The notes beneath the pieces are model-generated. The model searched no databases. It saw only the letters and a program-made list of their open reading frames with translations, and was not told the DNA's origin. A stretch of 64,000 nt of DNA, from positions 1,123,639-1,187,638 of the forward strand of contig NZ_JAKGSB010000001.1 in NCBI RefSeq assembly GCF_021568905.1. Reading direction: 5' to 3'. Positions 1 to 64,000 of the stretch are shown piece after piece. Source of the stretch: Zavarzinia marina (GTDB taxonomy: Bacteria; Pseudomonadota; Alphaproteobacteria; Zavarziniales; Zavarziniaceae). The translations under genes were made by a program, and so were the position numbers. How positions within the stretch are numbered: the stretch's first letter is position 1; every line of letters starts with the position of its first letter.

Positions 1-249
1 CAGCCCCGCGATGTCGCCGGGCACCAGGGTCTCGAACAGGGCGGCGACGTCCGGGCCGTCCAGCCAGGCCTGGCCCATGTGGGAGACGTCGAACAGGCCG
101 GCGCCGGCCCGCGTGGTCTTGTGTTCGGTCAGGATGCCGGCGGGATATTGCACCGGCATCTCATAGCCGGCGAAAGGCACCATCTTGCCGCCCAGTTCCA
201 GATGCAGATCGTGGAGCGGCGTTCGCTTCAACTCGGTCCCAGGCGCCAA
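1..249 (-). CDS. gcvT: Aminomethyltransferase (glycine cleavage T protein), 5' part only
   Basis: N-terminal 83 codons of GcvT, the tetrahydrofolate-dependent T protein of the glycine cleavage complex; the rest lies beyond the left edge. The translation contains LKRTPLHDLHLELGGKMVPF, then AGYEMPVQYP and GLFDVSHMGQ, a typical GcvT N-terminus. No ATG lies upstream of this conserved block. The best start is TTG at 249, about 7 nt after GGGGGAGAG; an in-frame GTG at 255 is the alternative but sits almost on the Shine-Dalgarno sequence. A glycine riboswitch lies directly upstream, so expression probably responds to glycine. Identity is secure; the exact start is not. Confidence 0.93.
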   Translation of the reverse strand, partial: MAPGTELKRTPLHDLHLELGGKMVPFAGYEMPVQYPAGILTEHKTTRAGAGLFDVSHMGQAWLDGPDVAALFETLVPGDIAGL

Positions 250-307
250 GAGCACTCTCCCCCTCAGAGACAATGGATGCCGGCCCGCAACGGTGGTCCC
301 GTTCGGT

Positions 308-512
308 GCCGCCCCCTCTGTCGGATGGACCTGAGAGATTGACCGGCGAAGACTTCACCGGCTTACCCCTTGGGTGAGGCGGGCGCCATATCGAACGCGC
401 CCGGCCTGCTTTCCAGAGTGCCGTCTTCCCCGCGGTCCTTCTGCCTGAGAGTTTCCGGGGCGGTTGCTCCTTCGGCGCCGGGGCTGCCCGAGGGCGCCCC
501 GATCTCTCCCAC
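308..512 (-). promoter_or_regulatory. Tandem glycine riboswitch upstream of gcvT
   Basis: Read leftward, the leader starts with GGGAGAG near 510 and shows two consecutive aptamer-like modules. The first holds the signature GAAACTCTCAGGCAGAAGGACCG-type core (about 425-460). The second holds CAATCTCTCAGGTCCATCCGACAG (about 318-342), cited here as consecutive short blocks. Two copies of the CTCTCAGG-C/T core are the hallmark of the two-aptamer glycine riboswitch, which in most bacteria controls gcvT. The linker is about 60 nt with a stem (CCGGTGAAGTCTTCGCCGG). Whether it acts on transcription or translation is not clear; the gcvT ribosome site is close to the end of the second aptamer. Confidence 0.9.
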
Positions 513-693
513 TGGGAATATGTGCATCGGGAATCCGGCAGACGCCCGACATGAACAGAAGGATACGGGCCGGCGCGAAACCGTCAACCGCCGACATGCT
601 GCACGCGCACAATTTCCGGCCCCGTGTCGCAGCGGCACCGCCTGCAATATTCGCGTGAGTCCGCGCCCGGATTTCGGGCATGATCCCGCCACC

Positions 694-1392
694 ATGACCG
701 ACGACATGAACGAAATTCCCCAGGCCGCCCCGGAAGAGGAAGCCTGCCCGCGCTGTGGCAAGGTGCCGAAGCTCTGCGTCTGCGAGGGCATCACGCCCAT
801 CGCCAACAAGGTGGAACTGCTGATCCTCCAGCACCCGCAGGAACAGGACAAGGCGCTGGGCACGGCGAAACTCGCCCTTCTCCATCTCGAGAAGGCGCAT
901 TTCCGCATCGGGCTTTCCTGGGCCAGCCTGTCGAAGGCCCTGGGACGCGAGGCCACGCCATCGAAATGGGCCGTGCTCTACCTCGGCTCGACCGAGGTCA
1001 AGACCCTGCCCAAGGACCGCGAGATCGTCGCCGTCGACGCCAAGGGCGTGCCGCTGGCCGACCAGTTCGATCCCCTCAAGGGCGTGCAGGGCGTCATCCT
1101 GCTGGACGGCACCTGGTCCCAGGCGAAGACGCTGTGGTGGCGGAACCCCTGGGTTCTGAAATGCCGGCGCTTCGTGCTCAACCCCGGCAAGCCCAGCGCC
1201 TACGGCAAACTGCGGAAGGAACCCCGCCGCGAAAGCCTCTCCACCCTCGAAGCCGCCGCCATGCTGCTCTCGCGCCTCGAGAAGAACCCGGCGATCGAGG
1301 ACGCCATGCGCGCCAGCTTCGACAAGCTGCTGACCGCCTACAAGGCCGAGCAACCGAAGAAGGACTGGCGTAGGCGGCCGGGGCGGCGCTGA
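694..1392 (+). CDS. DTW-domain tRNA-uridine aminocarboxypropyltransferase
   Basis: 232-residue protein of the DTW family (PF03942), whose characterised bacterial member TapT/YfiP transfers the aminocarboxypropyl group of SAM to a tRNA uridine (acp3U47). A zinc-type cluster of cysteines lies at 18, 21, 28 and 30 (CPRCGKVPKLCVC). HPQE at 47-50 and the family motif in the form DGTWSQAK at 138-145 follow, then LRKEPRRESLSTLEA near 173-187. The ATG at 694 is chosen because upstream codons in the frame run through the riboswitch DNA. It is divergent from gcvT. Family assignment is firm; substrate position is inferred from the family. Confidence 0.87.
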   Translation: MTDDMNEIPQAAPEEEACPRCGKVPKLCVCEGITPIANKVELLILQHPQEQDKALGTAKLALLHLEKAHFRIGLSWASLSKALGREATPSKWAVLYLGSTEVKTLPKDREIVAVDAKGVPLADQFDPLKGVQGVILLDGTWSQAKTLWWRNPWVLKCRRFVLNPGKPSAYGKLRKEPRRESLSTLEAAAMLLSRLEKNPAIEDAMRASFDKLLTAYKAEQPKKDWRRRPGRR

Positions 1393-1444
1393 GATCAGGC
1401 GATACGTTCAAGACGTCCGGCGCGGAACGTGTCATTCCAAAGGC

Positions 1445-2134
1445 ATGACCGATCCGCGTCCCCCGACCCCTCGCTTCACGCCGGCCCTCGGCTTTCGGAG
1501 CCTGACCGCCGCCTATGATCTCGCCATTGCCCTTGCCACGCGCGAAGGAATCTGGCGGCGCCGGATGCTGGCGGCCCTGACCGCGACACCGGGGCAGACC
1601 GTGGTCGATATCGGTGCCGGCACCGGCAGCTTCGCCCTGATGCTGGCGCGGCAGCGACCCGGCGTCCGCATCGTCGCCATCGACCCGGACCCGGCGGTTC
1701 GCGCCATCGCCGAACGGAAGTTCGCGCGGGCAGGCATCGCAATCGACTATGTCACGGCCGGCGGCGAGGACGCCCCGGCCGCGATCACGCCGGGCAGCAT
1801 CGACTGGGTCACCATTTCCCTGGTCCTTCATCAATGCCCGCAGGCGGTGAAGCAGGCGATCCTCCACAATGCCTTCGCCCTGCTGCGGGAGGGTGGGCGG
1901 CTGCTGATTTCCGATTATGGCGTGCAGCGCGGCCCGCGGGCGCGCCTCGGTTTTCAACTGGTCCGCCTGCTCGACGGTTTCGAGAATACGCGGGCCAATA
2001 TGGCGGGAATGCTTCCGACGATCATGAAGGCGGCGGGCTTCGCCGAGGTACGGGAGGAGATCGCGACACCGACGCCGAGCGGCGACATTTCACTCTATTC
2101 GGGCATGAAGGGCCGGCACCGGCGTGAAGGGTGA
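1445..2134 (+). CDS. Class I SAM-dependent methyltransferase
   Basis: 229 residues with a Rossmann-type methyltransferase fold. Motif I is VVDIGAGTG at 53-61, an acidic strand end (VAIDPDP) follows near 75-81, and the post-motif LREGGRLLISDYG sits near 146-158. The N-terminal FTPALGFRSLTAAYDLAI is typical of UbiE/COQ5-like or related small-molecule methyltransferases. The substrate cannot be read from the sequence. AAAGG lies just upstream of the ATG. It follows the DTW gene by 52 nt in the same direction and may share its transcript. Confidence 0.8.
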   Translation: MTDPRPPTPRFTPALGFRSLTAAYDLAIALATREGIWRRRMLAALTATPGQTVVDIGAGTGSFALMLARQRPGVRIVAIDPDPAVRAIAERKFARAGIAIDYVTAGGEDAPAAITPGSIDWVTISLVLHQCPQAVKQAILHNAFALLREGGRLLISDYGVQRGPRARLGFQLVRLLDGFENTRANMAGMLPTIMKAAGFAEVREEIATPTPSGDISLYSGMKGRHRREG

Positions 2135-2368
2135 ATTCCATTTCGGCGAAGGCTTCGCGGTCTATGTCGCGCCGCCGACGAAGGTCGGCCGCACCGCCAT
2201 GCCGCCCATCGGATCGCCGTGGCGCGGGACGTTTCGATCAGCCTGAGCCGTGAGAGCATCCATCACGAAACGGCAATCGCCTTTCGCGCGGTCGCCGGTG
2301 ACGCCAGTCCGAGCGCCATGTTCGGCATGTCGCCGGGCACCGCCGCCCGATTTCCGCGGACGTCCTGA
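2124..2368 (+). pseudogene. Possible frameshifted remnant of a small gene, function unknown
   Basis: Two short abutting reading frames with coding-like GC3 cover this gap. The first starts at a GTG (2124) overlapping the methyltransferase stop and reads about 40 codons (KGEFHFGEGFAVYVAPPT...), ending in TGA near 2246. The second, in another frame, reads through ARDVSISLSRESIHHETAIA and ends at TGA 2366-2368. Joined by one frameshift near 2215-2230 they would give about 80 residues. I do not recognise a family. It could be a decayed gene, a sequencing error or chance. Confidence 0.25.
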
Positions 2369-2377
2369 GCCCCGCAT

Positions 2378-3742
2378 TCACCAGCGGGCGGTATCGCCCC
2401 CAATCACGCGAGCAGGCAGGGGCGACCCCAGAACGACATTCTCCACGCCGAGCGGCATCGCCAGCCGCTTTGCCGGGCCCCACCCGGTTTCCTCGACGGC
2501 CGGACCGAAATCCCCCTCTCCCACCCGGTCGAACGCCGGGCCGACCTCTTCGACCGGATGCGCCAGCAGGAGATGCGCCGTGCGGGCCAGCGACAGGCGT
2601 GCCTGCATCGCCCGTCCCTCCCGCCGACGGGCCGCGAGCGCCGTCAGGGCGGCGAAAGCCATGAGATAGCCGGTCGCATGATCGAGAGCCTGGACCGGCA
2701 GCGGGAACGGGCGATCTTTGGCGTAGTGCCGCATGCCGGCGTCGGCGATGCCGGTGCTCATCTGCATCAGACTGTCGAAACCGCGCCGCCCGGCCCAGGG
2801 CCCGGTCCAGCCATAGGCATCCAGCGTCACCTCGATCAGGCCGGGGCGAAGGGCCCGGCGCGCCGCGGCACCGAAACCGAGACCGTCGAGTGCACCGGGG
2901 CGATAGCCGTGGACCAGCAGATCGGCCCCCGCCAGCAGGCGGGCGAAGATGGCCCGATCGCCCTCGTCGCGGAGATCGAGCCGGACGCTGCGCTTGCCCA
3001 GCATCACTTCGAGCAGGGCCGCCGGCTCGTCCCAATCGGGTGGGTCGATGCGCAGCACGTCGGCGCCGAGACAGGCGAGGAAACGGGTCGCCACCGGTCC
3101 CGCCAGCACCCGCGTCAGGTCGAGGATGCGGACCCCCGAAAGTGGCCGAACCGGATCGACCGGCCCCTCGGGCATGGTGGCAGGGCCTGTATCGCGCCAG
3201 TCGATCAGGGGTTCCGCCGCCACGGCCTTGCCCTGCGGGCTTGCCGCCCAATCCGCCGGCGTTCGCATCGCCGCCGCGCAGCCGCCGGCCGCGACCACCG
3301 CCGTCTCGATTTCGGCCGCCGACCGGCGCGCGACCACGCGGGCCACAGCGTCCCTGTCGGCCCCGACCCCCAGCACGCCGAGGGCGGCGCGGCGGTGGTG
3401 GGGCGCGTTGGTATGGAGCCGGATCCAGCCGTCCGCCGCCCGATAGTCGCCCGCCACCGCGTCCCAGATGGGCGGCGGATCCCAGCCGAGCGGGAACAGC
3501 GACGCCTGGAACCAGAAGGAGGCCAGGCGCCGGTCGACCGTCACGGCCCGGGCCGCGCCGTCGAAGGCCGCCAGATAGTCGGCCACCCCGACCCCGGCCG
3601 CCGCCACCGACGCCGCCGCCAGATCGCTGACGGCAAAGGCCGAGGGCAATTCGCCGCGGCCGGCGAAGGTCACGGTTGCCTGGGGGCCCAGAATCTCGGT
3701 CAGGATCCGTCGGCTGCCCTGAAAGGTGGCGCTGTCGTCCAT
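2378..3742 (-). CDS. CaiB/BaiF-type CoA-transferase (family III), permuted domain order
   Basis: 454 residues. The hallmark start of family III CoA-transferases, PLSGVRILDLTRVLAGP, occurs here at 200-216 rather than at the N-terminus. It is followed by LGADVLRID and by GFDSLMQMSTG at 321-331, where Asp323 matches the catalytic aspartate. Residues about 100-185 (DGWIRLH, a histidine/arginine helix, then SAAEIETAVVAAGG and WAASPQGKA) resemble the segment that normally closes these proteins. The domain order therefore looks circularly permuted. Family members move CoA between carboxylic acids. The gene starts 8 nt after the SDR stop, so the two form an operon. Acyl substrates are unknown. Confidence 0.82.
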   Translation of the reverse strand: MDDSATFQGSRRILTEILGPQATVTFAGRGELPSAFAVSDLAAASVAAAGVGVADYLAAFDGAARAVTVDRRLASFWFQASLFPLGWDPPPIWDAVAGDYRAADGWIRLHTNAPHHRRAALGVLGVGADRDAVARVVARRSAAEIETAVVAAGGCAAAMRTPADWAASPQGKAVAAEPLIDWRDTGPATMPEGPVDPVRPLSGVRILDLTRVLAGPVATRFLACLGADVLRIDPPDWDEPAALLEVMLGKRSVRLDLRDEGDRAIFARLLAGADLLVHGYRPGALDGLGFGAAARRALRPGLIEVTLDAYGWTGPWAGRRGFDSLMQMSTGIADAGMRHYAKDRPFPLPVQALDHATGYLMAFAALTALAARRREGRAMQARLSLARTAHLLLAHPVEEVGPAFDRVGEGDFGPAVEETGWGPAKRLAMPLGVENVVLGSPLPARVIGGDTARW

Positions 3743-3749
3743 GATGTCC

Positions 3750-4535
3750 TCACATCAGCAATTGACCGTCGTCGACATTCACGATGGCGCCGGTCATGAA
3801 GCCGGATCGGGGATCGAGCATCAGGGAAATGATGCCGTCCAGATCCTCCACCTTGCCGACGCGGGCGCGGGGGAAGCGGGCGATGGATTTCTGGCCGGCT
3901 TCGGTCCTGAAGAATTCGCTGTTGATCTCGGTCTCAATATAGCCGGGACAGATGGCGTTCACATTGATGCCGTGGCGCGCCCATTCGATTGCCATGGTGC
4001 GCGTCATCTGCACCACCGCCGCCTTGGAGATGCAGTAGATCGACAGTTTCGGCAGCACGCGCAGCCCGGCGATGGAGGCGATGTTGACGATGCGTCCCTC
4101 GGTCTTTCGCTCGATGAAGCGGCGCGCCGCCGCCTGGGCCATGAAGTAGACCGCCTTCACGTTGGTGTTCATGATCCAGTCGTAATTCTCGACCGTCTCC
4201 TTCTCGATCGAGGTACCGCCGCCCACGCCCGAATTATTGACCAGACCGTAGAGCGGACCGAGGGCGCTTTCCGCCGCGTCGAGCGCCGGGGCGATGGCCG
4301 GAAGATCGGTAACGTCGAGCGGCACGGCGAAAGCCTCGATCCCCTTCGTCTTCAGGTCGGCCACCAGGGCGTCGAGCCGTTCGACGCGCCGGCCCGCGAC
4401 CGAGACCCTGGCGCCCAGCCCGCCGAGGACATGGGCGAAACGATTGCCGAAACCCGACGTGGCCCCGGTGATGAAGATGTGGCGGCCCGAAAGCGGCTTA
4501 TCGGAAAGCGGTTGGCCCTGCGTGGAATCAGTCAT
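3750..4535 (-). CDS. Short-chain dehydrogenase/reductase (SDR)
   Basis: 261-residue classical SDR. The cofactor motif TGATSGFG is at 23-30 and NNSG (for the usual NNAG) at 100-103. The catalytic set is Ser154, Tyr167 and Lys171 (IASIAG, YCISK), and the C-terminal GAIVNVDDGQ loop is typical. NAD(P) preference is not certain; the Arg pair after the second strand (AGRRVERL) favours NADP. The ATG at 4535 is preceded by a strong CAGGGGGGAGAC ribosome site. Together with the downstream CoA-transferase it suggests an acyl-CoA or hydroxy-acid catabolic step; that is inference. Confidence 0.9.
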   Translation of the reverse strand: MTDSTQGQPLSDKPLSGRHIFITGATSGFGNRFAHVLGGLGARVSVAGRRVERLDALVADLKTKGIEAFAVPLDVTDLPAIAPALDAAESALGPLYGLVNNSGVGGGTSIEKETVENYDWIMNTNVKAVYFMAQAAARRFIERKTEGRIVNIASIAGLRVLPKLSIYCISKAAVVQMTRTMAIEWARHGINVNAICPGYIETEINSEFFRTEAGQKSIARFPRARVGKVEDLDGIISLMLDPRSGFMTGAIVNVDDGQLLM

Positions 4536-4619
4536 GTCTCCCCCCTGTTGTTGTGGCTTGCCGCCCGGCATAGCAAAGGCGACCATGCGCCCCAACGATA
4601 AAAGAAGGGAGAGAAACGA

Positions 4620-5513
4620 ATGAGTCTCGAGGAATTGGCCGCCGTGCGCGCGGCGCTGGATGCCGCCCCGGACCGCACCGAGATGACGGTCGACGAGATC
4701 CGCGCCTTCTACGAGATGATCGCGCCGCCGGTGGCGGCCGACGACACGACCACGGTGGAGACGCTGGAGATCGCGGGCCGCGCGGCGGAATTCTCCGTGC
4801 CGCCGGGCGCCGATACCGGCGCGGCCATCCTCTATTTCCACGGCGGGGGCTATGCCATCGGCTCCCTCAACACCCATCGCGGCCTGGCGCGCGGCCTCGC
4901 CAAGGCAGCCCGGGTGGCGGCGCTGGCGATCGACTATCGTCTCGCACCCGAGAACCCTTTCCCGGCGGCGGTGGAGGATGCGGTCGCGGCCTATCGCCAC
5001 CTGATCGCCATGGGCATTTCGCCCGCGCGCATCGCCTTCGCCGGGGATTCGGCAGGCGGCGGTCTGACCGTCGCGGCCATGCTGGCGGCCAGGGCGGCCG
5101 GCCTGCCCCTGCCCGGCGCCGGCTTCTGCATCTCGCCCTGGGTCGATCTCGCCAATGCCCTGCCCACGATCACGGGCAAGGAAGCGGAAGATCCCATCAT
5201 CTCGAAGGAGGTGCTGGACAATTTCACCGCCCTCTATCTGGGCGGGCGCGACACGGCCGATCCCCTCGCCTCGCCCCTTCTCGGCGATCTTTCGGGCCTG
5301 CCGCCCATGCTGATTCATGTCGGCTCGGCCGAATGCCTGCTGGACGACGCGGTGCGTCTTGCGGGTAAGCTCGGGGCGGCGGGGGTCGAGGCGCGGCTGG
5401 AAGTCTGGCCGGCCATGATCCACGTCTGGCATTTCTTCGCGCCCATGCTGTCGGAAGGCCGCGACGCCATCGACAATGCCGGGCGCTGGATCGGGGAAAG
5501 GTTGCGACCATGA
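4620..5513 (+). CDS. Alpha/beta hydrolase, hormone-sensitive-lipase family esterase
   Basis: 297 residues. The oxyanion motif HGGGYAIGS is at 74-82 and the nucleophile elbow GDSAGGG at 142-148 (Ser144). An acidic residue lies in ECLLDD near 238-243, and the catalytic His is in WPAMIHVWHFF (His268). These are diagnostic of bacterial HSL-type (family IV) carboxylesterases. It lies divergent to the SDR/CoA-transferase pair with an 84-nt gap and overlaps the next gene by 4 nt (ATGA). AGGGAGAG precedes the start. The natural ester is unknown. Confidence 0.92.
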   Translation: MSLEELAAVRAALDAAPDRTEMTVDEIRAFYEMIAPPVAADDTTTVETLEIAGRAAEFSVPPGADTGAAILYFHGGGYAIGSLNTHRGLARGLAKAARVAALAIDYRLAPENPFPAAVEDAVAAYRHLIAMGISPARIAFAGDSAGGGLTVAAMLAARAAGLPLPGAGFCISPWVDLANALPTITGKEAEDPIISKEVLDNFTALYLGGRDTADPLASPLLGDLSGLPPMLIHVGSAECLLDDAVRLAGKLGAAGVEARLEVWPAMIHVWHFFAPMLSEGRDAIDNAGRWIGERLRP

Positions 5514-6163
5514 ACCAGCCCATTTCGATCGAAATCGTCTCGGACGCCGTCTGCCCCTGGTGCTGGATCGGCAAGCGCCGGCTGGACCGGGCCATGGCGG
5601 CCCTGCCCGACATCGCGGTGGAACGCCTGTGGCGCCCCTTCATGCTGAACCCGGACATGCCGGCGGAAGGCATGCCGCGCGACGATTATCTGACCGCCAA
5701 ATTCGGGGCGGAGAAACTGCCGCGCCTCTACGAGCCCCTGAAGGCGATCGGACAGGAAGAAGACCTGCCCTTCGATTTCGCCGCGATCGAGACCATGCCG
5801 TCCAGCCTGAACGCCCATCGCCTGACGCGCTGGGCCCATAGCGCGGGCGTCCAGGCCGACCTCGTCGAAATCCTGTTCCGCCGCTATTTCGCCGAGGGCG
5901 AGAACATCGGCGACGACGCCTCCCTGCTCGCCGCCGCCGACGAAGTCGGCATGGACATGGAGATCGTCGGCCAGCTCCTCGCCGGCGACGCCGACGTCGA
6001 GCGCATCCGGCGCGAGGATGCGCTGGCCCGCCAGATCGGCATCTCGGGCGTTCCCACCTTCATCATCCAGGGCAAATGGGCCCTGGTCGGCGCCCAGCCC
6101 GCCGAACAATGGGCCGAAATCCTCACCCGCGTCGCGGCGGGGGAGGATCTGGCGGGCGGCTGA
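5510..6163 (+). CDS. DsbA-family oxidoreductase, FrnE type
   Basis: 217 residues without a signal peptide, so probably cytoplasmic. The thioredoxin-fold active site CPWC is at 15-18 directly after the first strand, followed by an all-helical insertion. The cis-Pro loop is in GISGVPTFIIQGKWALVG near 173-190. This matches the FrnE-like/2-hydroxychromene-2-carboxylate isomerase-related group. It is translationally coupled to the upstream esterase by an ATGA overlap. The role could be disulfide or glutathione chemistry in the same catabolic unit, which the sequence alone cannot settle. Confidence 0.88.
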   Translation: MNQPISIEIVSDAVCPWCWIGKRRLDRAMAALPDIAVERLWRPFMLNPDMPAEGMPRDDYLTAKFGAEKLPRLYEPLKAIGQEEDLPFDFAAIETMPSSLNAHRLTRWAHSAGVQADLVEILFRRYFAEGENIGDDASLLAAADEVGMDMEIVGQLLAGDADVERIRREDALARQIGISGVPTFIIQGKWALVGAQPAEQWAEILTRVAAGEDLAGG

Positions 6164-6260
6164 TAGCGGGCCGACACCGGCGTCTTCGGATCGAGACGGC
6201 TCCGGGCCGGCGGGCTGTCGCGCTTCGCTTCACCCGTCCAGGCACAAGGTCCGGGCGGCG

Positions 6261-6677
6261 TCAGGGCTTGCGGGTCCAGTCCTCGGTGCCGGCGACGTCG
6301 GCGCCGAAGGGGGCCCAGCGGCCCTTCAGGCCGCCGTCGGGCATGACGATATAGACCGCGATGGCGCTTTCCTTGGTTTCCGGGTCCTGCCAGGTGACCG
6401 CCAGCGTATCGCCCAGGCGGAGCCCGACGCCGAGCGACTTCTGGCCGCCGCTGGTCCATTCCAGGTGATAGACCTCGCCCACCAGCTTCACGCTGATCTC
6501 GGCGCCATAGGTGCCGCTTTCGCCCGGGTTCTGGCCGCGCACCGTATAGTCGCCGGTGGCGTCGAAATCGAGGGCGCGGGCTGCCGGCATGGCGGCCGCG
6601 AGGCTCAGCGCGATGCCGGCCGCGAGGGCCACGAGGCGGCGTTTGGGCCTGTTCCTGGTTTTGGATCCGGCGATCAT
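6261..6677 (-). CDS. Small secreted protein of unknown function
   Basis: 138 residues. A basic start (KTRNRPKRR) and a hydrophobic stretch LVALAAGIALSLAAAMPAARA form a convincing signal peptide, so the mature protein starts near residue 35. The mature part is beta-rich (TGDYTVRGQNPGESGTYG, VYHLEWTSGG, GLKGRWAPFG) with repeated aromatic and glycine positions, as in small beta-barrel or sandwich proteins. I do not recognise the family. The start ATG at 6677 follows GGGGAGAGAGAG. It is the last gene of a leftward operon, 25 nt after the XpaC-like gene. Confidence 0.75.
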   Translation of the reverse strand: MIAGSKTRNRPKRRLVALAAGIALSLAAAMPAARALDFDATGDYTVRGQNPGESGTYGAEISVKLVGEVYHLEWTSGGQKSLGVGLRLGDTLAVTWQDPETKESAIAVYIVMPDGGLKGRWAPFGADVAGTEDWTRKP

Positions 6678-6702
6678 CTCTCTCTCCCCTTGAAGGCCAC
6701 GT

Positions 6703-7308
6703 TCAATCGTGGCCGCGTTCCTGGTCCAGACTGCGTTCGAGCACCACGAGGTCGAGTTCCAGCCGGGACAATTCGGCCGCCGCCGCCGAATCGGCATGGG
6801 CGGCGAATGCGGCGGCCACCTCGTCCAGCATCGCGCAGATTTTGGCAAGAGCAGGGTGGCGTGCCCCTTTCAAATCCCGCAGCCGCGCATCGTGTTCCGC
6901 GATGCGCAGCGCGAGGTCGAGCCAGAAGGTCAGCAGCCGGCGCGACTCCATGGCCCGCTCGGGATGCGGTTCGAGATCGGCGACCAGCAGCGCGGCGGCC
7001 CTCACCACCGTCTCGATCCGCTGCGCGACCATGGGCACCGCGGCGAAACCCAGGGCTTCGAGGCGGCGCAGCCGTTCCGTCGCCGAGACCAGGAGGTCAT
7101 GGGCCGCCGTGCCGCTCTCAACGGCCGAGGGCGCGAGGGCGCGCCAGATCAGGCGTATGGCGCCGTAAGCCCCGCCCGCCGCGAGCAGCGCGAGCGGGAC
7201 GCCGGCGTCGATCCCCAGATGGAACAGCAGGAAGGCGAGACCGCCGGCCGTGCCGGCGAGAACATGGCCGCCGGCGGTGCTGGCAAGAACGTGACCGAGA
7301 CGCGTCAT
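6703..7308 (-). CDS. XpaC-like (5-bromo-4-chloroindolyl phosphate hydrolysis family) membrane protein
   Basis: 201 residues. Two N-terminal membrane segments (GGLAFLLFHLGIDAG and VPLALLAAGGAYGAIRL, about 22-56) are followed by a long helical cytoplasmic domain. The arrangement and the position immediately beside telA match the XpaC family, which is commonly found as an xpaC-telA pair. The biochemical role of XpaC is not established; the name comes from an indirect phenotype. It lies 19 nt after telA on the same strand. Assignment rests on both topology and context. Confidence 0.65.
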   Translation of the reverse strand: MTRLGHVLASTAGGHVLAGTAGGLAFLLFHLGIDAGVPLALLAAGGAYGAIRLIWRALAPSAVESGTAAHDLLVSATERLRRLEALGFAAVPMVAQRIETVVRAAALLVADLEPHPERAMESRRLLTFWLDLALRIAEHDARLRDLKGARHPALAKICAMLDEVAAAFAAHADSAAAAELSRLELDLVVLERSLDQERGHD

Positions 7309-7327
7309 GACACCCCGAACCGCCCGC

Positions 7328-8446
7328 TCACGCCTTGGTCAGCCGGGCTTTCAGCTCGGTCTCGATCCGGGCGAGCTGGCCTTCCGCCGCCTGGCGCTTG
7401 CGCCGCCCCTCGGCCTGGATGCGCAGCACGTCGTCGATGGTGGCGATGAGATCCCTATTCACCTCCTGCAGGGTCTCGACGTCGACCAGGCCGCGCTCCG
7501 TCTCCTCGGCGATGCCGACGGTGCCTTCCTTCAGCATGCGGGCGTTCTTCCGCAGCATCTCGTTGGTGGTGTCGGTCACCGCGCGCTGGAGTTCCAGGGC
7601 GCCCCGGGCCCGCGCGATCGAAATGGCGATCACCATCTGGTTCTTCCAGATCGGGATGGTGTTCAGGATGGAGGACTGGATCTTCTCGACCAGGACCGTG
7701 TCGTTCGACTGGATCAGGCGAATCTGCGGCATGGTCTGCAGGGTGATGGTCTTCGACAGGCGCAGGTCGTGGAGCTTCTTCTCGAAGCGGTCGAGGGCCT
7801 GGCGCGCATCGCGCAGCTTCTGGGCATTGATCTGCGCCAGGGTCGGATCCGGATCGGCGGCGGCGGCCGAAAGCGCCGGCAGCAGGCTGTCGCGGGTTTC
7901 CGCCAGCACTTCCTCCCCCGCCCTGATGTGCAGGTTGAGGAACCTGAAATTCTCGAGGTTCCGTTCGAACAGCATGTCGAGCATGACGACGTCGCGCATC
8001 AGCCCGTCCTTCGCTTCCTCCAGCTTCAGGACGATGCGGTCGATCTGGCCCGAGACCGCCTCGTACCGCCCGAGGAACTTGCCGATCTCCGCCTTGGCGG
8101 AGCCGAACAGGCGGTCGAGGAAGCCGGGCTTCCGCGACAGGGCTTCGGCGTCCAGCCCCCTCACCTTCATGAGAAGATCGGACAGGGTCTCGCCCACCAT
8201 GCCCGAATCCTTGGCCATCACCGTTTTCAGGATACCGTCTGCGAAATCGGCGATGCCGTTCTGGACTTTGTTGCCGAACTGGAGCACGGCGGCACTGTCG
8301 GTCAGGTCGAGAGACGCCTTGATGCCCGCGACCGTCGCCGCCTCGCCGGGATCGAGGGCCGCGTCGGGCGATGTGCTCGCCGCCAGCGCGGCCTCGGCCT
8401 TCTCGATCACTTCGGACGTCTTTCTTCCCGGCGCCGGATCGGACAT
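7328..8446 (-). CDS. TelA/YceH-family toxic-anion-resistance protein
   Basis: 372 residues, close to the usual TelA length. Recognisable blocks are FLDRLFGSAKAEIGKFL, the helical LEEAKDGLMRDVVMLDMLF, and MPQIRLIQSNDTVLVEKIQSSILNTIP (quoted as consecutive short blocks) followed by WKNQMVIAIS and NEMLRKNA. The protein is almost entirely helical, cytoplasmic and has no catalytic motif. TelA was named from tellurite resistance plasmids, but chromosomal copies are general envelope or stress factors of unclear mechanism. The ATG at 8446 follows GAGGGAG at a good distance. Confidence 0.9.
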   Translation of the reverse strand: MSDPAPGRKTSEVIEKAEAALAASTSPDAALDPGEAATVAGIKASLDLTDSAAVLQFGNKVQNGIADFADGILKTVMAKDSGMVGETLSDLLMKVRGLDAEALSRKPGFLDRLFGSAKAEIGKFLGRYEAVSGQIDRIVLKLEEAKDGLMRDVVMLDMLFERNLENFRFLNLHIRAGEEVLAETRDSLLPALSAAAADPDPTLAQINAQKLRDARQALDRFEKKLHDLRLSKTITLQTMPQIRLIQSNDTVLVEKIQSSILNTIPIWKNQMVIAISIARARGALELQRAVTDTTNEMLRKNARMLKEGTVGIAEETERGLVDVETLQEVNRDLIATIDDVLRIQAEGRRKRQAAEGQLARIETELKARLTKA

Positions 8447-8499
8447 GCGCACTCTCCCTCGACTGACCCCGCCATCATGCGGGCGCGTCCGGCCGCAAC

Positions 8500-9138
8500 T
8501 CAAGCGGCGGCGAAACGGGACGGTCCGTCCGGCCCGGTCGGCCGCCCATCCTCGGCGGCAAGGCCGGCGTCGACCAGCAGGCGGAGGAAACGGGCGAAAT
8601 GGCGCGCGGCCGAGGGGCGATGGGCGCCTTCCAGCCAATTCTGCTCGAGGAAGGCGAGGATCCCCGGCTGGCCCAATTCGACTTCCCACAGCACTCCGAG
8701 CAGGGAAGCCAGGGTCTCTTCCCTCTCGCGGGTGGCGAAATCGGTGCTGGCGGCGGCGTCCGCCTCGGCCACGCGGCCGGTCTCGGGCCCGGCACCCAGG
8801 CCGAAGTCTAGGGTATGGCGGCGTTCCGGCGGCGCGACCAGATAATGGGTCACTTCATGGACGATCACGCTCGCCTCCGAGCGGGCGCGGAGCACGCGAC
8901 CGTCCCAGGAGAAGGCGGCCTGGGGTTCCTCGTCCAGGGTCTCGATCCCGAAGGCATGGGCAAGGCCGACCGCCTGGGCCCGGTGTTCCGGCGTATCGAC
9001 GCCCGCGACGATCGACGCGGCACTTTCGATGATGCGCGCGAAAGCCGCGCGGGCCCAGGGCGCCTCACGCGCGAGATGGGCATCGAAGGCGGCGGCCAGC
9101 GCCGGCACCTGGCCCGGATCGACTTCGGTCAGAATCAT
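8500..9138 (-). CDS. HExxH protein resembling EF-P hydroxylase EpmC/YfcM
   Basis: 212 residues with a zincin-like motif HEVTH at 94-98 in VIVHEVTHYLVAPPERRHTLDFGLG. The order HExxH, then an Arg-Arg pair, then DFG, resembles EpmC (HExAHW...ARR..DFGYW), the iron enzyme that hydroxylates modified EF-P in enterobacteria. Similarity outside this block is weak, so a metallopeptidase-like or other oxygenase role is possible. It is the first gene of a leftward operon with telA and xpaC, divergent from the thioesterase over 96 nt. Confidence 0.55.
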   Translation of the reverse strand: MILTEVDPGQVPALAAAFDAHLAREAPWARAAFARIIESAASIVAGVDTPEHRAQAVGLAHAFGIETLDEEPQAAFSWDGRVLRARSEASVIVHEVTHYLVAPPERRHTLDFGLGAGPETGRVAEADAAASTDFATREREETLASLLGVLWEVELGQPGILAFLEQNWLEGAHRPSAARHFARFLRLLVDAGLAAEDGRPTGPDGPSRFAAA

Positions 9139-9234
9139 GCTGCGTGCTTATGCCATGGCGCCATGCAAGTGCAAGTCTGGTCGCCGTCGCAGTCGCCGCC
9201 TATCTTGTCGCGGCACAGAATGACGGGAGGAACC

Positions 9235-9660
9235 ATGGCGCTGCCGGCCCAAGCCGTAATGACCACGGAAGAAGTTCAAAGCTTTCTCGACAAGGTCTTC
9301 GAACAGGCGATGCACATCAGGATCGAGGCGATCGGCCCCGGCACCTCGCGCTGCCGCCTGCCCTTCGACGCGCGCCACTTGCGCCCGGGCGGCACCGTGT
9401 CGGGCCCGTCCATGTTCCAGCTCGCGGATTGCGCGCTCTATGCCATGATTCTCGGCACCCTCGGTCCCGTGGCGCTGGCGGTGACGACCAATCTGAACAT
9501 CAACTTCCTGCGCAAGCCCGGCCCCCGCGACCTCTTCGGCGAATGCCGGTCGCTGAAGTTCGGCAGCCGCCTGGTGGTGGGTGAAGTCGCGCTCTATTCC
9601 GACGGCGACCCCGAAATGGTCGCCCATGCGACCGGAACCTATTCGATCCCGCCGCGCTGA
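9235..9660 (+). CDS. Hotdog-fold thioesterase (PaaI-like)
   Basis: 141 residues. The conserved turn GGTVSGPSMFQLADCALYAMI (about 57-77, in two blocks) matches the PaaI-type helix that carries the catalytic acid in HGG..ALADxA proteins; here the Asp is in LADCALYA. TTNLNINFLRKPGPRDLFGE is the following strand pair. These enzymes hydrolyse acyl-CoA thioesters in the cytoplasm. GGGAGG precedes the ATG by a few bases. Substrate is unknown. Confidence 0.83.
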   Translation: MALPAQAVMTTEEVQSFLDKVFEQAMHIRIEAIGPGTSRCRLPFDARHLRPGGTVSGPSMFQLADCALYAMILGTLGPVALAVTTNLNINFLRKPGPRDLFGECRSLKFGSRLVVGEVALYSDGDPEMVAHATGTYSIPPR

Positions 9661-9668
9661 ATTCGGGA

Positions 9669-9851
9669 TCAGCGGAACAACCGCAGCAGGGCCCAGGCCC
9701 CGACCACGATACCGGCGATGACCACGATGCCCTCGGTGGTCTGGGCCTGGTCAACACCGTATTTGAAGAGGCCGTAGAAGTCCGGCACGTCGAGCGCATG
9801 GACCTGGATACGGCTGGTCAGGGCGGCAAGAAATTCAATGCTCTGCGCCAT
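9669..9851 (-). CDS. Small single-pass membrane protein, unknown
   Basis: 60 residues beginning MAQSIEFLAALTSRIQVHALDVP. The C-terminal half GIVVIAGIVVGAWALLRLF is one clear membrane helix ending in Arg. The ATG at 9851 follows GGGAGCCGACG, a good ribosome site. It converges on the thioesterase gene with 8 nt between stops. No family recognised; small size and good ribosome site are the main support. Confidence 0.5.
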   Translation of the reverse strand: MAQSIEFLAALTSRIQVHALDVPDFYGLFKYGVDQAQTTEGIVVIAGIVVGAWALLRLFR

Positions 9852-10010
9852 CGTCGGCTCCCGATTCCCGAGCACGCGGCCAAGGGTAATAGGCCCTTCC
9901 GCAATGCGCCAGCGGTTGTTCTCCCATTCGCCGAGGGCGAGGATTCCCCTGCGTCAACTTTGCTCATACCAAGGTCGAATGGCATCCAAAGAAGAATCGG
10001 CTTCATATGC

Positions 10011-10178
10011 GGGCACGCCGATGGGCGAAGCGATCTCTCCTCCGCTTGCTTAGTCGGAATGGCCGCAGCGCAACGTCTGGTGGTGCCCGCCCGGTTCAAC
10101 CACGGGTTTCCGTCAGGACGCGGCCTCACTCGATAGCCCGCCGTTCACCCTGGCCCTCGAACGGCGGGCTTTTTTTTG
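10011..10178 (+). ncRNA. Candidate structured small RNA with anti-Shine-Dalgarno hairpin loop
   Basis: No coding region on this strand explains the strong terminator at 10135-10177. Upstream of it GGGCAC (10011-10016) can pair with GTGCCC (10083-10088). Inside, GCGAAGCG (10025-10032) pairs with CGCTTGC (10043-10049) around the loop ATCTCTCCTC, which with the next base reads like an anti-Shine-Dalgarno sequence. A further CCCG/CGGG hairpin lies at 10091-10107. No convincing promoter was found; TCATAT at 10003-10008 is a weak -10 candidate. The 442-nt gap 9852-10293 holds nothing else recognisable. Confidence 0.4.
10135..10177 (+). terminator. Strong intrinsic terminator
   Basis: AGCCCGCCGTT (10135-10145) and AACGGCGGGCT (10160-10170) form an 11-bp stem with a 14-nt loop, followed by eight T residues (10170-10177). 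There is no T-run on the other side, so it works for rightward transcription only. The nearest upstream rightward gene ends at 9660 with an inverted gene between, which is why a separate small transcript is suspected. Confidence 0.88.
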
Positions 10179-10293
10179 GCGGTTATGTACTTTGCAAACT
10201 GGCCGCCCCTCGCGCCGCGCATTCCACATCCCATATATGGACTAAACCGATCCCGCCCGCCGGCGTGCCGCGCCGGTCCCTTGGAGATGCGCC

Positions 10294-10752
10294 ATGCCCG
10301 CCGCCCGTGCCGCCGACCGGCTCACCGTCTGTCCCCATTGCGCCACCGTCAACCGCCTGCCGAGCGACAGGCCGGCCGCCGAGGGCCGCTGCGGCCATTG
10401 CAAGGGCGCGCTGTTCGACGGCCATCCGGCGGATGTCGCCGGCGCCGCCTTCGAACGCCACTTGGCGCGCAGCGCCCATCCGGTGGTGGTCGACGTCTGG
10501 GCGCCCTGGTGCGGGCCGTGCCGCATGATGGCGCCGGCCTTCGAGGCGGCGGCGCGCGAACTCGAACCCGAGGTCCGCCTGATCAAGCTGAACAGCGAGG
10601 CGGAGCCGGAAATCGCCGGCCGCCTCGGCATCCGCAGCATTCCGACCATGATGATCTTCGCCGGCGGCAAGCGCGTGGCCCAGGTTTCCGGCGCCATGTC
10701 GGCCGATCAGATCGTCGCCTGGATCCGGCGCGAGGCCGCCCGCGCCGCCTGA
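10294..10752 (+). CDS. trxC: Thioredoxin 2 (zinc-binding)
   Basis: 152 residues. An N-terminal zinc ribbon has cysteines at 13, 16, 33 and 36 (CPHC, CGHC). It is followed by a thioredoxin domain with the active site WCGPC at 72-76 and the cis-Pro loop GIRSIPTMMIF. This two-part structure is specific to TrxC, a cytoplasmic disulfide reductase often linked to oxidative stress. It stands alone, convergent with nikR (14 nt between stops). Confidence 0.95.
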   Translation: MPAARAADRLTVCPHCATVNRLPSDRPAAEGRCGHCKGALFDGHPADVAGAAFERHLARSAHPVVVDVWAPWCGPCRMMAPAFEAAARELEPEVRLIKLNSEAEPEIAGRLGIRSIPTMMIFAGGKRVAQVSGAMSADQIVAWIRREAARAA

Positions 10753-10766
10753 GCCGACGGCCGCCG

Positions 10767-11222
10767 TCAGTCGTGGTGGTGCTGGGCGGGCGCCGACGCC
10801 TCCGCCTCGTCCAGGGGCACCACCACCAGGCGGCCGTGGCGCACGCCGCGCTCCGCCGTCAGGTGGTCGGCGAAATGGCGGATTTCGCCCGCCTTGCCGC
10901 GCAGCAGAGCGACCTCCAGGCATTGATCGCTGTTCAGATGGACATGGGTCGTCGCCAGCGACATGTCGTGGTGATCGTGATGGGCATGGGTCAGGCGGTT
11001 GGCGAGGTCCCGGCGGTCGTGATCGAAGACATAGACCAGGGCGGCGACGCAGGCGCGATCCCCGTCCGCCGCCGGTCCGGCCGCGCCCTCGCTGCTTTCG
11101 GCGAGGCCGGCGCGCAGGAGGTCGCGCACCGCTTCCGAGCGGGTGGCATATTGCCGCGTCGACATGAAGCGGTCGATTTCTTCGATCAGGCCGTCGTCGA
11201 GCGTGATCGTGACACGTTGCAT
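10767..11222 (-). CDS. nikR: Nickel-responsive regulator NikR
   Basis: 151 residues. The N-terminal ribbon-helix-helix begins MQRVTITLDDGLIEEID and contains RSEAVRDLLR. A C-terminal ACT-like domain follows. The four high-affinity nickel ligands of E. coli NikR (His76, His87, His89, Cys95) align with His82, His93, His95 and Cys101 in HHDHHDMSLATTHVHLNSDQC. The closing GVRHGRLVVVP is also typical. No nickel transporter or hydrogenase is in the window, so its target is elsewhere. The protein has a histidine-rich tail (QHHHD). Confidence 0.95.
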   Translation of the reverse strand: MQRVTITLDDGLIEEIDRFMSTRQYATRSEAVRDLLRAGLAESSEGAAGPAADGDRACVAALVYVFDHDRRDLANRLTHAHHDHHDMSLATTHVHLNSDQCLEVALLRGKAGEIRHFADHLTAERGVRHGRLVVVPLDEAEASAPAQHHHD

Positions 11223-11358
11223 CGGCTGCGCCTCCGGCTCTCGCCCGCGGGAACATCGGGCAGGACGACAGACTAGGGGGCCGCCGGGCCGCCGTCGAGA
11301 GACCCCATCCCGAGAGACCCTGCTTCTGGCGGCCGCCGCTTTGTGGCAGGATCGCGCC

Positions 11359-11796
11359 ATGGCCCGCCCCGTCCCCCTACCGCCTGTCGACAGGATGCGC
11401 CGCCGCCGGCGCACATGGGGCGTCGCCCTGCTGCTGTTCGGTGCCCTCGTCGCCCGGCCCGCCGCCGCCCAGTATCAGGAACGGCCGGAAGACGGCGAGG
11501 CGCGGGCGCGCTACAATCTCGAGCCGCCGGTCGACCCCCTGGCCAATCTGCGCGCCTATTGTCGCGACCGCGTGCCCAACGGGTGGTGGTGCGATGACCC
11601 GGTGCGTCTCAGCTATGGCTTCCGCCTCCTGGTGACCATTCCCGAGGGATGGCGGGGCAACCCGTCGGGTGCCATGCTGGATTTCTGCCCCCAGCGCAGC
11701 GACCCCGTGTGGAAGGATGTCCCCCGCATCGAATTCCAGTCGCGCAACGGCAAGACCAAGCACCTGGGCGCGCCGATCACCTGCTGGCCCCCGTGA
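11359..11796 (+). CDS. Secreted protein of unknown function
   Basis: 145 residues. Five arginines, then TWGVALLLFGALVARPAAAQ, form a signal peptide with cleavage near residue 37. The mature region has four cysteines (YCRDRVPNGWWCDD, FCPQRSD, ITCWPP), consistent with two disulfides in the periplasm. No family recognised. It is divergent from nikR. The start ATG at 11359 has CAGGA upstream; an internal Met at residue 13 is an alternative. Confidence 0.65.
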   Translation: MARPVPLPPVDRMRRRRRTWGVALLLFGALVARPAAAQYQERPEDGEARARYNLEPPVDPLANLRAYCRDRVPNGWWCDDPVRLSYGFRLLVTIPEGWRGNPSGAMLDFCPQRSDPVWKDVPRIEFQSRNGKTKHLGAPITCWPP

Positions 11797-11936
11797 TATG
11801 GCCCAATTCCCCGCTTTCGGGACCGATTCGGCCGCGCCGGTGCTTGACCGAATCCGTATAAGCGGGCCCACTTGGCCGAGAGCACAGGGGGTAGTCTCGG
11901 TATGATGTTTTGCGCGGCACGCAGGGGGCGTTGCCC

Positions 11937-13349
11937 ATGATCGTCTGGACCCACGGTCTGATCAATCGCCTGGTCCGGCTCGGTGATCTCGTCGCGCTGA
12001 CGGCGGCATCGGCATTCTCCTGGACCCTGGCCTGGCCCGAGCCGGTTCCCCTCAACATCCTCCAGAGCCTGTTCCTGCTCGCCCTGGTCCTGGCGCTGTT
12101 CAATCGCGCCGTCATGGAAATGAACGCCTATCGGGTGGAGCATTACCGCAACGCCGTCCGCACCATGGTGGAACCCCTGGTCGCGCTGGCGCTGTCGACA
12201 CTGGCCGCCGCCTTCCTGATCGTCATCTTCATGCCGGCGGCCTTCGCGCAGCCGGCACCGTTCCTGGCCTGGGAAATGTGGATGGCGCTGTTCCTCTTCG
12301 GCCATCGCATGATCGCCCGCGTGCTGGTCGCCCGCGCCTTTCGCAACGCCCTCCTGCGCCGCCGGGTGGCGATCATCGGTGTCATCGACCGCACCAACGA
12401 GATGGTCCAGAGCCTGATCGACCCGAGCCAGCACAATACCTACGAACTGGTCGGCATCTACGACGACCGGGGCCCCGACCGCCGGCCCGAGACGGTGGCC
12501 GGCGTCGCGGTGACGGGCACGGTGGACGACCTGCGCGAGGCGGTACGCGACGGCCGGGTCGACATGGTGGTCATCGCCCTGCCCTGGACCGCCGCGATCC
12601 GCATCCAGCAGATGCTGGAACGCCTGCAGGGCTTTTCCGCCGACGTGCTCATCCCCTTCGAAGGCGACGATTTCCGCCTGAACTTCTCGAACGTCGTGCG
12701 CGTCGCGGGCATGCCCTCCCTTCAGGTCGCGCATCGGCCGCTGAAGGGCAGCCAGGGGCTTCTCAAGATCGCCGAAGACAAGGCGGTCGCCGCCCTCGGC
12801 CTGCTGCTGGCGTCGCCCCTGCTGCTCGCGGTCGCGATCGCGATCAAGCTCGATTCGCCGGGGCCGGTGCTGTTCCGCCAGCCGCGCGTCGGCTTCAACA
12901 ACAAGAATTTCGACTGCTTCAAGTTCCGTACCATGACCGTCGATCCCAATGACGACGGCACGCGCGGCACCACGCGGGACAATCCGCGCATCACCCGCAT
13001 CGGCAAGTTCCTGCGCCGGTCCAGCATCGACGAACTGCCGCAGCTCATGAACGTGCTGCGCGGTGACATGTCGATCGTCGGCCCCCGGCCCCATGTGCCG
13101 AACATGCTGATCGGCAATCACACCTATCTCGAGGCCGTGCGCGAATACGCCTATCGCTGCCGTGTGAAGCCGGGGATTACGGGCTGGGCCCAGATCAACG
13201 GCGGGCGCGGCACCATCACCACGGTCGACAAGGCGAAGCGGGTCGTCGCCTACGACATCTTCTACATCGAGAACTGGTCGCTCTGGCTCGACATCAAGAT
13301 CATGGTGCGCACCCTGGTCGCCGGCATGTTCGGCAAGGACGCCTACTGA
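11937..13349 (+). CDS. Polyprenyl-phosphate hexose-1-phosphate transferase (WcaJ/HfsE family)
   Basis: 470 residues. About four N-terminal membrane helices (to about 110) lead into a CoA-binding-like Rossmann domain (RRVAIIGVIDRTNEMV). The C-terminal bacterial sugar transferase domain has a further membrane segment, LDSPGPVLFRQPRVG, the catalytic block FKFRTM, then RRSSIDELPQLMNVLRGDMSIVGPRP (in blocks) and VKPGITGWAQINGGRG. It transfers a sugar phosphate to undecaprenyl phosphate and so starts assembly of a polysaccharide repeat unit. ATG 11937 (AGGGGG upstream) is preferred over a TTG at 11910. It faces the leftward export operon. Confidence 0.93.
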   Translation: MIVWTHGLINRLVRLGDLVALTAASAFSWTLAWPEPVPLNILQSLFLLALVLALFNRAVMEMNAYRVEHYRNAVRTMVEPLVALALSTLAAAFLIVIFMPAAFAQPAPFLAWEMWMALFLFGHRMIARVLVARAFRNALLRRRVAIIGVIDRTNEMVQSLIDPSQHNTYELVGIYDDRGPDRRPETVAGVAVTGTVDDLREAVRDGRVDMVVIALPWTAAIRIQQMLERLQGFSADVLIPFEGDDFRLNFSNVVRVAGMPSLQVAHRPLKGSQGLLKIAEDKAVAALGLLLASPLLLAVAIAIKLDSPGPVLFRQPRVGFNNKNFDCFKFRTMTVDPNDDGTRGTTRDNPRITRIGKFLRRSSIDELPQLMNVLRGDMSIVGPRPHVPNMLIGNHTYLEAVREYAYRCRVKPGITGWAQINGGRGTITTVDKAKRVVAYDIFYIENWSLWLDIKIMVRTLVAGMFGKDAY

Positions 13350-13376
13350 CCGGGCCCATCCTGCCGCGGCCCGGGA

Positions 13377-14246
13377 TCAGGGGCGGCGCGGCAATTGGCC
13401 CTGCGGATGGACGGCGACCAGATTGCCCCAGGCGTCGGGCAGGCTGTCCACCTTGTCGAGGCGGCCATCCATGGTCCAGCGGAAGATCTCGTAACCCAGC
13501 GCGACCAGGGCGCCGAAGGCATCGTCGGTGGCATCGCCCTTGCGCTCGAGCAGGCTGGTGTTGATCTCGAACAGGACGATCGGCTTGAAGCGTTCGATGG
13601 TCTGCCGGCCGCCGGCGATCAGCATCGGCTCCGCCCCCTCGACGTCCATCTTGACGCAGGCGAGGCTCTGGAAGCCGAATTCGGCCGCCACCGCGTCGAG
13701 CGTGGTCAGCGCCACCTTCTCGCTCTCGGTGTCCGAACCGTCGGTCAGCAGGGAGAAGGCCTGGGGATCATTGCCGATCTCGATGTGGTGCAGCACCGCC
13801 TCGCCCTCGCTGTCGGAAAGCGCCTTCTTCAGCGGCCGCACCTGGGTGAATTCGGGGTTCAGCGCCAGATTGGCGGTGAGCGCGGCAAAGGCCACGGCGC
13901 CCGGCTCCACCGCGACGACGATGCCCTGCTGCCCGACCAGGGGCGCGCCGCGCAGCGTGTAGATGCCGATATTGGCGCCGGCGTCGACGAACGTGTCGCC
14001 CGGGCCGAGCAGGCGGTCGAGGAAATGGAGCTCCGGCTCCGTCCAGTCGCGCATCAGGAAGGCCGAGACCGAGGTATAGCGCAGATCCGGCGGCACCCGC
14101 AGCCGGCCGCCGCCGGGTGCGATGCGAAATACCGGGCTCTTGCGGAACAGCACGCAGAAGAACCAAACGCCGGCCCGGAACAGGGTGCCCAACGGATCGG
14201 CGCGGAACCCCGGATGGGTCAGCAGCTTCCTGATGCGACGAAGCAT
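13377..14246 (-). CDS. FkbM-family methyltransferase
   Basis: 289 residues. The SAM motif FVDAGANIGIYT is at 86-97, VVAVEPGAVAFAALTANLALN follows, and the C-terminal block VKMDVEGAEPMLIAGG is characteristic of FkbM methyltransferases. It is the last gene of the leftward polysaccharide operon, so O-methylation of a sugar or capping of the glycan is likely, by context. A hydrophobic stretch near 25-35 (GVWFFCVLF) may associate with the membrane. Confidence 0.88.
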   Translation of the reverse strand: MLRRIRKLLTHPGFRADPLGTLFRAGVWFFCVLFRKSPVFRIAPGGGRLRVPPDLRYTSVSAFLMRDWTEPELHFLDRLLGPGDTFVDAGANIGIYTLRGAPLVGQQGIVVAVEPGAVAFAALTANLALNPEFTQVRPLKKALSDSEGEAVLHHIEIGNDPQAFSLLTDGSDTESEKVALTTLDAVAAEFGFQSLACVKMDVEGAEPMLIAGGRQTIERFKPIVLFEINTSLLERKGDATDDAFGALVALGYEIFRWTMDGRLDKVDSLPDAWGNLVAVHPQGQLPRRP

Positions 14247-14274
14247 GATCTCTCCTTGCGGTCCATGGACCCGG

Positions 14275-15666
14275 TCAGGTCGGCTGCGGCACCGTCCGGC
14301 GCGCCTGATCCCGGCGCAACTGGTCCTGGCGCAGCTGGTCCTGGCGCAGCCTGTAGAGGTAGATGGACAGGGCGGTGGCCGTCGCCGGCTCGCCCGGTGT
14401 GAACATGATCGAATAGACGACGGTGATGAGGATACAGTAAAGGACCATGTCGTGGAGCGCGAGGAGCAGCGGATCGCCCGTGCCGGCGTTCTTGTGGGTC
14501 ACCCGCAGCGAGACCACGGAGGTCGCGATGATCAGCGCCGAGCCGATGGCGCCATATTCGAACAGCACGCCCGGCCAGCCCAGGTCCGCCAGATAGAAGT
14601 GCTTGTAACCGAAGAGGTCGAACATGGTCACGGTGCTGAAGCGCGTGATCGAGCCGATGCCGAAGATGAGGCGCAGGGGATCGGCGATCAGATAGTCGAC
14701 CGCGAGCGCCATGGAATTCTGCCGCACCGTCAGCGAACCGCCGAAGGTATTGGTGAAGCCCTCGGTCAGGGCGCCGGAGACGATGACGAAGACGAGGGTC
14801 GCGGCAAGCGCGAGCCCTGTGGTCCAGGCGAGGCCGCGCAACCCCTTCGGCAGGCCCCCGACCACGCCGAGCCCCATGACCAGGAAGGCGCAGCCGATCG
14901 CCGTGCGCTGCTTGAAGATCCAGACGTCGAGCAGCAGGCAGGCGAAGGCGACCCCCAGCAGCCAGCGCCGGCGCGCGTGGGCCATGGCATAGCGCACGCA
15001 GAGGAACAGGAACATGTTGCCGAAGAACATCGGCATGAAGATGCGGAATCCCCGCTCCTCGTCGAGGACGAAGAGCTTGCTCGAGATCATGTCGTTGGCG
15101 TACCAGCCGGCCGGCACCACGAGCCAGAGCAGCAGCATGATCACGAAGGTGGCGATGCCGAGACCGAAGAGCAGCCGCTCCACCGTGGCGCGCGACGGCC
15201 GCAGCAGGAGAAGCAGCGCCGAGAACGAGAAATAATAGGTCATCGGCAGGGCCTTGGCGGTGGTCGCCAGGGCATCGAACACGCCGTTGCCGAGATTGAT
15301 CATGGAGAGCAGCGGCGTCACCGCCAGCACATAGGCCAGCATGAAAAGGAACAGCGGCGTCGCCGGCAGGCGCGCCCTCGAGAGCGCGATCAGGACCAGC
15401 GGCGCGGTCAGCCCCGGCCAGCCCTTGGACAGGAAATAGAGCGGCGCCACGTCGAAGATGTAGTGGAAGGTCTGCCCGAACATGGGCAGCACCACGAGCA
15501 GCACCAGGGTCTTGCCCAGACTGTCCACCGCCGCGCGCGGGCCCTCCAGGGTCCCGGGAATCGGGATTTCGGGCGTTTCCATGTCGGGAGCGCGGGCCGG
15601 CTGTGCCCGGTGCGGCCGCAGGACGCGGCCGCGCCGATAGCCGTCCGGAACCGCGCGCTCGCTCAT
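14275..15666 (-). CDS. Wzy-like polysaccharide polymerase, polytopic membrane protein
   Basis: 463 residues with about ten hydrophobic helices and a large periplasmic loop near the middle-to-C-terminal part (ALTEGFTNTFGGSLTVRQNSM), the layout of O-antigen polymerase/ligase proteins. Primary sequence is poorly conserved in this group, so position in a Wzz/Wza/WecG operon carries much of the call. The ATG overlaps the WecG stop (ATGA). The cytoplasmic tail ends with a short arginine/glutamine repeat (RQDQL units) encoded by a 15-bp tandem repeat near 14308-14350. Confidence 0.75.
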   Translation of the reverse strand: MSERAVPDGYRRGRVLRPHRAQPARAPDMETPEIPIPGTLEGPRAAVDSLGKTLVLLVVLPMFGQTFHYIFDVAPLYFLSKGWPGLTAPLVLIALSRARLPATPLFLFMLAYVLAVTPLLSMINLGNGVFDALATTAKALPMTYYFSFSALLLLLRPSRATVERLLFGLGIATFVIMLLLWLVVPAGWYANDMISSKLFVLDEERGFRIFMPMFFGNMFLFLCVRYAMAHARRRWLLGVAFACLLLDVWIFKQRTAIGCAFLVMGLGVVGGLPKGLRGLAWTTGLALAATLVFVIVSGALTEGFTNTFGGSLTVRQNSMALAVDYLIADPLRLIFGIGSITRFSTVTMFDLFGYKHFYLADLGWPGVLFEYGAIGSALIIATSVVSLRVTHKNAGTGDPLLLALHDMVLYCILITVVYSIMFTPGEPATATALSIYLYRLRQDQLRQDQLRRDQARRTVPQPT

Positions 15667-16472
15667 GCCCCCCGGCCGGGACCGTCGAGGGCGCGCACCG
15701 CGTGGCCGCGCAGGCCCAGCCGGGTCTTCACCGCGATCCACAGCATGGGCGCCGAATCATAGAAGATGCGGCGGATCTGGCGGCGCGGGTTGATGACAAG
15801 CCGGTGCAGCCATTCGAGGGTCAGGCGCTGCATCCAGAGCGGCGCCCGGTCGACGAGGCCGGTGGCGAAGTGGAGCGAACTGCCGATGCACAGCCCGGTG
15901 CCGACCGCCCCGCCCCGCTCCAGGGTCTCGAGCGCGATCAGTTCCGACTGCGGATAGCCGCAGGCGATGAAGACGTAGCGCGCCGGATGAGCGACGATGA
16001 AGTCGACGCAGGCGGCCCGCGCGCCGGGATCCTTCAGCAGCCCCATGGGCGGCTGGAACTGATGCAGGGCGGCAAAACGGAACTGGCGGCGCAGCTCCGT
16101 GGCGAGGACGTCGTCGCCGCCGATCACCGAGATCGTGTCGTCCGCGCCGATGTGGTGTTTCAGCAGGTCGACGGTCAGATCGCTGCCGCAGGTCACCGGC
16201 ATGTCGCGGCGACCGAACAGCACGCTGCCGATCAGGCGCAGCACGCGGCTGTCGTTGGTGCGCAACCAGGCCTTCAGATGGGCCCGGCGCAGGCCCGGGA
16301 TGACACCCCGGTCCATCCAGACGACATGCTGCGCGTTGGACGTGCTGACATAGGCGAAGGGAGCGTCCGGGGCCCGCGCCACGATGGCGGCGGCGCTTGC
16401 CGCCACGTCCAGCGGCATCAGGTTCAGGCCCAGGAAGTCGTAGGTCGGATAGGGCGTCGTATCGGTCGTCAT
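15663..16472 (-). CDS. WecG/TagA/CpsF-family glycosyltransferase
   Basis: 269 residues. The family blocks are VSTSNAQHVVWMDR near 42-55, WLRTNDSRVLRLIG with the catalytic-type Asp near 69-82, and ISVIGGDDVLATEL. The C-terminal stretch ALCIGSSLHFATG in the form GLCIGSSLHFATGLVDRAPLWMQ, then LEWLHRLVINPRR, is typical. The family adds a sugar such as ManNAc to a lipid-linked intermediate. Start and stop overlap both neighbours by 4 nt, showing tight coupling in the operon. Caulobacter HfsJ belongs to the same family. Confidence 0.92.
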   Translation of the reverse strand: MTTDTTPYPTYDFLGLNLMPLDVAASAAAIVARAPDAPFAYVSTSNAQHVVWMDRGVIPGLRRAHLKAWLRTNDSRVLRLIGSVLFGRRDMPVTCGSDLTVDLLKHHIGADDTISVIGGDDVLATELRRQFRFAALHQFQPPMGLLKDPGARAACVDFIVAHPARYVFIACGYPQSELIALETLERGGAVGTGLCIGSSLHFATGLVDRAPLWMQRLTLEWLHRLVINPRRQIRRIFYDSAPMLWIAVKTRLGLRGHAVRALDGPGRGA

Positions 16473-17233
16473 AGGGGGGGCAATGTCCGGCCGGTACCCG
16501 TCGTGTAGGTACGGTTGATGGTGTAGTCGAAGCTGGGGTCGAGCGGCAGCACGTTGTCGATGTATTGCTCCACCCAATGGCCGACCTCGCCCGCCAGGCT
16601 GCGTGGCACGAAGATCACGTCCCCGGCGAAAACCTTGACGTCGTCGCGCGGATCGAGGCGCTGGATGAAATTCTGCAGGTCGACGGTACGCATCATCGGC
16701 TTGCCCTGGGGATCGCGGCGGATCAGGACGACTTCGTCCGCCCGCGCCTCTTCACGGAAACCGCCGGCATTGACCACGGCTTCCAGCATGCTGACCGGCC
16801 CGTAGATACCGTAGACCCCGGGCACCGACACCATACCGCCGATGAAGATGCGGGACGAGGCATACTTGGTGACCTGGACCGACACGATGGGTTCCGCCAG
16901 ATAGCGTGCGGAGGCGACGCGGATCTTGTCCTCCGCCTCCTTCGGCGTCAGGCCGCCCACCTCGATCTGGCCCGTGGCGCGCAGGCCGACGTTGCCGTCG
17001 GGGCTGACCACCAGGGATTCGTCCATGTCGGGCGTGACAAGATATTTCACATCCAGCTCGTCGCCGGGGCCGATGCGATAGACCGGCTTGGCATCCACCC
17101 AGGGGGTGAACATGGCGGGCGCCTGCATGTCTTCCTGGATGTAGATCTCCTGGCCGGTGCAGCCGGCCAGCAGCCACAGGCCGGCCATAAGGACCGGCAG
17201 GGACGGGCGGCGGCGGAAGCGGATCAGAGCCAT
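16469..17233 (-). CDS. Wza-type polysaccharide export lipoprotein
   Basis: 254 residues. A signal peptide ends in the lipobox LLAGC (Cys25). The Poly_export domain contains YRIGPGDELDVKYLVTPDMDESLVVSPDGNV (in short blocks) and LTPKEAEDKI. An SLBB-type beta-grasp region follows (IFIGGMVSVPGVYGIYGPVSMLEAVVNAGG). It forms the outer-membrane export channel for the polymer. It overlaps the Wzz-like gene by 10 nt and wecG by 4 nt. Confidence 0.93.
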   Translation of the reverse strand: MALIRFRRRPSLPVLMAGLWLLAGCTGQEIYIQEDMQAPAMFTPWVDAKPVYRIGPGDELDVKYLVTPDMDESLVVSPDGNVGLRATGQIEVGGLTPKEAEDKIRVASARYLAEPIVSVQVTKYASSRIFIGGMVSVPGVYGIYGPVSMLEAVVNAGGFREEARADEVVLIRRDPQGKPMMRTVDLQNFIQRLDPRDDVKVFAGDVIFVPRSLAGEVGHWVEQYIDNVLPLDPSFDYTINRTYTTGTGRTLPPL

Positions 17234-19371
17234 TTGTAGATCCTGGACGGAATGTGGAACCTGCGCCCCGTCATGACGAAGCCGAGAAGATCGCCGCCGG
17301 CGTCGAGCACCGCCTCCCGCGTCCAGGTCGCCGCCGGGCTGCGGGTGACTTCGGCCCGCATCATCAGAACCGTGGCATCGACCACGGCGGCGACCCGGCG
17401 GCCGGTATGGCTGCGTGCCAGGGTGGACGAGACGACCAGCACGATACCGAAATTGTCGCGCAGGTCGGCGATGTTTTCGACCGCTTCGCGCAGCGAACAG
17501 CGCATGTCGAACACGGCGCCGTGCAGGGGATCGATCAGGTGATAGACGCCGGGACGCCCCGGCACGGCGGCGAATTTATTGCCGCCCACCTCGCCTTCCG
17601 GCTCCACAGCGCCGCGCACGCCGAGACCGCGGGCGACCGTCGAACCATCCGACAGGTCGACCAGAAGGGCGCGCAGCCCGCGCCGGTCGGCGCATTCGGC
17701 GAGCAGCCCGGCGATCACGGCGATGTCGCCGTCGTCGGCGCTGATCGGCAGCATCTGCACGGTGTTCATGCCGCGGTCGCCGATCCGCGTGTCGAGGATC
17801 TGCGAGGCGAGGAAGCTGAGTTCCTCGTCCGAGGCGCGGTCGCCGGGCTTCGGCTTGCCCATCATGAAGCTGGCGAGCGCGGGCAGGTCGAGGCGCTTCT
17901 CCGCCTCGCTCGGCAGCAGGAAGACCTGGCGGTTCCAATTGGCGGCGAGCCCGCCCGCGAGGCCCATCATGATCGAGCCGAAGATGCTGGCGGCGAGGAA
18001 GCTCCAGGCCATGGTGGTGCCGGTCACGGGCACGTCCGGCAGTTCGACCACGCGGACGTTCGACGAGCGTTCCTGGGCCGCCTTCTCGTCCATCTTCACC
18101 GCCTCGGTGCGCAGCGCATATTCCTTGTAGATGTCTTCCTGAACGGTGCGCGAGCGTTCGAGCTGATGGAGGATGAGCTGGGCCTCGCGCAGCATGTCGA
18201 TGCGCGCGATCGCCTCCTGGTGCAGGCGCTCCAGCTCGATGATCTGGTTGTTCAGCGCGTCGCGCTCCACCCGCAGTTCAAAGAGGCGCGACTGCATGTA
18301 GTCGAGGGTCGGGTTGCGAACCTCGCGCTGGGAGTAGTATTGCGGCGCCGCCTTGGCCGCGATCGAGGCCTTCAGCCGGTCGATCTTGTCCTGCACCAAT
18401 TTGGTGCCCGGATAGTTGGGACCGTAGTTCTGCCGCAGGCTGAGCAGATCCTGCTCCAGCTTGGTCAGCAGGTTCTTGTCCTCGTCGTTGGTGATCTCGT
18501 TGGTGATCTCGCGGAAATCGAACAGTTTTTCCGGAAGCTGCGTGATGCGCTCCTGGGTCTGGTCCGCCTGGGTGCTGACGGTGGCCAGTCTTTCCTGTGC
18601 CTGGCGCTTTCGCTGCAGCAGGATGTCGGCCTGATTGACCGCCATGTTGATGTCCTGGTCGATGTCCAGGATGCCGTAGCGCTGCTTGGTGTCGCGGATC
18701 TGCTCGTCGATCTCCTGCAGGTCGGTGCTGAAGCGCGCCATTTCCTCGGTCAGGAGGGGCGAGCGCGGCACGTCGTAGACGCTGCGCCGGTGCTCCTGAT
18801 AGGCGGTGATGACGGCGGTCGCCATTTCCGCCGACAGGCGGGGATCGACGTGGCGATAGGTGACGCGGACGATGCTGCTCTCCTCGCGCACCTCCGCCTT
18901 CAGATCCTTGCGCAGCAGTTCGACGGCGCGCTGCTGGCGCTCGTCCACCGGCACGGGCGGCAGCAGGCCGAACAGCCGGCGCTTGGCCACTTCCGGATAG
19001 AGAACCTCATAGCCGACCTTGCGCAGCGCGCGTTTCAGTACGCCGTCCGACATCACGATCTCGGCCTCGGACTGCACGAGATTCAGGCCCTCGACCGAGA
19101 CCACGGCCGGCCCGGTGGTGCCGACGCCGTCGCTGCCGCTGTGCTCGCGCGAGACCAGGACGAGAAGAAGGCCGGTCGAATTATAGTATTTCTTGGCCGT
19201 GATCGCCGCGGCGCCGCCGATCAGCAGGGGCACGAGCGCGGCGACGACGATGGTGCGCCAACTGTAGAAGGCAAAGATCAGCAGGTCGCGCAGGGTATAG
19301 CCTGCGCGGACAGACGCCGTCGGCCCCGATCGCCCATCATGGCCCATGGTTGCCGCCGCTGCCGGCATCAT
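17224..19371 (-). CDS. Wzz-like chain-length/co-polymerase protein with degenerate BY-kinase domain
   Basis: 715 residues. Membrane helix 1 is near 33-58, a long periplasmic coiled-coil region runs about 150-440 with PNYPGTKLVQDKI at 318-330, and helix 2 is near 453-477. A C-terminal cytoplasmic domain follows the fold of bacterial tyrosine kinases, but the expected P-loop is ADDGDIA (545-551) with no GK[ST]. Walker B is also lost and there is no tyrosine cluster at the end. A partial A' motif ALLVDLSD remains at 568-575. The protein is probably a non-catalytic co-polymerase. It is the first gene of the operon; the start among three nearby ATGs is uncertain. Confidence 0.9.
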   Translation of the reverse strand: MMPAAAATMGHDGRSGPTASVRAGYTLRDLLIFAFYSWRTIVVAALVPLLIGGAAAITAKKYYNSTGLLLVLVSREHSGSDGVGTTGPAVVSVEGLNLVQSEAEIVMSDGVLKRALRKVGYEVLYPEVAKRRLFGLLPPVPVDERQQRAVELLRKDLKAEVREESSIVRVTYRHVDPRLSAEMATAVITAYQEHRRSVYDVPRSPLLTEEMARFSTDLQEIDEQIRDTKQRYGILDIDQDINMAVNQADILLQRKRQAQERLATVSTQADQTQERITQLPEKLFDFREITNEITNDEDKNLLTKLEQDLLSLRQNYGPNYPGTKLVQDKIDRLKASIAAKAAPQYYSQREVRNPTLDYMQSRLFELRVERDALNNQIIELERLHQEAIARIDMLREAQLILHQLERSRTVQEDIYKEYALRTEAVKMDEKAAQERSSNVRVVELPDVPVTGTTMAWSFLAASIFGSIMMGLAGGLAANWNRQVFLLPSEAEKRLDLPALASFMMGKPKPGDRASDEELSFLASQILDTRIGDRGMNTVQMLPISADDGDIAVIAGLLAECADRRGLRALLVDLSDGSTVARGLGVRGAVEPEGEVGGNKFAAVPGRPGVYHLIDPLHGAVFDMRCSLREAVENIADLRDNFGIVLVVSSTLARSHTGRRVAAVVDATVLMMRAEVTRSPAATWTREAVLDAGGDLLGFVMTGRRFHIPSRIYKWL

Positions 19372-19511
19372 TCCCCTGTCTTCAATGCGCTAGCCCACAG
19401 TGGCTAAAGTACGATCACAACTCAAGGGGCTAACGTCCATTCGGGGAAAGGCACATTGTCCTTTCGCGGGATCGTGTTCCCTATCGGAGCCCGATCCCCA
19501 TCGGGGCTCCC

Positions 19512-20744
19512 CTACTGGAAACCTAGGGCGAGCTGCAGCGAACCGGCGAGGAAGCCGGTGATGGCGCCGAGCACGAAGAAGATCCATTCATCCTCCTGAA
19601 ACGCCGGGCGCAGCAGATCCTGGAACTCCTCGGCCGAGAGGGCGCGCGTGCGTTCGGCCAGGAATTTGGACAGGAACTTGGCGCGGTCCTTGTTGAAGGC
19701 TTCCTCCTCGAGGGGGTCGAGGGCCATCGCCGTCGACTTCTTGGCGATCGAGCTCTTCAGGCCGGCATAGCCGTCCGGCCCCATGGCGAGTTGCAGGGTG
19801 GTGCGCACCACTGGCGCCTCCAGCATGGGCGAGAGATGCTTCTTGATCAGGAGGCCGGTCTTGTGGGCCTGCCTGCCGACCAGGATTTCCCGCGTGATGC
19901 GGCCGATGGTCAGCATTTCGGTCGCGGCCAGATCGGCGAATTTGTCGGCGATCTCGTTCTGGCGGCGCAGGAACACGCCCTGGAAGCGCCAGGGCCCGAA
20001 GCGGACCGGGTGCAGCGGCCGGAACACCATGGACAGCGCGATCCAATTGGTCAGGAAGCCGAGCACGGCTGCATAGGCCGGCAGCATCCAATGGGCCGGG
20101 ATGAAATAGAACAGGATCATCTGCAGGACGCCGAAGGCGAGCCCGATGAAGAAGCTGACACGGATGACGAAGGCCAGTTCCTTGTTGCCGACCTCCATGA
20201 ACATGCGCACCACCAGGTGGCGGTCGGCCTCCACCTGATTGCCGATCATCTCGCGCACGTCGACCAGATCCTCGGCATTGTCGATGATGTCGTCCATCAG
20301 CTTGCCCATGACCTTGGACAATTGACTGCGCGCATGGTTGTAGACGCGGTTGCGCACCACGCGCGGCAGATTGGCCCAAAGGACCGGGCTCTGCTCGGAC
20401 ATCAGATCGTCGACGTAATCCTCGATCCGGACCTCGACCGCCTTGGCGACATGTTCGGAAATGCGCTCCGGCTCCATCTTGCGCATGAAGTCGCTGAGGG
20501 TGCCGATCTTGGCCAGCGTCTTGTCGACGAGGATGTTCGACATCTTGCGCGCCTTGCGCGGCACGATGCCCTGCCAGCCGAGGAAGGGGTCGAGAACGCC
20601 GACGAAATGCACCGGATAGAAGACCATCTGCATGGCCATCCAGACATGGGCCCAGGTCACGACGGCGGCGACGATCGGGATGCTGATGAACCCCCAGAAA
20701 TCGGGCCGGCTGGTCAGCTCGGCCCAGAAATCAACACCCCCCAT
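19512..20744 (-). CDS. DUF445-family inner-membrane protein (paralogue 1)
   Basis: 410 residues. Membrane segments lie near 18-42, 195-245 and at the extreme C-terminus (WIFFVLGAITGFLAGSLQLALG). Between them are long helical soluble parts. The central TNWIALSMVFRPLHPVRFGPWRFQGVF is the DUF445 signature (in blocks), followed by FADLAATEMLTIGRITREIL. Function is unknown across the family. It is strikingly similar to the protein at 43711-44946 and shares architecture with the neighbour at 20868-22055. Confidence 0.9.
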   Translation of the reverse strand: MGGVDFWAELTSRPDFWGFISIPIVAAVVTWAHVWMAMQMVFYPVHFVGVLDPFLGWQGIVPRKARKMSNILVDKTLAKIGTLSDFMRKMEPERISEHVAKAVEVRIEDYVDDLMSEQSPVLWANLPRVVRNRVYNHARSQLSKVMGKLMDDIIDNAEDLVDVREMIGNQVEADRHLVVRMFMEVGNKELAFVIRVSFFIGLAFGVLQMILFYFIPAHWMLPAYAAVLGFLTNWIALSMVFRPLHPVRFGPWRFQGVFLRRQNEIADKFADLAATEMLTIGRITREILVGRQAHKTGLLIKKHLSPMLEAPVVRTTLQLAMGPDGYAGLKSSIAKKSTAMALDPLEEEAFNKDRAKFLSKFLAERTRALSAEEFQDLLRPAFQEDEWIFFVLGAITGFLAGSLQLALGFQ

Positions 20745-20867
20745 CCACGGCTCTCCCCTTCGATTGCCGATCTGCGCCGGCAGGTGTCGGATTATTCAGG
20801 CTGCACACGCCCCGAGGAAGCGGGAAACCGCCGTATTCGGGGCCAAATACCATCACGGCGCGTCCCG

Positions 20868-22055
20868 TCAGACCGCCGCGGCGACGAGGCCGACCGCGAG
20901 CACGAGGCCGATCACCAGGGAATGCATCAGCGGCAGTTCCCGGCGCAGGACCCGGCGCTGGACCTCCAGGAAGGCGCCCGGCTCCAGCGCCTCGAAACGG
21001 TCGGTCACCCAGGTGCGCAGGCGCCCGGCACAGCGCACCGACAGTTCGGGATCGCGCGACGCCTCGGACAGGAGCGCGACGAGTTCGTCGGTCGCGGCCT
21101 CGACCATGCCGCGCATGGCGCGCTGGGGAATCACGAGGTCCAGCAGGGGGCGGCCCGGCAGACGCGAGAAGATCGCGCCGACGCGGCGCTCGATGATCGC
21201 GCGGACGGCGATGCCCGGACGCCCGTGGATCAATTCGTCGATCACGACATCGAGGCGGAAGGCTTCGTCGGCGACGGTGTCGGCGTAGAAATCGGTGATC
21301 TGGCGCCGTTCGAACAGAAGCGGCGTGACGCAGCGTTCGGGCAGGCGTGCCAGGGACGGCGGCGGCGCCAGGAACAGCCAGCGCAAGGCGGCGGCCGAGG
21401 CGGCGAAGGCGAGGACGGCGCCCGCCACGAGCCCGCCGATCCCCGGCGCGCAGACGACGACGAGAACGGCGGGCAGCGCCAGCACCGGCATCAGGATGCG
21501 GAGCGAGCGAAACGCCGGCACGGTGACCGTGCCGATCATCCGGGCGAGATCGGTCGGACGGGCACCGAAATAGCGGGTCTGCATGGCCGGCACATCCAGC
21601 AGGTCGCCGATGGCGTCGATGATTTCCACCACCGCGCGATCGACGGCCTTCGGCACGCTGCGCGCCAGATAATCCTCGAACTGAACCTTGGCCGCGCCCG
21701 GCAGGCCGCGCCACAGGACGCCGAGCTGCTTCTGCGCCACGCGGTCCAGCAGGGCGACGCGCTCGCGCTCGAAAAGGCGGTTGACGGTCTCGGCGATGTC
21801 CTCGGGACCGAGGGCCTGGGCGATGTCGGGCAACGGGCCGACCACGTCGAGAGTCAGGACGCCGATGCGCCCCCCGATCTCGCCGCTGCGCGTGGCGACC
21901 AGCGGCGCCACATGGCCCGAGGCCCGGATGGCGCGCGGCACGGACAGGCCGGTCAGCAGAAAGCGGGCGCTGACGACGGGAACCGCCGCCATGGCGGCGG
22001 TGGCGAGCAGGATGAGAACGATCGCGATCACGGATACCCCGCCGCGCCCCGCCAC
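20868..22055 (-). CDS. Divergent DUF445-like membrane protein (paralogue 2)
   Basis: 395 residues. The layout matches the downstream DUF445 gene: an N-terminal membrane helix, a helical region ending VEIIDAIGDLLDV (compare DDIIDNAEDLVDV), a central hydrophobic pair near 165-210, and a C-terminal FLEVQRRVLRREL followed by a membrane helix (compare FQDLLRPAFQEDE). It lacks the FRPLHPV signature. The GTG start at 22055 has no good ribosome site, whereas an ATG at 22090 with GAGGGGAGG in front is out of frame, so the 5' end may contain a frameshift. Confidence 0.65.
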   Translation of the reverse strand: MAGRGGVSVIAIVLILLATAAMAAVPVVSARFLLTGLSVPRAIRASGHVAPLVATRSGEIGGRIGVLTLDVVGPLPDIAQALGPEDIAETVNRLFERERVALLDRVAQKQLGVLWRGLPGAAKVQFEDYLARSVPKAVDRAVVEIIDAIGDLLDVPAMQTRYFGARPTDLARMIGTVTVPAFRSLRILMPVLALPAVLVVVCAPGIGGLVAGAVLAFAASAAALRWLFLAPPPSLARLPERCVTPLLFERRQITDFYADTVADEAFRLDVVIDELIHGRPGIAVRAIIERRVGAIFSRLPGRPLLDLVIPQRAMRGMVEAATDELVALLSEASRDPELSVRCAGRLRTWVTDRFEALEPGAFLEVQRRVLRRELPLMHSLVIGLVLAVGLVAAAV

Positions 22056-22377
22056 CGCGAGACGCCGATGCCATCGGCGCCGTCCTGCATGTCGCCTCCC
22101 CTCTTGCCGCCTCCCCGCCGGCGGCTCCGGCCGCCCTTCCCCCGGATCGGCTTTGCCAGGTCCCGGGTCGTCAGGCGACGGTCGCGAAAAGACGCCAGTC
22201 CTTGTCGCCCGTCAAGTTATATCGAATCCTTGGTGAATGATCGGTTAACCTAGTTCACAATAGGCGGATAACAGTCCGGCGCGTTCGATTCCACGCGTCA
22301 GGAAGCTAAGGGCTCAACGGTCGACCGTGTTCGCCAGTCGGGAAGCCGTACCCGTTGCGGAAAGTTTGTTCGACGAT
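22056..22377. other. Intergenic region between divergent genes
   Basis: About 320 nt between the divergent DUF445-like and TetR genes. The part 22215-22275 is AT-richer (TTATATCGAATCC, GGTTAACCTAGTTC) and is the likely promoter zone, but I could not assign clear -35/-10 pairs. The out-of-frame ATG with a strong ribosome site lies at 22088-22090. Nothing else was recognised. Confidence 0.4.
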
Positions 22378-23055
22378 ATGCCAGACCAATTGGACAAGAC
22401 CACGAAGCGCAAGAGCGCCGCGAAAATGCCGACCGGCCGCGAGGAGCGGACCCGCGCCCTGCGTCAGGCCATCATCGAATCGGCCGCCAGCGAATTTGCC
22501 GCCCAGGGCTATGGCGGCGCCTCGTTGCGCTCGATCGCCTCGCGCACGGGAATCGAACTCGGCCACCTCGGCTATCATTTCTCGACCAAGATGGAACTGT
22601 GGCAGGCGGCCGTCACCCATATCTTCGAAGCCATCCCGAAGGCATCGGAAATTCCGCTGGCCGAGGACGAGGACGAAGCCCGGTCCTCCATCGCCCGCAT
22701 GGCCATGGACTACGCCGCCTATACCGAGGCTCATCCCGAACATATCCACATCGTGTTCAGCGAGTCCGCGGCCGGCGGCGAACGGCTCGACTGGCTGGCG
22801 GACCATTTCCTGAACGACGTCGTGCGCGGCCTGCGCGGCCACATCGAGAGAGCGAGCAAGCTGGGCGTGCTCGCGGCGACGGATGCGTCGATCGTCCTGG
22901 CGGCTCTGGTCGGCGTCTCGGCGATCAACTTCGCGTTGCCGAAACTTCGTGACATACTCTTGGGCGGCGGTGTTACACTTGAAACGCTGAACAATTTTCT
23001 GGATACGCTTTCAGCGTCATCCATGACGGACGAACCGCCCAAATCCGGCGATTGA
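22378..23055 (+). CDS. TetR/AcrR-family transcriptional regulator
   Basis: 225 residues from ATG 22378; a GTG at 22327 would add 17 residues. The HTH is RQAIIESAASEFAAQGYGGASLRSIASRTGIELGHLGYHFSTKMELW in successive blocks, the usual TetR DNA-binding domain near 24-70. The ligand-binding half contains EAHPEHIHIVFSES and a C-terminal membrane-unrelated helix bundle. Target genes are not evident; the nearest divergent gene is the DUF445-like protein. A strong terminator follows at 23181. Confidence 0.88.
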   Translation: MPDQLDKTTKRKSAAKMPTGREERTRALRQAIIESAASEFAAQGYGGASLRSIASRTGIELGHLGYHFSTKMELWQAAVTHIFEAIPKASEIPLAEDEDEARSSIARMAMDYAAYTEAHPEHIHIVFSESAAGGERLDWLADHFLNDVVRGLRGHIERASKLGVLAATDASIVLAALVGVSAINFALPKLRDILLGGGVTLETLNNFLDTLSASSMTDEPPKSGD

Positions 23056-23180
23056 GTTCGATATTGCACCCATAGTGCATATTTTGACGAATGACATAAT
23101 ATAATCTGCGGGTTAGCTTCCTTCTCGCGTGTGAGCCCTTATGCACGCTGTTCGGGGAGCCATCCGCCGAACTGACTTTC

Positions 23181-23222
23181 GGGCGCCGGGGCCCCTTCTG
23201 CCGCCCCGGCGCCCGCTTTTTT
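23181..23222 (+). terminator. Intrinsic terminator after the TetR gene
   Basis: GGGCGCCGGGGC (23181-23192) pairs with GCCCCGGCGCCC (23203-23214) over a 10-nt loop, then GCTTTTTT. It lies about 125 nt after the regulator stop. Confidence 0.85.
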
Positions 23223-23316
23223 CTCGAAATCCGACGATCCCCGCCCCGGCACCGAGAACCGCCCGTTCAGGCGGCGCGCTTCCGTTCGGCCCGGCGCGAA
23301 CGGCGGCGGCCGCCCA

Positions 23317-23346
23317 AGCAAAACGGGCGGCCCGAGGGCCGCCCGT
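23317..23346 (-). terminator. Intrinsic terminator for the secreted barrel/repeat protein
   Basis: Read leftward, ACGGGCGGCCC and GGGCCGCCCGT (23323-23346) form an 11-bp stem with a 2-3 nt loop, followed by TTTTGCTT. It lies 27 nt beyond the stop of the leftward gene at 23374. With the rightward terminator at 23181 it closes a convergent junction. Confidence 0.75.
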
Positions 23347-23373
23347 AAAGTGGTTCGCGAGAACCGCCAGGGA

Positions 23374-24609
23374 TCAGGGCAGAAGACCGCCCAGCAGACC
23401 GCCCAGGCCGGGGATCTGTTCGATCTGATCGGTGATGTCCGACGGATCGGTGCCGCCGCTGAGACCCTGCAGGATCGTGTTCAGGGCGTCGGTCAGCGGG
23501 GTCAGCGCCGAATCCTCGGTACCGGCCAGCGCCTGCACCACTTCGGTCAGGGCGCCGAGGGCACCGTCCTCGTCGGTCAGCATGGCGAGCTGGTCGGTCA
23601 GCGCCGCGAGCGCACCATCGTCCGGATCGACCAGCGTGTTCACGAGATCGGTGATCGGATCGAGCAGGGTGTCGTCGGTGATGCCTTCCAGCGTGTCCTG
23701 AACCGTGCAGATCAGGTCGGTGCAGGGCACCTCGTCCTCACCGTCGGGATCGTCGCCCAGGTCGCCGAACGGATCACCACCGTTCAGGGCGCCGCCGGCG
23801 CGGCTGATCTGACGCAGACCGAAGCCGATCGGATCGCTGAGGAAGAAGTTCGGACGCAGCAGACGGCGATGGATGTCCATCAGGCTCGGCTCTTCGCCGT
23901 ACTGCTTGGTACGGTCGGCCCCCAGCAGGGAGGAACCGCTGCCGAAGTAGAAGCGGACGCCGCCGTAGCCGGTGGCGCCGGCCTCGTCGAAGGCGCCGGT
24001 GGCGAAGAGCGCCATGCCGGGAATGTCGGTCAGCAGGGTCTCGAGCTGGATGTCGCCGCCGAGGCCGACCTCGTCCGAATACACCAGGCCGCCGCCCAGG
24101 CGCAGGTTCGGATTCGGATAGATCGCGATGCCGCCACGGCCGTAGAATTCGTCCGGCACCACCTCGCCCATGGTGTAACCCACCGTGGCCTCGAGGGTGA
24201 TGTTGTCGATGTAGAACTCGGAAATGCCCGACACCGCGTACTGGCTGTAACCTTCGAGGTAATAGCCGGCACCGACGACGCCGATGAGATAGGATTCGGG
24301 ATCGCGGGCGAAGAGCTGGGCCGCGCCGCCCGCGAAGCCCACTTCGTCGGCGACGAAACCGGCGATGCCGTCGATCTGCAGGCCGACGCTGTCGCCGAGC
24401 GGAATGGTGAGGCTGGGCGCGCCGCCGTAGAGGCCGCCGTTCTCGTCACCGCCGCCGAAGATGCTGAGCTGGAAATTCGTCTCGGCGACGGCCTTGCCGT
24501 AGCCGAACTGATCGTCCGAAACCGGCATGGCCTCCTGCGCGGAGACGAAGGACGTCGCCGCGATCACGGATGCCAAGGCGGCGGATGAAAGAAATGCATT
24601 CATCTTCAT
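23374..24609 (-). CDS. Secreted/outer-membrane protein with C-terminal Asp-Gly-Ala-Leu repeats
   Basis: 411 residues. The signal peptide is MKMNAFLSSAALASVIAATS-FVSA with cleavage after residue 24. Residues 30-240 are glycine- and aromatic-rich alternating strands (YGGAPSLTIPLGDSVGLQIDG, GYGGVRFYFGSGSS), like an outer-membrane beta-barrel. From about 290 the sequence becomes acidic and then shows three 23-26 residue repeats beginning DGALAALT, DGALGALT and DSALTPLT. The protein ends in GLGGLLGGLL. No named family; it may be a surface or adhesin-like protein. A weak promoter (TTGACC, 17 nt, then AGAGCATAA) lies upstream. Confidence 0.65.
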   Translation of the reverse strand: MKMNAFLSSAALASVIAATSFVSAQEAMPVSDDQFGYGKAVAETNFQLSIFGGGDENGGLYGGAPSLTIPLGDSVGLQIDGIAGFVADEVGFAGGAAQLFARDPESYLIGVVGAGYYLEGYSQYAVSGISEFYIDNITLEATVGYTMGEVVPDEFYGRGGIAIYPNPNLRLGGGLVYSDEVGLGGDIQLETLLTDIPGMALFATGAFDEAGATGYGGVRFYFGSGSSLLGADRTKQYGEEPSLMDIHRRLLRPNFFLSDPIGFGLRQISRAGGALNGGDPFGDLGDDPDGEDEVPCTDLICTVQDTLEGITDDTLLDPITDLVNTLVDPDDGALAALTDQLAMLTDEDGALGALTEVVQALAGTEDSALTPLTDALNTILQGLSGGTDPSDITDQIEQIPGLGGLLGGLLP

Positions 24610-25118
24610 GATGTCGATTGCCCCTTATGCTCTAAAGTCCCCCAGTCGCCGGTCAAGGTGGGCGCCGCCTGAACTCCTTGCAGACGCGCACGATGCAGGC
24701 ACGCAAGATGCAGGCATTCGCGGCGCAGCGACGGATCACGTACGGAGCCGACCCGCAACACGCCCACGACGACCGTTCCGGCGCGGCGTGGCGGCGGGTG
24801 GATCCCCCTCCGACTCGACCACCACGGCCGAAAACGACATCTGTTAGAGACTTTGCTCGAAATCTTTACGAATTGAGCGGGAGTTTTACCCCGTTTTTAA
24901 ATCTCTTGCGTTCATATTGGATAATATTACACGTCGATATGACCGCATCGACCCGGTTCCCGCGGAACGAAACTCGCCCTCCGATGTTAGTATCCGCCTG
25001 TTTCCGCCAATTCGTGCTGCAACGCACGCAAATTGACACATTCCTTCAAATCGAAGTTACCCCAATCCGGACACAATATCCGGGGCGGGAGCGTTCTCCC
25101 CCCACCCCGGCCCGCCGA
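24610..25118. other. Intergenic region, locally AT-richer
   Basis: 509 nt with no supportable gene. Nearest the leftward gene is its probable promoter. GATGCAGGCA/GATGCAGGCATT is repeated near 24692-24720. From about 24840 to 25080 the DNA is clearly richer in A and T than the rest of the window (TTTACGAATTGAGCGG, TTGGATAATATTACAC). A TTGACA occurs at 25033 but leads to no rightward gene. A GC hairpin without a T-run lies at 25080-25110 after the aminotransferase stop. Confidence 0.5.
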
Positions 25119-26357
25119 TCAGCCGCCACCGGCCATGCGCGCGATCAGTGAACCGAGGCGCGCGATGCCTTCGTCGATCTGTCGAGGGCTCGAAAGGGAG
25201 AACGACAGGCGCAGCCGATCATCCCGCCGTCCCTCGCCGTAGAAGGCGCCGCCCGGCACGAAGGCGACCCGGCATTCCGCGACGGCACGGGCCAGGACCT
25301 CGGCACCGTTCAGGCCCGCGGGCAGGCCGACCCAGACGAACATCCCGCCCTCCGGCCGGGTCCAGGAGACGCCCGGCGGCATATGGCGTTCGAGCGCCGC
25401 CAGCATGGCGTCGCGGCGCACGCGATAGACGGCGCGGTTCGAGGCGACCTGGGCGGCGTAGCATTCCTCGGCCACGCGATGCATGACCATCTGGTTGATG
25501 GTCGCGCAATGGAGATCGGCCGCCTGCTTGGCGAGGACGAGCTTGGCGATCGCCGCCGAGGCGCCGCAGACCCAGCCGATCCGCAGCGCCGGCGCCAGTG
25601 TCTTCGAAAAGGTCCCGCAATAGAGCGTGCGGCAATGCTCGATCCCGCCCCGGCGCGCCGCCTCGATCGCGAGGATGGGCGGCACGGCTTCGCCGTCGTA
25701 GCGCAGCGCCTGATAGGCCGCGTCCTCGATCACCGGGACGTTCAGGGCATCGGCCAGGTCGAGCACGGCTTCCCGGGCCGAGAGGGGCACGGTCTCGCCC
25801 GACGGATTGGAAAAATCGGGCACCAGATAGGCGAGACCGACCCGCCCGCCCTTCGCCGCCGCCGCTTCGCGATAGCTGTCGGGCGTGCGGTTGCCGTCGA
25901 GGGCGAGCGTGTCGTAGCTCGGCTCATAGGCGCTGAAGGCCTGAAGCGCGCCCAGATAGGTCGGGGCCGTCACCAGGGCGGTATCCCCCGGCGAAAGGAA
26001 CAGCTTGCCGATGAAGTCCAGGGCCTGCTGGGAACCGGCGGTGATCAGGATGTTGCTCTCGTCGCAGGCGACGCCCAGCGCGGCCATCTGGCCGGCGATC
26101 CAGCACCGCAGCGGCGAATAGCCTTCCGACACCGAATATTGCAGGGCCTGAGCCGACTTGACCGGATCCGCCATGATTTCGGCATAGGCGCGGCCGAAGG
26201 CTTCGGTCGGAAACTGGGCCGGATCCGGAATGCCGCCGGCATAGGAAATGATGTCCGGCTGGTCCAGCAGTTTCAGGAGTTCGCGAATTTCGGATGCATT
26301 CATGCGACTGGCGCGGGTCGCGAAACGATCTTGCCAGTTTTTTTCTTCCAAAGTCAT
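25119..26357 (-). CDS. PLP-dependent aminotransferase, class I/II (2-aminoadipate/multi-substrate type)
   Basis: 412 residues, fold type I. Recognisable are ISYAGGIPDP at 37-46, ITAGSQQALDFIGKLFL near 105-121, VPDFSNPSGET with the substrate-anchoring Asn-Pro at 184-185, EDAAYQALRY, and the PLP lysine in GTFSKTLAPALRIGW (Lys252). The overall pattern matches the LysN/MocR-catalytic-domain group of aminotransferases acting on aminoadipate, aromatic or branched substrates, without a GntR domain here. The ATG at 26357 follows AAAGGTTGG. It is divergent from uup. Confidence 0.9.
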   Translation of the reverse strand: MTLEEKNWQDRFATRASRMNASEIRELLKLLDQPDIISYAGGIPDPAQFPTEAFGRAYAEIMADPVKSAQALQYSVSEGYSPLRCWIAGQMAALGVACDESNILITAGSQQALDFIGKLFLSPGDTALVTAPTYLGALQAFSAYEPSYDTLALDGNRTPDSYREAAAAKGGRVGLAYLVPDFSNPSGETVPLSAREAVLDLADALNVPVIEDAAYQALRYDGEAVPPILAIEAARRGGIEHCRTLYCGTFSKTLAPALRIGWVCGASAAIAKLVLAKQAADLHCATINQMVMHRVAEECYAAQVASNRAVYRVRRDAMLAALERHMPPGVSWTRPEGGMFVWVGLPAGLNGAEVLARAVAECRVAFVPGGAFYGEGRRDDRLRLSFSLSSPRQIDEGIARLGSLIARMAGGG

Positions 26358-26516
26358 TTCATTCCAACCTTTCGGGGGCTGGCTGCAAGAATGCGACTTT
26401 TCGATAATTAGGTCAATAGTGCTGTCGTAAAATCGACATGGCCGGCGGCGCCGTATCGGTTGATTAACCGCCCCACGCCCGCTATGCCCCTTGGCCGTCA
26501 AGCACATGCGGACCCG

Positions 26517-28328
26517 ATGGCGGCACCTCTTCTCACTCTTCGCGACATTCACGTCGGTTATGGCGGACATCCCGTCATCGACGGCGCCGACCTGATCGTC
26601 GGCCCGGAGGACCGGATCTGCCTGGTCGGGCGGAACGGCTCCGGCAAGTCGACCCTGATGAAGATCGCCGCCGGCCTGGTCGAACCGGACCGGGGCAAGC
26701 GCATCCTGCAGTCCGGCACCACCGTCCGCTACCTGCCGCAGGAACCGGACCTGTCCGCCTTTCCGAGCGTCCTCGCCTATGTCGAGGCCGGGCTGGCGCC
26801 AGGCGACGACCATCACCGCGCCCTCAGCCTCCTGCAATCCCTCGGCATGACGGGCGACGAGGATCCGAAGGCGCTGTCCGGCGGCGAGATCCGCCGCGCC
26901 GCCCTGGCCCGCACCCTCGCCCCAGAACCCGACGTCCTGCTGCTCGACGAGCCGACCAACCACATGGACCTGCCGGCCATCGAATGGCTGGAGGCGGAAT
27001 TGAAGCGCAGCCGCTCAGCCCTCGTCCTGATCAGCCACGACCGGACCTTCCTGACCGCCCTCTCCCGCGCCACGGTCTGGCTCGACCGAGGTGTGGCGCG
27101 GCGCACCGAGCGCGGCTTCGGCGCCTTCGAGGACTGGCGCGACGACGTCCTCGAACAGGAAGAGAAGGAACGCCACAAGCTCGACCGCAAGATCGTCGCC
27201 GAGGAAGACTGGGTGCGCCACGGCGTCTCGGGCCGGCGCAAGCGCAACATGCGCCGCCTGGGTCAGCTCCACGCCATGCGCAAGGACCGGCGCGAGGAGC
27301 GCAAGGCCGTCGGCACGGTGAAGATGACGGCGGGCGAAGGCGATGTCTCGGGCAAGCTGGTGATCGAGGCGCGCGACGTCTCCAAGGGTTTCGACGGCCG
27401 CGCCATCATCTCCCACCTGGACCTGCGCCTGCGCCGGGGCGACCGTCTCGGCATCGTCGGCCCGAATGGCGCCGGCAAGACCACACTGATCAACCTGCTG
27501 ACCGGGGCGCTGGCCCCGGATTCGGGTGACATCCGCCTCGGCACCAATCTCGAAATGGTCACCCTCGACCAGAAGCGCGAATCCCTGGCGCCCACCACGA
27601 CCCTGCAGGATGCCCTGACCGGCGGCGGCAGCGACCGGGTGGAGGTGGCCGGCAGCTACAAGCATGTGATCGGCTATATGAAGGACTTCCTGTTCGGGCC
27701 GGAACAGGCGCGGACGCCGCTGGGCGTGCTGTCGGGCGGCGAGCGCGGCCGGGTGATGCTGGCGCGTGCCCTGGCCAAGCAGTCGAACCTCCTCGTGCTC
27801 GACGAGCCGACCAACGACCTCGACCTCGAGACCCTGGATCTGCTCGAGGAAATCCTGGCCGATTACGGCGGCACCGTCCTCGTCGTCAGCCACGACCGCG
27901 ACTTCCTCGACCGGGTCGCCACCTCGGTGCTGGCCTATGAGGGCCCGGGGCGATGGACCGAATATGCCGGCGGCTACAGCGACATGGTGGCCCAGCGCGG
28001 CCACGGCGTCGAAGCCCGGGAAGACGATACGCCCACGGCACCGAAGGCCGGCCCGAACACGGCGGAGGCGGCGCCGCGCGCGGCCCAGAAGCGCAAGCTC
28101 TCCTTCAAGGAGAAACATGCGCTGGAGACCCTGCCCGCCCGGATCGAGGCGCTGGAGGCGGAAATCGCCGATCTCCAGGCCAGGCTCGCCGATGCCGACC
28201 TCTTCGCCCGCGACCCCGGCGCCTTCCAGAAGACGGCCGACCGTCTTGCCGCGGCCGAGGCTGAGCGCGCGCGCGCCGAGGAAGACTGGCTGAACCTCGA
28301 ACTGCTGCGCGAAGAGCTGGAAGGCTGA
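26517..28328 (+). CDS. uup: ABC-F family ATPase, Uup type
   Basis: 603 residues with two ATPase domains and no membrane part. Domain 1 has GRNGSGKST at 38-46, LSGGEIRRAALARTL and LLLDEPTNHMDL. The interdomain linker is basic and carries the ABC-F arm (RHGVSGRRKRNMRRLGQL). Domain 2 has GPNGAGKTT, LSGGERGRVMLARAL and LVLDEPTNDLDL. A C-terminal coiled coil begins RKLSFKEKHALETLP and is specific to Uup, which binds branched DNA and affects transposon excision and ribosome-related processes. ATG 26517 gives the usual Uup N-terminus (LLTLRDIHVGYGG). Confidence 0.92.
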   Translation: MAAPLLTLRDIHVGYGGHPVIDGADLIVGPEDRICLVGRNGSGKSTLMKIAAGLVEPDRGKRILQSGTTVRYLPQEPDLSAFPSVLAYVEAGLAPGDDHHRALSLLQSLGMTGDEDPKALSGGEIRRAALARTLAPEPDVLLLDEPTNHMDLPAIEWLEAELKRSRSALVLISHDRTFLTALSRATVWLDRGVARRTERGFGAFEDWRDDVLEQEEKERHKLDRKIVAEEDWVRHGVSGRRKRNMRRLGQLHAMRKDRREERKAVGTVKMTAGEGDVSGKLVIEARDVSKGFDGRAIISHLDLRLRRGDRLGIVGPNGAGKTTLINLLTGALAPDSGDIRLGTNLEMVTLDQKRESLAPTTTLQDALTGGGSDRVEVAGSYKHVIGYMKDFLFGPEQARTPLGVLSGGERGRVMLARALAKQSNLLVLDEPTNDLDLETLDLLEEILADYGGTVLVVSHDRDFLDRVATSVLAYEGPGRWTEYAGGYSDMVAQRGHGVEAREDDTPTAPKAGPNTAEAAPRAAQKRKLSFKEKHALETLPARIEALEAEIADLQARLADADLFARDPGAFQKTADRLAAAEAERARAEEDWLNLELLREELEG

Positions 28329-28433
28329 CGCGATCTCGACCACTGCGGGGCGATAGTTTGCATTGCGGTGCAGAACGCACTATGCGCAAGGCGTCGGTCG
28401 CCCCACTATCATCCCACTGAACCGGAGTATGCG

Positions 28434-30356
28434 ATGAGCAACGCCGCCATGGCCAAGCCGAACGGTGAGCAGGGACAAGAGCCCGAGACCGCCGCCAACG
28501 GCAAGCGCCAGTTCTGGGCTTTGACGCTGGGCAGCGTGGGCGTCGTCTATGGCGACATCGGCACCAGCCCGCTCTACGCGTTCCGCGAAGCCCTCGCGCA
28601 TACAGCCAGCCGGGAGGCGATCACCGAGCCCATGGTGCTCGGCGTGCTGTCGCTGATCCTGTGGTCGCTGATCCTGATCGTCAGCATCAAATATGTCGCC
28701 ATCGTGCTCCGCGCCGACAACAACGGCGAAGGCGGCGCCCTGTCGCTGATGGCGCTCGCGCGTCGCGCCATGGCCAAGCGCAGCTCCATCGTGCTCGGCC
28801 TCGGCATCCTCGGCGCCGCGCTGTTCTACGGCGACGCGGTCATCACCCCGGCGATCTCCGTGCTGTCCTCGGTCGAGGGCCTGAAGCTGGTGACGCCGAT
28901 CTTCGATCCTTACGTCGTGCCCATCACCATGGGCATCATCCTGGGCCTGTTCCTGGTGCAGAGCCGGGGCACCGCCAAGGTGGCGAAATTCTTCGGGCCG
29001 ATCACGGCGGTCTGGTTCGTCGCCCTGGCCGTCACCGGCGCCAGCCACATCGCGGACGAGCCGACCGTGCTGCTCGCCTTCAATCCGGTCTATGCGGTCG
29101 AATTCCTGATCGAGCATCAGGTGGTCGGCTTCATCGCGCTGGGCTCCGTGCTGCTGGCCGCGACGGGCGCCGAATCCCTCTATGCCGACCTCGGCCATTT
29201 CGGCCGCAAGCCGATCCAGGTCGCATGGATGGGGCTGGTCTTCCCGTCGCTCACCCTGAACTACCTGGGCCAGGGCGCCCTCGTCCTGTCGAACCCCGAG
29301 GCGGCGGAGAATCCCTTCTTCCTGCTGGCGCCGGACTGGGCGCTGGTGCCGATGGTGCTGCTGGCGACGGCGGCGACCACCATCGCCTCCCAGGCGGTGA
29401 TCACCGGTGCGTTCTCCCTGACCCGGCAGGCGATCCAGCTCGGCATCATGCCGCGCATGGAGATTCGCCATACCTCGGGCGAGCATGCGGGCCAGATCTA
29501 TCTGCCGCGCATCAACCGGCTGATGATGATCGCCGTCATCATCCTGGTGCTGGCGTTCCAGGAGAGCGGGCGCCTGGCGGCGGCCTATGGCATCGCCATC
29601 ACCGGCTGCATGGTCGTCACCTCCATGCTGCTGTTCATCGTCATGCGCTGGCGCTGGCGGATCCCGCTGGTCGCGGCGATCCTGATCATGACCCCCTTCG
29701 TCGCGGTCGAACTCGCCTTCATGACCGCCAATCTGCTGAAAGTGCTGGAAGGCGGCTGGGTGCCGCTGGTGATGGCGCTCAGCCTGATCGTGGTCATGCG
29801 CACCTGGGTGACGGGCACCCGCATCCTGGCCGAGAAATCGCGCCGCGACAGCCTGCCCCTGCTGGACGTCGTCGCCATGCTGGAGAAGAAGCTGCCGCAT
29901 CTGGTGCCCGGAACGGCGATGTTCCTGACCTCGACGCCGAACGTCGCCCCGGTCGCGCTGATGCACAATCTGAAGCACAACAAGGTGCTGCACGAGCAGA
30001 ACGTGATCGTCACCATCGAGGTGGCGCAGGAACCCTATGTCGATCCGGAGTCCCGGGTCTCGGTCCAGTCCCTCAGCCCGCACATGATGCTGATGCGCGT
30101 CTCCTACGGCTATATGGAGAGCCCGAACCTGCCGAAGGCCCTGGCGGCGGCGCGCAAGCTCGGCCTCAAGTACGACATCATGTCGACCTCCTTCTTCCTC
30201 GGCCGGCGCTCGCTCCGCCCCAGCATGAAGAGCGGGCTGCGGCCGTTCCAGAACCGGCTCTACATGTCGCTGGCGCGCAATGCCTCGGACGCCACAGAAT
30301 TCTTCCAGATCCCGTCCGACCGCGTGATCGAGCTGGGCACCCAGATGACCATCTGA
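28434..30356 (+). CDS. kup: Low-affinity potassium/proton symporter Kup
   Basis: 640 residues with about 12 membrane helices and a C-terminal cytoplasmic domain. The family signature is [18 protein letters not shown] near 37-54, followed by [36 protein letters not shown] and [15 protein letters not shown]. It imports K+ with protons across the inner membrane. The ATG at 28434 has GGAG 6 nt upstream, and no other start is as good. The SpoU gene starts 1 nt after its stop. Confidence 0.96.
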
Positions 30357-30357
30357 C

Positions 30358-31128
30358 ATGGCGCGCGCGATCGCCATCGACAGCGCCCGGAACGAACGCT
30401 TCCGGACCTGGGAGCAATTGCTGGAGGGCAAGGGCATCCGAAAGCACGGTGCCTTCCTGCTGGCCGGGCGCAAGACGGTACCGGAGGCCCTGGCGGCCAT
30501 GCCCGGCCGTTTCAGCGCGGTGCTCGCGCCCGACGAGGAGACGCTTGCCGCCCTCGAGCCCCTGCTGCCGGACAGCGTGACCCGGCATCTCCTGGCGCCG
30601 CCCCTGTTCGAGCGCCTGGACGTGGCGGGCACGCGCCTGCCGATCCTGGTCGGGCGGGTGCCGGACATGCCCCCGGCCGACCTGCGCCTGCCGCCCCAGG
30701 GGCTGGAACTGGTCTGCGCCCTGGGCGATCCCAGCAATCTCGGTGCCCTGCTGCGTTCCGCCGCCGCCTTCGGCGCGCGCCGCATCCTGCTGCTGCCGGA
30801 CGCCGCGCACCCGTTCCATCCGAAGAGTCTTCGTGCCGGGGCAAATGCCGCCCTGACCCTCGATTTCGCGCGGGTGAGCGGCTGGGCGGCAGTCGCCGGT
30901 GCCGCCGGGCCGCTCTTCGCCCTCGACGGCGGCGGGGCGGATCTGACGCGCTTCGACTGGCCGGCCGATCTTCGCCTCGTCCTCGGGGAGGAGGGTCAGG
31001 GCCTGCCGGCGGATCTGGCGGCGACCCGCCTCGCCATTCCGACCACCGGCGTGGTCGAATCCCTGAACGCCACGGTCGCCGCCGCCATCGCCCTCCAGGC
31101 CTGGTTCAGTCGCCGATCCGCCGGCTGA
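30358..31128 (+). CDS. TrmH/SpoU-family RNA 2'-O-methyltransferase
   Basis: 256 residues. The N-terminal part (ERFRTWEQLLEGKGIRKHGAFLLAGRKTV) is a substrate-binding-type domain. The knotted SPOUT domain carries motif 1 DPSNLGALLRSAAAFG, motif 2 LVLGEEGQGLP and motif 3 IPTTGVVESLNATVAAAIAL. It methylates a ribose in tRNA or rRNA; which position is not clear. It lies 1 nt after kup and its 3' end overlaps the convergent gene by 23 nt. Confidence 0.9.
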   Translation: MARAIAIDSARNERFRTWEQLLEGKGIRKHGAFLLAGRKTVPEALAAMPGRFSAVLAPDEETLAALEPLLPDSVTRHLLAPPLFERLDVAGTRLPILVGRVPDMPPADLRLPPQGLELVCALGDPSNLGALLRSAAAFGARRILLLPDAAHPFHPKSLRAGANAALTLDFARVSGWAAVAGAAGPLFALDGGGADLTRFDWPADLRLVLGEEGQGLPADLAATRLAIPTTGVVESLNATVAAAIALQAWFSRRSAG

Positions 31129-32131
31129 TCACGGCGCCCGGCGGCACGCGATCGGCGAGATTGCGGCGCATCCGGTAGAGCAGGCGCAACACCCCGAACG
31201 CGACCACCAGCGGCACCAGGCCGAAGAGGACGCCCAGCAGGGCCCGCCCCGGCCAGGCCGCGAGCCGCGCCGCGCCCGCCCCGTCCGGCGTCGCGGCGAC
31301 GGTCGCGCCGATTTCGAGGGGCGGCGGCGGTGCCGCCTGCCCCGGCTTCAGGACGGCGCCGGCAAGGCCGCGCAGGGGCAGGGCCGCGCCGCCATCCGCC
31401 ATGCGCACCTCGACCGCCGGGATCAGCAGGGCGATGCCGTCGCCATCGCCGGTCACCGCCAGACGGTCCCAGCCGGCCGCCGTCACCACCGCATCGCCGG
31501 TCGCGCCGACGAGCCGGTCGATCAGGGGCGTCGGGCCCACGCCGGCCCAGGCCGTCACGACCCGGATGCCGCCCGCCGCCAATACGACGGCGAGCACCAG
31601 CATGTATCCGTGAACGACGCCACGCAGCAGCGGCGATCCCTTGCGTCCCTCCCGCCTGGGCGCGAAGCCGGCCACCACCGCGACCAGGCCGACCGGCAGC
31701 AGGCAGAGACCGACGATGCCGATCGCCATGCCGCCGCCCATGAAGAAGAGATCCGGATCCGCGCGATAGGCGATATGGGGATCGTCCGGTGCCAGGCGGA
31801 CGGTCATCCGGCCGCTCTCGACCTGGGCGGCGACGGTATCGGCCGCGCCGGCGAGATCCCGCACCCAGTCGAAGCCGCGCACCGCCGTCTCCACCGTCTC
31901 GCCGCCGACGGCATAGCGGACGGTGATGCCGAGATCGGTGGTGAAGTAATTCGCCTTCTGCCGGGTCCGGGTCACATCGACGGCGACGACGTCGGCACGC
32001 ACCGCCGGTCCCAGCAGGGCCGACGCCGGGGCCGTCGCCGGCCCCGCCCGCAGGCCGTGCAGGAACATCCAGCCGAGGAACAGGGCGACGCCCGAGATCA
32101 GCAGTGGAATCAAGGTCATCAATCGGATCAC
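31106..32131 (-). CDS. DUF3592-like membrane protein
   Basis: 341 residues. An N-terminal helix (LMTLIPLLISGVALFLGWMF) is followed by an extracytoplasmic domain containing VVAVDVTRTRQKANYFTTDLGITVRYAVGG in blocks, the pattern of DUF3592 proteins. Two helices lie in the middle (GIVGLCLLPVGLVAVVAGF and YMLVLAVVLAAGGI) and one near the end (LLGVLFGLVPLVVAFGVLRLLY). Function unknown. The last 23 nt overlap the convergent SpoU gene. Confidence 0.65.
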   Translation of the reverse strand: MIRLMTLIPLLISGVALFLGWMFLHGLRAGPATAPASALLGPAVRADVVAVDVTRTRQKANYFTTDLGITVRYAVGGETVETAVRGFDWVRDLAGAADTVAAQVESGRMTVRLAPDDPHIAYRADPDLFFMGGGMAIGIVGLCLLPVGLVAVVAGFAPRREGRKGSPLLRGVVHGYMLVLAVVLAAGGIRVVTAWAGVGPTPLIDRLVGATGDAVVTAAGWDRLAVTGDGDGIALLIPAVEVRMADGGAALPLRGLAGAVLKPGQAAPPPPLEIGATVAATPDGAGAARLAAWPGRALLGVLFGLVPLVVAFGVLRLLYRMRRNLADRVPPGAVISRRIGD

Positions 32132-32286
32132 GGGGGCCCTCTTCCGTCATTCGCCGCCGGGGCGGCCGGTATGTGCCAGCACAACGTCATCGGTCTGCCA
32201 TGCAAGGCTGGTGCTTGCGGGCGGCGCCGACATCGGCCAAACCACTTCGGGCATTCTATCCGCTTCGAGACTCGAAGGATGTGAAC

Positions 32287-33411
32287 ATGAGCACGGCGCC
32301 GATTCCCTTCATCGACCTGAAGACCCAGCGGGCGCGCCTCGGCGCCGCGGTCGACGAGGCCATCCTCAAGGTCGTCAATCACGGCGCCTACATCATGGGG
32401 CCCGAGGTCGCGGCGCTGGAACAGGATCTGGCGGACTTCTGCGGCGCCAAGCACGTGCTCTCCTGCGCCAACGGCACCGATGCGCTGGGCCTCGTCCTGA
32501 TGGCCAAGGGGGTCGGGCCGGGCGACGCGGTCTTCGTGCCCGCCTTCACCTTCGTCGCGACGGCCGAGGTGGTGGCCTGGGTCGGGGCGACGCCAGTCTT
32601 CGTCGACGTGCGCGAGGACGATTTCAACATGGACCCGGCCCATCTGGCCGCCTCCATCCGCTGGGCCCGCGACAACGACCTGCGCCCCGTGGGCGTGATC
32701 CCCGTCGACCTGTTCGGCCAGCCCGCCGATTATCCCGCGATCATGCCGGTCGCCGAGGCGGAAGGGCTGTGGGTGATGTCCGACGCGGCGCAGAGCTTCG
32801 GCGCCAAGCTGAACAACCGCGCCGTCGGCACCTATGGCATCGCCACCTCGACCAGCTTCTTCCCGGCGAAGCCGCTCGGCTGCTATGGCGACGGCGGCGC
32901 CGTCTTCACCGACGACGACGATCTGATAGAGGTTCTGCGCTCGCTGCGCGTCCACGGCCAGGGCACGGACAAATACGAGAACGTCCGCATCGGCATCAAC
33001 GGTCGCCTCGACACCATCCAGGCCGCCGTGCTGATCGAGAAACTGAAGATCTTCCCGGACGAGATCGAGGCGCGCGACCATGTCGCCCAGCGTTACAATG
33101 CGGGCCTCGCCGACGTCGCGACCGTGCCGCGCGTGCGTTCCGGCGCCACCAGCGTCTGGGCTCAATATACCCTGATCCTCGAGAACCGCGAGCGCGTGGC
33201 CGCCGCCTGCCGCGCCGCCAACATCCCGACCGCGATCTATTATCCGATTCCGCTGAGCCATCAGCAGGGTTACAAGCATTTCCCGACCGGGCCGGGCGGC
33301 GTGCCGGTGTCCGAGCGCCTGTCGGCCGGTGTCCTGAGCCTGCCCATGCATCCCTATCTGGCGCCCGAGGTCCAGGACCGCATCATCGAGGTCGTGCGCG
33401 CCGCCGTCTGA
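32287..33411 (+). CDS. DegT/DnrJ/EryC1/StrS-family sugar aminotransferase
   Basis: 374 residues. It starts with the usual IPFIDLKTQRARLG. The PLP-binding Asp is in SDAAQSFGAKLN (Asp166) and the PLP lysine in FFPAKPLGCYGDGGA (Lys195). GINGRLDTIQAAVL is also conserved. Such enzymes make amino-sugars (often C3 or C4) on nucleotide sugars for surface glycans. AGGA lies 8 nt before the ATG. It may serve the polysaccharide locus 13 kb away or a lipopolysaccharide pathway; that is not shown by the sequence. Confidence 0.93.
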   Translation: MSTAPIPFIDLKTQRARLGAAVDEAILKVVNHGAYIMGPEVAALEQDLADFCGAKHVLSCANGTDALGLVLMAKGVGPGDAVFVPAFTFVATAEVVAWVGATPVFVDVREDDFNMDPAHLAASIRWARDNDLRPVGVIPVDLFGQPADYPAIMPVAEAEGLWVMSDAAQSFGAKLNNRAVGTYGIATSTSFFPAKPLGCYGDGGAVFTDDDDLIEVLRSLRVHGQGTDKYENVRIGINGRLDTIQAAVLIEKLKIFPDEIEARDHVAQRYNAGLADVATVPRVRSGATSVWAQYTLILENRERVAAACRAANIPTAIYYPIPLSHQQGYKHFPTGPGGVPVSERLSAGVLSLPMHPYLAPEVQDRIIEVVRAAV

Positions 33412-33742
33412 GACAATTCCGGCTTTCGGGAAAAATCCGCTTTCGGGAAAAATCCGCTTTAGGGGAAAATCCGCTTTAGGGGATAGCCCCGCCCCGACGG
33501 CCCTGGCCGCCCCCTGCGGCCAGTCCCGTCCGACACGGGGCATTGCATCGGAACGGGATTTCACCGTCTCGGGCACCGGACCGCGCTTTTCCGGGCCCCC
33601 CGGCACCGGAAGAGTATCGTCGCGGCGATGCCCTCGCCAGGCGAAAGGGCACGTCGAAGACGGCGCCTGCCGTCGGCCGGTACCATAATCCCGAGGCCCC
33701 GGGCGTCCTATCCCCGGAACAGGGGGATGACCCGGGAAGGTC
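33412..33742. other. Intergenic region with a short tandem repeat
   Basis: About 330 nt between the aminotransferase and the LuxR-type regulator. The first part is the 17-bp repeat array listed separately. The rest (33485-33742) is GC-rich and shows no supportable gene or clear terminator. Confidence 0.5.
33419..33484. repeat. Four-copy 17-bp tandem repeat
   Basis: Units of CCGCTTTCGGGAAAAAT and variants (CCGGCTTTCGGG..., CCGCTTTAGGGGAAAAT) run head to tail about four times, directly after the aminotransferase stop. Each is CCGCTTT-(C/A)-GGG-A-run. It is too short and too regular for CRISPR. Confidence 0.9.
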
Positions 33743-34411
33743 TCAGACCAGGCCGCGCTTCGCGGCTTCCAGCGCCGCCTCGGCACGCGACGAGACATGT
33801 AGCTTGCGATAGAGCGTCTTCACGTAGCCGGCCACCGTATGGACCGTGAGACCCAGCACTTCCGCCGCCTCGGCGACGCGCAGGCCCCGGCCGATCAGCT
33901 GCAGCACGTCGATCTCGCGCGGGGTCAGGGTGATCCCGTCCGGCTGCGGCGCATCGGCGCCCTGCCCCCTGAAATGGCCGAGCATGCGCCGGGCGATGGA
34001 AGGCGACAGCGGCGGTTCCCCGTCATCGATGCGGCGAAGAAAGCGGCCGATCTGGTCGAGGTCGCGGTCCTTCAGCAGATAGCCCTGGGCGCCGGCGCCC
34101 AGGGCCTCGAACAGATGGCCGTCGTCCTCGAAGATCGTGGCGACGATGGCGATCGCCCGCGGCCGTTCGGCGGCGAGAAGGCGGATGATGTCGATGCCGC
34201 TGCCGTCGGGCAGGGCAAGGTCGACCAGGGCGATCGCCGCCCGCTCCGGCGGCAGTTCGGCCATGATCCAGGCCCGGGCGCCCGCGACATCCGCGAAGGC
34301 ATGAACCTCGATCCCGGGAAACGTTTCCCGCAGCGCCGCGACGAGGGCGGCACGGGTCCCGGGCAGGTCCTCCACCACGAAGGCCAGCCGCTGTTCGGCG
34401 GACCCGCTCAC
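33743..34411 (-). CDS. NarL/LuxR-type response regulator
   Basis: 222 residues. The receiver domain has acidic residues Glu14-Asp15 and the phospho-acceptor Asp64 in LVDLALPDGSG, then LLKDRDL with the conserved Lys. The C-terminal LuxR HTH is LTPREIDVLQLIGRGLRVAEAAEVLGLTVHTVAGYVKTLYRKL in blocks, near 160-205. The GTG start at 34411 overlaps the kinase stop by 4 nt (GTGA), so the two are translationally coupled and are most likely a cognate pair. Targets unknown. Confidence 0.92.
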   Translation of the reverse strand: MSGSAEQRLAFVVEDLPGTRAALVAALRETFPGIEVHAFADVAGARAWIMAELPPERAAIALVDLALPDGSGIDIIRLLAAERPRAIAIVATIFEDDGHLFEALGAGAQGYLLKDRDLDQIGRFLRRIDDGEPPLSPSIARRMLGHFRGQGADAPQPDGITLTPREIDVLQLIGRGLRVAEAAEVLGLTVHTVAGYVKTLYRKLHVSSRAEAALEAAKRGLV

Positions 34412-36636
34412 GATCGCGCCACCGGCCGCAGGGGCATCTCGAAGGCGACGACGAAGCCTCGCTCGACCGGCGGATAATGCACCCGGCCGCCGACCTGCCC
34501 GACCCGCTCCTCGATGTTGCGAAGGCCGTTGCCGCCGCCGATGGGCCCGCTGACGCCGACGCCGTCGTCCGCGACGGAAACCTCGAGCCGGCCGTCGACG
34601 ACGGAGACGCCAATCGACACGCGGCACGCGCCGGCGTGCCGGATGACGTTGCTCACCGCTTCCCGGAGGGCCGAGACGAAGTGCCGGTGAACCCGGTGGT
34701 CGACGGTCTCGGCGTCCAGGCGGCCGTCGATCGCCAGCGGCCAGTCGAGGGCGAGACCCGCCGCCGCCAGCCGCTCCGCCGTCTCGTGCCGCAGATCGGC
34801 GACCACGGTCGCCAGCGGCTGGCGATCGCCGGCCAGGGCCCGGGCGATGGACCGGACGTCCGAAATCGCGTCGCGCAACAGCTTGCGCATGCCGTCGGCA
34901 TCCGGCTGCTGCAGGGCCGAGAGCAGGCGCGCCCCGACATCGTCGTGGAGATCGCGGGATATCCGGCGCCGTTCCTCGAGCGCGCCGCGTTCATGGGCGT
35001 CGCGGCTCGCGTCGGCATGGCTCATGAACTGCGACAATTGCCGCGCGAGACCGAGGTCGCTCGGCGAGAACAGGGCGCGGCCGGCGTGGGGATAGCGCAG
35101 CACATAGGCGGGCGCGTCCGCCGTCGCCGGCAGGCGCAGGGCCCCCCCCTCCTCCACCAGGCGGGCGCGGGTCACCGGCACGCCGGCCGGCGCGATCTCG
35201 AGGGGATCGAACAATTCCCGCAGCAGGCTTTGCCAGCGCGCCGCGCGCTCGGCGGCCGAGGGATCGAAGGCGACGCCGACCACGGCCCGGAAGAGATCGG
35301 ATTCCGCCATGCGCGGGCGGCCCGCCGTGCGCCGCCAGATCGCGTCGCGAAACGGTAGGTAGGCGAAGCAGACGGCGATCAGCGCGAGCCCCATCGCGGG
35401 CTTCGGCTCGAGATCGACGACATAGAGGAAGGCGGCGTCGAGCAGCAGCAGGGCGACGGAGGCGCCTGCGAAATAGAGCACCCTGAACGACCATTCGCCG
35501 GTCGCGAACAGGCGATAGCGCCGAAGCCCGAGCGCCAGCCCGACATAGATCAGCAGGAAGAAGCCGAAGGCGTAGCCCTGGGACATCGGCGGCTCCACCC
35601 CCGCCAGCAGCGGCGCGGCGATGATCAGGATGAAGGCGCCGGCGCCGATGGTGATGGTGAGGCCGAGCCAGCGCAGCGCCGCCCGATCGGCGGCGGCGCG
35701 TCGCGTGGCCCACCATTGGATCGCCACGCAGCACAGGATCAGGCCCATCTCGATCGCCATCGGCAGATAGCGCGCGGTGTTCTGATTGTCGATCAGGCGC
35801 AGCCGTTCCGACGCCACGGCGAGAATGATCAGCAGCGGCACCCAGGCGAGCGCCGGCGCCGAAACGAGGCGTCTTGGAAAGCGAAGAAAAAGCGCGATCG
35901 CCGCCCCGCCGAAGCCGAGGGCGCCGAGGAAATTGAACAGCGACAGGGTCTGGAACAGGCCCGCGGGCAGCGCCAGCTCCCGCGTGCTGTAGATGGCCGC
36001 GGCATGGGCGGAGAGCACCATGGCGAAACCGCTGGCGAAGAAGATGCGCGGCGCCGCGTCGCGCGGGCGAACGGCGAAGATCCAGCCGGAGATCAGCAGG
36101 GCGGCGACGCCGGTCACGAACTGGATCCAGAAATCGGCGGGCAGCGAGGACAAGGGCCGGCTGCGCGCCGGCGTCACCACGACGGTCGAACCGTCGCCGA
36201 GTTCGATTCCCACCCGGTCCGCCGCCAGAATCCGCGCCAACCGGTCCTGACGGGCCATGAAGGTGTCGAAATCGTCGTAGGATTCGAAGAAGTCCGGTTC
36301 CTGGATCAGGTCCGTCTCGACCGGCACCACGAAGAGACCGGCTTCCGGCACGAAGAGGCGCGTCACCTCGGCCCCGGCCGGAACAGCGTCCGGCCCGCCG
36401 TCGGCGATGGCCCGCACCATCACCGTGCCGCCCTCGCCGATCCCGAAGGAAAGGCCGAGCCAATGCCGGTTGGTGGCCGTCATCAGGGTGGCGATCATGA
36501 CGAGCGCGCAGACGAGGATGACGCCGGCCATGAGGCTGGCGGGCGCGTGAGCCTCGCGCGGGCTGGCGTCGCCGGCGGGGGCTTCGGTCGGTTGCAGGTC
36601 GCCGGCGCGCTCGGCCGGCACGGTGCTGAACTTCAT
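34408..36636 (-). CDS. Sensor histidine kinase, 7TM sensor plus HisKA_3
   Basis: 742 residues. Helix 1 is near 35-53, an extracytoplasmic domain of about 110 residues follows, then seven helices near 170-430 (7TMR-DISM-like). The transmitter is HisKA_3 type with RRRISRDLHDDVGARLL (His564), N-box REAVSNVIRHA at 658-668, and G-boxes VADDGVGVSGPIGGGNGLRNIEERV at 688-712 in blocks. This is the kinase class that pairs with NarL-type regulators such as the coupled downstream gene. The ligand is unknown. Confidence 0.92.
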   Translation of the reverse strand: MKFSTVPAERAGDLQPTEAPAGDASPREAHAPASLMAGVILVCALVMIATLMTATNRHWLGLSFGIGEGGTVMVRAIADGGPDAVPAGAEVTRLFVPEAGLFVVPVETDLIQEPDFFESYDDFDTFMARQDRLARILAADRVGIELGDGSTVVVTPARSRPLSSLPADFWIQFVTGVAALLISGWIFAVRPRDAAPRIFFASGFAMVLSAHAAAIYSTRELALPAGLFQTLSLFNFLGALGFGGAAIALFLRFPRRLVSAPALAWVPLLIILAVASERLRLIDNQNTARYLPMAIEMGLILCCVAIQWWATRRAAADRAALRWLGLTITIGAGAFILIIAAPLLAGVEPPMSQGYAFGFFLLIYVGLALGLRRYRLFATGEWSFRVLYFAGASVALLLLDAAFLYVVDLEPKPAMGLALIAVCFAYLPFRDAIWRRTAGRPRMAESDLFRAVVGVAFDPSAAERAARWQSLLRELFDPLEIAPAGVPVTRARLVEEGGALRLPATADAPAYVLRYPHAGRALFSPSDLGLARQLSQFMSHADASRDAHERGALEERRRISRDLHDDVGARLLSALQQPDADGMRKLLRDAISDVRSIARALAGDRQPLATVVADLRHETAERLAAAGLALDWPLAIDGRLDAETVDHRVHRHFVSALREAVSNVIRHAGACRVSIGVSVVDGRLEVSVADDGVGVSGPIGGGNGLRNIEERVGQVGGRVHYPPVERGFVVAFEMPLRPVARS

Positions 36637-36700
36637 GCCACCGTCTTACCGCGAAATGCGGCCGACCGGCAGTCTACTATCGACGGATCGTCGGGGGTTA

Positions 36701-37075
36701 TCACGCCGCGAGGGCGTCGCGTACCGTCGCCACCAATTCCTCGGAGGCGACGGGCTTGCCGAGCACGTGACGGGTCAGCGGCCGCAGCTCCGCCATGGCC
36801 TGGCCGGCATTGGCGCTGACCACCACGACCGGCACGCCCAGCGATTCGACCAGATGGCGGGTCGCGGTGACACCGTCCAGATCGCCCTTGAGGCGGATGT
36901 CCATGAGCGCCAGATCCGGGCGTTCGGCCTCGGCGAGCCGCATGGCCGACAGCGCGTCGTCAACCGGCCCGATCACCTCGAAGCCGGCGTCGGTCAGCAC
37001 GGCATCGAGGTAGAAGGCGATGAACGCCTCGTCCTCGACCACCAATATCCGCCGCATCGTCTCTTGCCTGCTCAT
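36701..37075 (-). CDS. Single-domain response regulator (CheY-like receiver)
   Basis: 124 residues, receiver only. The acidic pocket is VVEDEAF (14-16), the phospho-acceptor is Asp59 in LALMDIRLKGDLDG, and the conserved Thr/Ser and Lys are in VVVSANAG and HVLGKPV. There is no output domain. It lies 64 nt upstream of the kinase on the same strand and probably shares its operon, perhaps as a phosphate sink or relay. Start could be ATG 37075 or the Met seven codons further in. Confidence 0.85.
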   Translation of the reverse strand: MSRQETMRRILVVEDEAFIAFYLDAVLTDAGFEVIGPVDDALSAMRLAEAERPDLALMDIRLKGDLDGVTATRHLVESLGVPVVVVSANAGQAMAELRPLTRHVLGKPVASEELVATVRDALAA

Positions 37076-37199
37076 CTCGAAGCCCATCCGTCGCCGCCCG
37101 TTCACCGCCGTGTTTCCACGTCACCCGGAAGTCGAATGCGGGCCGGGCGCCGTTGTTCCCCGCGGCTCGCGCCCGCCCCCCATGTGTTGCATGCAAGCC

Positions 37200-37619
37200 T
37201 CACATCGGTGGCGGCGCGGGCGCTTCGGCGCCGCCCGTGGCCCCGCGATTGAGATGGCCGGCGATGATCCGCAGCGCCGCCGCATGGCGATTCGCCACCG
37301 TATTGCGGTGGCAGCCGATCAGGCGCGCCAGGCGGGCGACGGAAACCCCGCTGGCGAGCGCCCAGGCGATCCGGCGCTGCGGCTCGCTGAGAAGGCCGAG
37401 CCAGCCGATCGTCGTCTCCAGCCGGTCGATGGCGCCGGGGCTGGGCGGGCCGAGGCGAACGGAAGGGCCGGCGGCGGCATAGGCGGTGGCGGCATCGCGC
37501 ACCACGTCCGGCCAGGCGGAGCGCAGGCCGAGGCGGAATCGCGCCTCCCCGTCCGGCAGGCGGCGCAACGTGTCGGCGGCTTCCCGGAGGCGATCCACAA
37601 CCATTTCGTTCGTCCACAT
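37200..37619 (-). CDS. DUF6362-like HTH protein
   Basis: 139 residues. The N-terminus WTNEMVVDRLREAADTLRRLP and the C-terminal IDRLETTIGWLGLL followed by a helix-turn-helix (GVSVARLARLIGCHRNTVANRHAAALRIIAGHLN in blocks) match the DUF6362 group, often found on alphaproteobacterial phage and prophage-like segments. It is divergent from the XRE/S24 repressor across a 123-nt region with two palindromes. Probable DNA-binding protein. No other phage genes are nearby. Confidence 0.6.
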   Translation of the reverse strand: MWTNEMVVDRLREAADTLRRLPDGEARFRLGLRSAWPDVVRDAATAYAAAGPSVRLGPPSPGAIDRLETTIGWLGLLSEPQRRIAWALASGVSVARLARLIGCHRNTVANRHAAALRIIAGHLNRGATGGAEAPAPPPM

Positions 37620-37639
37620 CGCCTTCCCTCCGTCATGCG

Positions 37640-37668
37640 ATTATCGACGAAACGATACCACCGATAAT
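37640..37668. promoter_or_regulatory. Palindrome in divergent control region (site 1)
   Basis: ATTATCG (37640-37646) is the exact inverse of CGATAAT (37662-37668). It lies 21 nt from the DUF6362 start and is a candidate operator on that side of the switch. Confidence 0.4.
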
Positions 37669-37686
37669 GAACAAAACAAGAACATT

Positions 37687-37703
37687 TTGCCCAAATCGGG
37701 CAA
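37687..37703. promoter_or_regulatory. Palindrome in divergent control region (site 2), candidate repressor operator
   Basis: TTGCCC (37687-37692), a 5-nt spacer, then GGGCAA (37698-37703) make a perfect 6+6 inverted repeat. It overlaps a possible promoter for the repressor gene (TTTTGC at 37685, 17 nt, TGTAAA at 37708), as expected for autoregulation. Confidence 0.5.
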
Positions 37704-37742
37704 TTGATGTAAAGTCCGAGGATACATTCCGGGAGCAACACC

Positions 37743-38402
37743 GTGAACAATCGCTTGGCCGAATTGCGCCGGCACGCCGGCCTGACCCAGGACCAGCTGG
37801 CGGAACGCGCGGGTACCGGCCGCTCGCAGATCGTCAAGCTGGAGCGGGGGGAGCGGCGCCTCACCATCGACTGGATGCTGCGCCTTGCCGGCCCGCTCGG
37901 CTGCGATCCGAAGGACCTGCTGCCGGCCGATCCCGCATCGGTGGCGTCGGCGCCGACCTTGGCCGAAGTGGCGCCCCCCCTCCTGCCCTGGGCGCTGGGC
38001 CCCGGGGGCCAGCCGGCGCGCGACCTGCCGGTCTGCGGCGCCGCGCGGGGCGGCGCCAATGCCCTCTTCGTCGATCAGGGCCAGGCCCTCGAACATGTCT
38101 TCCGGCCGGCGCAGCTGACCGGCGTCGCCAATGCCTTCGCGGTCTATGCCGTGGGCGATTCCATGGAACCCAAGTTCCAGGCCGGCGACCTCCTGTTCAT
38201 CAACCCGAACCTGCCGCCCGTGCGCGGCTGTTTCGTCGTGGTCGAGTTGGGCGATCACGAAGCCTATGTGAAACAGTTCCTGCGCCAGTCCGACCAGGAT
38301 CTGTGGCTGAAGGAATTCACCCCCGAACCCCGCGAATTCGCCATCGAAACCGCGCGCGTGAAGGCGATCTACCGCGTCGTCGGCAGTTGGGAGGGGCGCT
38401 GA
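37743..38402 (+). CDS. XRE-family HTH repressor with S24 (LexA/CI-like) peptidase domain
   Basis: 219 residues, GTG start after GGGAGCAACACC. The N-terminal HTH is RLAELRRHAGLTQDQLAERAGTGRSQIVKLERGERRL in blocks (4-40). The C-terminal S24 domain has the nucleophile in GDSMEPKFQAGD (Ser140) and the general base in YVKQFLR (Lys177). A possible cleavage region is VCGAARGG (97-104), but it lacks the canonical Ala-Gly in the expected place. This resembles a phage CI-type repressor. Whether it self-cleaves in the SOS response is open. Confidence 0.88.
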   Translation: MNNRLAELRRHAGLTQDQLAERAGTGRSQIVKLERGERRLTIDWMLRLAGPLGCDPKDLLPADPASVASAPTLAEVAPPLLPWALGPGGQPARDLPVCGAARGGANALFVDQGQALEHVFRPAQLTGVANAFAVYAVGDSMEPKFQAGDLLFINPNLPPVRGCFVVVELGDHEAYVKQFLRQSDQDLWLKEFTPEPREFAIETARVKAIYRVVGSWEGR

Positions 38403-38470
38403 ACGGCTTTCAGGTTGCGCGGTCGCCCCCACGCGATATCAATTCCCCGAAACACCTCGGGATTGAATTC

Positions 38471-39196
38471 ATGAAACACCCGTTCGCCGTCCTCGTCGCC
38501 ATCACCACGCTGCTCGCCGGCTGCGCCCCGACGCCGCCCTTACCGCCCGCGACCGTGTCCACCATTTCGACGATCGCCGTCGTCATCGCGCCGAAGAGCA
38601 CGGTACGGGTATCCCATCGCGGGATCACGGTCTTCGGCAATGACGGCACCAGTTACGACGCGAAGGAATGGGGCATCGACGAGATGAAGGTCGCGGCGCT
38701 GCGCCGCAACCTAGAACCGCGCTTCAAGCTGGTGGTCATCCCCGCACCGGCAATCGACGAGGACGACATGCTGTCCGATTCCTACAGTGGCCGGGTCGAG
38801 TCGATCGTCGTCCCGGCCATGGCCGGCAGCGGTGTGAAGGCGGACGCCATTCTCTTTTTCAACCTCTATAAGTCCGTCGCATTCCCCGATATCGGATGGC
38901 AGTTCTCAGGCTGCGGCATCTACGACATCTCCCGTCCATTCGCCGACGAGTCCCTCGCAAGGGCCTATTGCGTCGGCGACATCCACATCATCGACCCTGT
39001 GACGATGAAAGATATGGCGAACGGTAGCCTGAGCGCCGGAGACGGCACCCATGCAGCCGTCGAGGTCATTTCAAATCTCGGTTTCGAGAGCGTTCACCTG
39101 ACGCCCGGACAGATCGAGAAGGCCAAGGCTGCGATCGCCGCCGCCCTGGACCATTACGTCCCCATCGCCCTGCACAAGACCGGGCTCATCCCCTGA
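38471..39196 (+). CDS. Putative lipoprotein of unknown function
   Basis: 241 residues. MKHPFAVLVAITTLLAGCAP is a lipoprotein signal with lipobox LAGC (Cys18). The mature protein contains IAVVIAPKSTVRVSHRGITVFGN and two cysteines (SGCGIYD, AYCVGD). No family is recognised. Its stop abuts the stop of the convergent aldehyde dehydrogenase with no gap. The codon use is slightly more AT-rich near 38860-39070 than its neighbours. Confidence 0.7.
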   Translation: MKHPFAVLVAITTLLAGCAPTPPLPPATVSTISTIAVVIAPKSTVRVSHRGITVFGNDGTSYDAKEWGIDEMKVAALRRNLEPRFKLVVIPAPAIDEDDMLSDSYSGRVESIVVPAMAGSGVKADAILFFNLYKSVAFPDIGWQFSGCGIYDISRPFADESLARAYCVGDIHIIDPVTMKDMANGSLSAGDGTHAAVEVISNLGFESVHLTPGQIEKAKAAIAAALDHYVPIALHKTGLIP

Positions 39197-40624
39197 TCAG
39201 GCGCCGTAGCCGACGATGCCCTTGATCTCCAGGAAGTCATGGATGCCCCAGTCGGCATATTCGCGGCCGTTGCCGGACTGTTTGTAGCCGCCGAAGGGAG
39301 CGTGCGTGTCCCAGTCCGGGTAGTTGATGTTCACCGTGCCGGCGCGCAGTTCGCGGGCGACGGCGCGGGCATGATCGAGATCGCCAGAGGCGACATAGGC
39401 GGCAAGGCCATAGACCGTGTCGTTGGCCATTTCGATCGCCTCGGCCTCGCTCTCATAGGGCAGGATCGAGAGCACGGGGCCGAAAATCTCCTCGCGCGAG
39501 ATGGTCATGTCGTGGCGGACGTTGCCGAACACCGTCGGCTTCACGAAATAGCCCCGGTTCAGGCCGTCCGGCCGCCCCGTGCCGCCGGCCACCAGGGTCG
39601 CGCCCTCGTCGATGCCCGATTGGATCAGGCGCTGCACCTTGTCGAACTGGACCTGGGAGACCAGAGGGCCGAGCACCGTATCCTCCGCCAGCGGATCGCC
39701 CACCTTGTGGGTGAGCGCCGCCGCCCGGGCGATGATCATGGCGTCGTCGTGACGATCGGCCGGCACGAACATGCGGGTCGGCGCGTCGCAGGACTGGCCG
39801 GTATTGCCGAAACAGCCGGCGACGCCGGCGCTGACCGCCGCCTCGAAATCCGCGTCGGGCAGGATGATGTTGGCCGATTTTCCGCCCAGTTCCTGGGCGA
39901 CGCGCTTCACGGTGACCGCCGCCGACTGGGCGACGATGATGCCGGCCCTGGTCGAGCCCGTGAAGGAGACCATGTCGACGCCCGGGTGTTCGGCGATCAC
40001 CTGGCCGACGTCGGGCCCGGTGCCCTGGACCATGTTGAACACACCCGCCGGCACGCCCGCCTCATCCATGATCTCGGCGAAGATCGTGCCCGAGATCGGC
40101 GCGATCTCCGACGGTTTCAGGACCATGGTGCAGCCTGTGGCGATGGCCGGCGCCACCTTGCAGACGATCTGGTTGAGGGGCCAGTTCCAGGGTGTGATCA
40201 TGCCGACCACGCCGATCGGCTCCATCACGATCCGGGTCGAGCCTCGGGGATATTCGAAGCTGAAATCCGCCAGCGCCGCGATCGTCGCCTCCAGATGCAC
40301 GCGGCCGGCCCAGACTTGCGCTTCCCGCGCGAAGGAGAGCGGCGCGCCCATCTCTTCCATCACTGCCCGCGCCAGATCCTCCGACCGCGCATTGTAGACG
40401 TCGAGGATCCGTTTCAGGAGGGCGAGACGATCCGCCTGCGAGACCCTGGAAAACGCCGGGAACGCCGCCCGCGCCGCCGCCACCGCAAGGTCCACGTCCG
40501 CCGCCGCGCCCACCGAAATCCGCGTATAGACCTCTTCCGTCGCCGGATTGACGACGTCGAGCACCGCGGGCGCCACGGGATCGACGAAGGCGCCACCGAT
40601 ATAGAATTTCAGGTGATTGGACAT
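39197..40624 (-). CDS. NAD(P)-dependent aldehyde dehydrogenase
   Basis: 475 residues, the normal ALDH length. It has ITPWNWPLNQIVCKVAPAI near 143-161, the cofactor loop FTGSTRAG, the catalytic Glu in QELGGKSANI (Glu245) and the catalytic Cys in GNTGQSCDAPTR (Cys279). GTVNINYP and APFGGYKQSGNGRE close the fold. It oxidises aldehydes to acids in the cytoplasm. Substrate unknown. GGAACC lies before the ATG. Confidence 0.94.
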   Translation of the reverse strand: MSNHLKFYIGGAFVDPVAPAVLDVVNPATEEVYTRISVGAAADVDLAVAAARAAFPAFSRVSQADRLALLKRILDVYNARSEDLARAVMEEMGAPLSFAREAQVWAGRVHLEATIAALADFSFEYPRGSTRIVMEPIGVVGMITPWNWPLNQIVCKVAPAIATGCTMVLKPSEIAPISGTIFAEIMDEAGVPAGVFNMVQGTGPDVGQVIAEHPGVDMVSFTGSTRAGIIVAQSAAVTVKRVAQELGGKSANIILPDADFEAAVSAGVAGCFGNTGQSCDAPTRMFVPADRHDDAMIIARAAALTHKVGDPLAEDTVLGPLVSQVQFDKVQRLIQSGIDEGATLVAGGTGRPDGLNRGYFVKPTVFGNVRHDMTISREEIFGPVLSILPYESEAEAIEMANDTVYGLAAYVASGDLDHARAVARELRAGTVNINYPDWDTHAPFGGYKQSGNGREYADWGIHDFLEIKGIVGYGA

Positions 40625-40738
40625 GACGGGTTCCTTACGCGACGGGCCGGAAAAGGCGCATCAGCTTCCGCCCGTTGCGATGGGGATTCAAGATACGGCT
40701 TGGCCGAACATCGGTCGCGGCGACCTCGGCGCGGCTCC

Positions 40739-41044
40739 TTATTTCAGACCCGCGACCTTCTTCAACGCTTCGTCGATCCGGCGCTGCCAGCCCGGCCCAT
40801 CCGCCTTGAAGTGATCGAGCACGTCTTGCGACAGGCGTATGGTGGTCTGCACTTTGGGCCGGTCCGATTTCGGGCGCCCGGGCATGCGCTTGATGCTTTC
40901 CGCCAGGTCGGGGAAGACTTCGGCGAAAGAGCGGGCTTTGGCAATATCGGCCGCAGTCCATTCGGGATTGTCGCAGACATCGTCCCAATCCTGCTTGGTG
41001 AACCCGTGACCGGGCTCGAATTCGGTCATCCGCTTCTTAGTCAT
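40739..41044 (-). CDS. brnA: BrnA antitoxin of a type II toxin-antitoxin pair
   Basis: 101 residues. The C-terminal RPKVQTTIRLSQDVLDHFKADGPGWQRRIDEALKKVAG, in blocks, is the ribbon-helix-helix-like domain of the BrnA antitoxin (PF14384). The N-terminal part (WTAADIAKARSFAEVFPDLA) is the toxin-neutralising region in the family. It starts 4 nt inside the brnT stop, the usual brnTA order. BrnA binds BrnT and represses the operon. Confidence 0.92.
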   Translation of the reverse strand: MTKKRMTEFEPGHGFTKQDWDDVCDNPEWTAADIAKARSFAEVFPDLAESIKRMPGRPKSDRPKVQTTIRLSQDVLDHFKADGPGWQRRIDEALKKVAGLK

Positions 41045-41292
41045 GACAGAAGCTTCCTTTCCTTCACGCTCGCCGGCCGCATGGAGATGATCGAGATCCC
41101 CTGGGCGCCGAGGCGCGCAAACACCACCGAAATCGTTCCATCCGCAAGCCGTCCGATCGCCATGAACCGGCCGTTCCGGGCTGGGCGAACAAGGGCAGTC
41201 TCGAAAAAGACGCCATCGACCAAAGCCTCGAAATCCAGGCCGTGCTTAGCGATATTGGCTTCCCTTTTTGCGTCGTCATAGGTGATGAGCAC
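41041..41292 (-). CDS. brnT: BrnT-type RNase toxin
   Basis: 83 residues from a GTG start. YDDAKREANIAKHGLDFEALVDGVFF is the standard BrnT N-terminus, in blocks, and GRLADGTISVVFARLGAQGISIISMRPASVKER contains the beta-sheet and the R...R/K active region of this RelE-like RNase. The start has GGTGAA nearby. No loss of core residues is visible, so the toxin looks intact. Confidence 0.92.
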   Translation of the reverse strand: MLITYDDAKREANIAKHGLDFEALVDGVFFETALVRPARNGRFMAIGRLADGTISVVFARLGAQGISIISMRPASVKERKLLS

Positions 41293-41314
41293 GCGATTTC
41301 ACCGCCAGAGAGGA

Positions 41315-41343
41315 ATTCTATCCGCAATAAAAATCGTAGCTAC
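41315..41343 (-). promoter_or_regulatory. Candidate brnTA promoter and operator palindrome
   Basis: Read leftward, TAGAAT (41315-41320) is a good -10. Seventeen nucleotides further upstream lies GTAGCTAC (41336-41343), a perfect 8-bp palindrome over the -35 position. It is a plausible autoregulatory site for BrnA. The -35 itself is poor. Confidence 0.4.
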
Positions 41344-41411
41344 ATAAATCATGGCGCCGGAAGCTCGCCCGGTAGGCCTGCATCGGTCGACAGGCCACGG
41401 TGCCCCCCCCC

Positions 41412-41933
41412 TCACGCGACGTCGCGGGATCGCCGCTCCACCGGCACCCATTTCTCGACCATGCCGGACAGATTGTCGACCGCGCCGGGAACCAGGGCCC
41501 GGGCGAGAAAGCGTTTGCGGTCCACCCAGCCGGGCAGGTCCAGCCGGCTGCAGGGTTCGCGCTTGAAGCCGAACTTCACGTAATAATCGTAGTCGCCCAC
41601 CAGGATGACGATGCGGTGGCCGCGCCGCTGCGCCTCGGCCAGGCCGTGCCACATGAGGGCGGCGCCGATCCCTTCCGCCCGGCGGGTGGGATCGACCGCC
41701 AGGGGCCCCAGCAGGATCGCCTCCGTCGTGCCGCCGATCAGGATCGGCCAGAAACGCAGGGTGCCGACCAAGGTCTGGCGGTCATAGGCGACGAAGCTCA
41801 ATTCGTCGATCGGCGGCACGTCCTCGCGGAACTTGTAGACGGTCTTGGCGAAGCGCTCGGCACCGAAGGCGGTGTCGATCAGGGTTTCGATGGCGGGGCC
41901 GTCTTCCGGCCGTTCCTGCATCAGGGTGGTCAT
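41412..41933 (-). CDS. GNAT-family N-acetyltransferase
   Basis: 173 residues. The acetyl-CoA loop is LAVDPTRRAEGIGAALMWHGLAEAQRRG near 77-104, in blocks, followed by VILVGDYDYYVKFGF. This is the common PA-type predicted acetyltransferase group. Substrate unknown. It is the only gene between brnTA and the amidase gap. Confidence 0.9.
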   Translation of the reverse strand: MTTLMQERPEDGPAIETLIDTAFGAERFAKTVYKFREDVPPIDELSFVAYDRQTLVGTLRFWPILIGGTTEAILLGPLAVDPTRRAEGIGAALMWHGLAEAQRRGHRIVILVGDYDYYVKFGFKREPCSRLDLPGWVDRKRFLARALVPGAVDNLSGMVEKWVPVERRSRDVA

Positions 41934-42274
41934 GGCTGTCGTCTTCTGGTGTCTGGCGGGATCGGGGGTGGCGAACCGCGGCCGTCGGGGGCGCCGGGGC
42001 CCCGCCCCTCACCCGCGAACGAACGGACGCGACTTCGCTATCCGGCACGGGGTGCCGGGCGAAATCGGGCGTCGTCGTCGCAAGCAGACTTCAGTCATGA
42101 CACAGACCTATCACATCGAAGGCGCCGGCCCAATGGCGATCGCAGGCGGAACGGACCGGCGGGCAGCGGGCATTGCCTGAGGGCAACACATCGGCCAAGC
42201 TTCGGTTCCCGCCGTCGGCGACATCGGACCGCGACGCGACCAGAAGCCGGCAACGGCCCATCAGGGGAGAAAAC
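41934..42274. other. Intergenic region before the amidase
   Basis: 341 nt, GC-rich, no supportable gene. The divergent promoters of the GNAT and amidase genes must lie here, but no clear -35/-10 pair was found. The amidase ribosome site (AGGGGAG) is at 42262-42270. Confidence 0.5.
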
Positions 42275-43714
42275 ATGATCAGTGTCGAGGATTACGCCGC
42301 GCAGGATGCGCTCGGTCTTGCCCGGCTCGTCGCCGAGGGCGAGGTGACGCCGGGACAATTGCTGGAACGCGCGCTGGAACGGGTGAACAGCCTCAACCCC
42401 GCCATCAATGCCGTCACCCAGCTGAACGAGCGCGACGCAAGGCGCCAGATCGAGCGCGGCCTGCCCCAGGGCCCCTTCACCGGCGTGCCCATGCTGATCA
42501 AGGACATGAACGCCCATGTCGCCGGCTGGCCCCTGACCAACGGCAGCCGGCTCTACGAGGGTTTCGTCTGCGATCACGACAGCGTGCTGATCGAACGCTA
42601 TCGCCAGGCCGGCTTCGTGCTCTTCGGGCGCACCACCTCGCCCGAACTGGGCCTGACCTCGACCACCGAGAACCGGCTGACCGGCCAGACCCGCAATCCC
42701 TATGATCCCGAACGGACCTCCGGCGGCTCGTCGGGTGGGGCGGCGGCGGCCGTCGCGGCCGGCATCATCCCGCTCGCCCATGCCTCGGACGGGGGCGGTT
42801 CCATCCGCATTCCGGCCGCCTGCTGCGGCTTGTTCGGCCTGAAGCCCAGCCGCGCCCGCATCTCCATGGCGCCCGACGCGGCCGAGGGCTGGGGCGGCAT
42901 GTCGACGGTCCATGCCGTCGCCCGCACGGTCCGCGATTCCGCCGCCCTGCTCGATGCGACCGCCGCCCCGGTGGCCGGCGATCCCTATGCCGCGCCGGCG
43001 CCGAGCCGGCCCTTTCTGTCGGAAGTGGGTGCCCCGGTGGAGAGGCTGCGCATCGCCCTCTGCCTCGAGGCGGCGAACCCGACGGCGCTGGGTGCCCCCG
43101 CCCTCGACGCCATCGCCGAGACCCGCGCCCTCCTCGCCGATCTCGGCCACGAGGTGGTGGAGGTCGAAGCCCTGCCGCTCGACGGTCCGGCGCTCGCCGC
43201 CGCCCAGCAGGCGGTGATCGGCGCCAATGTCGCCCGCGTGGTCGACCAGCGTCTCGCCGTCCTCGGCCGGGATGCGGCCGGCGACCTGATCGAGACCGTG
43301 ACCGCCATGCTGGCGGACGGCGGCCGCGGCCTGCCCGCGCCGCTCTATCTCGACGGGCTGGCGGCGGTCCATGGCGCCGGCCGGGCCATGGCCCGCTTCC
43401 TCGACGACGGCGGCTTCGACCTGCTGCTGACGCCGATACTGCCCGACAGCCCGCCGCCCCTCGGCACCCTGTCCCTGTCGCCGGACGACATCGCCGACTA
43501 TATCGCGGCGATCCGGCGCTATACCGCCTTCACCGGCCTGCAGAACATGACCGGCCAGCCGGCCATGTCGGTGCCCATGGGCCTCGACGCCCTGGGCCTG
43601 CCGCGCGCCGTGCAGTTCACCGCCCGCTTCGGCGACGAAGCCCGCCTGTTCCGCCTCGCGGCGCAGCTCGAGACGGCGGCGCCCTGGGCCGGGCTTCGGC
43701 CGCCGGCGGCCTAG
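42275..43714 (+). CDS. Amidase-signature family amidase
   Basis: 479 residues. The signature-family triad is visible: Lys76 in PMLIKDMNAH, the cis-Ser in TSGGSSGGAAAAVA (Ser152/153) and the nucleophile Ser176 in DGGGSIRIPAA. GLFGLKPSRARISM follows as usual. It hydrolyses carboxamides in the cytoplasm. A 6-aminohexanoate or aryl-amide substrate cannot be distinguished. AGGGGAGAAAAC precedes the ATG. The 3' end overlaps the convergent DUF445 gene by 4 nt. Confidence 0.93.
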   Translation: MISVEDYAAQDALGLARLVAEGEVTPGQLLERALERVNSLNPAINAVTQLNERDARRQIERGLPQGPFTGVPMLIKDMNAHVAGWPLTNGSRLYEGFVCDHDSVLIERYRQAGFVLFGRTTSPELGLTSTTENRLTGQTRNPYDPERTSGGSSGGAAAAVAAGIIPLAHASDGGGSIRIPAACCGLFGLKPSRARISMAPDAAEGWGGMSTVHAVARTVRDSAALLDATAAPVAGDPYAAPAPSRPFLSEVGAPVERLRIALCLEAANPTALGAPALDAIAETRALLADLGHEVVEVEALPLDGPALAAAQQAVIGANVARVVDQRLAVLGRDAAGDLIETVTAMLADGGRGLPAPLYLDGLAAVHGAGRAMARFLDDGGFDLLLTPILPDSPPPLGTLSLSPDDIADYIAAIRRYTAFTGLQNMTGQPAMSVPMGLDALGLPRAVQFTARFGDEARLFRLAAQLETAAPWAGLRPPAA

Positions 43715-44946
43715 GAAAAGCCCAGGAGCAATTGCAGCGTGCCGGCCGCGAGGCCGGTGACGGCGCCCAGCACCAGGAGGATCCATTCGTCCTCCTGGAA
43801 GGCGGGGCGCAACATGTCCTGGAATTCCTCGGTCGGCAGGGCGCGGATCTTTTCCGCCAGCCGGGCCTGAAGCACCTTGGCGCGGTCCTTGTTGAAGCGT
43901 TCGTCCTCCATGGGATCGAGGGCGAAATCGGCCGATTTGTCGGCCACCGTGTCGCGCATCGCCGCGAACCCCTCGGTGCCGAGGGTGATCTGCATGGTGG
44001 CGCGGGTGACCGGGGATTCGAGGATCGGCATCAGGCGCCGCTTCACGATGCTGCGGGTACGGCTGGAATATTTGCCGGTGATGATCTCGCGCGTGATGCG
44101 GCCGATGGTCAGGAGTTCGTTGGCCGAAAGCTCGGCGAATTTCTCGGCGACCTCGTCCTGGCGCTTCAGGAACACGCCCTGGATCCGGAACGGCCCGACC
44201 TTCACCGGATGCAGCGGCCGGAACACCATGGCGAGGGCGATCCAGTTGGTCAGCAGGCCGAGGGTGGCGGCATAGGCCGGCAGCAGCCAATGGGCCGGAA
44301 CGAAATAGAACAGGATCATCTGGAGGAAGCCGAAACCGAGACCGATCCAGAAGCTGATGTCGACGATGAACTTGAATTCCTTGTGGCCGACCTCCTGGAA
44401 CATGCGCACCATCAGGGCGCGGTCGCCGGCCATCTGGCGCACCACCATCTCCCTGATGTCGACCAGATTGTCGACGTCGGCCATGATCTCCATCATCATT
44501 TCGAGCATGACGTCGGGCAGGCGGCTGCGGATGTGGTCGTAGACCCGGCGGCGCACGCCACGCGGCAGGTTCTGCCAGAAGACGCGGTTGCGCTCCTCCA
44601 TCACCTCGTCGACGATTTCCTCGATCCGGCGCTCGATCGCATTGGCGACATAGGCGGCGATCAGCTCGGGGTTCATCTCGTTCAGGAAGTCGCCGACGGT
44701 GCCGAGCTTGGTCAGGGTCTTGTCGACCACGATGCCCGCCATCTTCTCGGCCTTGCGCGGGATGATGCCCTGCCAGCCGAGCCAGAGCGGGCGATAGCCG
44801 AGAAATTCGATCGGATAGAACACCATCTGGATCGCCATCCAGACATGGCCCCAGGTGACGATGGCGGCGACGATGGGAATGGAGACGATACCCCAGAAAT
44901 CCGGGTGCGCGTGGAGCGTCCGGAGACCGGCCACCAGTTCGTCCAT
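43711..44946 (-). CDS. DUF445-family inner-membrane protein (paralogue 3)
   Basis: 411 residues. It is very similar, along its full length, to the protein at 19512-20744: shared blocks include PDFWG(F/I), FYFxPAHWxLPAYAA, TNWIALxMVFRPLHPV, LTIGRITREI and LRPAFQEDEWI. It has membrane helices at the same places and ends TGLAAGTLQLLLGFS. Function unknown. It stands alone. Confidence 0.9.
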   Translation of the reverse strand: MDELVAGLRTLHAHPDFWGIVSIPIVAAIVTWGHVWMAIQMVFYPIEFLGYRPLWLGWQGIIPRKAEKMAGIVVDKTLTKLGTVGDFLNEMNPELIAAYVANAIERRIEEIVDEVMEERNRVFWQNLPRGVRRRVYDHIRSRLPDVMLEMMMEIMADVDNLVDIREMVVRQMAGDRALMVRMFQEVGHKEFKFIVDISFWIGLGFGFLQMILFYFVPAHWLLPAYAATLGLLTNWIALAMVFRPLHPVKVGPFRIQGVFLKRQDEVAEKFAELSANELLTIGRITREIITGKYSSRTRSIVKRRLMPILESPVTRATMQITLGTEGFAAMRDTVADKSADFALDPMEDERFNKDRAKVLQARLAEKIRALPTEEFQDMLRPAFQEDEWILLVLGAVTGLAAGTLQLLLGFS

Positions 44947-45078
44947 GAATGTTCCCCTCTCCCCCCAGCCGTCAGGCTCTTCTTACCCTTACCGTGTTTT
45001 TTCCGGAGGCTAGGGGCTTCGATGGCCGCTCACAAGCGGCCGGATGCCCCGATCCGGGAAATTCTCGAAACCGCCCCG

Positions 45079-45954
45079 TCAGGGATAGAGGTGAGGTTTT
45101 CGCCACAGGCCGAGGAAACTGAGGATCGCGCGGCGCCCGGCGTCACTGTTCAGCACGGCATGGCCGTCCTCGGGCGGCAGCACCAGGGAACGGGCGTTGG
45201 GGCGCCCCGTCATATAGGCGCCGCAGTCACCGCTCTGGCCGACCGCGGCCGGGCCGGAATACCAGGGATCGCCGCGGGAGACGATGCTGAGCACGGGTTC
45301 GCGCGGTGCCGAGGCGAGGCCGGCGACGATGGGCGCGCCATGACAGGTCCAGGCCGCGATGATCCGCCCCCGGAAGGCGTCGCCGCGAAAGAGCGCCGCC
45401 GTCACGCCGCCCTCGCTGCCGCCCATCACGAACAGATCCTCGGGGTCGATCCAGGGGATCAGGCGGATGTTGTGGAGCGCGAAGGAAAGCTCGGTCGTCC
45501 GGAAGTCGTAGACGAATTGGTTGAGGCCGCCCCGGCCGGTCGCCGGGTCGCATTGCAGGGGCCGGAACACCCGCGCCATGGAATTCGGCGCGATCACCAT
45601 ATAACCCGCCGCCGCCAGATAGCGGAGCACGGCGGTATCGCCGATCCCGGTGCAGCCGTGCAGATAGATGATCGTGGTCGGCGGCCGCGCGTAACGCGGC
45701 GGATCATCCAGCACCTCCACCATGTGGCGCATGGTGACGGCGCCGTCCACCGTCGCCGGCGGCAGCACCACCAGCGCCTCGTACCATGTGCGTTCGATGT
45801 CGGAAAGGCTGCGCAAGTCGATCTTGCCGGGTTTGCCGCGTGAACTGCTGCACGCCGCGAGGACGAGCGCGACCAGGATGACCGCGGCGCCGCGCAGCAC
45901 GGCGTCCCACCCGGCCGGATGTCCGCGCATCGCCCCGGCGCCCTGCCCGCTCAT
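45079..45954 (-). CDS. Lipoprotein alpha/beta hydrolase
   Basis: 291 residues. The N-terminal hydrophobic stretch ends in lipobox LAAC (Cys35), so it is probably anchored in the outer membrane or inner membrane on the periplasmic side. [11 protein letters not shown] near 95-105 is the oxyanion loop, GGSEGG has nucleophile Ser180, and the His is in PPEDGHAVL near 265-272. This is the dienelactone-hydrolase-like fold. The ATG overlaps the ispE stop (ATGA). Confidence 0.8.
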
Positions 45955-46904
45955 GCAGCGCCCCTTCCCGCCGCGCCCCTTCCCGCCGCGACGGGGCCCG
46001 CCACGCAGGGTTCCGCGGCGCCGGGCGGGCGCGCCAGCCCGCCGCCCGCGACCCACCAGCCGGGATGGGAGACGCGCAGCGTCTCGGCGGCGGCGGACGC
46101 GGTCGCGGCATCGGCGCAAAGGCCGAAACAGGTCGCCCCGGAACCGCTCATCCGGGCGAGCAACACGCCGGGACACGCCGAAAGCGCCGTCAGAACGCCG
46201 GCGATCGTCGGGCAGGCGGCGATCGCCGGCGCTTCCAGATCATTGCGCCGCCGGCCCAGGGCCGCCACCAGTTCGGTTACCGTCGCCGGCGTGCCCTCCA
46301 GCCGGTCGGCGGGACCGAACCGGCCGCCCAGGCCCTGGAACACCGCCGGTGTCGAAAGCGCCACGCCGGGATTGGCCAGCACGATGCCGATCGCGGGCAG
46401 GCTTCCGGCAAGCGGGCTCAGACTTTCGCCGATCCCGGCCATCAGGGCCGGACGCCCGGCCAGGCAGACTGGCACGTCGGCGCCGAGCGACGCAGCCAGG
46501 GCGGCCAGGGCGGCGGGCGACGGCGCCCTGCCCCAAAGGCGGGTCAGGGCGCGGAGCGTGGCCGCCGCATCGGCGGAGCCGCCGCCGATGCCCGAGGCCA
46601 CCGGCAGGGTCTTTTCGAGGGTGAGCACGGCACCGAGACCGGGGTCCCCGAGCGCATGGCGCAGGGCCCGCGCCGCGCGCAGGACCAGATTGTCCTCGGC
46701 GGCGCCGTCGAGGGCGCCGGCGGCGGGCCCCGTCACCTCGAGGGAGAGCGTGCCGGCGGGTGCCGAGCGGGCGGTCACGCGGTCGCCGACCTCGGCGAAG
46801 ACGACCAGGGATTCCAGCAGATGATAGCCATCGGCGCGCCGGCCGGTCACGTGAAGGTAGAGGTTCACCTTGGCCGGCGCCTGCTCGACGACGATGCTCG
46901 TCAC
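45951..46904 (-). CDS. ispE: 4-diphosphocytidyl-2-C-methyl-D-erythritol kinase
   Basis: 317 residues, GHMP kinase family. It starts [20 protein letters not shown] with the conserved Lys and ends motif 1. The ATP loop is [21 protein letters not shown] near 100-120. The C-terminal glycine motif is [13 protein letters not shown]. It phosphorylates CDP-ME in the MEP isoprenoid pathway. GTG start at 46904, 4 nt after the TPR gene stop. A low-complexity tail ([15 protein letters not shown]) is added at the end. Confidence 0.95.
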
Positions 46905-46908
46905 GGCC

Positions 46909-48714
46909 TCAGTCGCTCCCGGGGACGAGGTTTTCCGGCGGCAGGCCCTTTTCGAGCTTGGCCTCGATACGGTCCTGCTGCTCGGGATCCGGCTTGAGCG
47001 CCAGCGCCGTCCGCCACTGGAATTCCGCCTCGCGCCGGCGCCCGACCGCCCAATAGGCGTCGCCCAGGTGGTCGTTGATGGTCGGATCGCCCGGCTTCAG
47101 CTCGATCGCCTTCTCGAGTTCGACCACCGCCTCCTCGAAGCGTCCCTGGCGGAAATAGACCCAGCCCAGGCTGTCGACGATGTAACCGTCCTGGGGCCGG
47201 TCGTCGACCGCCTTCCTCAGCATGGCCTCGGCCTTGGCGAGATGGCGGCCCTGCTCCACCCAGGAATAGGCGAGATAATTGAGCACGGCGGGCTGGTCCG
47301 GCCGCAGTTCCAGGGCGCGCTGGAGATCGGCTTCCGCCGCCTCCCACCGCTTCAGACGTTCGTTACAGATCCCGCGCGAGAAATAGAGGCTCCAGTGGCT
47401 GGCCGCCGTGGCCTCGCCGCGTTCGGCGATGGCTTCGATGGCGGCGTCATAGGCGGCCACGGCCTCTTCGAAACGCTCGCCCTGGCGCAGGATGTCGCCC
47501 TTGGCGGCCATCGCCTCGACCCTGGCGTCCCTGCCTTTGGCGGCGCGGGCGTCCAGAAGCGCGAGGGCGTCGTCGGTCCGCTCCATGTCCGCCAGCAGGA
47601 GGGCGCGGCGCACGTCCGCCACCGGGCGCAGCGGCGAATCTTCCGACAGCGCGCGGAAGAGTTCGGCCGCCGACACCTGGTCGCCGACGTCGTCGAAGGT
47701 ATCGGCCAGCAGGACCTGGGCTTCCGGGAATTCGGGACGCGCCATGAGCGCGAGACGCAGATAGACCAGCATCGGCTCGTTCGCGCCTTCCTGGGCCAGA
47801 AGGCTGGCGATGCCGAACATGGCTTCGGCCACGCCCTCGGCCGGCGTGCCGACCGGCATGGGCGCGCGCTCGCCCCGGTCGAGCCGCTCGAGGGTGGCGG
47901 CGACGATCCTGTTGTTGCCATCCGCCAGCGCCGCCTTGTAGAGGGCGCGGGCGGCGGCATCCTGGCCCAGGCTCTCGAACAGGGCGCCTTCGGCCAGGAT
48001 CGCGCGCATCCAGCCGCCGTTCATCGACTGGCGCAAGGCCGCGAAAGCCTCGACCGCGAGGCTCGCTTCGTGGGAAGCGGCCGCGACCAGCGCCGTATGA
48101 TAGAGCCGCAACGGCCGCACGCCGCCATTGTCGCCGAGCCTGGCCAATGCCGCTATGGCACCATCGACGTCGCCGAGGCCCTGGAGCGCCCAGGCCGACA
48201 TGATCGGCCCGACGATGTCGAGCGCCGAATTGGCCGGCAAGGCGGCGAGATGCTTCTTCGCCGCCTCGTAGCGCCCGGTGCGGATTTCGGAGATGACGAC
48301 GATCAGCGGCGCGATCGGATCGTCGCGTTCCAGCCGGGCGATCACTTCGGCATGGGTGGTCGCGTCCAGGTAATTGCCCACCAGCAGGGCCGCCATCATG
48401 CTCTGGCGGCGCAGGTCGGTATTGCCCGGATCGAGACGCAGCACGTCCTCGTAGAAACGGTGCGACGCCATGGCGTCCTGGACGCCGCCCGCGTAGCGCG
48501 CCGAGAGATAGCCGCCGGCGACGGTGCGGACCTTGATGCCCCTCAATTCGTCGGCATGGCCGAGTGCCGGCGGTTGGGCCGCCACGGCGCAGGCGGCGAC
48601 CATCAGGGCCCCGGCCGTGATGGCGGCGAAGCCGCGACCGAACCGCGACAGGGCGGCGGCGCGCGGAACCGGGAGAGAATCGGGCCGGAGGGCGCCCGTC
48701 GAACGGATAGTCAT
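46909..48714 (-). CDS. Secreted/lipoprotein TPR-repeat protein
   Basis: 601 residues. A signal-like N-terminus ([17 protein letters not shown], with a possible lipobox VAAC) is followed by about ten helical repeats. TPR units are clearest at the C-terminus ([87 protein letters not shown], in blocks). It is typical of alphaproteobacterial tetratricopeptide proteins coupled to ispE. First gene of an operon with ispE and the lipoprotein hydrolase. Confidence 0.9.
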
Positions 48715-48789
48715 GGGCGCCAATCTAGAGCCGCGCCGCGCGGCCAACAACACTTGGATGCCCCGCGTCGTCTCGCGAAACGGGGGGAT

Positions 48790-48829
48790 CCGAAAAAGAA
48801 CCGGCGCCGCCCCGACAGGACGGCGCCGG
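48790..48829 (-). terminator. Intrinsic terminator of ETF-QO
   Basis: Read leftward, CCGGCGCCG and CGGCGCCGG (48801-48809 and 48821-48829) form a 9-bp stem with an 11-nt loop, followed by TTCTTTTTCGG. It lies 34 nt past the leftward ETF-QO stop. Confidence 0.85.
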
Positions 48830-48862
48830 CCTGGCGCTCGACGTCGACCCGGCGGGCCCGCG

Positions 48863-50512
48863 TCACATGTTCGGGTAGTTGGGGCCGCCGCCGCCTTCCG
48901 GCACCACCCAGTTGATGTTCTGAGTCGGATCCTTGATGTCGCAGGTCTTGCAGTGGACGCAGTTCTGCGCGTTGATCTGCAGGCGCGGCTCGCCCACGTC
49001 CTGGCCCACGATCTCATAGACGCCGGCCGGGCAGTAGCGCTGCTCCGGCGCGTCGTATTGCGCCAGGTTGATCGCGACCGGCACGCTCGGATCCTTGAGC
49101 GTCAGATGGACCGGCTGATCTTCCTCGTGGTTGGTGTTCGACAGGAACACCGAGGACAGGCGATCGAAGGTAATCTTGCCGTCGGGCTTCGGATATTCGA
49201 TCTTCGGCGCGTCCTTGGCCTTCACCAGGCTGGTGTTGTCCGGGTGGTGCCCCAGCGTCCAGGGCAGCGGCATGCCGAGGTGGCTCATCCACATGTCGAA
49301 GCCGCCGTAGATCGTGCCGCGCACCGTGCCCCACTTCAGGGCCGGGCGCACGTTGCGCACCTTGAACAGTTCGTCATGGACCCAGGAGGTCGAGAACTTG
49401 TTGGCGTATTCGCTCAACTCGTCATGACCCTCGCGGCCGGCGTCGATCGCCTCGAAGGCGGCTTCGGCGGCCATCATGCCGGTCTTCATGGCATTGTGGC
49501 TGCCCTTGATGCGCGGCACGTTGACGAAGCCCGCCGAACAGCCGATGAGCACGCCGCCCGGGAAGGTCAGCTTGGGGATCGACTGATAGCCGCCCTCGTT
49601 GATGGCGCGGGCGCCGTAAGCGATGCGCTTGCCGCCCTCGAAGAACGGGCGAATGGCGTCATGGGTCTTGAAGCGCTGGAATTCCTCGAACGGCGAGAGA
49701 TACGGGTTCCAGTAGTCGAGGGCGACGACATAGCCGACCGCGACCTGATTGTCCTCGAGGTGATAGAGGAAGGCACCGCCGGCGGTCTTCTTGTCCAGCG
49801 GCCAGCCCTGGGCGTGCAGGACCAGACCCTCGCGGTGCTTCTCGGGATCGATCTGCCACAGTTCCTTGATGCCGATGCCATAGGTCTGGGGCTGCTTGCC
49901 CTCGCGCAGGCCGTAATGCGCGATGATCTCCTTCGACAGGCTGCCGCGCACGCCTTCGGCGAAGAAGGTGTATTTGGCGTGCAGCTCGACGCCCGGGGTA
50001 TAGGTGTCCTTGTGGCTGCCGTCGCGGGCGACGCCCATGTCGCCGGTGGCGACGCCCTTCACCGAGCCGTCCTCGTGATAGAGCACCTCGGCGGCGGCGA
50101 AGCCCGGATAGATCTCGACTCCCAGTTCCTCGGCCTGGGTCGCGAGCCAGCGGCAGACGTTGCCGAGGCTGACGATGTAGTTGCCCTCGTTGTGCATGAA
50201 CGACGGCATCATGAAGCCCGGCAGGGTGATCGACTTCTTTTCGGTCAGGACCAGCCACTTGTCTTCGGTCACCGGCGTGTTCAGGGGCGCGCCGCGCTCC
50301 TGCCAATCCGGCAGCAGCTCGTTCAGCGCCTTCGGGTCGAGCACCGCGCCCGACAGGATGTGGGCGCCGACTTCCGAGCCCTTCTCGATGACGCAGACCG
50401 TATAGTCCTTGCCTTGCTCGGCGCAGAGCTGCTTGAACCTGATCGCCGCCGACAGGCCCGCCGGCCCCGCGCCGACGATGACCACGTCGAACTCCATCGC
50501 CTCGCGTTCCAT
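48863..50512 (-). CDS. Electron transfer flavoprotein-ubiquinone oxidoreductase
   Basis: 549 residues, the normal ETF-QO length. The FAD fold is [17 protein letters not shown] near 10-26, and the ubiquinone/membrane region follows. The single 4Fe-4S site near the C-terminus has [12 protein letters not shown] plus an upstream Cys (RYCPAGVYE), with [17 protein letters not shown] at the end. It passes electrons from acyl-CoA dehydrogenases through ETF to quinone at the inner membrane. TTAGGAGGAACTTC precedes the ATG at 50512. Confidence 0.97.
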
Positions 50513-50615
50513 GAAGTTCCTCCTAACCCCGCTGATCACAATATAAGTTGCTGGCCCGGCCTTTCGGCCCCGATGTGGTGAAGCGGGAACATAGCGTCAG
50601 TGGTATTGTCAATCC

Positions 50616-51449
50616 ATGGATCAAATCACGGAATATGGCGCAATTCTCGAATGGTACCTCGCGGCCGGGGTCGACGAAGCCATCGGCGACGTCGCCGTCG
50701 ACCGCTTCGAGAGTTCGCGCCGGCTGGCCGAACAGGCCGCCGCGAAAAACGCGCAAGTGCCTGTCGCCCCTACGTCATCGCCCGCTTTCGCGGCCCCCGT
50801 GGCGGCGCCGGGTCCGGGCGCTCGCGATCAGGAAAAAGAACGTGAAGTCAATTCGGCTTTGGTCGAAAATGCGCGTTCGATTGCCGCCGCCTGCGACGAT
50901 ATTGCCACGCTGGAAGCGGCGATTCGGGCCTTCGAGGGCTGCCCGCTGAAGGCCGGCGCCACCAATACGGTGATCGCGGATGGCGTGGCCGGGGCCGATC
51001 TGATGCTGATCGGCGAGGCCCCGGGGGCGGACGAGGACCGCCTGGGCCGCCCCTTCGTCGGCCGTGCCGGGCAATTGCTGGACCGCATGCTGGCCGCCAT
51101 CGGCCGGGACCGGGCGCGCGACGCCTATATCGCCAACATCATCTTCTGGCGCCCGCCCGCCAACCGCAAGCCGGACCCGGTGGAGACCGCCACCTGCCTG
51201 CCCTTCGTCGAGCGCCTGATCGAACTGTCGAAACCGAAAGTGCTCGTCCTCCTCGGCGGCACGCCGGCGACCAGCCTGCTCGGCACCAACCAGGGCATCA
51301 CCCGGCTGCGCGGGCACTGGCAGGACTGGAACGGCATTCCCGTGATGCCCACGCTGCATCCCGCCTATCTGCTGCGCCAGCCGCTCGCCAAGCGCGACTC
51401 CTGGCGCGATCTGCTCGCGGTGCGTCGGCGTCTGTCCGGCACGGATTGA
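50616..51449 (+). CDS. Uracil-DNA glycosylase, family 4-like without full Fe-S ligands
   Basis: 277 residues. An N-terminal low-complexity linker (to about 95) precedes the UDG fold: GEAPGADEDRLGRPFVGRAGQLLD at 133-156 and HPAYLLRQP at 248-256 are the two active-site motifs. Family 4 enzymes carry four cluster cysteines; here the equivalents read Phe106, Cys109, Trp178 and Cys194, so two are lost and the cluster is probably absent. Fe-S-free UDGs of this general type are known in alphaproteobacteria. It removes uracil from DNA. Divergent from ETF-QO. Confidence 0.88.
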   Translation: MDQITEYGAILEWYLAAGVDEAIGDVAVDRFESSRRLAEQAAAKNAQVPVAPTSSPAFAAPVAAPGPGARDQEKEREVNSALVENARSIAAACDDIATLEAAIRAFEGCPLKAGATNTVIADGVAGADLMLIGEAPGADEDRLGRPFVGRAGQLLDRMLAAIGRDRARDAYIANIIFWRPPANRKPDPVETATCLPFVERLIELSKPKVLVLLGGTPATSLLGTNQGITRLRGHWQDWNGIPVMPTLHPAYLLRQPLAKRDSWRDLLAVRRRLSGTD

Positions 51450-51549
51450 CACCGAGGTTTCGCCCCCTGCCGCAAGTCCCCGAATTGCTTGGAATTTAGA
51501 CCTCACTGATCTAGGCTTCCGGCGGGCAAAAAGGGAATAGAGGGGGTTC

Positions 51550-53415
51550 ATGTCGATCGAACGGCATCGTTCGACCGCCGACGCTGCGGTTCGTGCCCGG
51601 CCGGTGCCGGGCCGCGAGGCCGGATTCGGCCGTCGCGCCGGCCGCGTCGTCTCCGCCCTCGCCCTCGGTACCGCCGCCCTTCTCTGTTTCGCGCCCCATG
51701 CCGTCGCCGGCAATACCGCCGCCACGGCCGGCGTCGCCCAGGCCGACGGCGGACGTACGCTGCATGCCCTGTCGCGCGAGGATCTGCGCCATTATCGCGC
51801 GGCCTTCGCCGCCCAGGACCAGGGCGATTTCGCGGTGGCGGACCGGGAAATCGCGCAATTGACCGACTTCTCCCTGGTCGGCCATCTGATGCGCGAACGC
51901 TATCTCGACACCGAACGCTATCGCGCCTCGAAGCGGGAATTGGCCAATTGGCTCGCGGCCTACGACGACCTGCCCGGCCGCGACGAGATCGAGATGCTGG
52001 CCGCCCTCGGCAATCCGACCGGCGCGGGGGACGGTCGCGGCCTCTTCGTCAGTCCGGCCGCGGCGGCAACCACCTCCGCCTTCGCCGTCATGGCGGCCCC
52101 CCTGGACGCCATGCCGCTGGAGCCGCGCGGGCGGCCGAACGCCTATCGCGGCAGCCGCTCCGTCTCGCCTCGGATCGCCGCGGCGCTGCAGGCCAACAAG
52201 CCTGACAAGGCGATCAGCCTTCTCGAGGAGCCGCGCGTCGGCGGCCGCCTCGACGCGGTGGAGCGGGAATGGGCGCGCGACGAGATCGCCCGCCACCTCT
52301 ACCGCCTGGGCGACGATCAGGCCGCCTACGAGATGGCGTCCGGCGTCGCCGACCGCTCCCGCGCCGAGATCCCCATGGCCGACTGGACCGCGGGCCTCGC
52401 CGCCTGGCGCCTGGGCGAGACGGCGCAGGCGGGCATCCATTTCGCCGCGCTGGCCGAATCCGAGAATGTCTCGGCCTGGGTCGTCTCCGCCGCCGCCTTC
52501 TGGGCCGCGCGCGCCGATCTGGTCGCCGGCCGGCCGGAGCGCGTGCTCGAACATCTGACCATCGCCGCCGATTATCCGAACACGTTCTACGGCCTGATGG
52601 CGACCCGCCTTCTCGGCCGCGACATCGCCGCGACGCCGCAACTCGACCAGATCGACGCCCGCAGCCTCAATGCGCTGGCCTTCGATCCGGCGGTGCAGCG
52701 GGCCGCCGGCCTCGCCGCCGTGGGCGAGATGGACCTCGCCTCCGCCGAACTCGGCATGCTGCGGAATTCCATGTCGCCGACCGAGACTTCCGGGATCGAC
52801 GCCCTGGCGGTCCGCCTCGGCCTCGTCGATCCGGTCGGGCGCGGCGGGCGCTATCCGGTGCCGCCTTGGCGCCCCAGCCAGGGGCTGCGTATCGACCGCG
52901 CCCTCCTCTTCGCCTTCGCCAAGCAGGAATCCGGTTTCAACACCAGGGCGCGCAGCCCCGTCGGCGCCATCGGGCTGATGCAGTTGATGCCTTCGACCGC
53001 GCGCATCGTCGCCGACCGGCGCGGCATCGACCTCGGCCGCAAGCTGGAGCATCTGACCGACCCGGGCACCAACCTCAGCCTCGGCCAGGCCTATATCGAG
53101 ATGCTGATGGCGAACGAAGGGGTGGGCAGCAACCTGTTCCTGGTCGCCGCCGCCTATAATGCCGGTCCGGGGGCCGCCATCGCCTGGCAGAAGACCGTCA
53201 AATACAACGGCGATCCCCTGCTCTTCATCGAAAGCATCCCGGCGGGCGAGACCCGTCTCTTCATCGAACGCATCCTGGCCAATTTCTGGATCTATCAGGC
53301 GCGCCTCGGCCAGACCCTGGAGACCCTGGACGCCGCCGCCGCCGGATCCTGGCCGATCTATGTCCCCCAGGACCGCGAGGCGATCCGGGTCAGCGAGAAG
53401 CGCAATGCCCGTTGA
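51550..53415 (+). CDS. Soluble lytic murein transglycosylase
   Basis: 621 residues. A basic start with hydrophobic VVSALALGTAALLCFAPHAVAG is the export signal. A long alpha-helical superhelix region follows (about 70-440). The catalytic SLT domain has FAKQESGFNTRARSP (catalytic Glu460), AIGLMQLMPSTARIV, NLSLGQAYIEML and VAAAYNAGPGA. It cleaves peptidoglycan glycan strands in the periplasm. GAGGGGG precedes the ATG. It overlaps moaB by 11 nt. Confidence 0.94.
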   Translation: MSIERHRSTADAAVRARPVPGREAGFGRRAGRVVSALALGTAALLCFAPHAVAGNTAATAGVAQADGGRTLHALSREDLRHYRAAFAAQDQGDFAVADREIAQLTDFSLVGHLMRERYLDTERYRASKRELANWLAAYDDLPGRDEIEMLAALGNPTGAGDGRGLFVSPAAAATTSAFAVMAAPLDAMPLEPRGRPNAYRGSRSVSPRIAAALQANKPDKAISLLEEPRVGGRLDAVEREWARDEIARHLYRLGDDQAAYEMASGVADRSRAEIPMADWTAGLAAWRLGETAQAGIHFAALAESENVSAWVVSAAAFWAARADLVAGRPERVLEHLTIAADYPNTFYGLMATRLLGRDIAATPQLDQIDARSLNALAFDPAVQRAAGLAAVGEMDLASAELGMLRNSMSPTETSGIDALAVRLGLVDPVGRGGRYPVPPWRPSQGLRIDRALLFAFAKQESGFNTRARSPVGAIGLMQLMPSTARIVADRRGIDLGRKLEHLTDPGTNLSLGQAYIEMLMANEGVGSNLFLVAAAYNAGPGAAIAWQKTVKYNGDPLLFIESIPAGETRLFIERILANFWIYQARLGQTLETLDAAAAGSWPIYVPQDREAIRVSEKRNAR

Positions 53416-53923
53416 CGAGAACCGGCCTTTTCGCCCGGTGCGCATCGCCGTCCTGACCATTTCCGACACCAGAACCCCGGCCGAGGACCGTTCGGGCGAC
53501 ACGCTGGTTCAGCGGCTGACCGAGGCGGGGCACGTGCTGGCGGCCCGCGACATCGTGACCGACGACCGCGCCCTGATCGAGGCGCGGCTGCGCGCCTTCG
53601 CCGCCGACCCGGCCGTCGAGGTGGTGATCACCACGGGCGGCACCGGCATCACGCGGCGCGACGTGACGCCGGAAGCCGTCCGCGCCGTCATCGACAAGGA
53701 GATCGAGGGCTTCGGGGAATTGTTCCGCTGGCTTTCCCACGCCAAGATCGGCACTTCCACCATCCAGTCCCGGGCGCTCGCCGGGATCGCCGGCACGACC
53801 CTGATCTTCGCCGTGCCCGGCTCCCCCTCCGCGTGCCGGGACGCCTGGGACGACATATTGAAGAGCCAGCTCGACAGCCGCTTCAGGCCCTGCAATTTCG
53901 TCGAGCTGATGGACAGGTTCTGA
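53405..53923 (+). CDS. moaB: Molybdenum cofactor biosynthesis protein MoaB (MogA/MoaB family)
   Basis: 172 residues. The family blocks are VRIAVLTISDTRTPAEDRSGD, VVITTGGTGITRRDVTPEA (the molybdopterin-binding loop) and FAVPGSPSACRDAW. MoaB-type proteins adenylylate or bind molybdopterin. No other moa/moe gene is nearby, so it is probably part of a dispersed pathway. The ATG lies inside the slt end, indicating coupling. Confidence 0.92.
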   Translation: MPVDENRPFRPVRIAVLTISDTRTPAEDRSGDTLVQRLTEAGHVLAARDIVTDDRALIEARLRAFAADPAVEVVITTGGTGITRRDVTPEAVRAVIDKEIEGFGELFRWLSHAKIGTSTIQSRALAGIAGTTLIFAVPGSPSACRDAWDDILKSQLDSRFRPCNFVELMDRF

Positions 53924-53979
53924 TCCGCGCGCTTCATGCTAGGCTTCCCGCCCCGCAGCGAAGAGGACGTTCACGGCGC

Positions 53980-54897
53980 ATGTGGTCGATACTGACGTCG
54001 ACGAAGAGCTTCGAGGATCGCTGGATCGCCCATGCCGGCCTCAACGAGCGCGGCCTGCACGTCTGGCGCATGCGGACCGCCGCCCGCCTCGCGAGGCTGC
54101 GGGCCGCGCAATGGCGGGTGCCGGCCGATCCCGATACGCGGCGCCTGGCCGAGGACGGCTTCGTCGTCGTGCCCGATTTCCTGGCGCCGGACGATTTCGC
54201 CGCCGTCGCCCGCGAAGCACGCGCCGCCGTCGCCCGGAGCGAGGCGGAAACCCCGATCGAGAGCAACGAGGTCCGGGGCTTCTGCCCGCGCAAGACGGCG
54301 TCCTGGGGTTTCGACCGTTTCGACGGCGGCACCCTGAACCGCTTCGTCAGGATCGCACGGCAGGACTCGCCCGCGCTCCATGCCTTCGCCCGCAACCGCC
54401 GCCTCTCCGCCCTGACCCGGGCCCATCTGGGGGCACGCATTCCGCCCTCGGCGGTCAGCCTCTATCTGACCGTCAACGGCGACGAGGCGCGGAACCCGGA
54501 CGACCAGCGCGTCCTGCACCGCGACACCTTCTTCAGCACCATCAAGTTCTGGTATTTCATCGACCCGGTCGGGCCGGACGACGGCCCCTTCGTCTTCGTG
54601 CCGCGCAGCCACCGGCTCACCCCCGAACGCCTGGCCTGGGAACAGATGCGGGCGCTGCGCGCCAGCGCCGCCAGCAAGCACGGCATCATCGGCACCGAAG
54701 GCGCCTTCCGCATCGATGAGACGGAACTGGCGTCGATGAAGCTGGGCGCGCCCCTGCCCGTCACCGTGCCCGGCAATGCCCTGGTGATGGCCGATACGCT
54801 GGGGTTCCATCGCCGGGGCGATTCCGTGCCCGGCACGAGGCGCCTGGCTCTTTACGGCAGTGTCCGGCCCTGGCCCTTCGGGCCCGTGGGGCGCTGA
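53980..54897 (+). CDS. Phytanoyl-CoA dioxygenase-like Fe(II)/2-oxoglutarate oxygenase
   Basis: 305 residues. The jelly-roll core begins EDGFVVVPDFLAPDDFAAVAREAR near 58-81. The metal site appears as HRDTFFSTIKFWYFID (His-X-Asp near 183-185) and a distal His in MADTLGFHRRG, with the Arg in TRRLALYG for 2-oxoglutarate. This is the PhyH pattern. Substrate unknown. It follows moaB by 56 nt in the same direction. Confidence 0.8.
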   Translation: MWSILTSTKSFEDRWIAHAGLNERGLHVWRMRTAARLARLRAAQWRVPADPDTRRLAEDGFVVVPDFLAPDDFAAVAREARAAVARSEAETPIESNEVRGFCPRKTASWGFDRFDGGTLNRFVRIARQDSPALHAFARNRRLSALTRAHLGARIPPSAVSLYLTVNGDEARNPDDQRVLHRDTFFSTIKFWYFIDPVGPDDGPFVFVPRSHRLTPERLAWEQMRALRASAASKHGIIGTEGAFRIDETELASMKLGAPLPVTVPGNALVMADTLGFHRRGDSVPGTRRLALYGSVRPWPFGPVGR

Positions 54898-54913
54898 CGC
54901 CGGCACGAATCAT

Positions 54914-54928
54914 GTTCTCTTTTTGTTC
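54914..54928 (+). promoter_or_regulatory. LexA-type SOS box (GTTC-N7-GTTC)
   Basis: GTTC at 54914-54917, seven nucleotides (TCTTTTT), then GTTC at 54925-54928: an exact match to the direct-repeat LexA box of alphaproteobacteria. It sits 21 nt before the radical SAM start and would cover a promoter whose -10 may be CATGAT (54937-54942). A chance match is possible because only eight bases are fixed, but the position is right. Confidence 0.6.
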
Positions 54929-54949
54929 CAACCATGCCATGATAGCTGC

Positions 54950-56131
54950 ATGGAGAAGACCCCGCGATCGCCGAAACCCGTAACGCCACGCCGCGTCTTC
55001 GTGCCCGGCGAAGCGACGGAGGCTGGCATCGGCCGAAAGGACGGCTCCTCGGTCGCCGATGCCGGGGCCAGGGCCGGGCGCGGCGTGCTCTCCAACACGG
55101 GCGGGCGCTTCGAGCGCAGCGCCCTCACCGCCCTGGACGACGGCTGGGGCAGCCTGGACGAGCCGGCCCCCCGGATCGCGACCACGGTCACCACCGACAA
55201 GGCGAAGACGGTGATCGCCCGGAACGACAGCCCGGATATTTCCTTCGACCGCTCCATCAACGCCTATCGCGGCTGCGAGCACGGCTGCACCTATTGCTAC
55301 GCCCGCCCGACCCACGCCTATATGGGCCTCTCCCCCGGCCTCGATTTCGAAACGAGGCTGTTCGCCAAGCCCGACGCCGCCGCCGTCCTCGAAAAGGAGC
55401 TGGGCGCCCGGGGCTATCGCTGCGCGCCGATCGCGCTTGGCACCAATACCGATCCCTATCAGCCGATCGAGAAGAAGCTGGCCATCACCCGCGCCATCCT
55501 CGAGGTGCTCGATCGCTGGAACCACCCGGTCACCATCGTCACGAAGTCCGCCCTGATCACCCGCGACGCTGATATCCTTGGGCGCATGGCGGCGCGCAAT
55601 CTGGCCAAGGTGGCGATCTCGGTCACCACCCTCGACCGCCGTCTCGCCCGGCGGATGGAGCCCCGCGCCGCGACCCCCGAAAGGCGGCTGGAAGCGATCC
55701 GCGTCATGGCCCAGGCGGGCATTCCGACCGGCATCATGACCGCCCCCATCATCCCCGGCCTGACCGATCACGAGACCGAGGCGATCCTGGAGGCCGGGGC
55801 CGCCGCCGGTGCCCGGATCGCCGCCTATGTCCTCCTCCGCCTGCCGATGGAGGTGCGCGACCTGTTCCAGGAATGGCTGGCCGCCGCCCTGCCGGAAAGG
55901 GCCCCCCGGGTGATGGCCCTGGTGCGCGACATTCGCGGCGGCAAGCTGAATTCGGCCGAATTCGGCCTGCGCCAGCGCGGCCAGGGCCCCTATGCCGATC
56001 TGATCGCCAAGCGTTTCCGCCTCGCCTGCGCCCGTCTCGGCCTCGATACGACGCGCAGCAACGCCCTCGACACCACGCGCTTTCGCCCGCCGCTGGCCTC
56101 GGGCGGGCAGATGGCGCTGTTCGGCGATTGA
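54950..56131 (+). CDS. PA0069/Rv2578c-family radical SAM protein
   Basis: 393 residues. The radical SAM cluster motif is CEHGCTYC, Cys109, Cys113 and Cys116. The N-terminal GRFERSALTALDDGW and the following SINAYRGC, ALGTNTDPYQPIEKKL, VTKSALITRD and TLDRRLARRMEPRAATPERRL blocks are characteristic of the PA0069 family, which is related to spore photoproduct lyase-like proteins but of unknown function. The upstream LexA-type box suggests a DNA-damage role. The start may be leaderless or very short-leadered. Confidence 0.9.
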   Translation: MEKTPRSPKPVTPRRVFVPGEATEAGIGRKDGSSVADAGARAGRGVLSNTGGRFERSALTALDDGWGSLDEPAPRIATTVTTDKAKTVIARNDSPDISFDRSINAYRGCEHGCTYCYARPTHAYMGLSPGLDFETRLFAKPDAAAVLEKELGARGYRCAPIALGTNTDPYQPIEKKLAITRAILEVLDRWNHPVTIVTKSALITRDADILGRMAARNLAKVAISVTTLDRRLARRMEPRAATPERRLEAIRVMAQAGIPTGIMTAPIIPGLTDHETEAILEAGAAAGARIAAYVLLRLPMEVRDLFQEWLAAALPERAPRVMALVRDIRGGKLNSAEFGLRQRGQGPYADLIAKRFRLACARLGLDTTRSNALDTTRFRPPLASGGQMALFGD

Positions 56132-56163
56132 CCGCGCGGCATGGCGGCGCCATAAGCGCCGCC

Positions 56164-57994
<1,831 letters not shown>

Positions 57995-58091
57995 CGCGGG
58001 GACAGCCTGTCGCTGCGTCATTTTGCGAGCTTCACGGCCGGCGGGCGCGCCCGTTCAATCACCCCGATCCTTCTTCGATCGGGAGCCCGCC

Positions 58092-58562
58092 ATGCACATC
58101 GAGCACGTGGTCCCGGAAACGGCGCTGGCGGCCCTGCTGCCCGGCGCCTCCTATGCCGACGCGTATCGGGCGGTATCGGAACTGCACAGTCTGGACGCGC
58201 CCTCGGCGGCGAAGCGCATCATGGGCCGGTCGCCGGCCTGGGTGCGCGCCCTGATGGCGATCCGCAACGCCATCGTCGTGCCGCTGGGCTTGCGCGCCGG
58301 GCATGACGGCACGGGGCCTCATGTCGGCATGTTCCCCGTCTTGAGCGAGAGCGCGAGCCGGGTCGTCCTCGGCCTCGACGACCGGCACCTCGATTTCCGG
58401 GTGGCGGTCGACGTCGTGCCGGCACCGGGCCTGCGCCGCCGCATCACGGTCACCACCCTGGTCCGCCCCCACAACCGCTGGGGCCGGATCTATCTCCGCC
58501 TGATCCTGCCCTTTCACAAGCTGATCGTCGCCGCCATGCTGGCGCAGGCGGATCGGCGCTGA
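58092..58562 (+). CDS. DUF2867-family protein
   Basis: 156 residues. Blocks YADAYRAVSELHS, WVRALMAIRNAIV, HVGMFPVLSESASRVVLGLDDRHLDFRVAVDV and WGRIYLRLILPFHKLIVAAML (in pieces) match the DUF2867 family, often annotated as SRPBCC-like or coenzyme-binding. The last segment is hydrophobic. Function unknown. It follows ccrM by 97 nt. Confidence 0.7.
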   Translation: MHIEHVVPETALAALLPGASYADAYRAVSELHSLDAPSAAKRIMGRSPAWVRALMAIRNAIVVPLGLRAGHDGTGPHVGMFPVLSESASRVVLGLDDRHLDFRVAVDVVPAPGLRRRITVTTLVRPHNRWGRIYLRLILPFHKLIVAAMLAQADRR

Positions 58563-58578
58563 ACGCCCGAAATACAAG

Positions 58579-58660
58579 CGTCGTCCCGGCGAAGGCCGGG
58601 ACCTTCCCCGGGACAGGGCACCTTCTCGTCGCGAGATCCCGGCCTTCGCCGGGATGACGG
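58579..58660. repeat. Inverted pair of a palindromic intergenic repeat
   Basis: CGTCCCGGCGAAGGCCGGGACC (58582-58603, shown in parts CGTCCCGGCG and AAGGCCGGGACC) and, in the opposite orientation, GATCCCGGCCTTCGCCGGGATGAC (58635-58658, in parts) are two copies of the same hairpin-forming unit, TCCCGGCGAAGGCCGGGA. A third lies at 62055-62079. This sort of repeat is common between genes of many alphaproteobacteria. Confidence 0.85.
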
Positions 58661-58668
58661 CTCTATAT

Positions 58669-59601
58669 TTAAAGCCCCAGCATGATGCGGAGGTTCTGGA
58701 CGGCGGCGCCGGAGGCGCCCTTGCCGAGATTGTCGAGGCGGGCGACCAGCAGGGCCTGACCCCTGTTCTCATTGCCGAAGACACGGAGTTCCAGCTTGTC
58801 GGTGTCGTTCAGGGCTTCCGGCTCGATCTTGCCGCCGAGCCCTTCCGTGGTTTCGACCGAGACCAGTTCGCTGCCCTCGTAGCGCCTGGCCAGCAGGGCT
58901 TCGAGATCCTTCGGCTTCTGTTCGCCCGACAGGAGATCGAGGTGCAGGGCCACGGTCACCAGCATGCCCTGGCGGAAATCGCCGACCGAGGGCACGAAGA
59001 CCGGGCGCCGGGTCAGGCCCGAATACATCTTGATCTCGGGAATGTGCTTGTGCTCGAGACCGAGGCCATAGAGTTCGAACCTGGGTGCCGTGCCGGCCTC
59101 GTAATTCTCGATCATGGCCCGCCCGCCGCCCGAATAGCCGGAGACGGCATGGACAGCGACCGGATAATCGGCCGGCAGCACGCCCGCCTCGATCAGCGGC
59201 TTCAGCAGCGCGATGGCGCCGGTCGGATAGCAGCCGGGGTTGGAGACATATTGCGCATTCGCGATCGCCTCGCGCTGGCCCCTGGCCATTTCGGCGAAAC
59301 CATAGGCCCAGCCCGGCGCCACCCGATGCGCGGTCGAGGCATCGAGGACGCGGGGCGCGGCGTCGCCCAGTTCGGCGGCGAGCGCGACGGATTCCCGCGC
59401 CGCATCGTCATGCAGGCAGAGCACGATGGCATCGACTTCCGCCATCAGATCCTTCTTGGCGGCGGGGTCCTTGCGCTTCTCGGGATCGATCGAACGGACC
59501 TCGATACCGGGGACGTCGCGCAGGCGATCACGGATGCCGAGGCCGGTGGTGCCCGCCTCGCCGTCGATGAAGACCGTCGCAATACCGCCTGATTTGGTCA
59601 C
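58669..59601 (-). CDS. argC: N-acetyl-gamma-glutamyl-phosphate reductase (type 2)
   Basis: 310 residues, the shorter type-2 form common in alphaproteobacteria. The cofactor motif is [17 protein letters not shown] near 11-27 and the active-site Cys is in [13 protein letters not shown] (Cys124). [15 protein letters not shown] and HKHIPEI are also conserved. It makes N-acetylglutamate semialdehyde in arginine synthesis. The initiation Met is at 59601; the gene is alone, with the palindromic repeats past its stop. Confidence 0.96.
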
Positions 59602-59645
59602 CGTTCCGCTCCATGCCGCTCGAATGAAAGCCGTGTCTTATAGCG

Positions 59646-60728
59646 TCAGACCACGCCCGCCGCACGCAACACTTTCATGAAGACGGTGGGCAGGCCGGCC
59701 TGGTCGAGATGGGCCGGGCGATGCCATTCGCCCGCTGCCGCGAAATCCGCGACGCGCGCCACCTCCACCGACAGGATCAGGTGGAAATGGGTGAAAGTAT
59801 GTTCGACCGCGACGTTGAGGCGCCGCCAGTCGCCCGCGAAGGGCGGCGGCGCCAAGGGAGCAGCCCCTTCCGCCCATTCGCCGCCCGGCACTTCCATCAT
59901 GCCGCCCAGAAGCCCCTTGGCCGGGCGCCGGCGCAGGAGGACGGCGCCGTCCCGCTCCCGGATCGCGACATGGACCGTGCCGTGGCGCGTCGGCCTTGCC
60001 GCCTTCGGTGCCTTCACCGGGTAGCGCGTGGCGTCGCCGGCGGCCGCCCCCTCGCAGAAACGCGCGACCGGGCAGCGGCTGCAGGCCGGCGTCTTCGGCT
60101 GGCAGATGCCGGCGCCGAGATCCATCAGGGCCTGCGCGAAATCCCCCGGCCGGTCCGCCGGGACCAGGGCCTGGGTCAGGCGGCGGATCGCGGGCTTGGC
60201 GCCGGGCAGCGGATCGGCCAGGCGGTGCACCCGCGTCATCACCCGCTCGACATTGCCGTCGACCGCCGCCACGGGCCGGCCGAAGGCGATCGCGGCGATG
60301 GCGCCGGCGGTATAGTCGCCGATGCCCGGCAGGCGGGCGAGACCTGCCGCCGTATCGGGAAAACGCCCGCCCATGACCGCAACTTCGCGGGCGCAGGCAT
60401 GGAGATTGCGGGCGCGGGCGTAGTAGCCGAGCCCGGCCCATTCCGCGAGCACCGATTCGAGGGGGGCGGCAGCCAGCGCCTTCACCGTCGGGAATTTCGC
60501 CAGAAAGCGGGGAAAGCGGTCGAGCACGGTCGCCACCGTGGTCTGCTGGAGCATGATCTCCGACAGCCAGACCCGATAGGGATCCGGCACCTCCCCCGGT
60601 TCGGCGCGCCACGGCAGGCGGCGCCGCGCCTCGTCGTACCAGGCGAGCAGGGCTTTCGCGAAGCCCGCCTTCGACCGGGAGACGGGCGGCGGCAGGTCAA
60701 GGGCGAATTCGGAATCGACGGCGGCCAT
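59646..60728 (-). CDS. mutY: A/G-specific adenine glycosylase
   Basis: 360 residues from ATG 60728. Catalytic Glu57 is in WLSEIMLQQTTV, the helix-hairpin-helix is LPGIGDYTAGAI near 133-144, and Asp157 is in AVDGNVERV. The 4Fe-4S cluster has C209-x6-C216-x2-C219-x5-C225. A C-terminal NUDIX-like domain reads the 8-oxoG partner (LLGGMMEVPGGEW). It removes adenine opposite 8-oxoG. An upstream ATG at 60752 would overlap the divergent dciA start. Confidence 0.95.
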   Translation of the reverse strand: MAAVDSEFALDLPPPVSRSKAGFAKALLAWYDEARRRLPWRAEPGEVPDPYRVWLSEIMLQQTTVATVLDRFPRFLAKFPTVKALAAAPLESVLAEWAGLGYYARARNLHACAREVAVMGGRFPDTAAGLARLPGIGDYTAGAIAAIAFGRPVAAVDGNVERVMTRVHRLADPLPGAKPAIRRLTQALVPADRPGDFAQALMDLGAGICQPKTPACSRCPVARFCEGAAAGDATRYPVKAPKAARPTRHGTVHVAIRERDGAVLLRRRPAKGLLGGMMEVPGGEWAEGAAPLAPPPFAGDWRRLNVAVEHTFTHFHLILSVEVARVADFAAAGEWHRPAHLDQAGLPTVFMKVLRAAGVV

Positions 60729-60750
60729 GGCGTGATTAGAGTGTGCCCCC

Positions 60751-61269
60751 ATGGCACGATCAACAAAGACCTTCGAGCCCTCGCCCGAACGGCGCTACCG
60801 GACCGAGCCGGCGGCGGCGCGCCTCGCCGTGCTGCTGAAGGCGGCCATCGGCAAGCGCGGCTTCGCGGCGGCGGAGATCGTCACCCATTGGCCCCTGATC
60901 GTCGGCGAGCGGCTGGCGGGCTTCACCCTGCCCGAACGCCTGAAGGCGGACCGGGGCGGCATGCTGGGCGGTATCCTGGAAGTGCGGGTCGACGGCCCCC
61001 TGGCCCTCGAGGTCCAGCATCTGGAGCCCCAGATCATCGACAAGGTGAATGCCTATTGCGGCTTTCGCGCCGTCAACCGGCTGAAACTGCTGCGCGGCCA
61101 TGTGCCGGCGCCCAAGGCGCCCCGCCGGCCCCTGCCCGACCTGCCCGCGGCGGAGAAGGCGGTGATCGACCGCGAGGTCGCCACAATCGAGGATCAGGAT
61201 CTGCGGCGGGCCCTGGCGGACCTCGCCCGGGCGATGCGGGCGCGGGCCGCCGCCGACGGCGAGCCCTGA
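60751..61269 (+). CDS. DUF721 (DciA-like) protein
   Basis: 172 residues. WPLIVGERLAGFTLPERLKADRGGMLGGILEVRVDGPLALEVQHLEPQIIDKVNAYCG, in blocks, is the DUF721 fold found in the helicase-loading factor DciA. The C-terminal helices are a family feature. Its place between mutY and dsbA-smc is the conserved alphaproteobacterial arrangement. The start ATG lies within CCATGG, which also gives an ATG on the mutY strand. DciA function here is inferred from the family. Confidence 0.83.
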   Translation: MARSTKTFEPSPERRYRTEPAAARLAVLLKAAIGKRGFAAAEIVTHWPLIVGERLAGFTLPERLKADRGGMLGGILEVRVDGPLALEVQHLEPQIIDKVNAYCGFRAVNRLKLLRGHVPAPKAPRRPLPDLPAAEKAVIDREVATIEDQDLRRALADLARAMRARAAADGEP

Positions 61270-61342
61270 GACGGGCGGGCGCCGAGTCGAAATCGAATCA
61301 TCCATCTTTACGACCCCCAACATCTTGTGGTGAGATTGCCCC

Positions 61343-62032
61343 ATGAATACGAGACGTATGATCTTGACCGGTATTGCTGGCGTTGCCGCCGTCGGCGGAC
61401 TCGCCTATTGGCAGCTCGGGGGAGATGGTGGCCAGCCCGCGAAAACCGCCGCGCCCGACGGCCAGACAGGGGCTAGCGGGACGTCTGCGCCGGCCCCGAA
61501 GGCGGACGAGATTCCGGGCACCTTCGCCCTGGGCGATCCCGATGCGCCGATCACGGTCTACGAGCTCGCCTCCATGACCTGCCCGCATTGCGCGCATTTC
61601 ACGCTGACCACCTTCCCTGAGGTGAAGACGCGCTTCATCGAGACCGGCAAGATCCGATTCGTCTTCCTGGATTTCCCGCTGGATCAGGTGGCGTTGCAGG
61701 CGTCGATGCTGGTGCGCTGCGCCGGCGCCGACAAGGCGGAGGCCCTGGTCGAGATGCTGTTCCGTACCCAGGGGAGTTGGGCCCGGTCGCCGCAGCCGGT
61801 CGCCGCCGTCAAACAGTCCCTGAAGCTGGCCGGCCTTGGCGATGCGCGGGCCGATGCCTGCCTCGCGGACGACGCCCTGAAGAATGCCGTGGCCCAGACC
61901 CGTTTCGATGCCGAGAAGCGCTGGTCGATCAGTTCGACACCCAGTTTCGTCATCGGCGACAAGGTTCAGTCCGGCGCCATGACGATCGAGGAATTCACCG
62001 ATTTCCTGAAGGCCAACGGCCTTCCGGATTGA
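61343..62032 (+). CDS. DsbA-family thioredoxin-fold protein, periplasmic
   Basis: 229 residues. An N-terminal uncleaved or cleavable membrane signal (MILTGIAGVAAVGGLAYWQL) is followed by a Pro/Ala/Gly-rich linker and the DsbA domain. The active site is TCPHC (Cys80, Cys83) in YELASMTCPHCAHF, with a cis-Pro loop in SISSTPSFVIGDKVQSG. The group includes BdbD/DSBA-like proteins that act in thiol-disulfide exchange outside the membrane. It lies between dciA and smc. Confidence 0.92.
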   Translation: MNTRRMILTGIAGVAAVGGLAYWQLGGDGGQPAKTAAPDGQTGASGTSAPAPKADEIPGTFALGDPDAPITVYELASMTCPHCAHFTLTTFPEVKTRFIETGKIRFVFLDFPLDQVALQASMLVRCAGADKAEALVEMLFRTQGSWARSPQPVAAVKQSLKLAGLGDARADACLADDALKNAVAQTRFDAEKRWSISSTPSFVIGDKVQSGAMTIEEFTDFLKANGLPD

Positions 62033-62054
62033 AGCCGGATTTATTCCGGAGAAA

Positions 62055-62079
62055 GGTCCCGGCCTTCGCCGGGACGACG
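62055..62079. repeat. Third copy of the palindromic intergenic repeat
   Basis: GGTCCCGGCCTTCGCCGGGACGACG is cited in two parts: GGTCCCGGCC and TTCGCCGGGACGACG. It matches the pair near 58580-58660 in the GATCCCGG orientation and lies between dsbA and smc. Confidence 0.85.
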
Positions 62080-62182
62080 AGCGTGGGGATAGCTTCAACG
62101 GGGCCATTGAGGCCCCGCGAAGCTTTAGCGAAGCGAGCCTAGCGCGCGGATGCGCGCGCCCGGCGACTGAGGGCAACGTAAA

Positions 62183-64000
62183 ATGGTCCAGTTCACGAAA
62201 TTGCGGCTTTCGGGCTTCAAGTCCTTCGTCGACCCGACCGAGATGGTGATCCAGCCGGGCATGACCGGCATCGTCGGCCCCAACGGCTGCGGCAAGTCCA
62301 ACCTTCTGGAGGCGCTGCGCTGGGTGATGGGCGAGACCTCGGCGCGGCTGATCCGTGGTTCCGAGATGGACGACGTCATCTTCGCCGGCACGGCGAAGCG
62401 CCCGGCGCGCAATCTGGCCGAAGTGTCGCTGGTCCTCGACAATTCGTCGCGACGCGCCCCCGTCGCCTTCAACGATCATGTGGAACTGGAGATTTCGCGC
62501 CGCATCGAGCGCGAGGCGGGTTCCGCCTATCGCATCAACGGCAAGGATGTCCGGGCCCGCGACGTCCAGCTCCTGTTCGCCGATGCCTCGGTCGGCTCGC
62601 GCTCCCCCGCCCTGGTCGGCCAGGGCCGGATCGGCGCCATCATCAATTCGAAGCCGCGCGACCGGCGCCAGATCCTGGAAGAGGCCGCCGGCATCTCGGG
62701 CCTGCATTCGCGCCGCCACGAGGCGGAACTGCGCCTGAAGGCGGCGGAGAACAATCTGGTCCGGGTCGACGACGTGGTCGGCCAGTTGAGCAATCAGGCG
62801 AATGCCCTGAAGCGCCAGGCGCGCCAGGCGACCCGCTACCGCAACGTCCAGGCCCAGATCCGCAAGGGCGAGGCCGTGGTGCTGCACCTGAAGTGGCAGG
62901 AAGACTCGGCGGCGCTGGAAGCGGCCAAGGCGGAACTGGCGGCGGCGCAGAACGCGGTCCGCGTGGCGACCGAGCAGTCGGCCCATGCCGTCAATGTCGA
63001 GAACCGCGCGGCGGAGGCGATCCCGCCGCTTCGCGAGGAAGAGAGCCGCACGGCCCAGGCCCTGCACAAACTGGTGGTCGAGCGCGACACGCTGGCGCTG
63101 GAAGAGCGCCGCGCCCGCGAAGCCCTGTCGCGCCTGATGCAGGCGATCGAGACCGTGGAACGCGACCGCCAGCGCGAGGAAGCCCTGCAATCCGACGCCG
63201 GCGCCGCCCTGGAACGGCTGGCGGAGGAACAGGCGATCCTCGAAGAGGCGGAAGAGAATTCGCCGGATGATGCCGAGGCGGCGGAAGCCCAGGTCGCCGA
63301 GGCCGGCGACCGGCTGCAGGAACGCGAAGCGGCGCTGGATGCCGCCAATCGCGACCTCGCCGCCATCGAGGCCAAGCGCCAGAGCCTGGAACGCGAGATC
63401 CGCGAGGTCGACGCCCGCCTCGCCCGTCTCGCCCAGACCCGCCAGCAGCTCGACGCCGACCAGCGGCGCCTGGACGAGGAACGCGCCCGCGCCACCGACC
63501 TCGAGGACCTGATCGCCCGTCTCGAAGCCGCCCAGGCCCAGGTCGAGGCGGCCGAGGAGGCGGTTGCCGAAGCGGAATCCGCCAGGGCCCAGAGCCTCGC
63601 CGACGAATCGGAAGCACGCGAGGCGCTGCGCCTCGCGGAAAAGGAAGCGGCCCGCGTGGCGGCCGAGGAAAAGGCCCTGGCCGGCCTGCTGGCCGCCGGT
63701 GCCGGCGGCGAATGGCCGCCCATGGTCGATTCCCTGACGGTCGAGAAGGGTTACGAGCCGGCGCTGGGCGCGGCGCTTGGCGACGACCTGTCGATGCCGC
63801 TGGACCCGGATGCCCCGGTCCATTGGGCCACCCTGCCCGATTACGACGCCGCCCAGCCGCTGCCGGCCGGTGTGGAACCCCTGTCGTCGCGGGTGCAGGG
63901 CCCGCCGGCGCTGGCCCGCCGTCTCGCCCAGATCGGCATCGTCGCCCGCGACCGGGGGGCGGCGCTGCATGCCGGCCTGCTGCCCGGCCAGGTGCTGGTC
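62183..64000 (+). CDS. smc: Chromosome segregation protein SMC, 5' part only
   Basis: 606 codons are present; the gene runs off the right edge (full SMCs are about 1150 residues). The N-terminal ATPase half has LSGFKSFVDPTEMVIQPGMTGIVGPNGCGKSN with Walker A at 32-40, then SSRRAPVAF and the Q-loop region VGQGRIGAIINSKPRDRR. From about residue 170 a long coiled coil begins, and the hinge (VDSLTVEKGYEPALGAALGD) lies near 515-535. SMC compacts and segregates the chromosome. GAGGGC precedes the ATG. Confidence 0.97.
   Translation, partial: MVQFTKLRLSGFKSFVDPTEMVIQPGMTGIVGPNGCGKSNLLEALRWVMGETSARLIRGSEMDDVIFAGTAKRPARNLAEVSLVLDNSSRRAPVAFNDHVELEISRRIEREAGSAYRINGKDVRARDVQLLFADASVGSRSPALVGQGRIGAIINSKPRDRRQILEEAAGISGLHSRRHEAELRLKAAENNLVRVDDVVGQLSNQANALKRQARQATRYRNVQAQIRKGEAVVLHLKWQEDSAALEAAKAELAAAQNAVRVATEQSAHAVNVENRAAEAIPPLREEESRTAQALHKLVVERDTLALEERRAREALSRLMQAIETVERDRQREEALQSDAGAALERLAEEQAILEEAEENSPDDAEAAEAQVAEAGDRLQEREAALDAANRDLAAIEAKRQSLEREIREVDARLARLAQTRQQLDADQRRLDEERARATDLEDLIARLEAAQAQVEAAEEAVAEAESARAQSLADESEAREALRLAEKEAARVAAEEKALAGLLAAGAGGEWPPMVDSLTVEKGYEPALGAALGDDLSMPLDPDAPVHWATLPDYDAAQPLPAGVEPLSSRVQGPPALARRLAQIGIVARDRGAALHAGLLPGQVLV

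Follow-up and report, generated by a model that had tools for sequence, protein, structure and literature searches.

A LexA-type box and a clamp-type tail suggest an SOS role at DNA lesions for a PA0069-family radical SAM protein of Zavarzinia marina

The gene considered here lies in a stretch of 64,000 nucleotides of Zavarzinia marina (contig NZ_JAKGSB010000001.1), denoted the window, and raises the question of what a radical SAM enzyme does when its gene stands directly behind a LexA-type box. The gene occupies 54950..56131 (+), starts at ATG 54950 and encodes a protein of 393 aa. This protein matches PF04055 and scores 515 bits with NF033668 (PA0069 family radical SAM protein; cut-off 360), bearing out the family named in an initial annotation made from the sequence alone. 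With the Rv2578c family model, NF038135, it reaches 216.8 bits, below that model's cut-off of 430. The NCBI model name for the PA0069 family assigns no function; of 299 genomes sampled across the phylum, 144 contained a member over the cut-off. A pattern scan places the box, GTTC-N7-GTTC (GTTCTCTTTTTGTTC), at 54914..54928 (+), and the ATG follows 21 nt past its end, as the initial annotation had it.

Scanning the window for GTTC-N7-GTTC gave three matches, with 1.53 expected; at least three were obtained in 19 of 100 shuffles, which is not significant, and we consider the box to be above chance because it is conserved among orthologues. Over the whole genome the pattern matched 81 times, and its backward reading 30 times. 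LexA is encoded on the minus strand (match C9:630460-631170), and lexA itself is preceded by two boxes, at 631216-631230 and 631241-631255, at distances of 45 and 70 nt from the matched region. Boxes with an AT-rich spacer also precede uvrA and an imuA-like gene, the latter matching its model with 50 bits, below the cut-off of 150. Upstream of recA no exact box was found; a candidate with one mismatch was picked out by eye. Since boxes are present at lexA, the imuA-like gene and uvrA, GTTC-N7-GTTC very probably serves as the LexA motif in Zavarzinia marina.

The orthologue set comprised five loci of the own family (the window's included), 80 loci of named genomes, 94 loci of the same class and 48 of other classes. 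The named loci carry alphaproteobacterial labels except L016 and L017 (Candidatus Marinimicrobia) and L021 (uncultured bacterium), and the 80 and the 94 loci have one identical protein in common. The 94 and 48 loci stem from the even draw of 299 genomes across the phylum; together with the window's own they represent 143 of the 144 genomes over the cut-off, an interrupted copy (G296) being left out. For the drawn genomes we infer the same class to be the Alphaproteobacteria and the other classes to be gamma- and beta-Proteobacteria. A box was counted when it had the orientation of the gene and lay upstream of the matched region by at most 500 nt, and the window's gene was counted once among the 179 loci of the first three sets.

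GTTC-N7-GTTC was found upstream of 5/5 own-family genes, 76/80 named and 88/94 further same-class genes, altogether 169/179. The controls gave far lower counts over the same three sets: 0, 1 and 5 for the reversed box (6/179), 0, 0 and 1 for N6 spacing (1/179), 0, 3 and 2 for N8 spacing (5/179), and 0, 4 and 1 for the box on the opposite strand (5/179). In the orthologues of other classes the alpha-type box was found in 0/48, and CTGT-N8-ACAG, the E. coli-type SOS box, in 31/48, as opposed to 0/48 for three controls. The exact box searched for was thus not found at 10/179 and 17/48 loci. LexA control seems to have been kept across a change in LexA's own motif, because CTGT-N8-ACAG replaces the alpha box outside the class. 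The initial annotation had read the box as a sign of SOS control and had proposed a survey of orthologues; with the box conserved in the own family and across the class, another LexA motif outside it and boxes at lexA, the imuA-like gene and uvrA of the same genome, that reading is well supported. SOS control of the PA0069-family gene is almost certain on these sequence grounds, and as a member of the LexA regulon the gene would be expected to bind LexA upstream and to be induced by DNA damage.

SOS regulation of such a gene is not new as an idea, having been predicted in 2012. In its parts on 'splB', that study (PMC3323433) makes the same regulatory claim for a homologue of spore photoproduct lyase: in the alpha- and the beta-Proteobacteria the gene has LexA sites, and control is predicted through two different LexA motifs. 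The 'splB' of PMC3323433 would be the PA0069 family, because Sinorhizobium meliloti belongs to the species set of that study and carries on pSymB a gene that is annotated as PA0069 family and possesses the box GTTCTTGCTTTGTTC.

The distance between box and start suggested a particular promoter geometry, which we followed in the 167 orthologues whose box and start were usable, taking the first in-frame ATG. In 101 of the 167 this ATG lies no more than 30 nt past the end of the box. Within these 101, TANNNT begins exactly at -12 from the ATG in 35, compared with one to five at the two flanking positions on each side and no more than 11 anywhere else. A Shine-Dalgarno-like sequence precedes the ATG in 18 of the 101, in contrast to 43 of the 61 orthologues whose ATG is 31-120 nt away. 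All five own-family genes have their ATG 21 nt after a box, together with a hexamer at -12 whose second letter is A and whose sixth is T; one of them, L012, has a second box in an overlapping region nearer its ATG. In the window the probable -10 hexamer is CATGAT at 54938..54943 (+), which begins 12 nt before the ATG, at the peak of TANNNT in the orthologues, and matches the consensus in part only. A strict sigma-70 scan of the window's promoter region called no promoter. The peak at -12 and the scarcity of Shine-Dalgarno-like sequences favor the suggestion, already made in the initial annotation, that the transcript is leaderless, and the radical SAM mRNA is probably so.

To place the protein, its sequence was compared with those of the orthologues in an alignment of 228 rows, consisting of the window and the loci (227 loci enter the motif counts, and the window's gene stands twice among the 228 rows, as the window and as L011). 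L029, L220, L246, L250 and L255 were omitted from alignment A1 for partial or odd ends, and L189 because its coordinates gave a stop. The CxxxCxxC motif of the [4Fe-4S] cluster and SAM, here CEHGCTYC at residues 109-116 (55274..55297, plus strand), has its three cysteines in 228/228 rows. In the AlphaFold model of the window protein (mean pLDDT 89) the closest relative by predicted fold is spore photoproduct lyase. The first six matches of a Foldseek search against the PDB are all structures of this enzyme; it compares with Z 19.2-19.9 over 263-269 residues, the next enzyme reaching 15.2; among the other fold matches, SuiB, lipoyl synthase, SkfB and NifB come out at Z about 15. A profile-profile comparison with five sequences of the lyase family gave a probability of 96.3 and E 1.5e-9. 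When the PDB was searched with a sequence profile, spore photoproduct lyase was not among the matches with E of 10 or less. The distant likeness to this enzyme noted in the initial annotation therefore holds for the predicted fold.

Spore photoproduct lyase (PF20903; PDB 4fhc and mutants) shares with the PA0069 family the radical SAM fold, the cluster motif and the tyrosine within that motif, and differs in being a separate family by profile and in a donor cysteine that is absent here. The hydrogen-donor cysteine of the lyase is Cys140/141, and the titles of C140 mutants among the PDB matches fit this role. It aligns with T165 of the window protein, a position that is Thr in 160/228 rows and Cys in 0/228. 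The only conserved cysteines are the three of the cluster, with no conserved fourth, and 70/227 proteins have no cysteine at all besides these three. The protein is thus one with a predicted lyase fold and without the lyase's known quenching residue in its aligned sequence, and because this cysteine is missing, the substrate is probably not spore photoproduct.

One could still propose that the protein works as a genuine spore photoproduct lyase, or in nearly the same way, reversing UV thymine dimers by cysteine-quenched chemistry under SOS control. The closest solved fold agrees with this, and so does Y115, between the second and third cluster cysteines, which is Tyr in 227/228 rows. Right after the third cysteine the window has a further tyrosine, Y117, at what we take to be the place of the second relay tyrosine; this residue is Phe in 174/228 rows, however. 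The window protein also has a cysteine, Cys158, seven residues before T165, yet Cys occupies this position in only 53/228 rows. PF20903, the Pfam family of the lyase, has 0 matches in the own genome at E 0.001 and reaches its cut-off in 5/299 genomes, and eight same-class loci with this Pfam family (three strong, 246-273 bits; five weaker, 108-125 bits) carry no box upstream. PMC3323433, where it treats the SOS-controlled 'splB', reads it as photoreactivation, and this reading is on the side of a lyase; the study describes the trait as not observed in Gammaproteobacteria. Taken together with the aligned threonine, the data make a true lyase unlikely.

A further feature of the PA0069 family is found at its C-terminus. 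The window protein carries QMALF at residues 387-391 of 393 (56108..56122, plus strand), recognised from the alignment and from the published consensus of clamp-binding motifs, which PMC12309361 gives in the relevant passage as QL[S/D]LF or QxxLF; QMALF fits QxxLF and differs from QLSLF. Q387 is Q in 227/227 non-gap rows and L390 is L in 226/227, and the motif closes with F in 132 and with L in 89 of the 228 rows. The pattern Q..L[FL] occurs in the last nine residues of 209/227 orthologues (164/179 and 45/48 by group), compared with 3/2558 other ORFs of at least 150 aa at the same loci, and it is exactly C-terminal in 176/227, compared with 1/2558. Thirteen rows miss a looser pattern, ten of them with near variants (such as QLSLI, QMRLAF and QMALDL) and three with truncated or altered ends. 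Spore photoproduct lyase has no such motif: 4fhc ends QYFT and the matched regions of three lyase loci end LYWT.

Beyond the family, the related Rv2578c family of Actinobacteria (NF038135) shows the same feature, in that three of three actinobacterial relatives (35-37% identity) likewise end QxxL[FL], as QESLF, QLRLL and QEPLF; one of the three also has a box of the actinobacterial type, GAAC-N4-GTTC. More distant radical SAM proteins gave 0/8 with the strict tail pattern, and six of them have no such tail. The protein of Gemmatirosa ends QLSLGI and misses the strict pattern, and two clostridial outgroup radical SAM proteins end QLSFF and EQLGF. Because of these two, a clamp-type tail may be wider than the PA0069 family.

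The tail could serve a different purpose, such as packing against the protein's own fold, in an SOS-controlled enzyme that acts on something other than DNA, be it RNA, protein or the nucleotide pool. Radical SAM enzymes have many substrates, and the fold is matched by SuiB, lipoyl synthase, SkfB and NifB too, but the lyase is clearly ahead in the fold search. The residues ahead of the motif are modelled with good confidence (pLDDT 90-95 at 361-380 and 79 at 381-390), the tail appearing as a short C-terminal helix after a coil; this confidence speaks against a free, exposed tail. Against packing, the motif fits the clamp consensus, stands at the very C-terminus or close to it, behind a linker of variable length, and is kept in the actinobacterial relatives, and we regard action on a non-DNA substrate as quite improbable. 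DnaN is encoded in the own genome, and it is likely, judging by the conserved motif, that the protein docks on the DnaN sliding clamp. Fold, regulation and tail together make a role in processing a DNA lesion likely. The C-terminal clamp motif and the missing lyase cysteine are new here, beyond the regulation predicted in 2012; the parts of PMC3323433 on 'splB' mention neither of them, nor the leaderless promoter.

The initial annotation had also pointed to UDG, rnhB, ccrM, mutY and smc around the radical SAM gene. Downstream, rnhB (RNase HII) occupies 56164..56796 (+), its inferred start lying 32 nt past the radical SAM stop, and is followed after 2 nt by the frame of a ccrM-type adenine methyltransferase at 56798..57994 (+), with PF01555 and RAMA matches and 610 bits to the CcrM model, below its cut-off of 830. 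The true ccrM start is probably some tens of nt inside this frame, since the family match begins at residue 27. While rnhB, ccrM and mutY were confirmed, the argument drawn from them is weakened, as the box is also present where rnhB does not follow: rnhB is directly downstream in 2/5 own-family, 56/80 named, 15/94 same-class and 0/48 other-class loci, and neighbourhood as the main argument, which would leave the box unexplained, was given up. Because the box is more widespread than this gene order, the radical SAM gene is its likely target. That the box serves mainly the SOS control of rnhB and ccrM, with the radical SAM gene merely first in an operon, would suit the short gaps here and the named loci, but is highly improbable, given that 88/94 drawn same-class genomes have the box and so few of them rnhB, that 31/48 loci of other classes have a LexA-type box without any rnhB there, and that a hairpin separates the two genes here.

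This hairpin, a perfect one of 15 bp with the loop CATAA, lies at 56136..56170 (+), between the radical SAM stop and rnhB, and extends over the probable rnhB ATG at 56164. It has a z of -5.8, and 0/200 shuffles were as stable. It is not followed by a run of T; the window contains the core at one place, and the hairpin was not seen in the relative L010. It is a possible attenuator; induced transcription might run on into rnhB and ccrM, though the hairpin intervenes. A Pfam scan of 73 of the 119 putative downstream proteins revealed no shared repair partner, many of these ORFs being perhaps spurious and rnhB being undercounted (the omitted 46 were mostly shorter or had many alike, and include 13 with rnhB directly downstream); carbonic anhydrase was the commonest family, with seven.

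The interpretation that best accounts for these observations, and which we regard as probable, is that of an SOS-induced, sliding-clamp-docked radical SAM enzyme that processes a DNA lesion other than spore photoproduct. LexA bound at 54914-54928 would block a promoter with a -35 region overlapping the box and a -10 at about 54938-54943; transcription would then begin at the ATG or right beside it, giving a leaderless mRNA. Upon DNA damage RecA would provoke the self-cleavage of LexA and the radical SAM gene would be turned on, yielding an enzyme with the predicted fold of spore photoproduct lyase. Its C-terminal motif would dock it on DnaN, so that it would act on DNA close to the replication fork, alongside the translesion polymerases of the SOS response, and its 5'-deoxyadenosyl radical would reverse or process a lesion there. 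LexA-type boxes kept through a change of motif, together with a near-universal clamp-type tail, suggest a step of radical chemistry at the replication fork. Somewhat tentatively, the family could represent an unrecognised class of SOS DNA repair, in which a clamp-carried radical SAM enzyme without the lyase cysteine undoes or processes a replication-blocking lesion for which there is no known radical SAM repair enzyme.

PA0069 of Pseudomonas aeruginosa itself is reportedly on the LexA target list of Cirz 2006. Within the literature searched, no publication was found on PA0069 with LexA, on Rv2578c with LexA, or on the LexA/SOS regulon with radical SAM and photolyase. Likewise, the searches made found no publication that brings a clamp-binding motif together with radical SAM: papers on QLSLF and the clamp include none on radical SAM by their titles, and a search for radical SAM, sliding clamp and SOS listed only papers on antibiotic biosynthesis and cancer therapy. 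In the relevant passage of PMC7485682, PA0069 appears within a strain name. A related link was drawn in 2013 (PMC3765255), where SplB-like radical SAM proteins are noted in ImuB-C/SOS operons. That is a gene-context link to SOS mutagenesis proteins, in which the radical SAM protein is an operon partner, and the passages on it make no mention of a clamp motif.

Some further observations concern neighbouring genes and other boxes. In 3/5, 49/80 and 26/94 loci moaB (molybdenum cofactor protein B) lies upstream of the PA0069-family gene, which indicates an old neighbourhood with no obvious link. On a plasmid of Legionella adelaidensis (L263 805-3553) the PA0069-family gene is divergent from a gene for a PolX-type DNA polymerase/exonuclease, and on a plasmid of conjugative type in Runella slithyformis (L280 1087-2901) a more distant radical SAM gene stands directly before a gene with a UvrD-helicase domain. 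At G000:C9:457868-457882 (L095 1469) a box, GTTCTTTTTTTGTTC, lies just past the gene of the DNA polymerase III chi subunit (L095 705-1394); those of the small frames nearby that were scanned had no family match. In the window, a match at 18058, with a GC-rich spacer, resembles a chance occurrence. The match at 37669-37683 (-) reads GTTCTTGTTTTGTTC, the commonest form among the orthologues, and lies between a phage-type gene (DUF6362, 37203-37619, minus strand) and a CI-like repressor with S24-peptidase and HTH domains (37743-38399, plus strand), an arrangement that looks as if the switch of a mobile element were also under host LexA.
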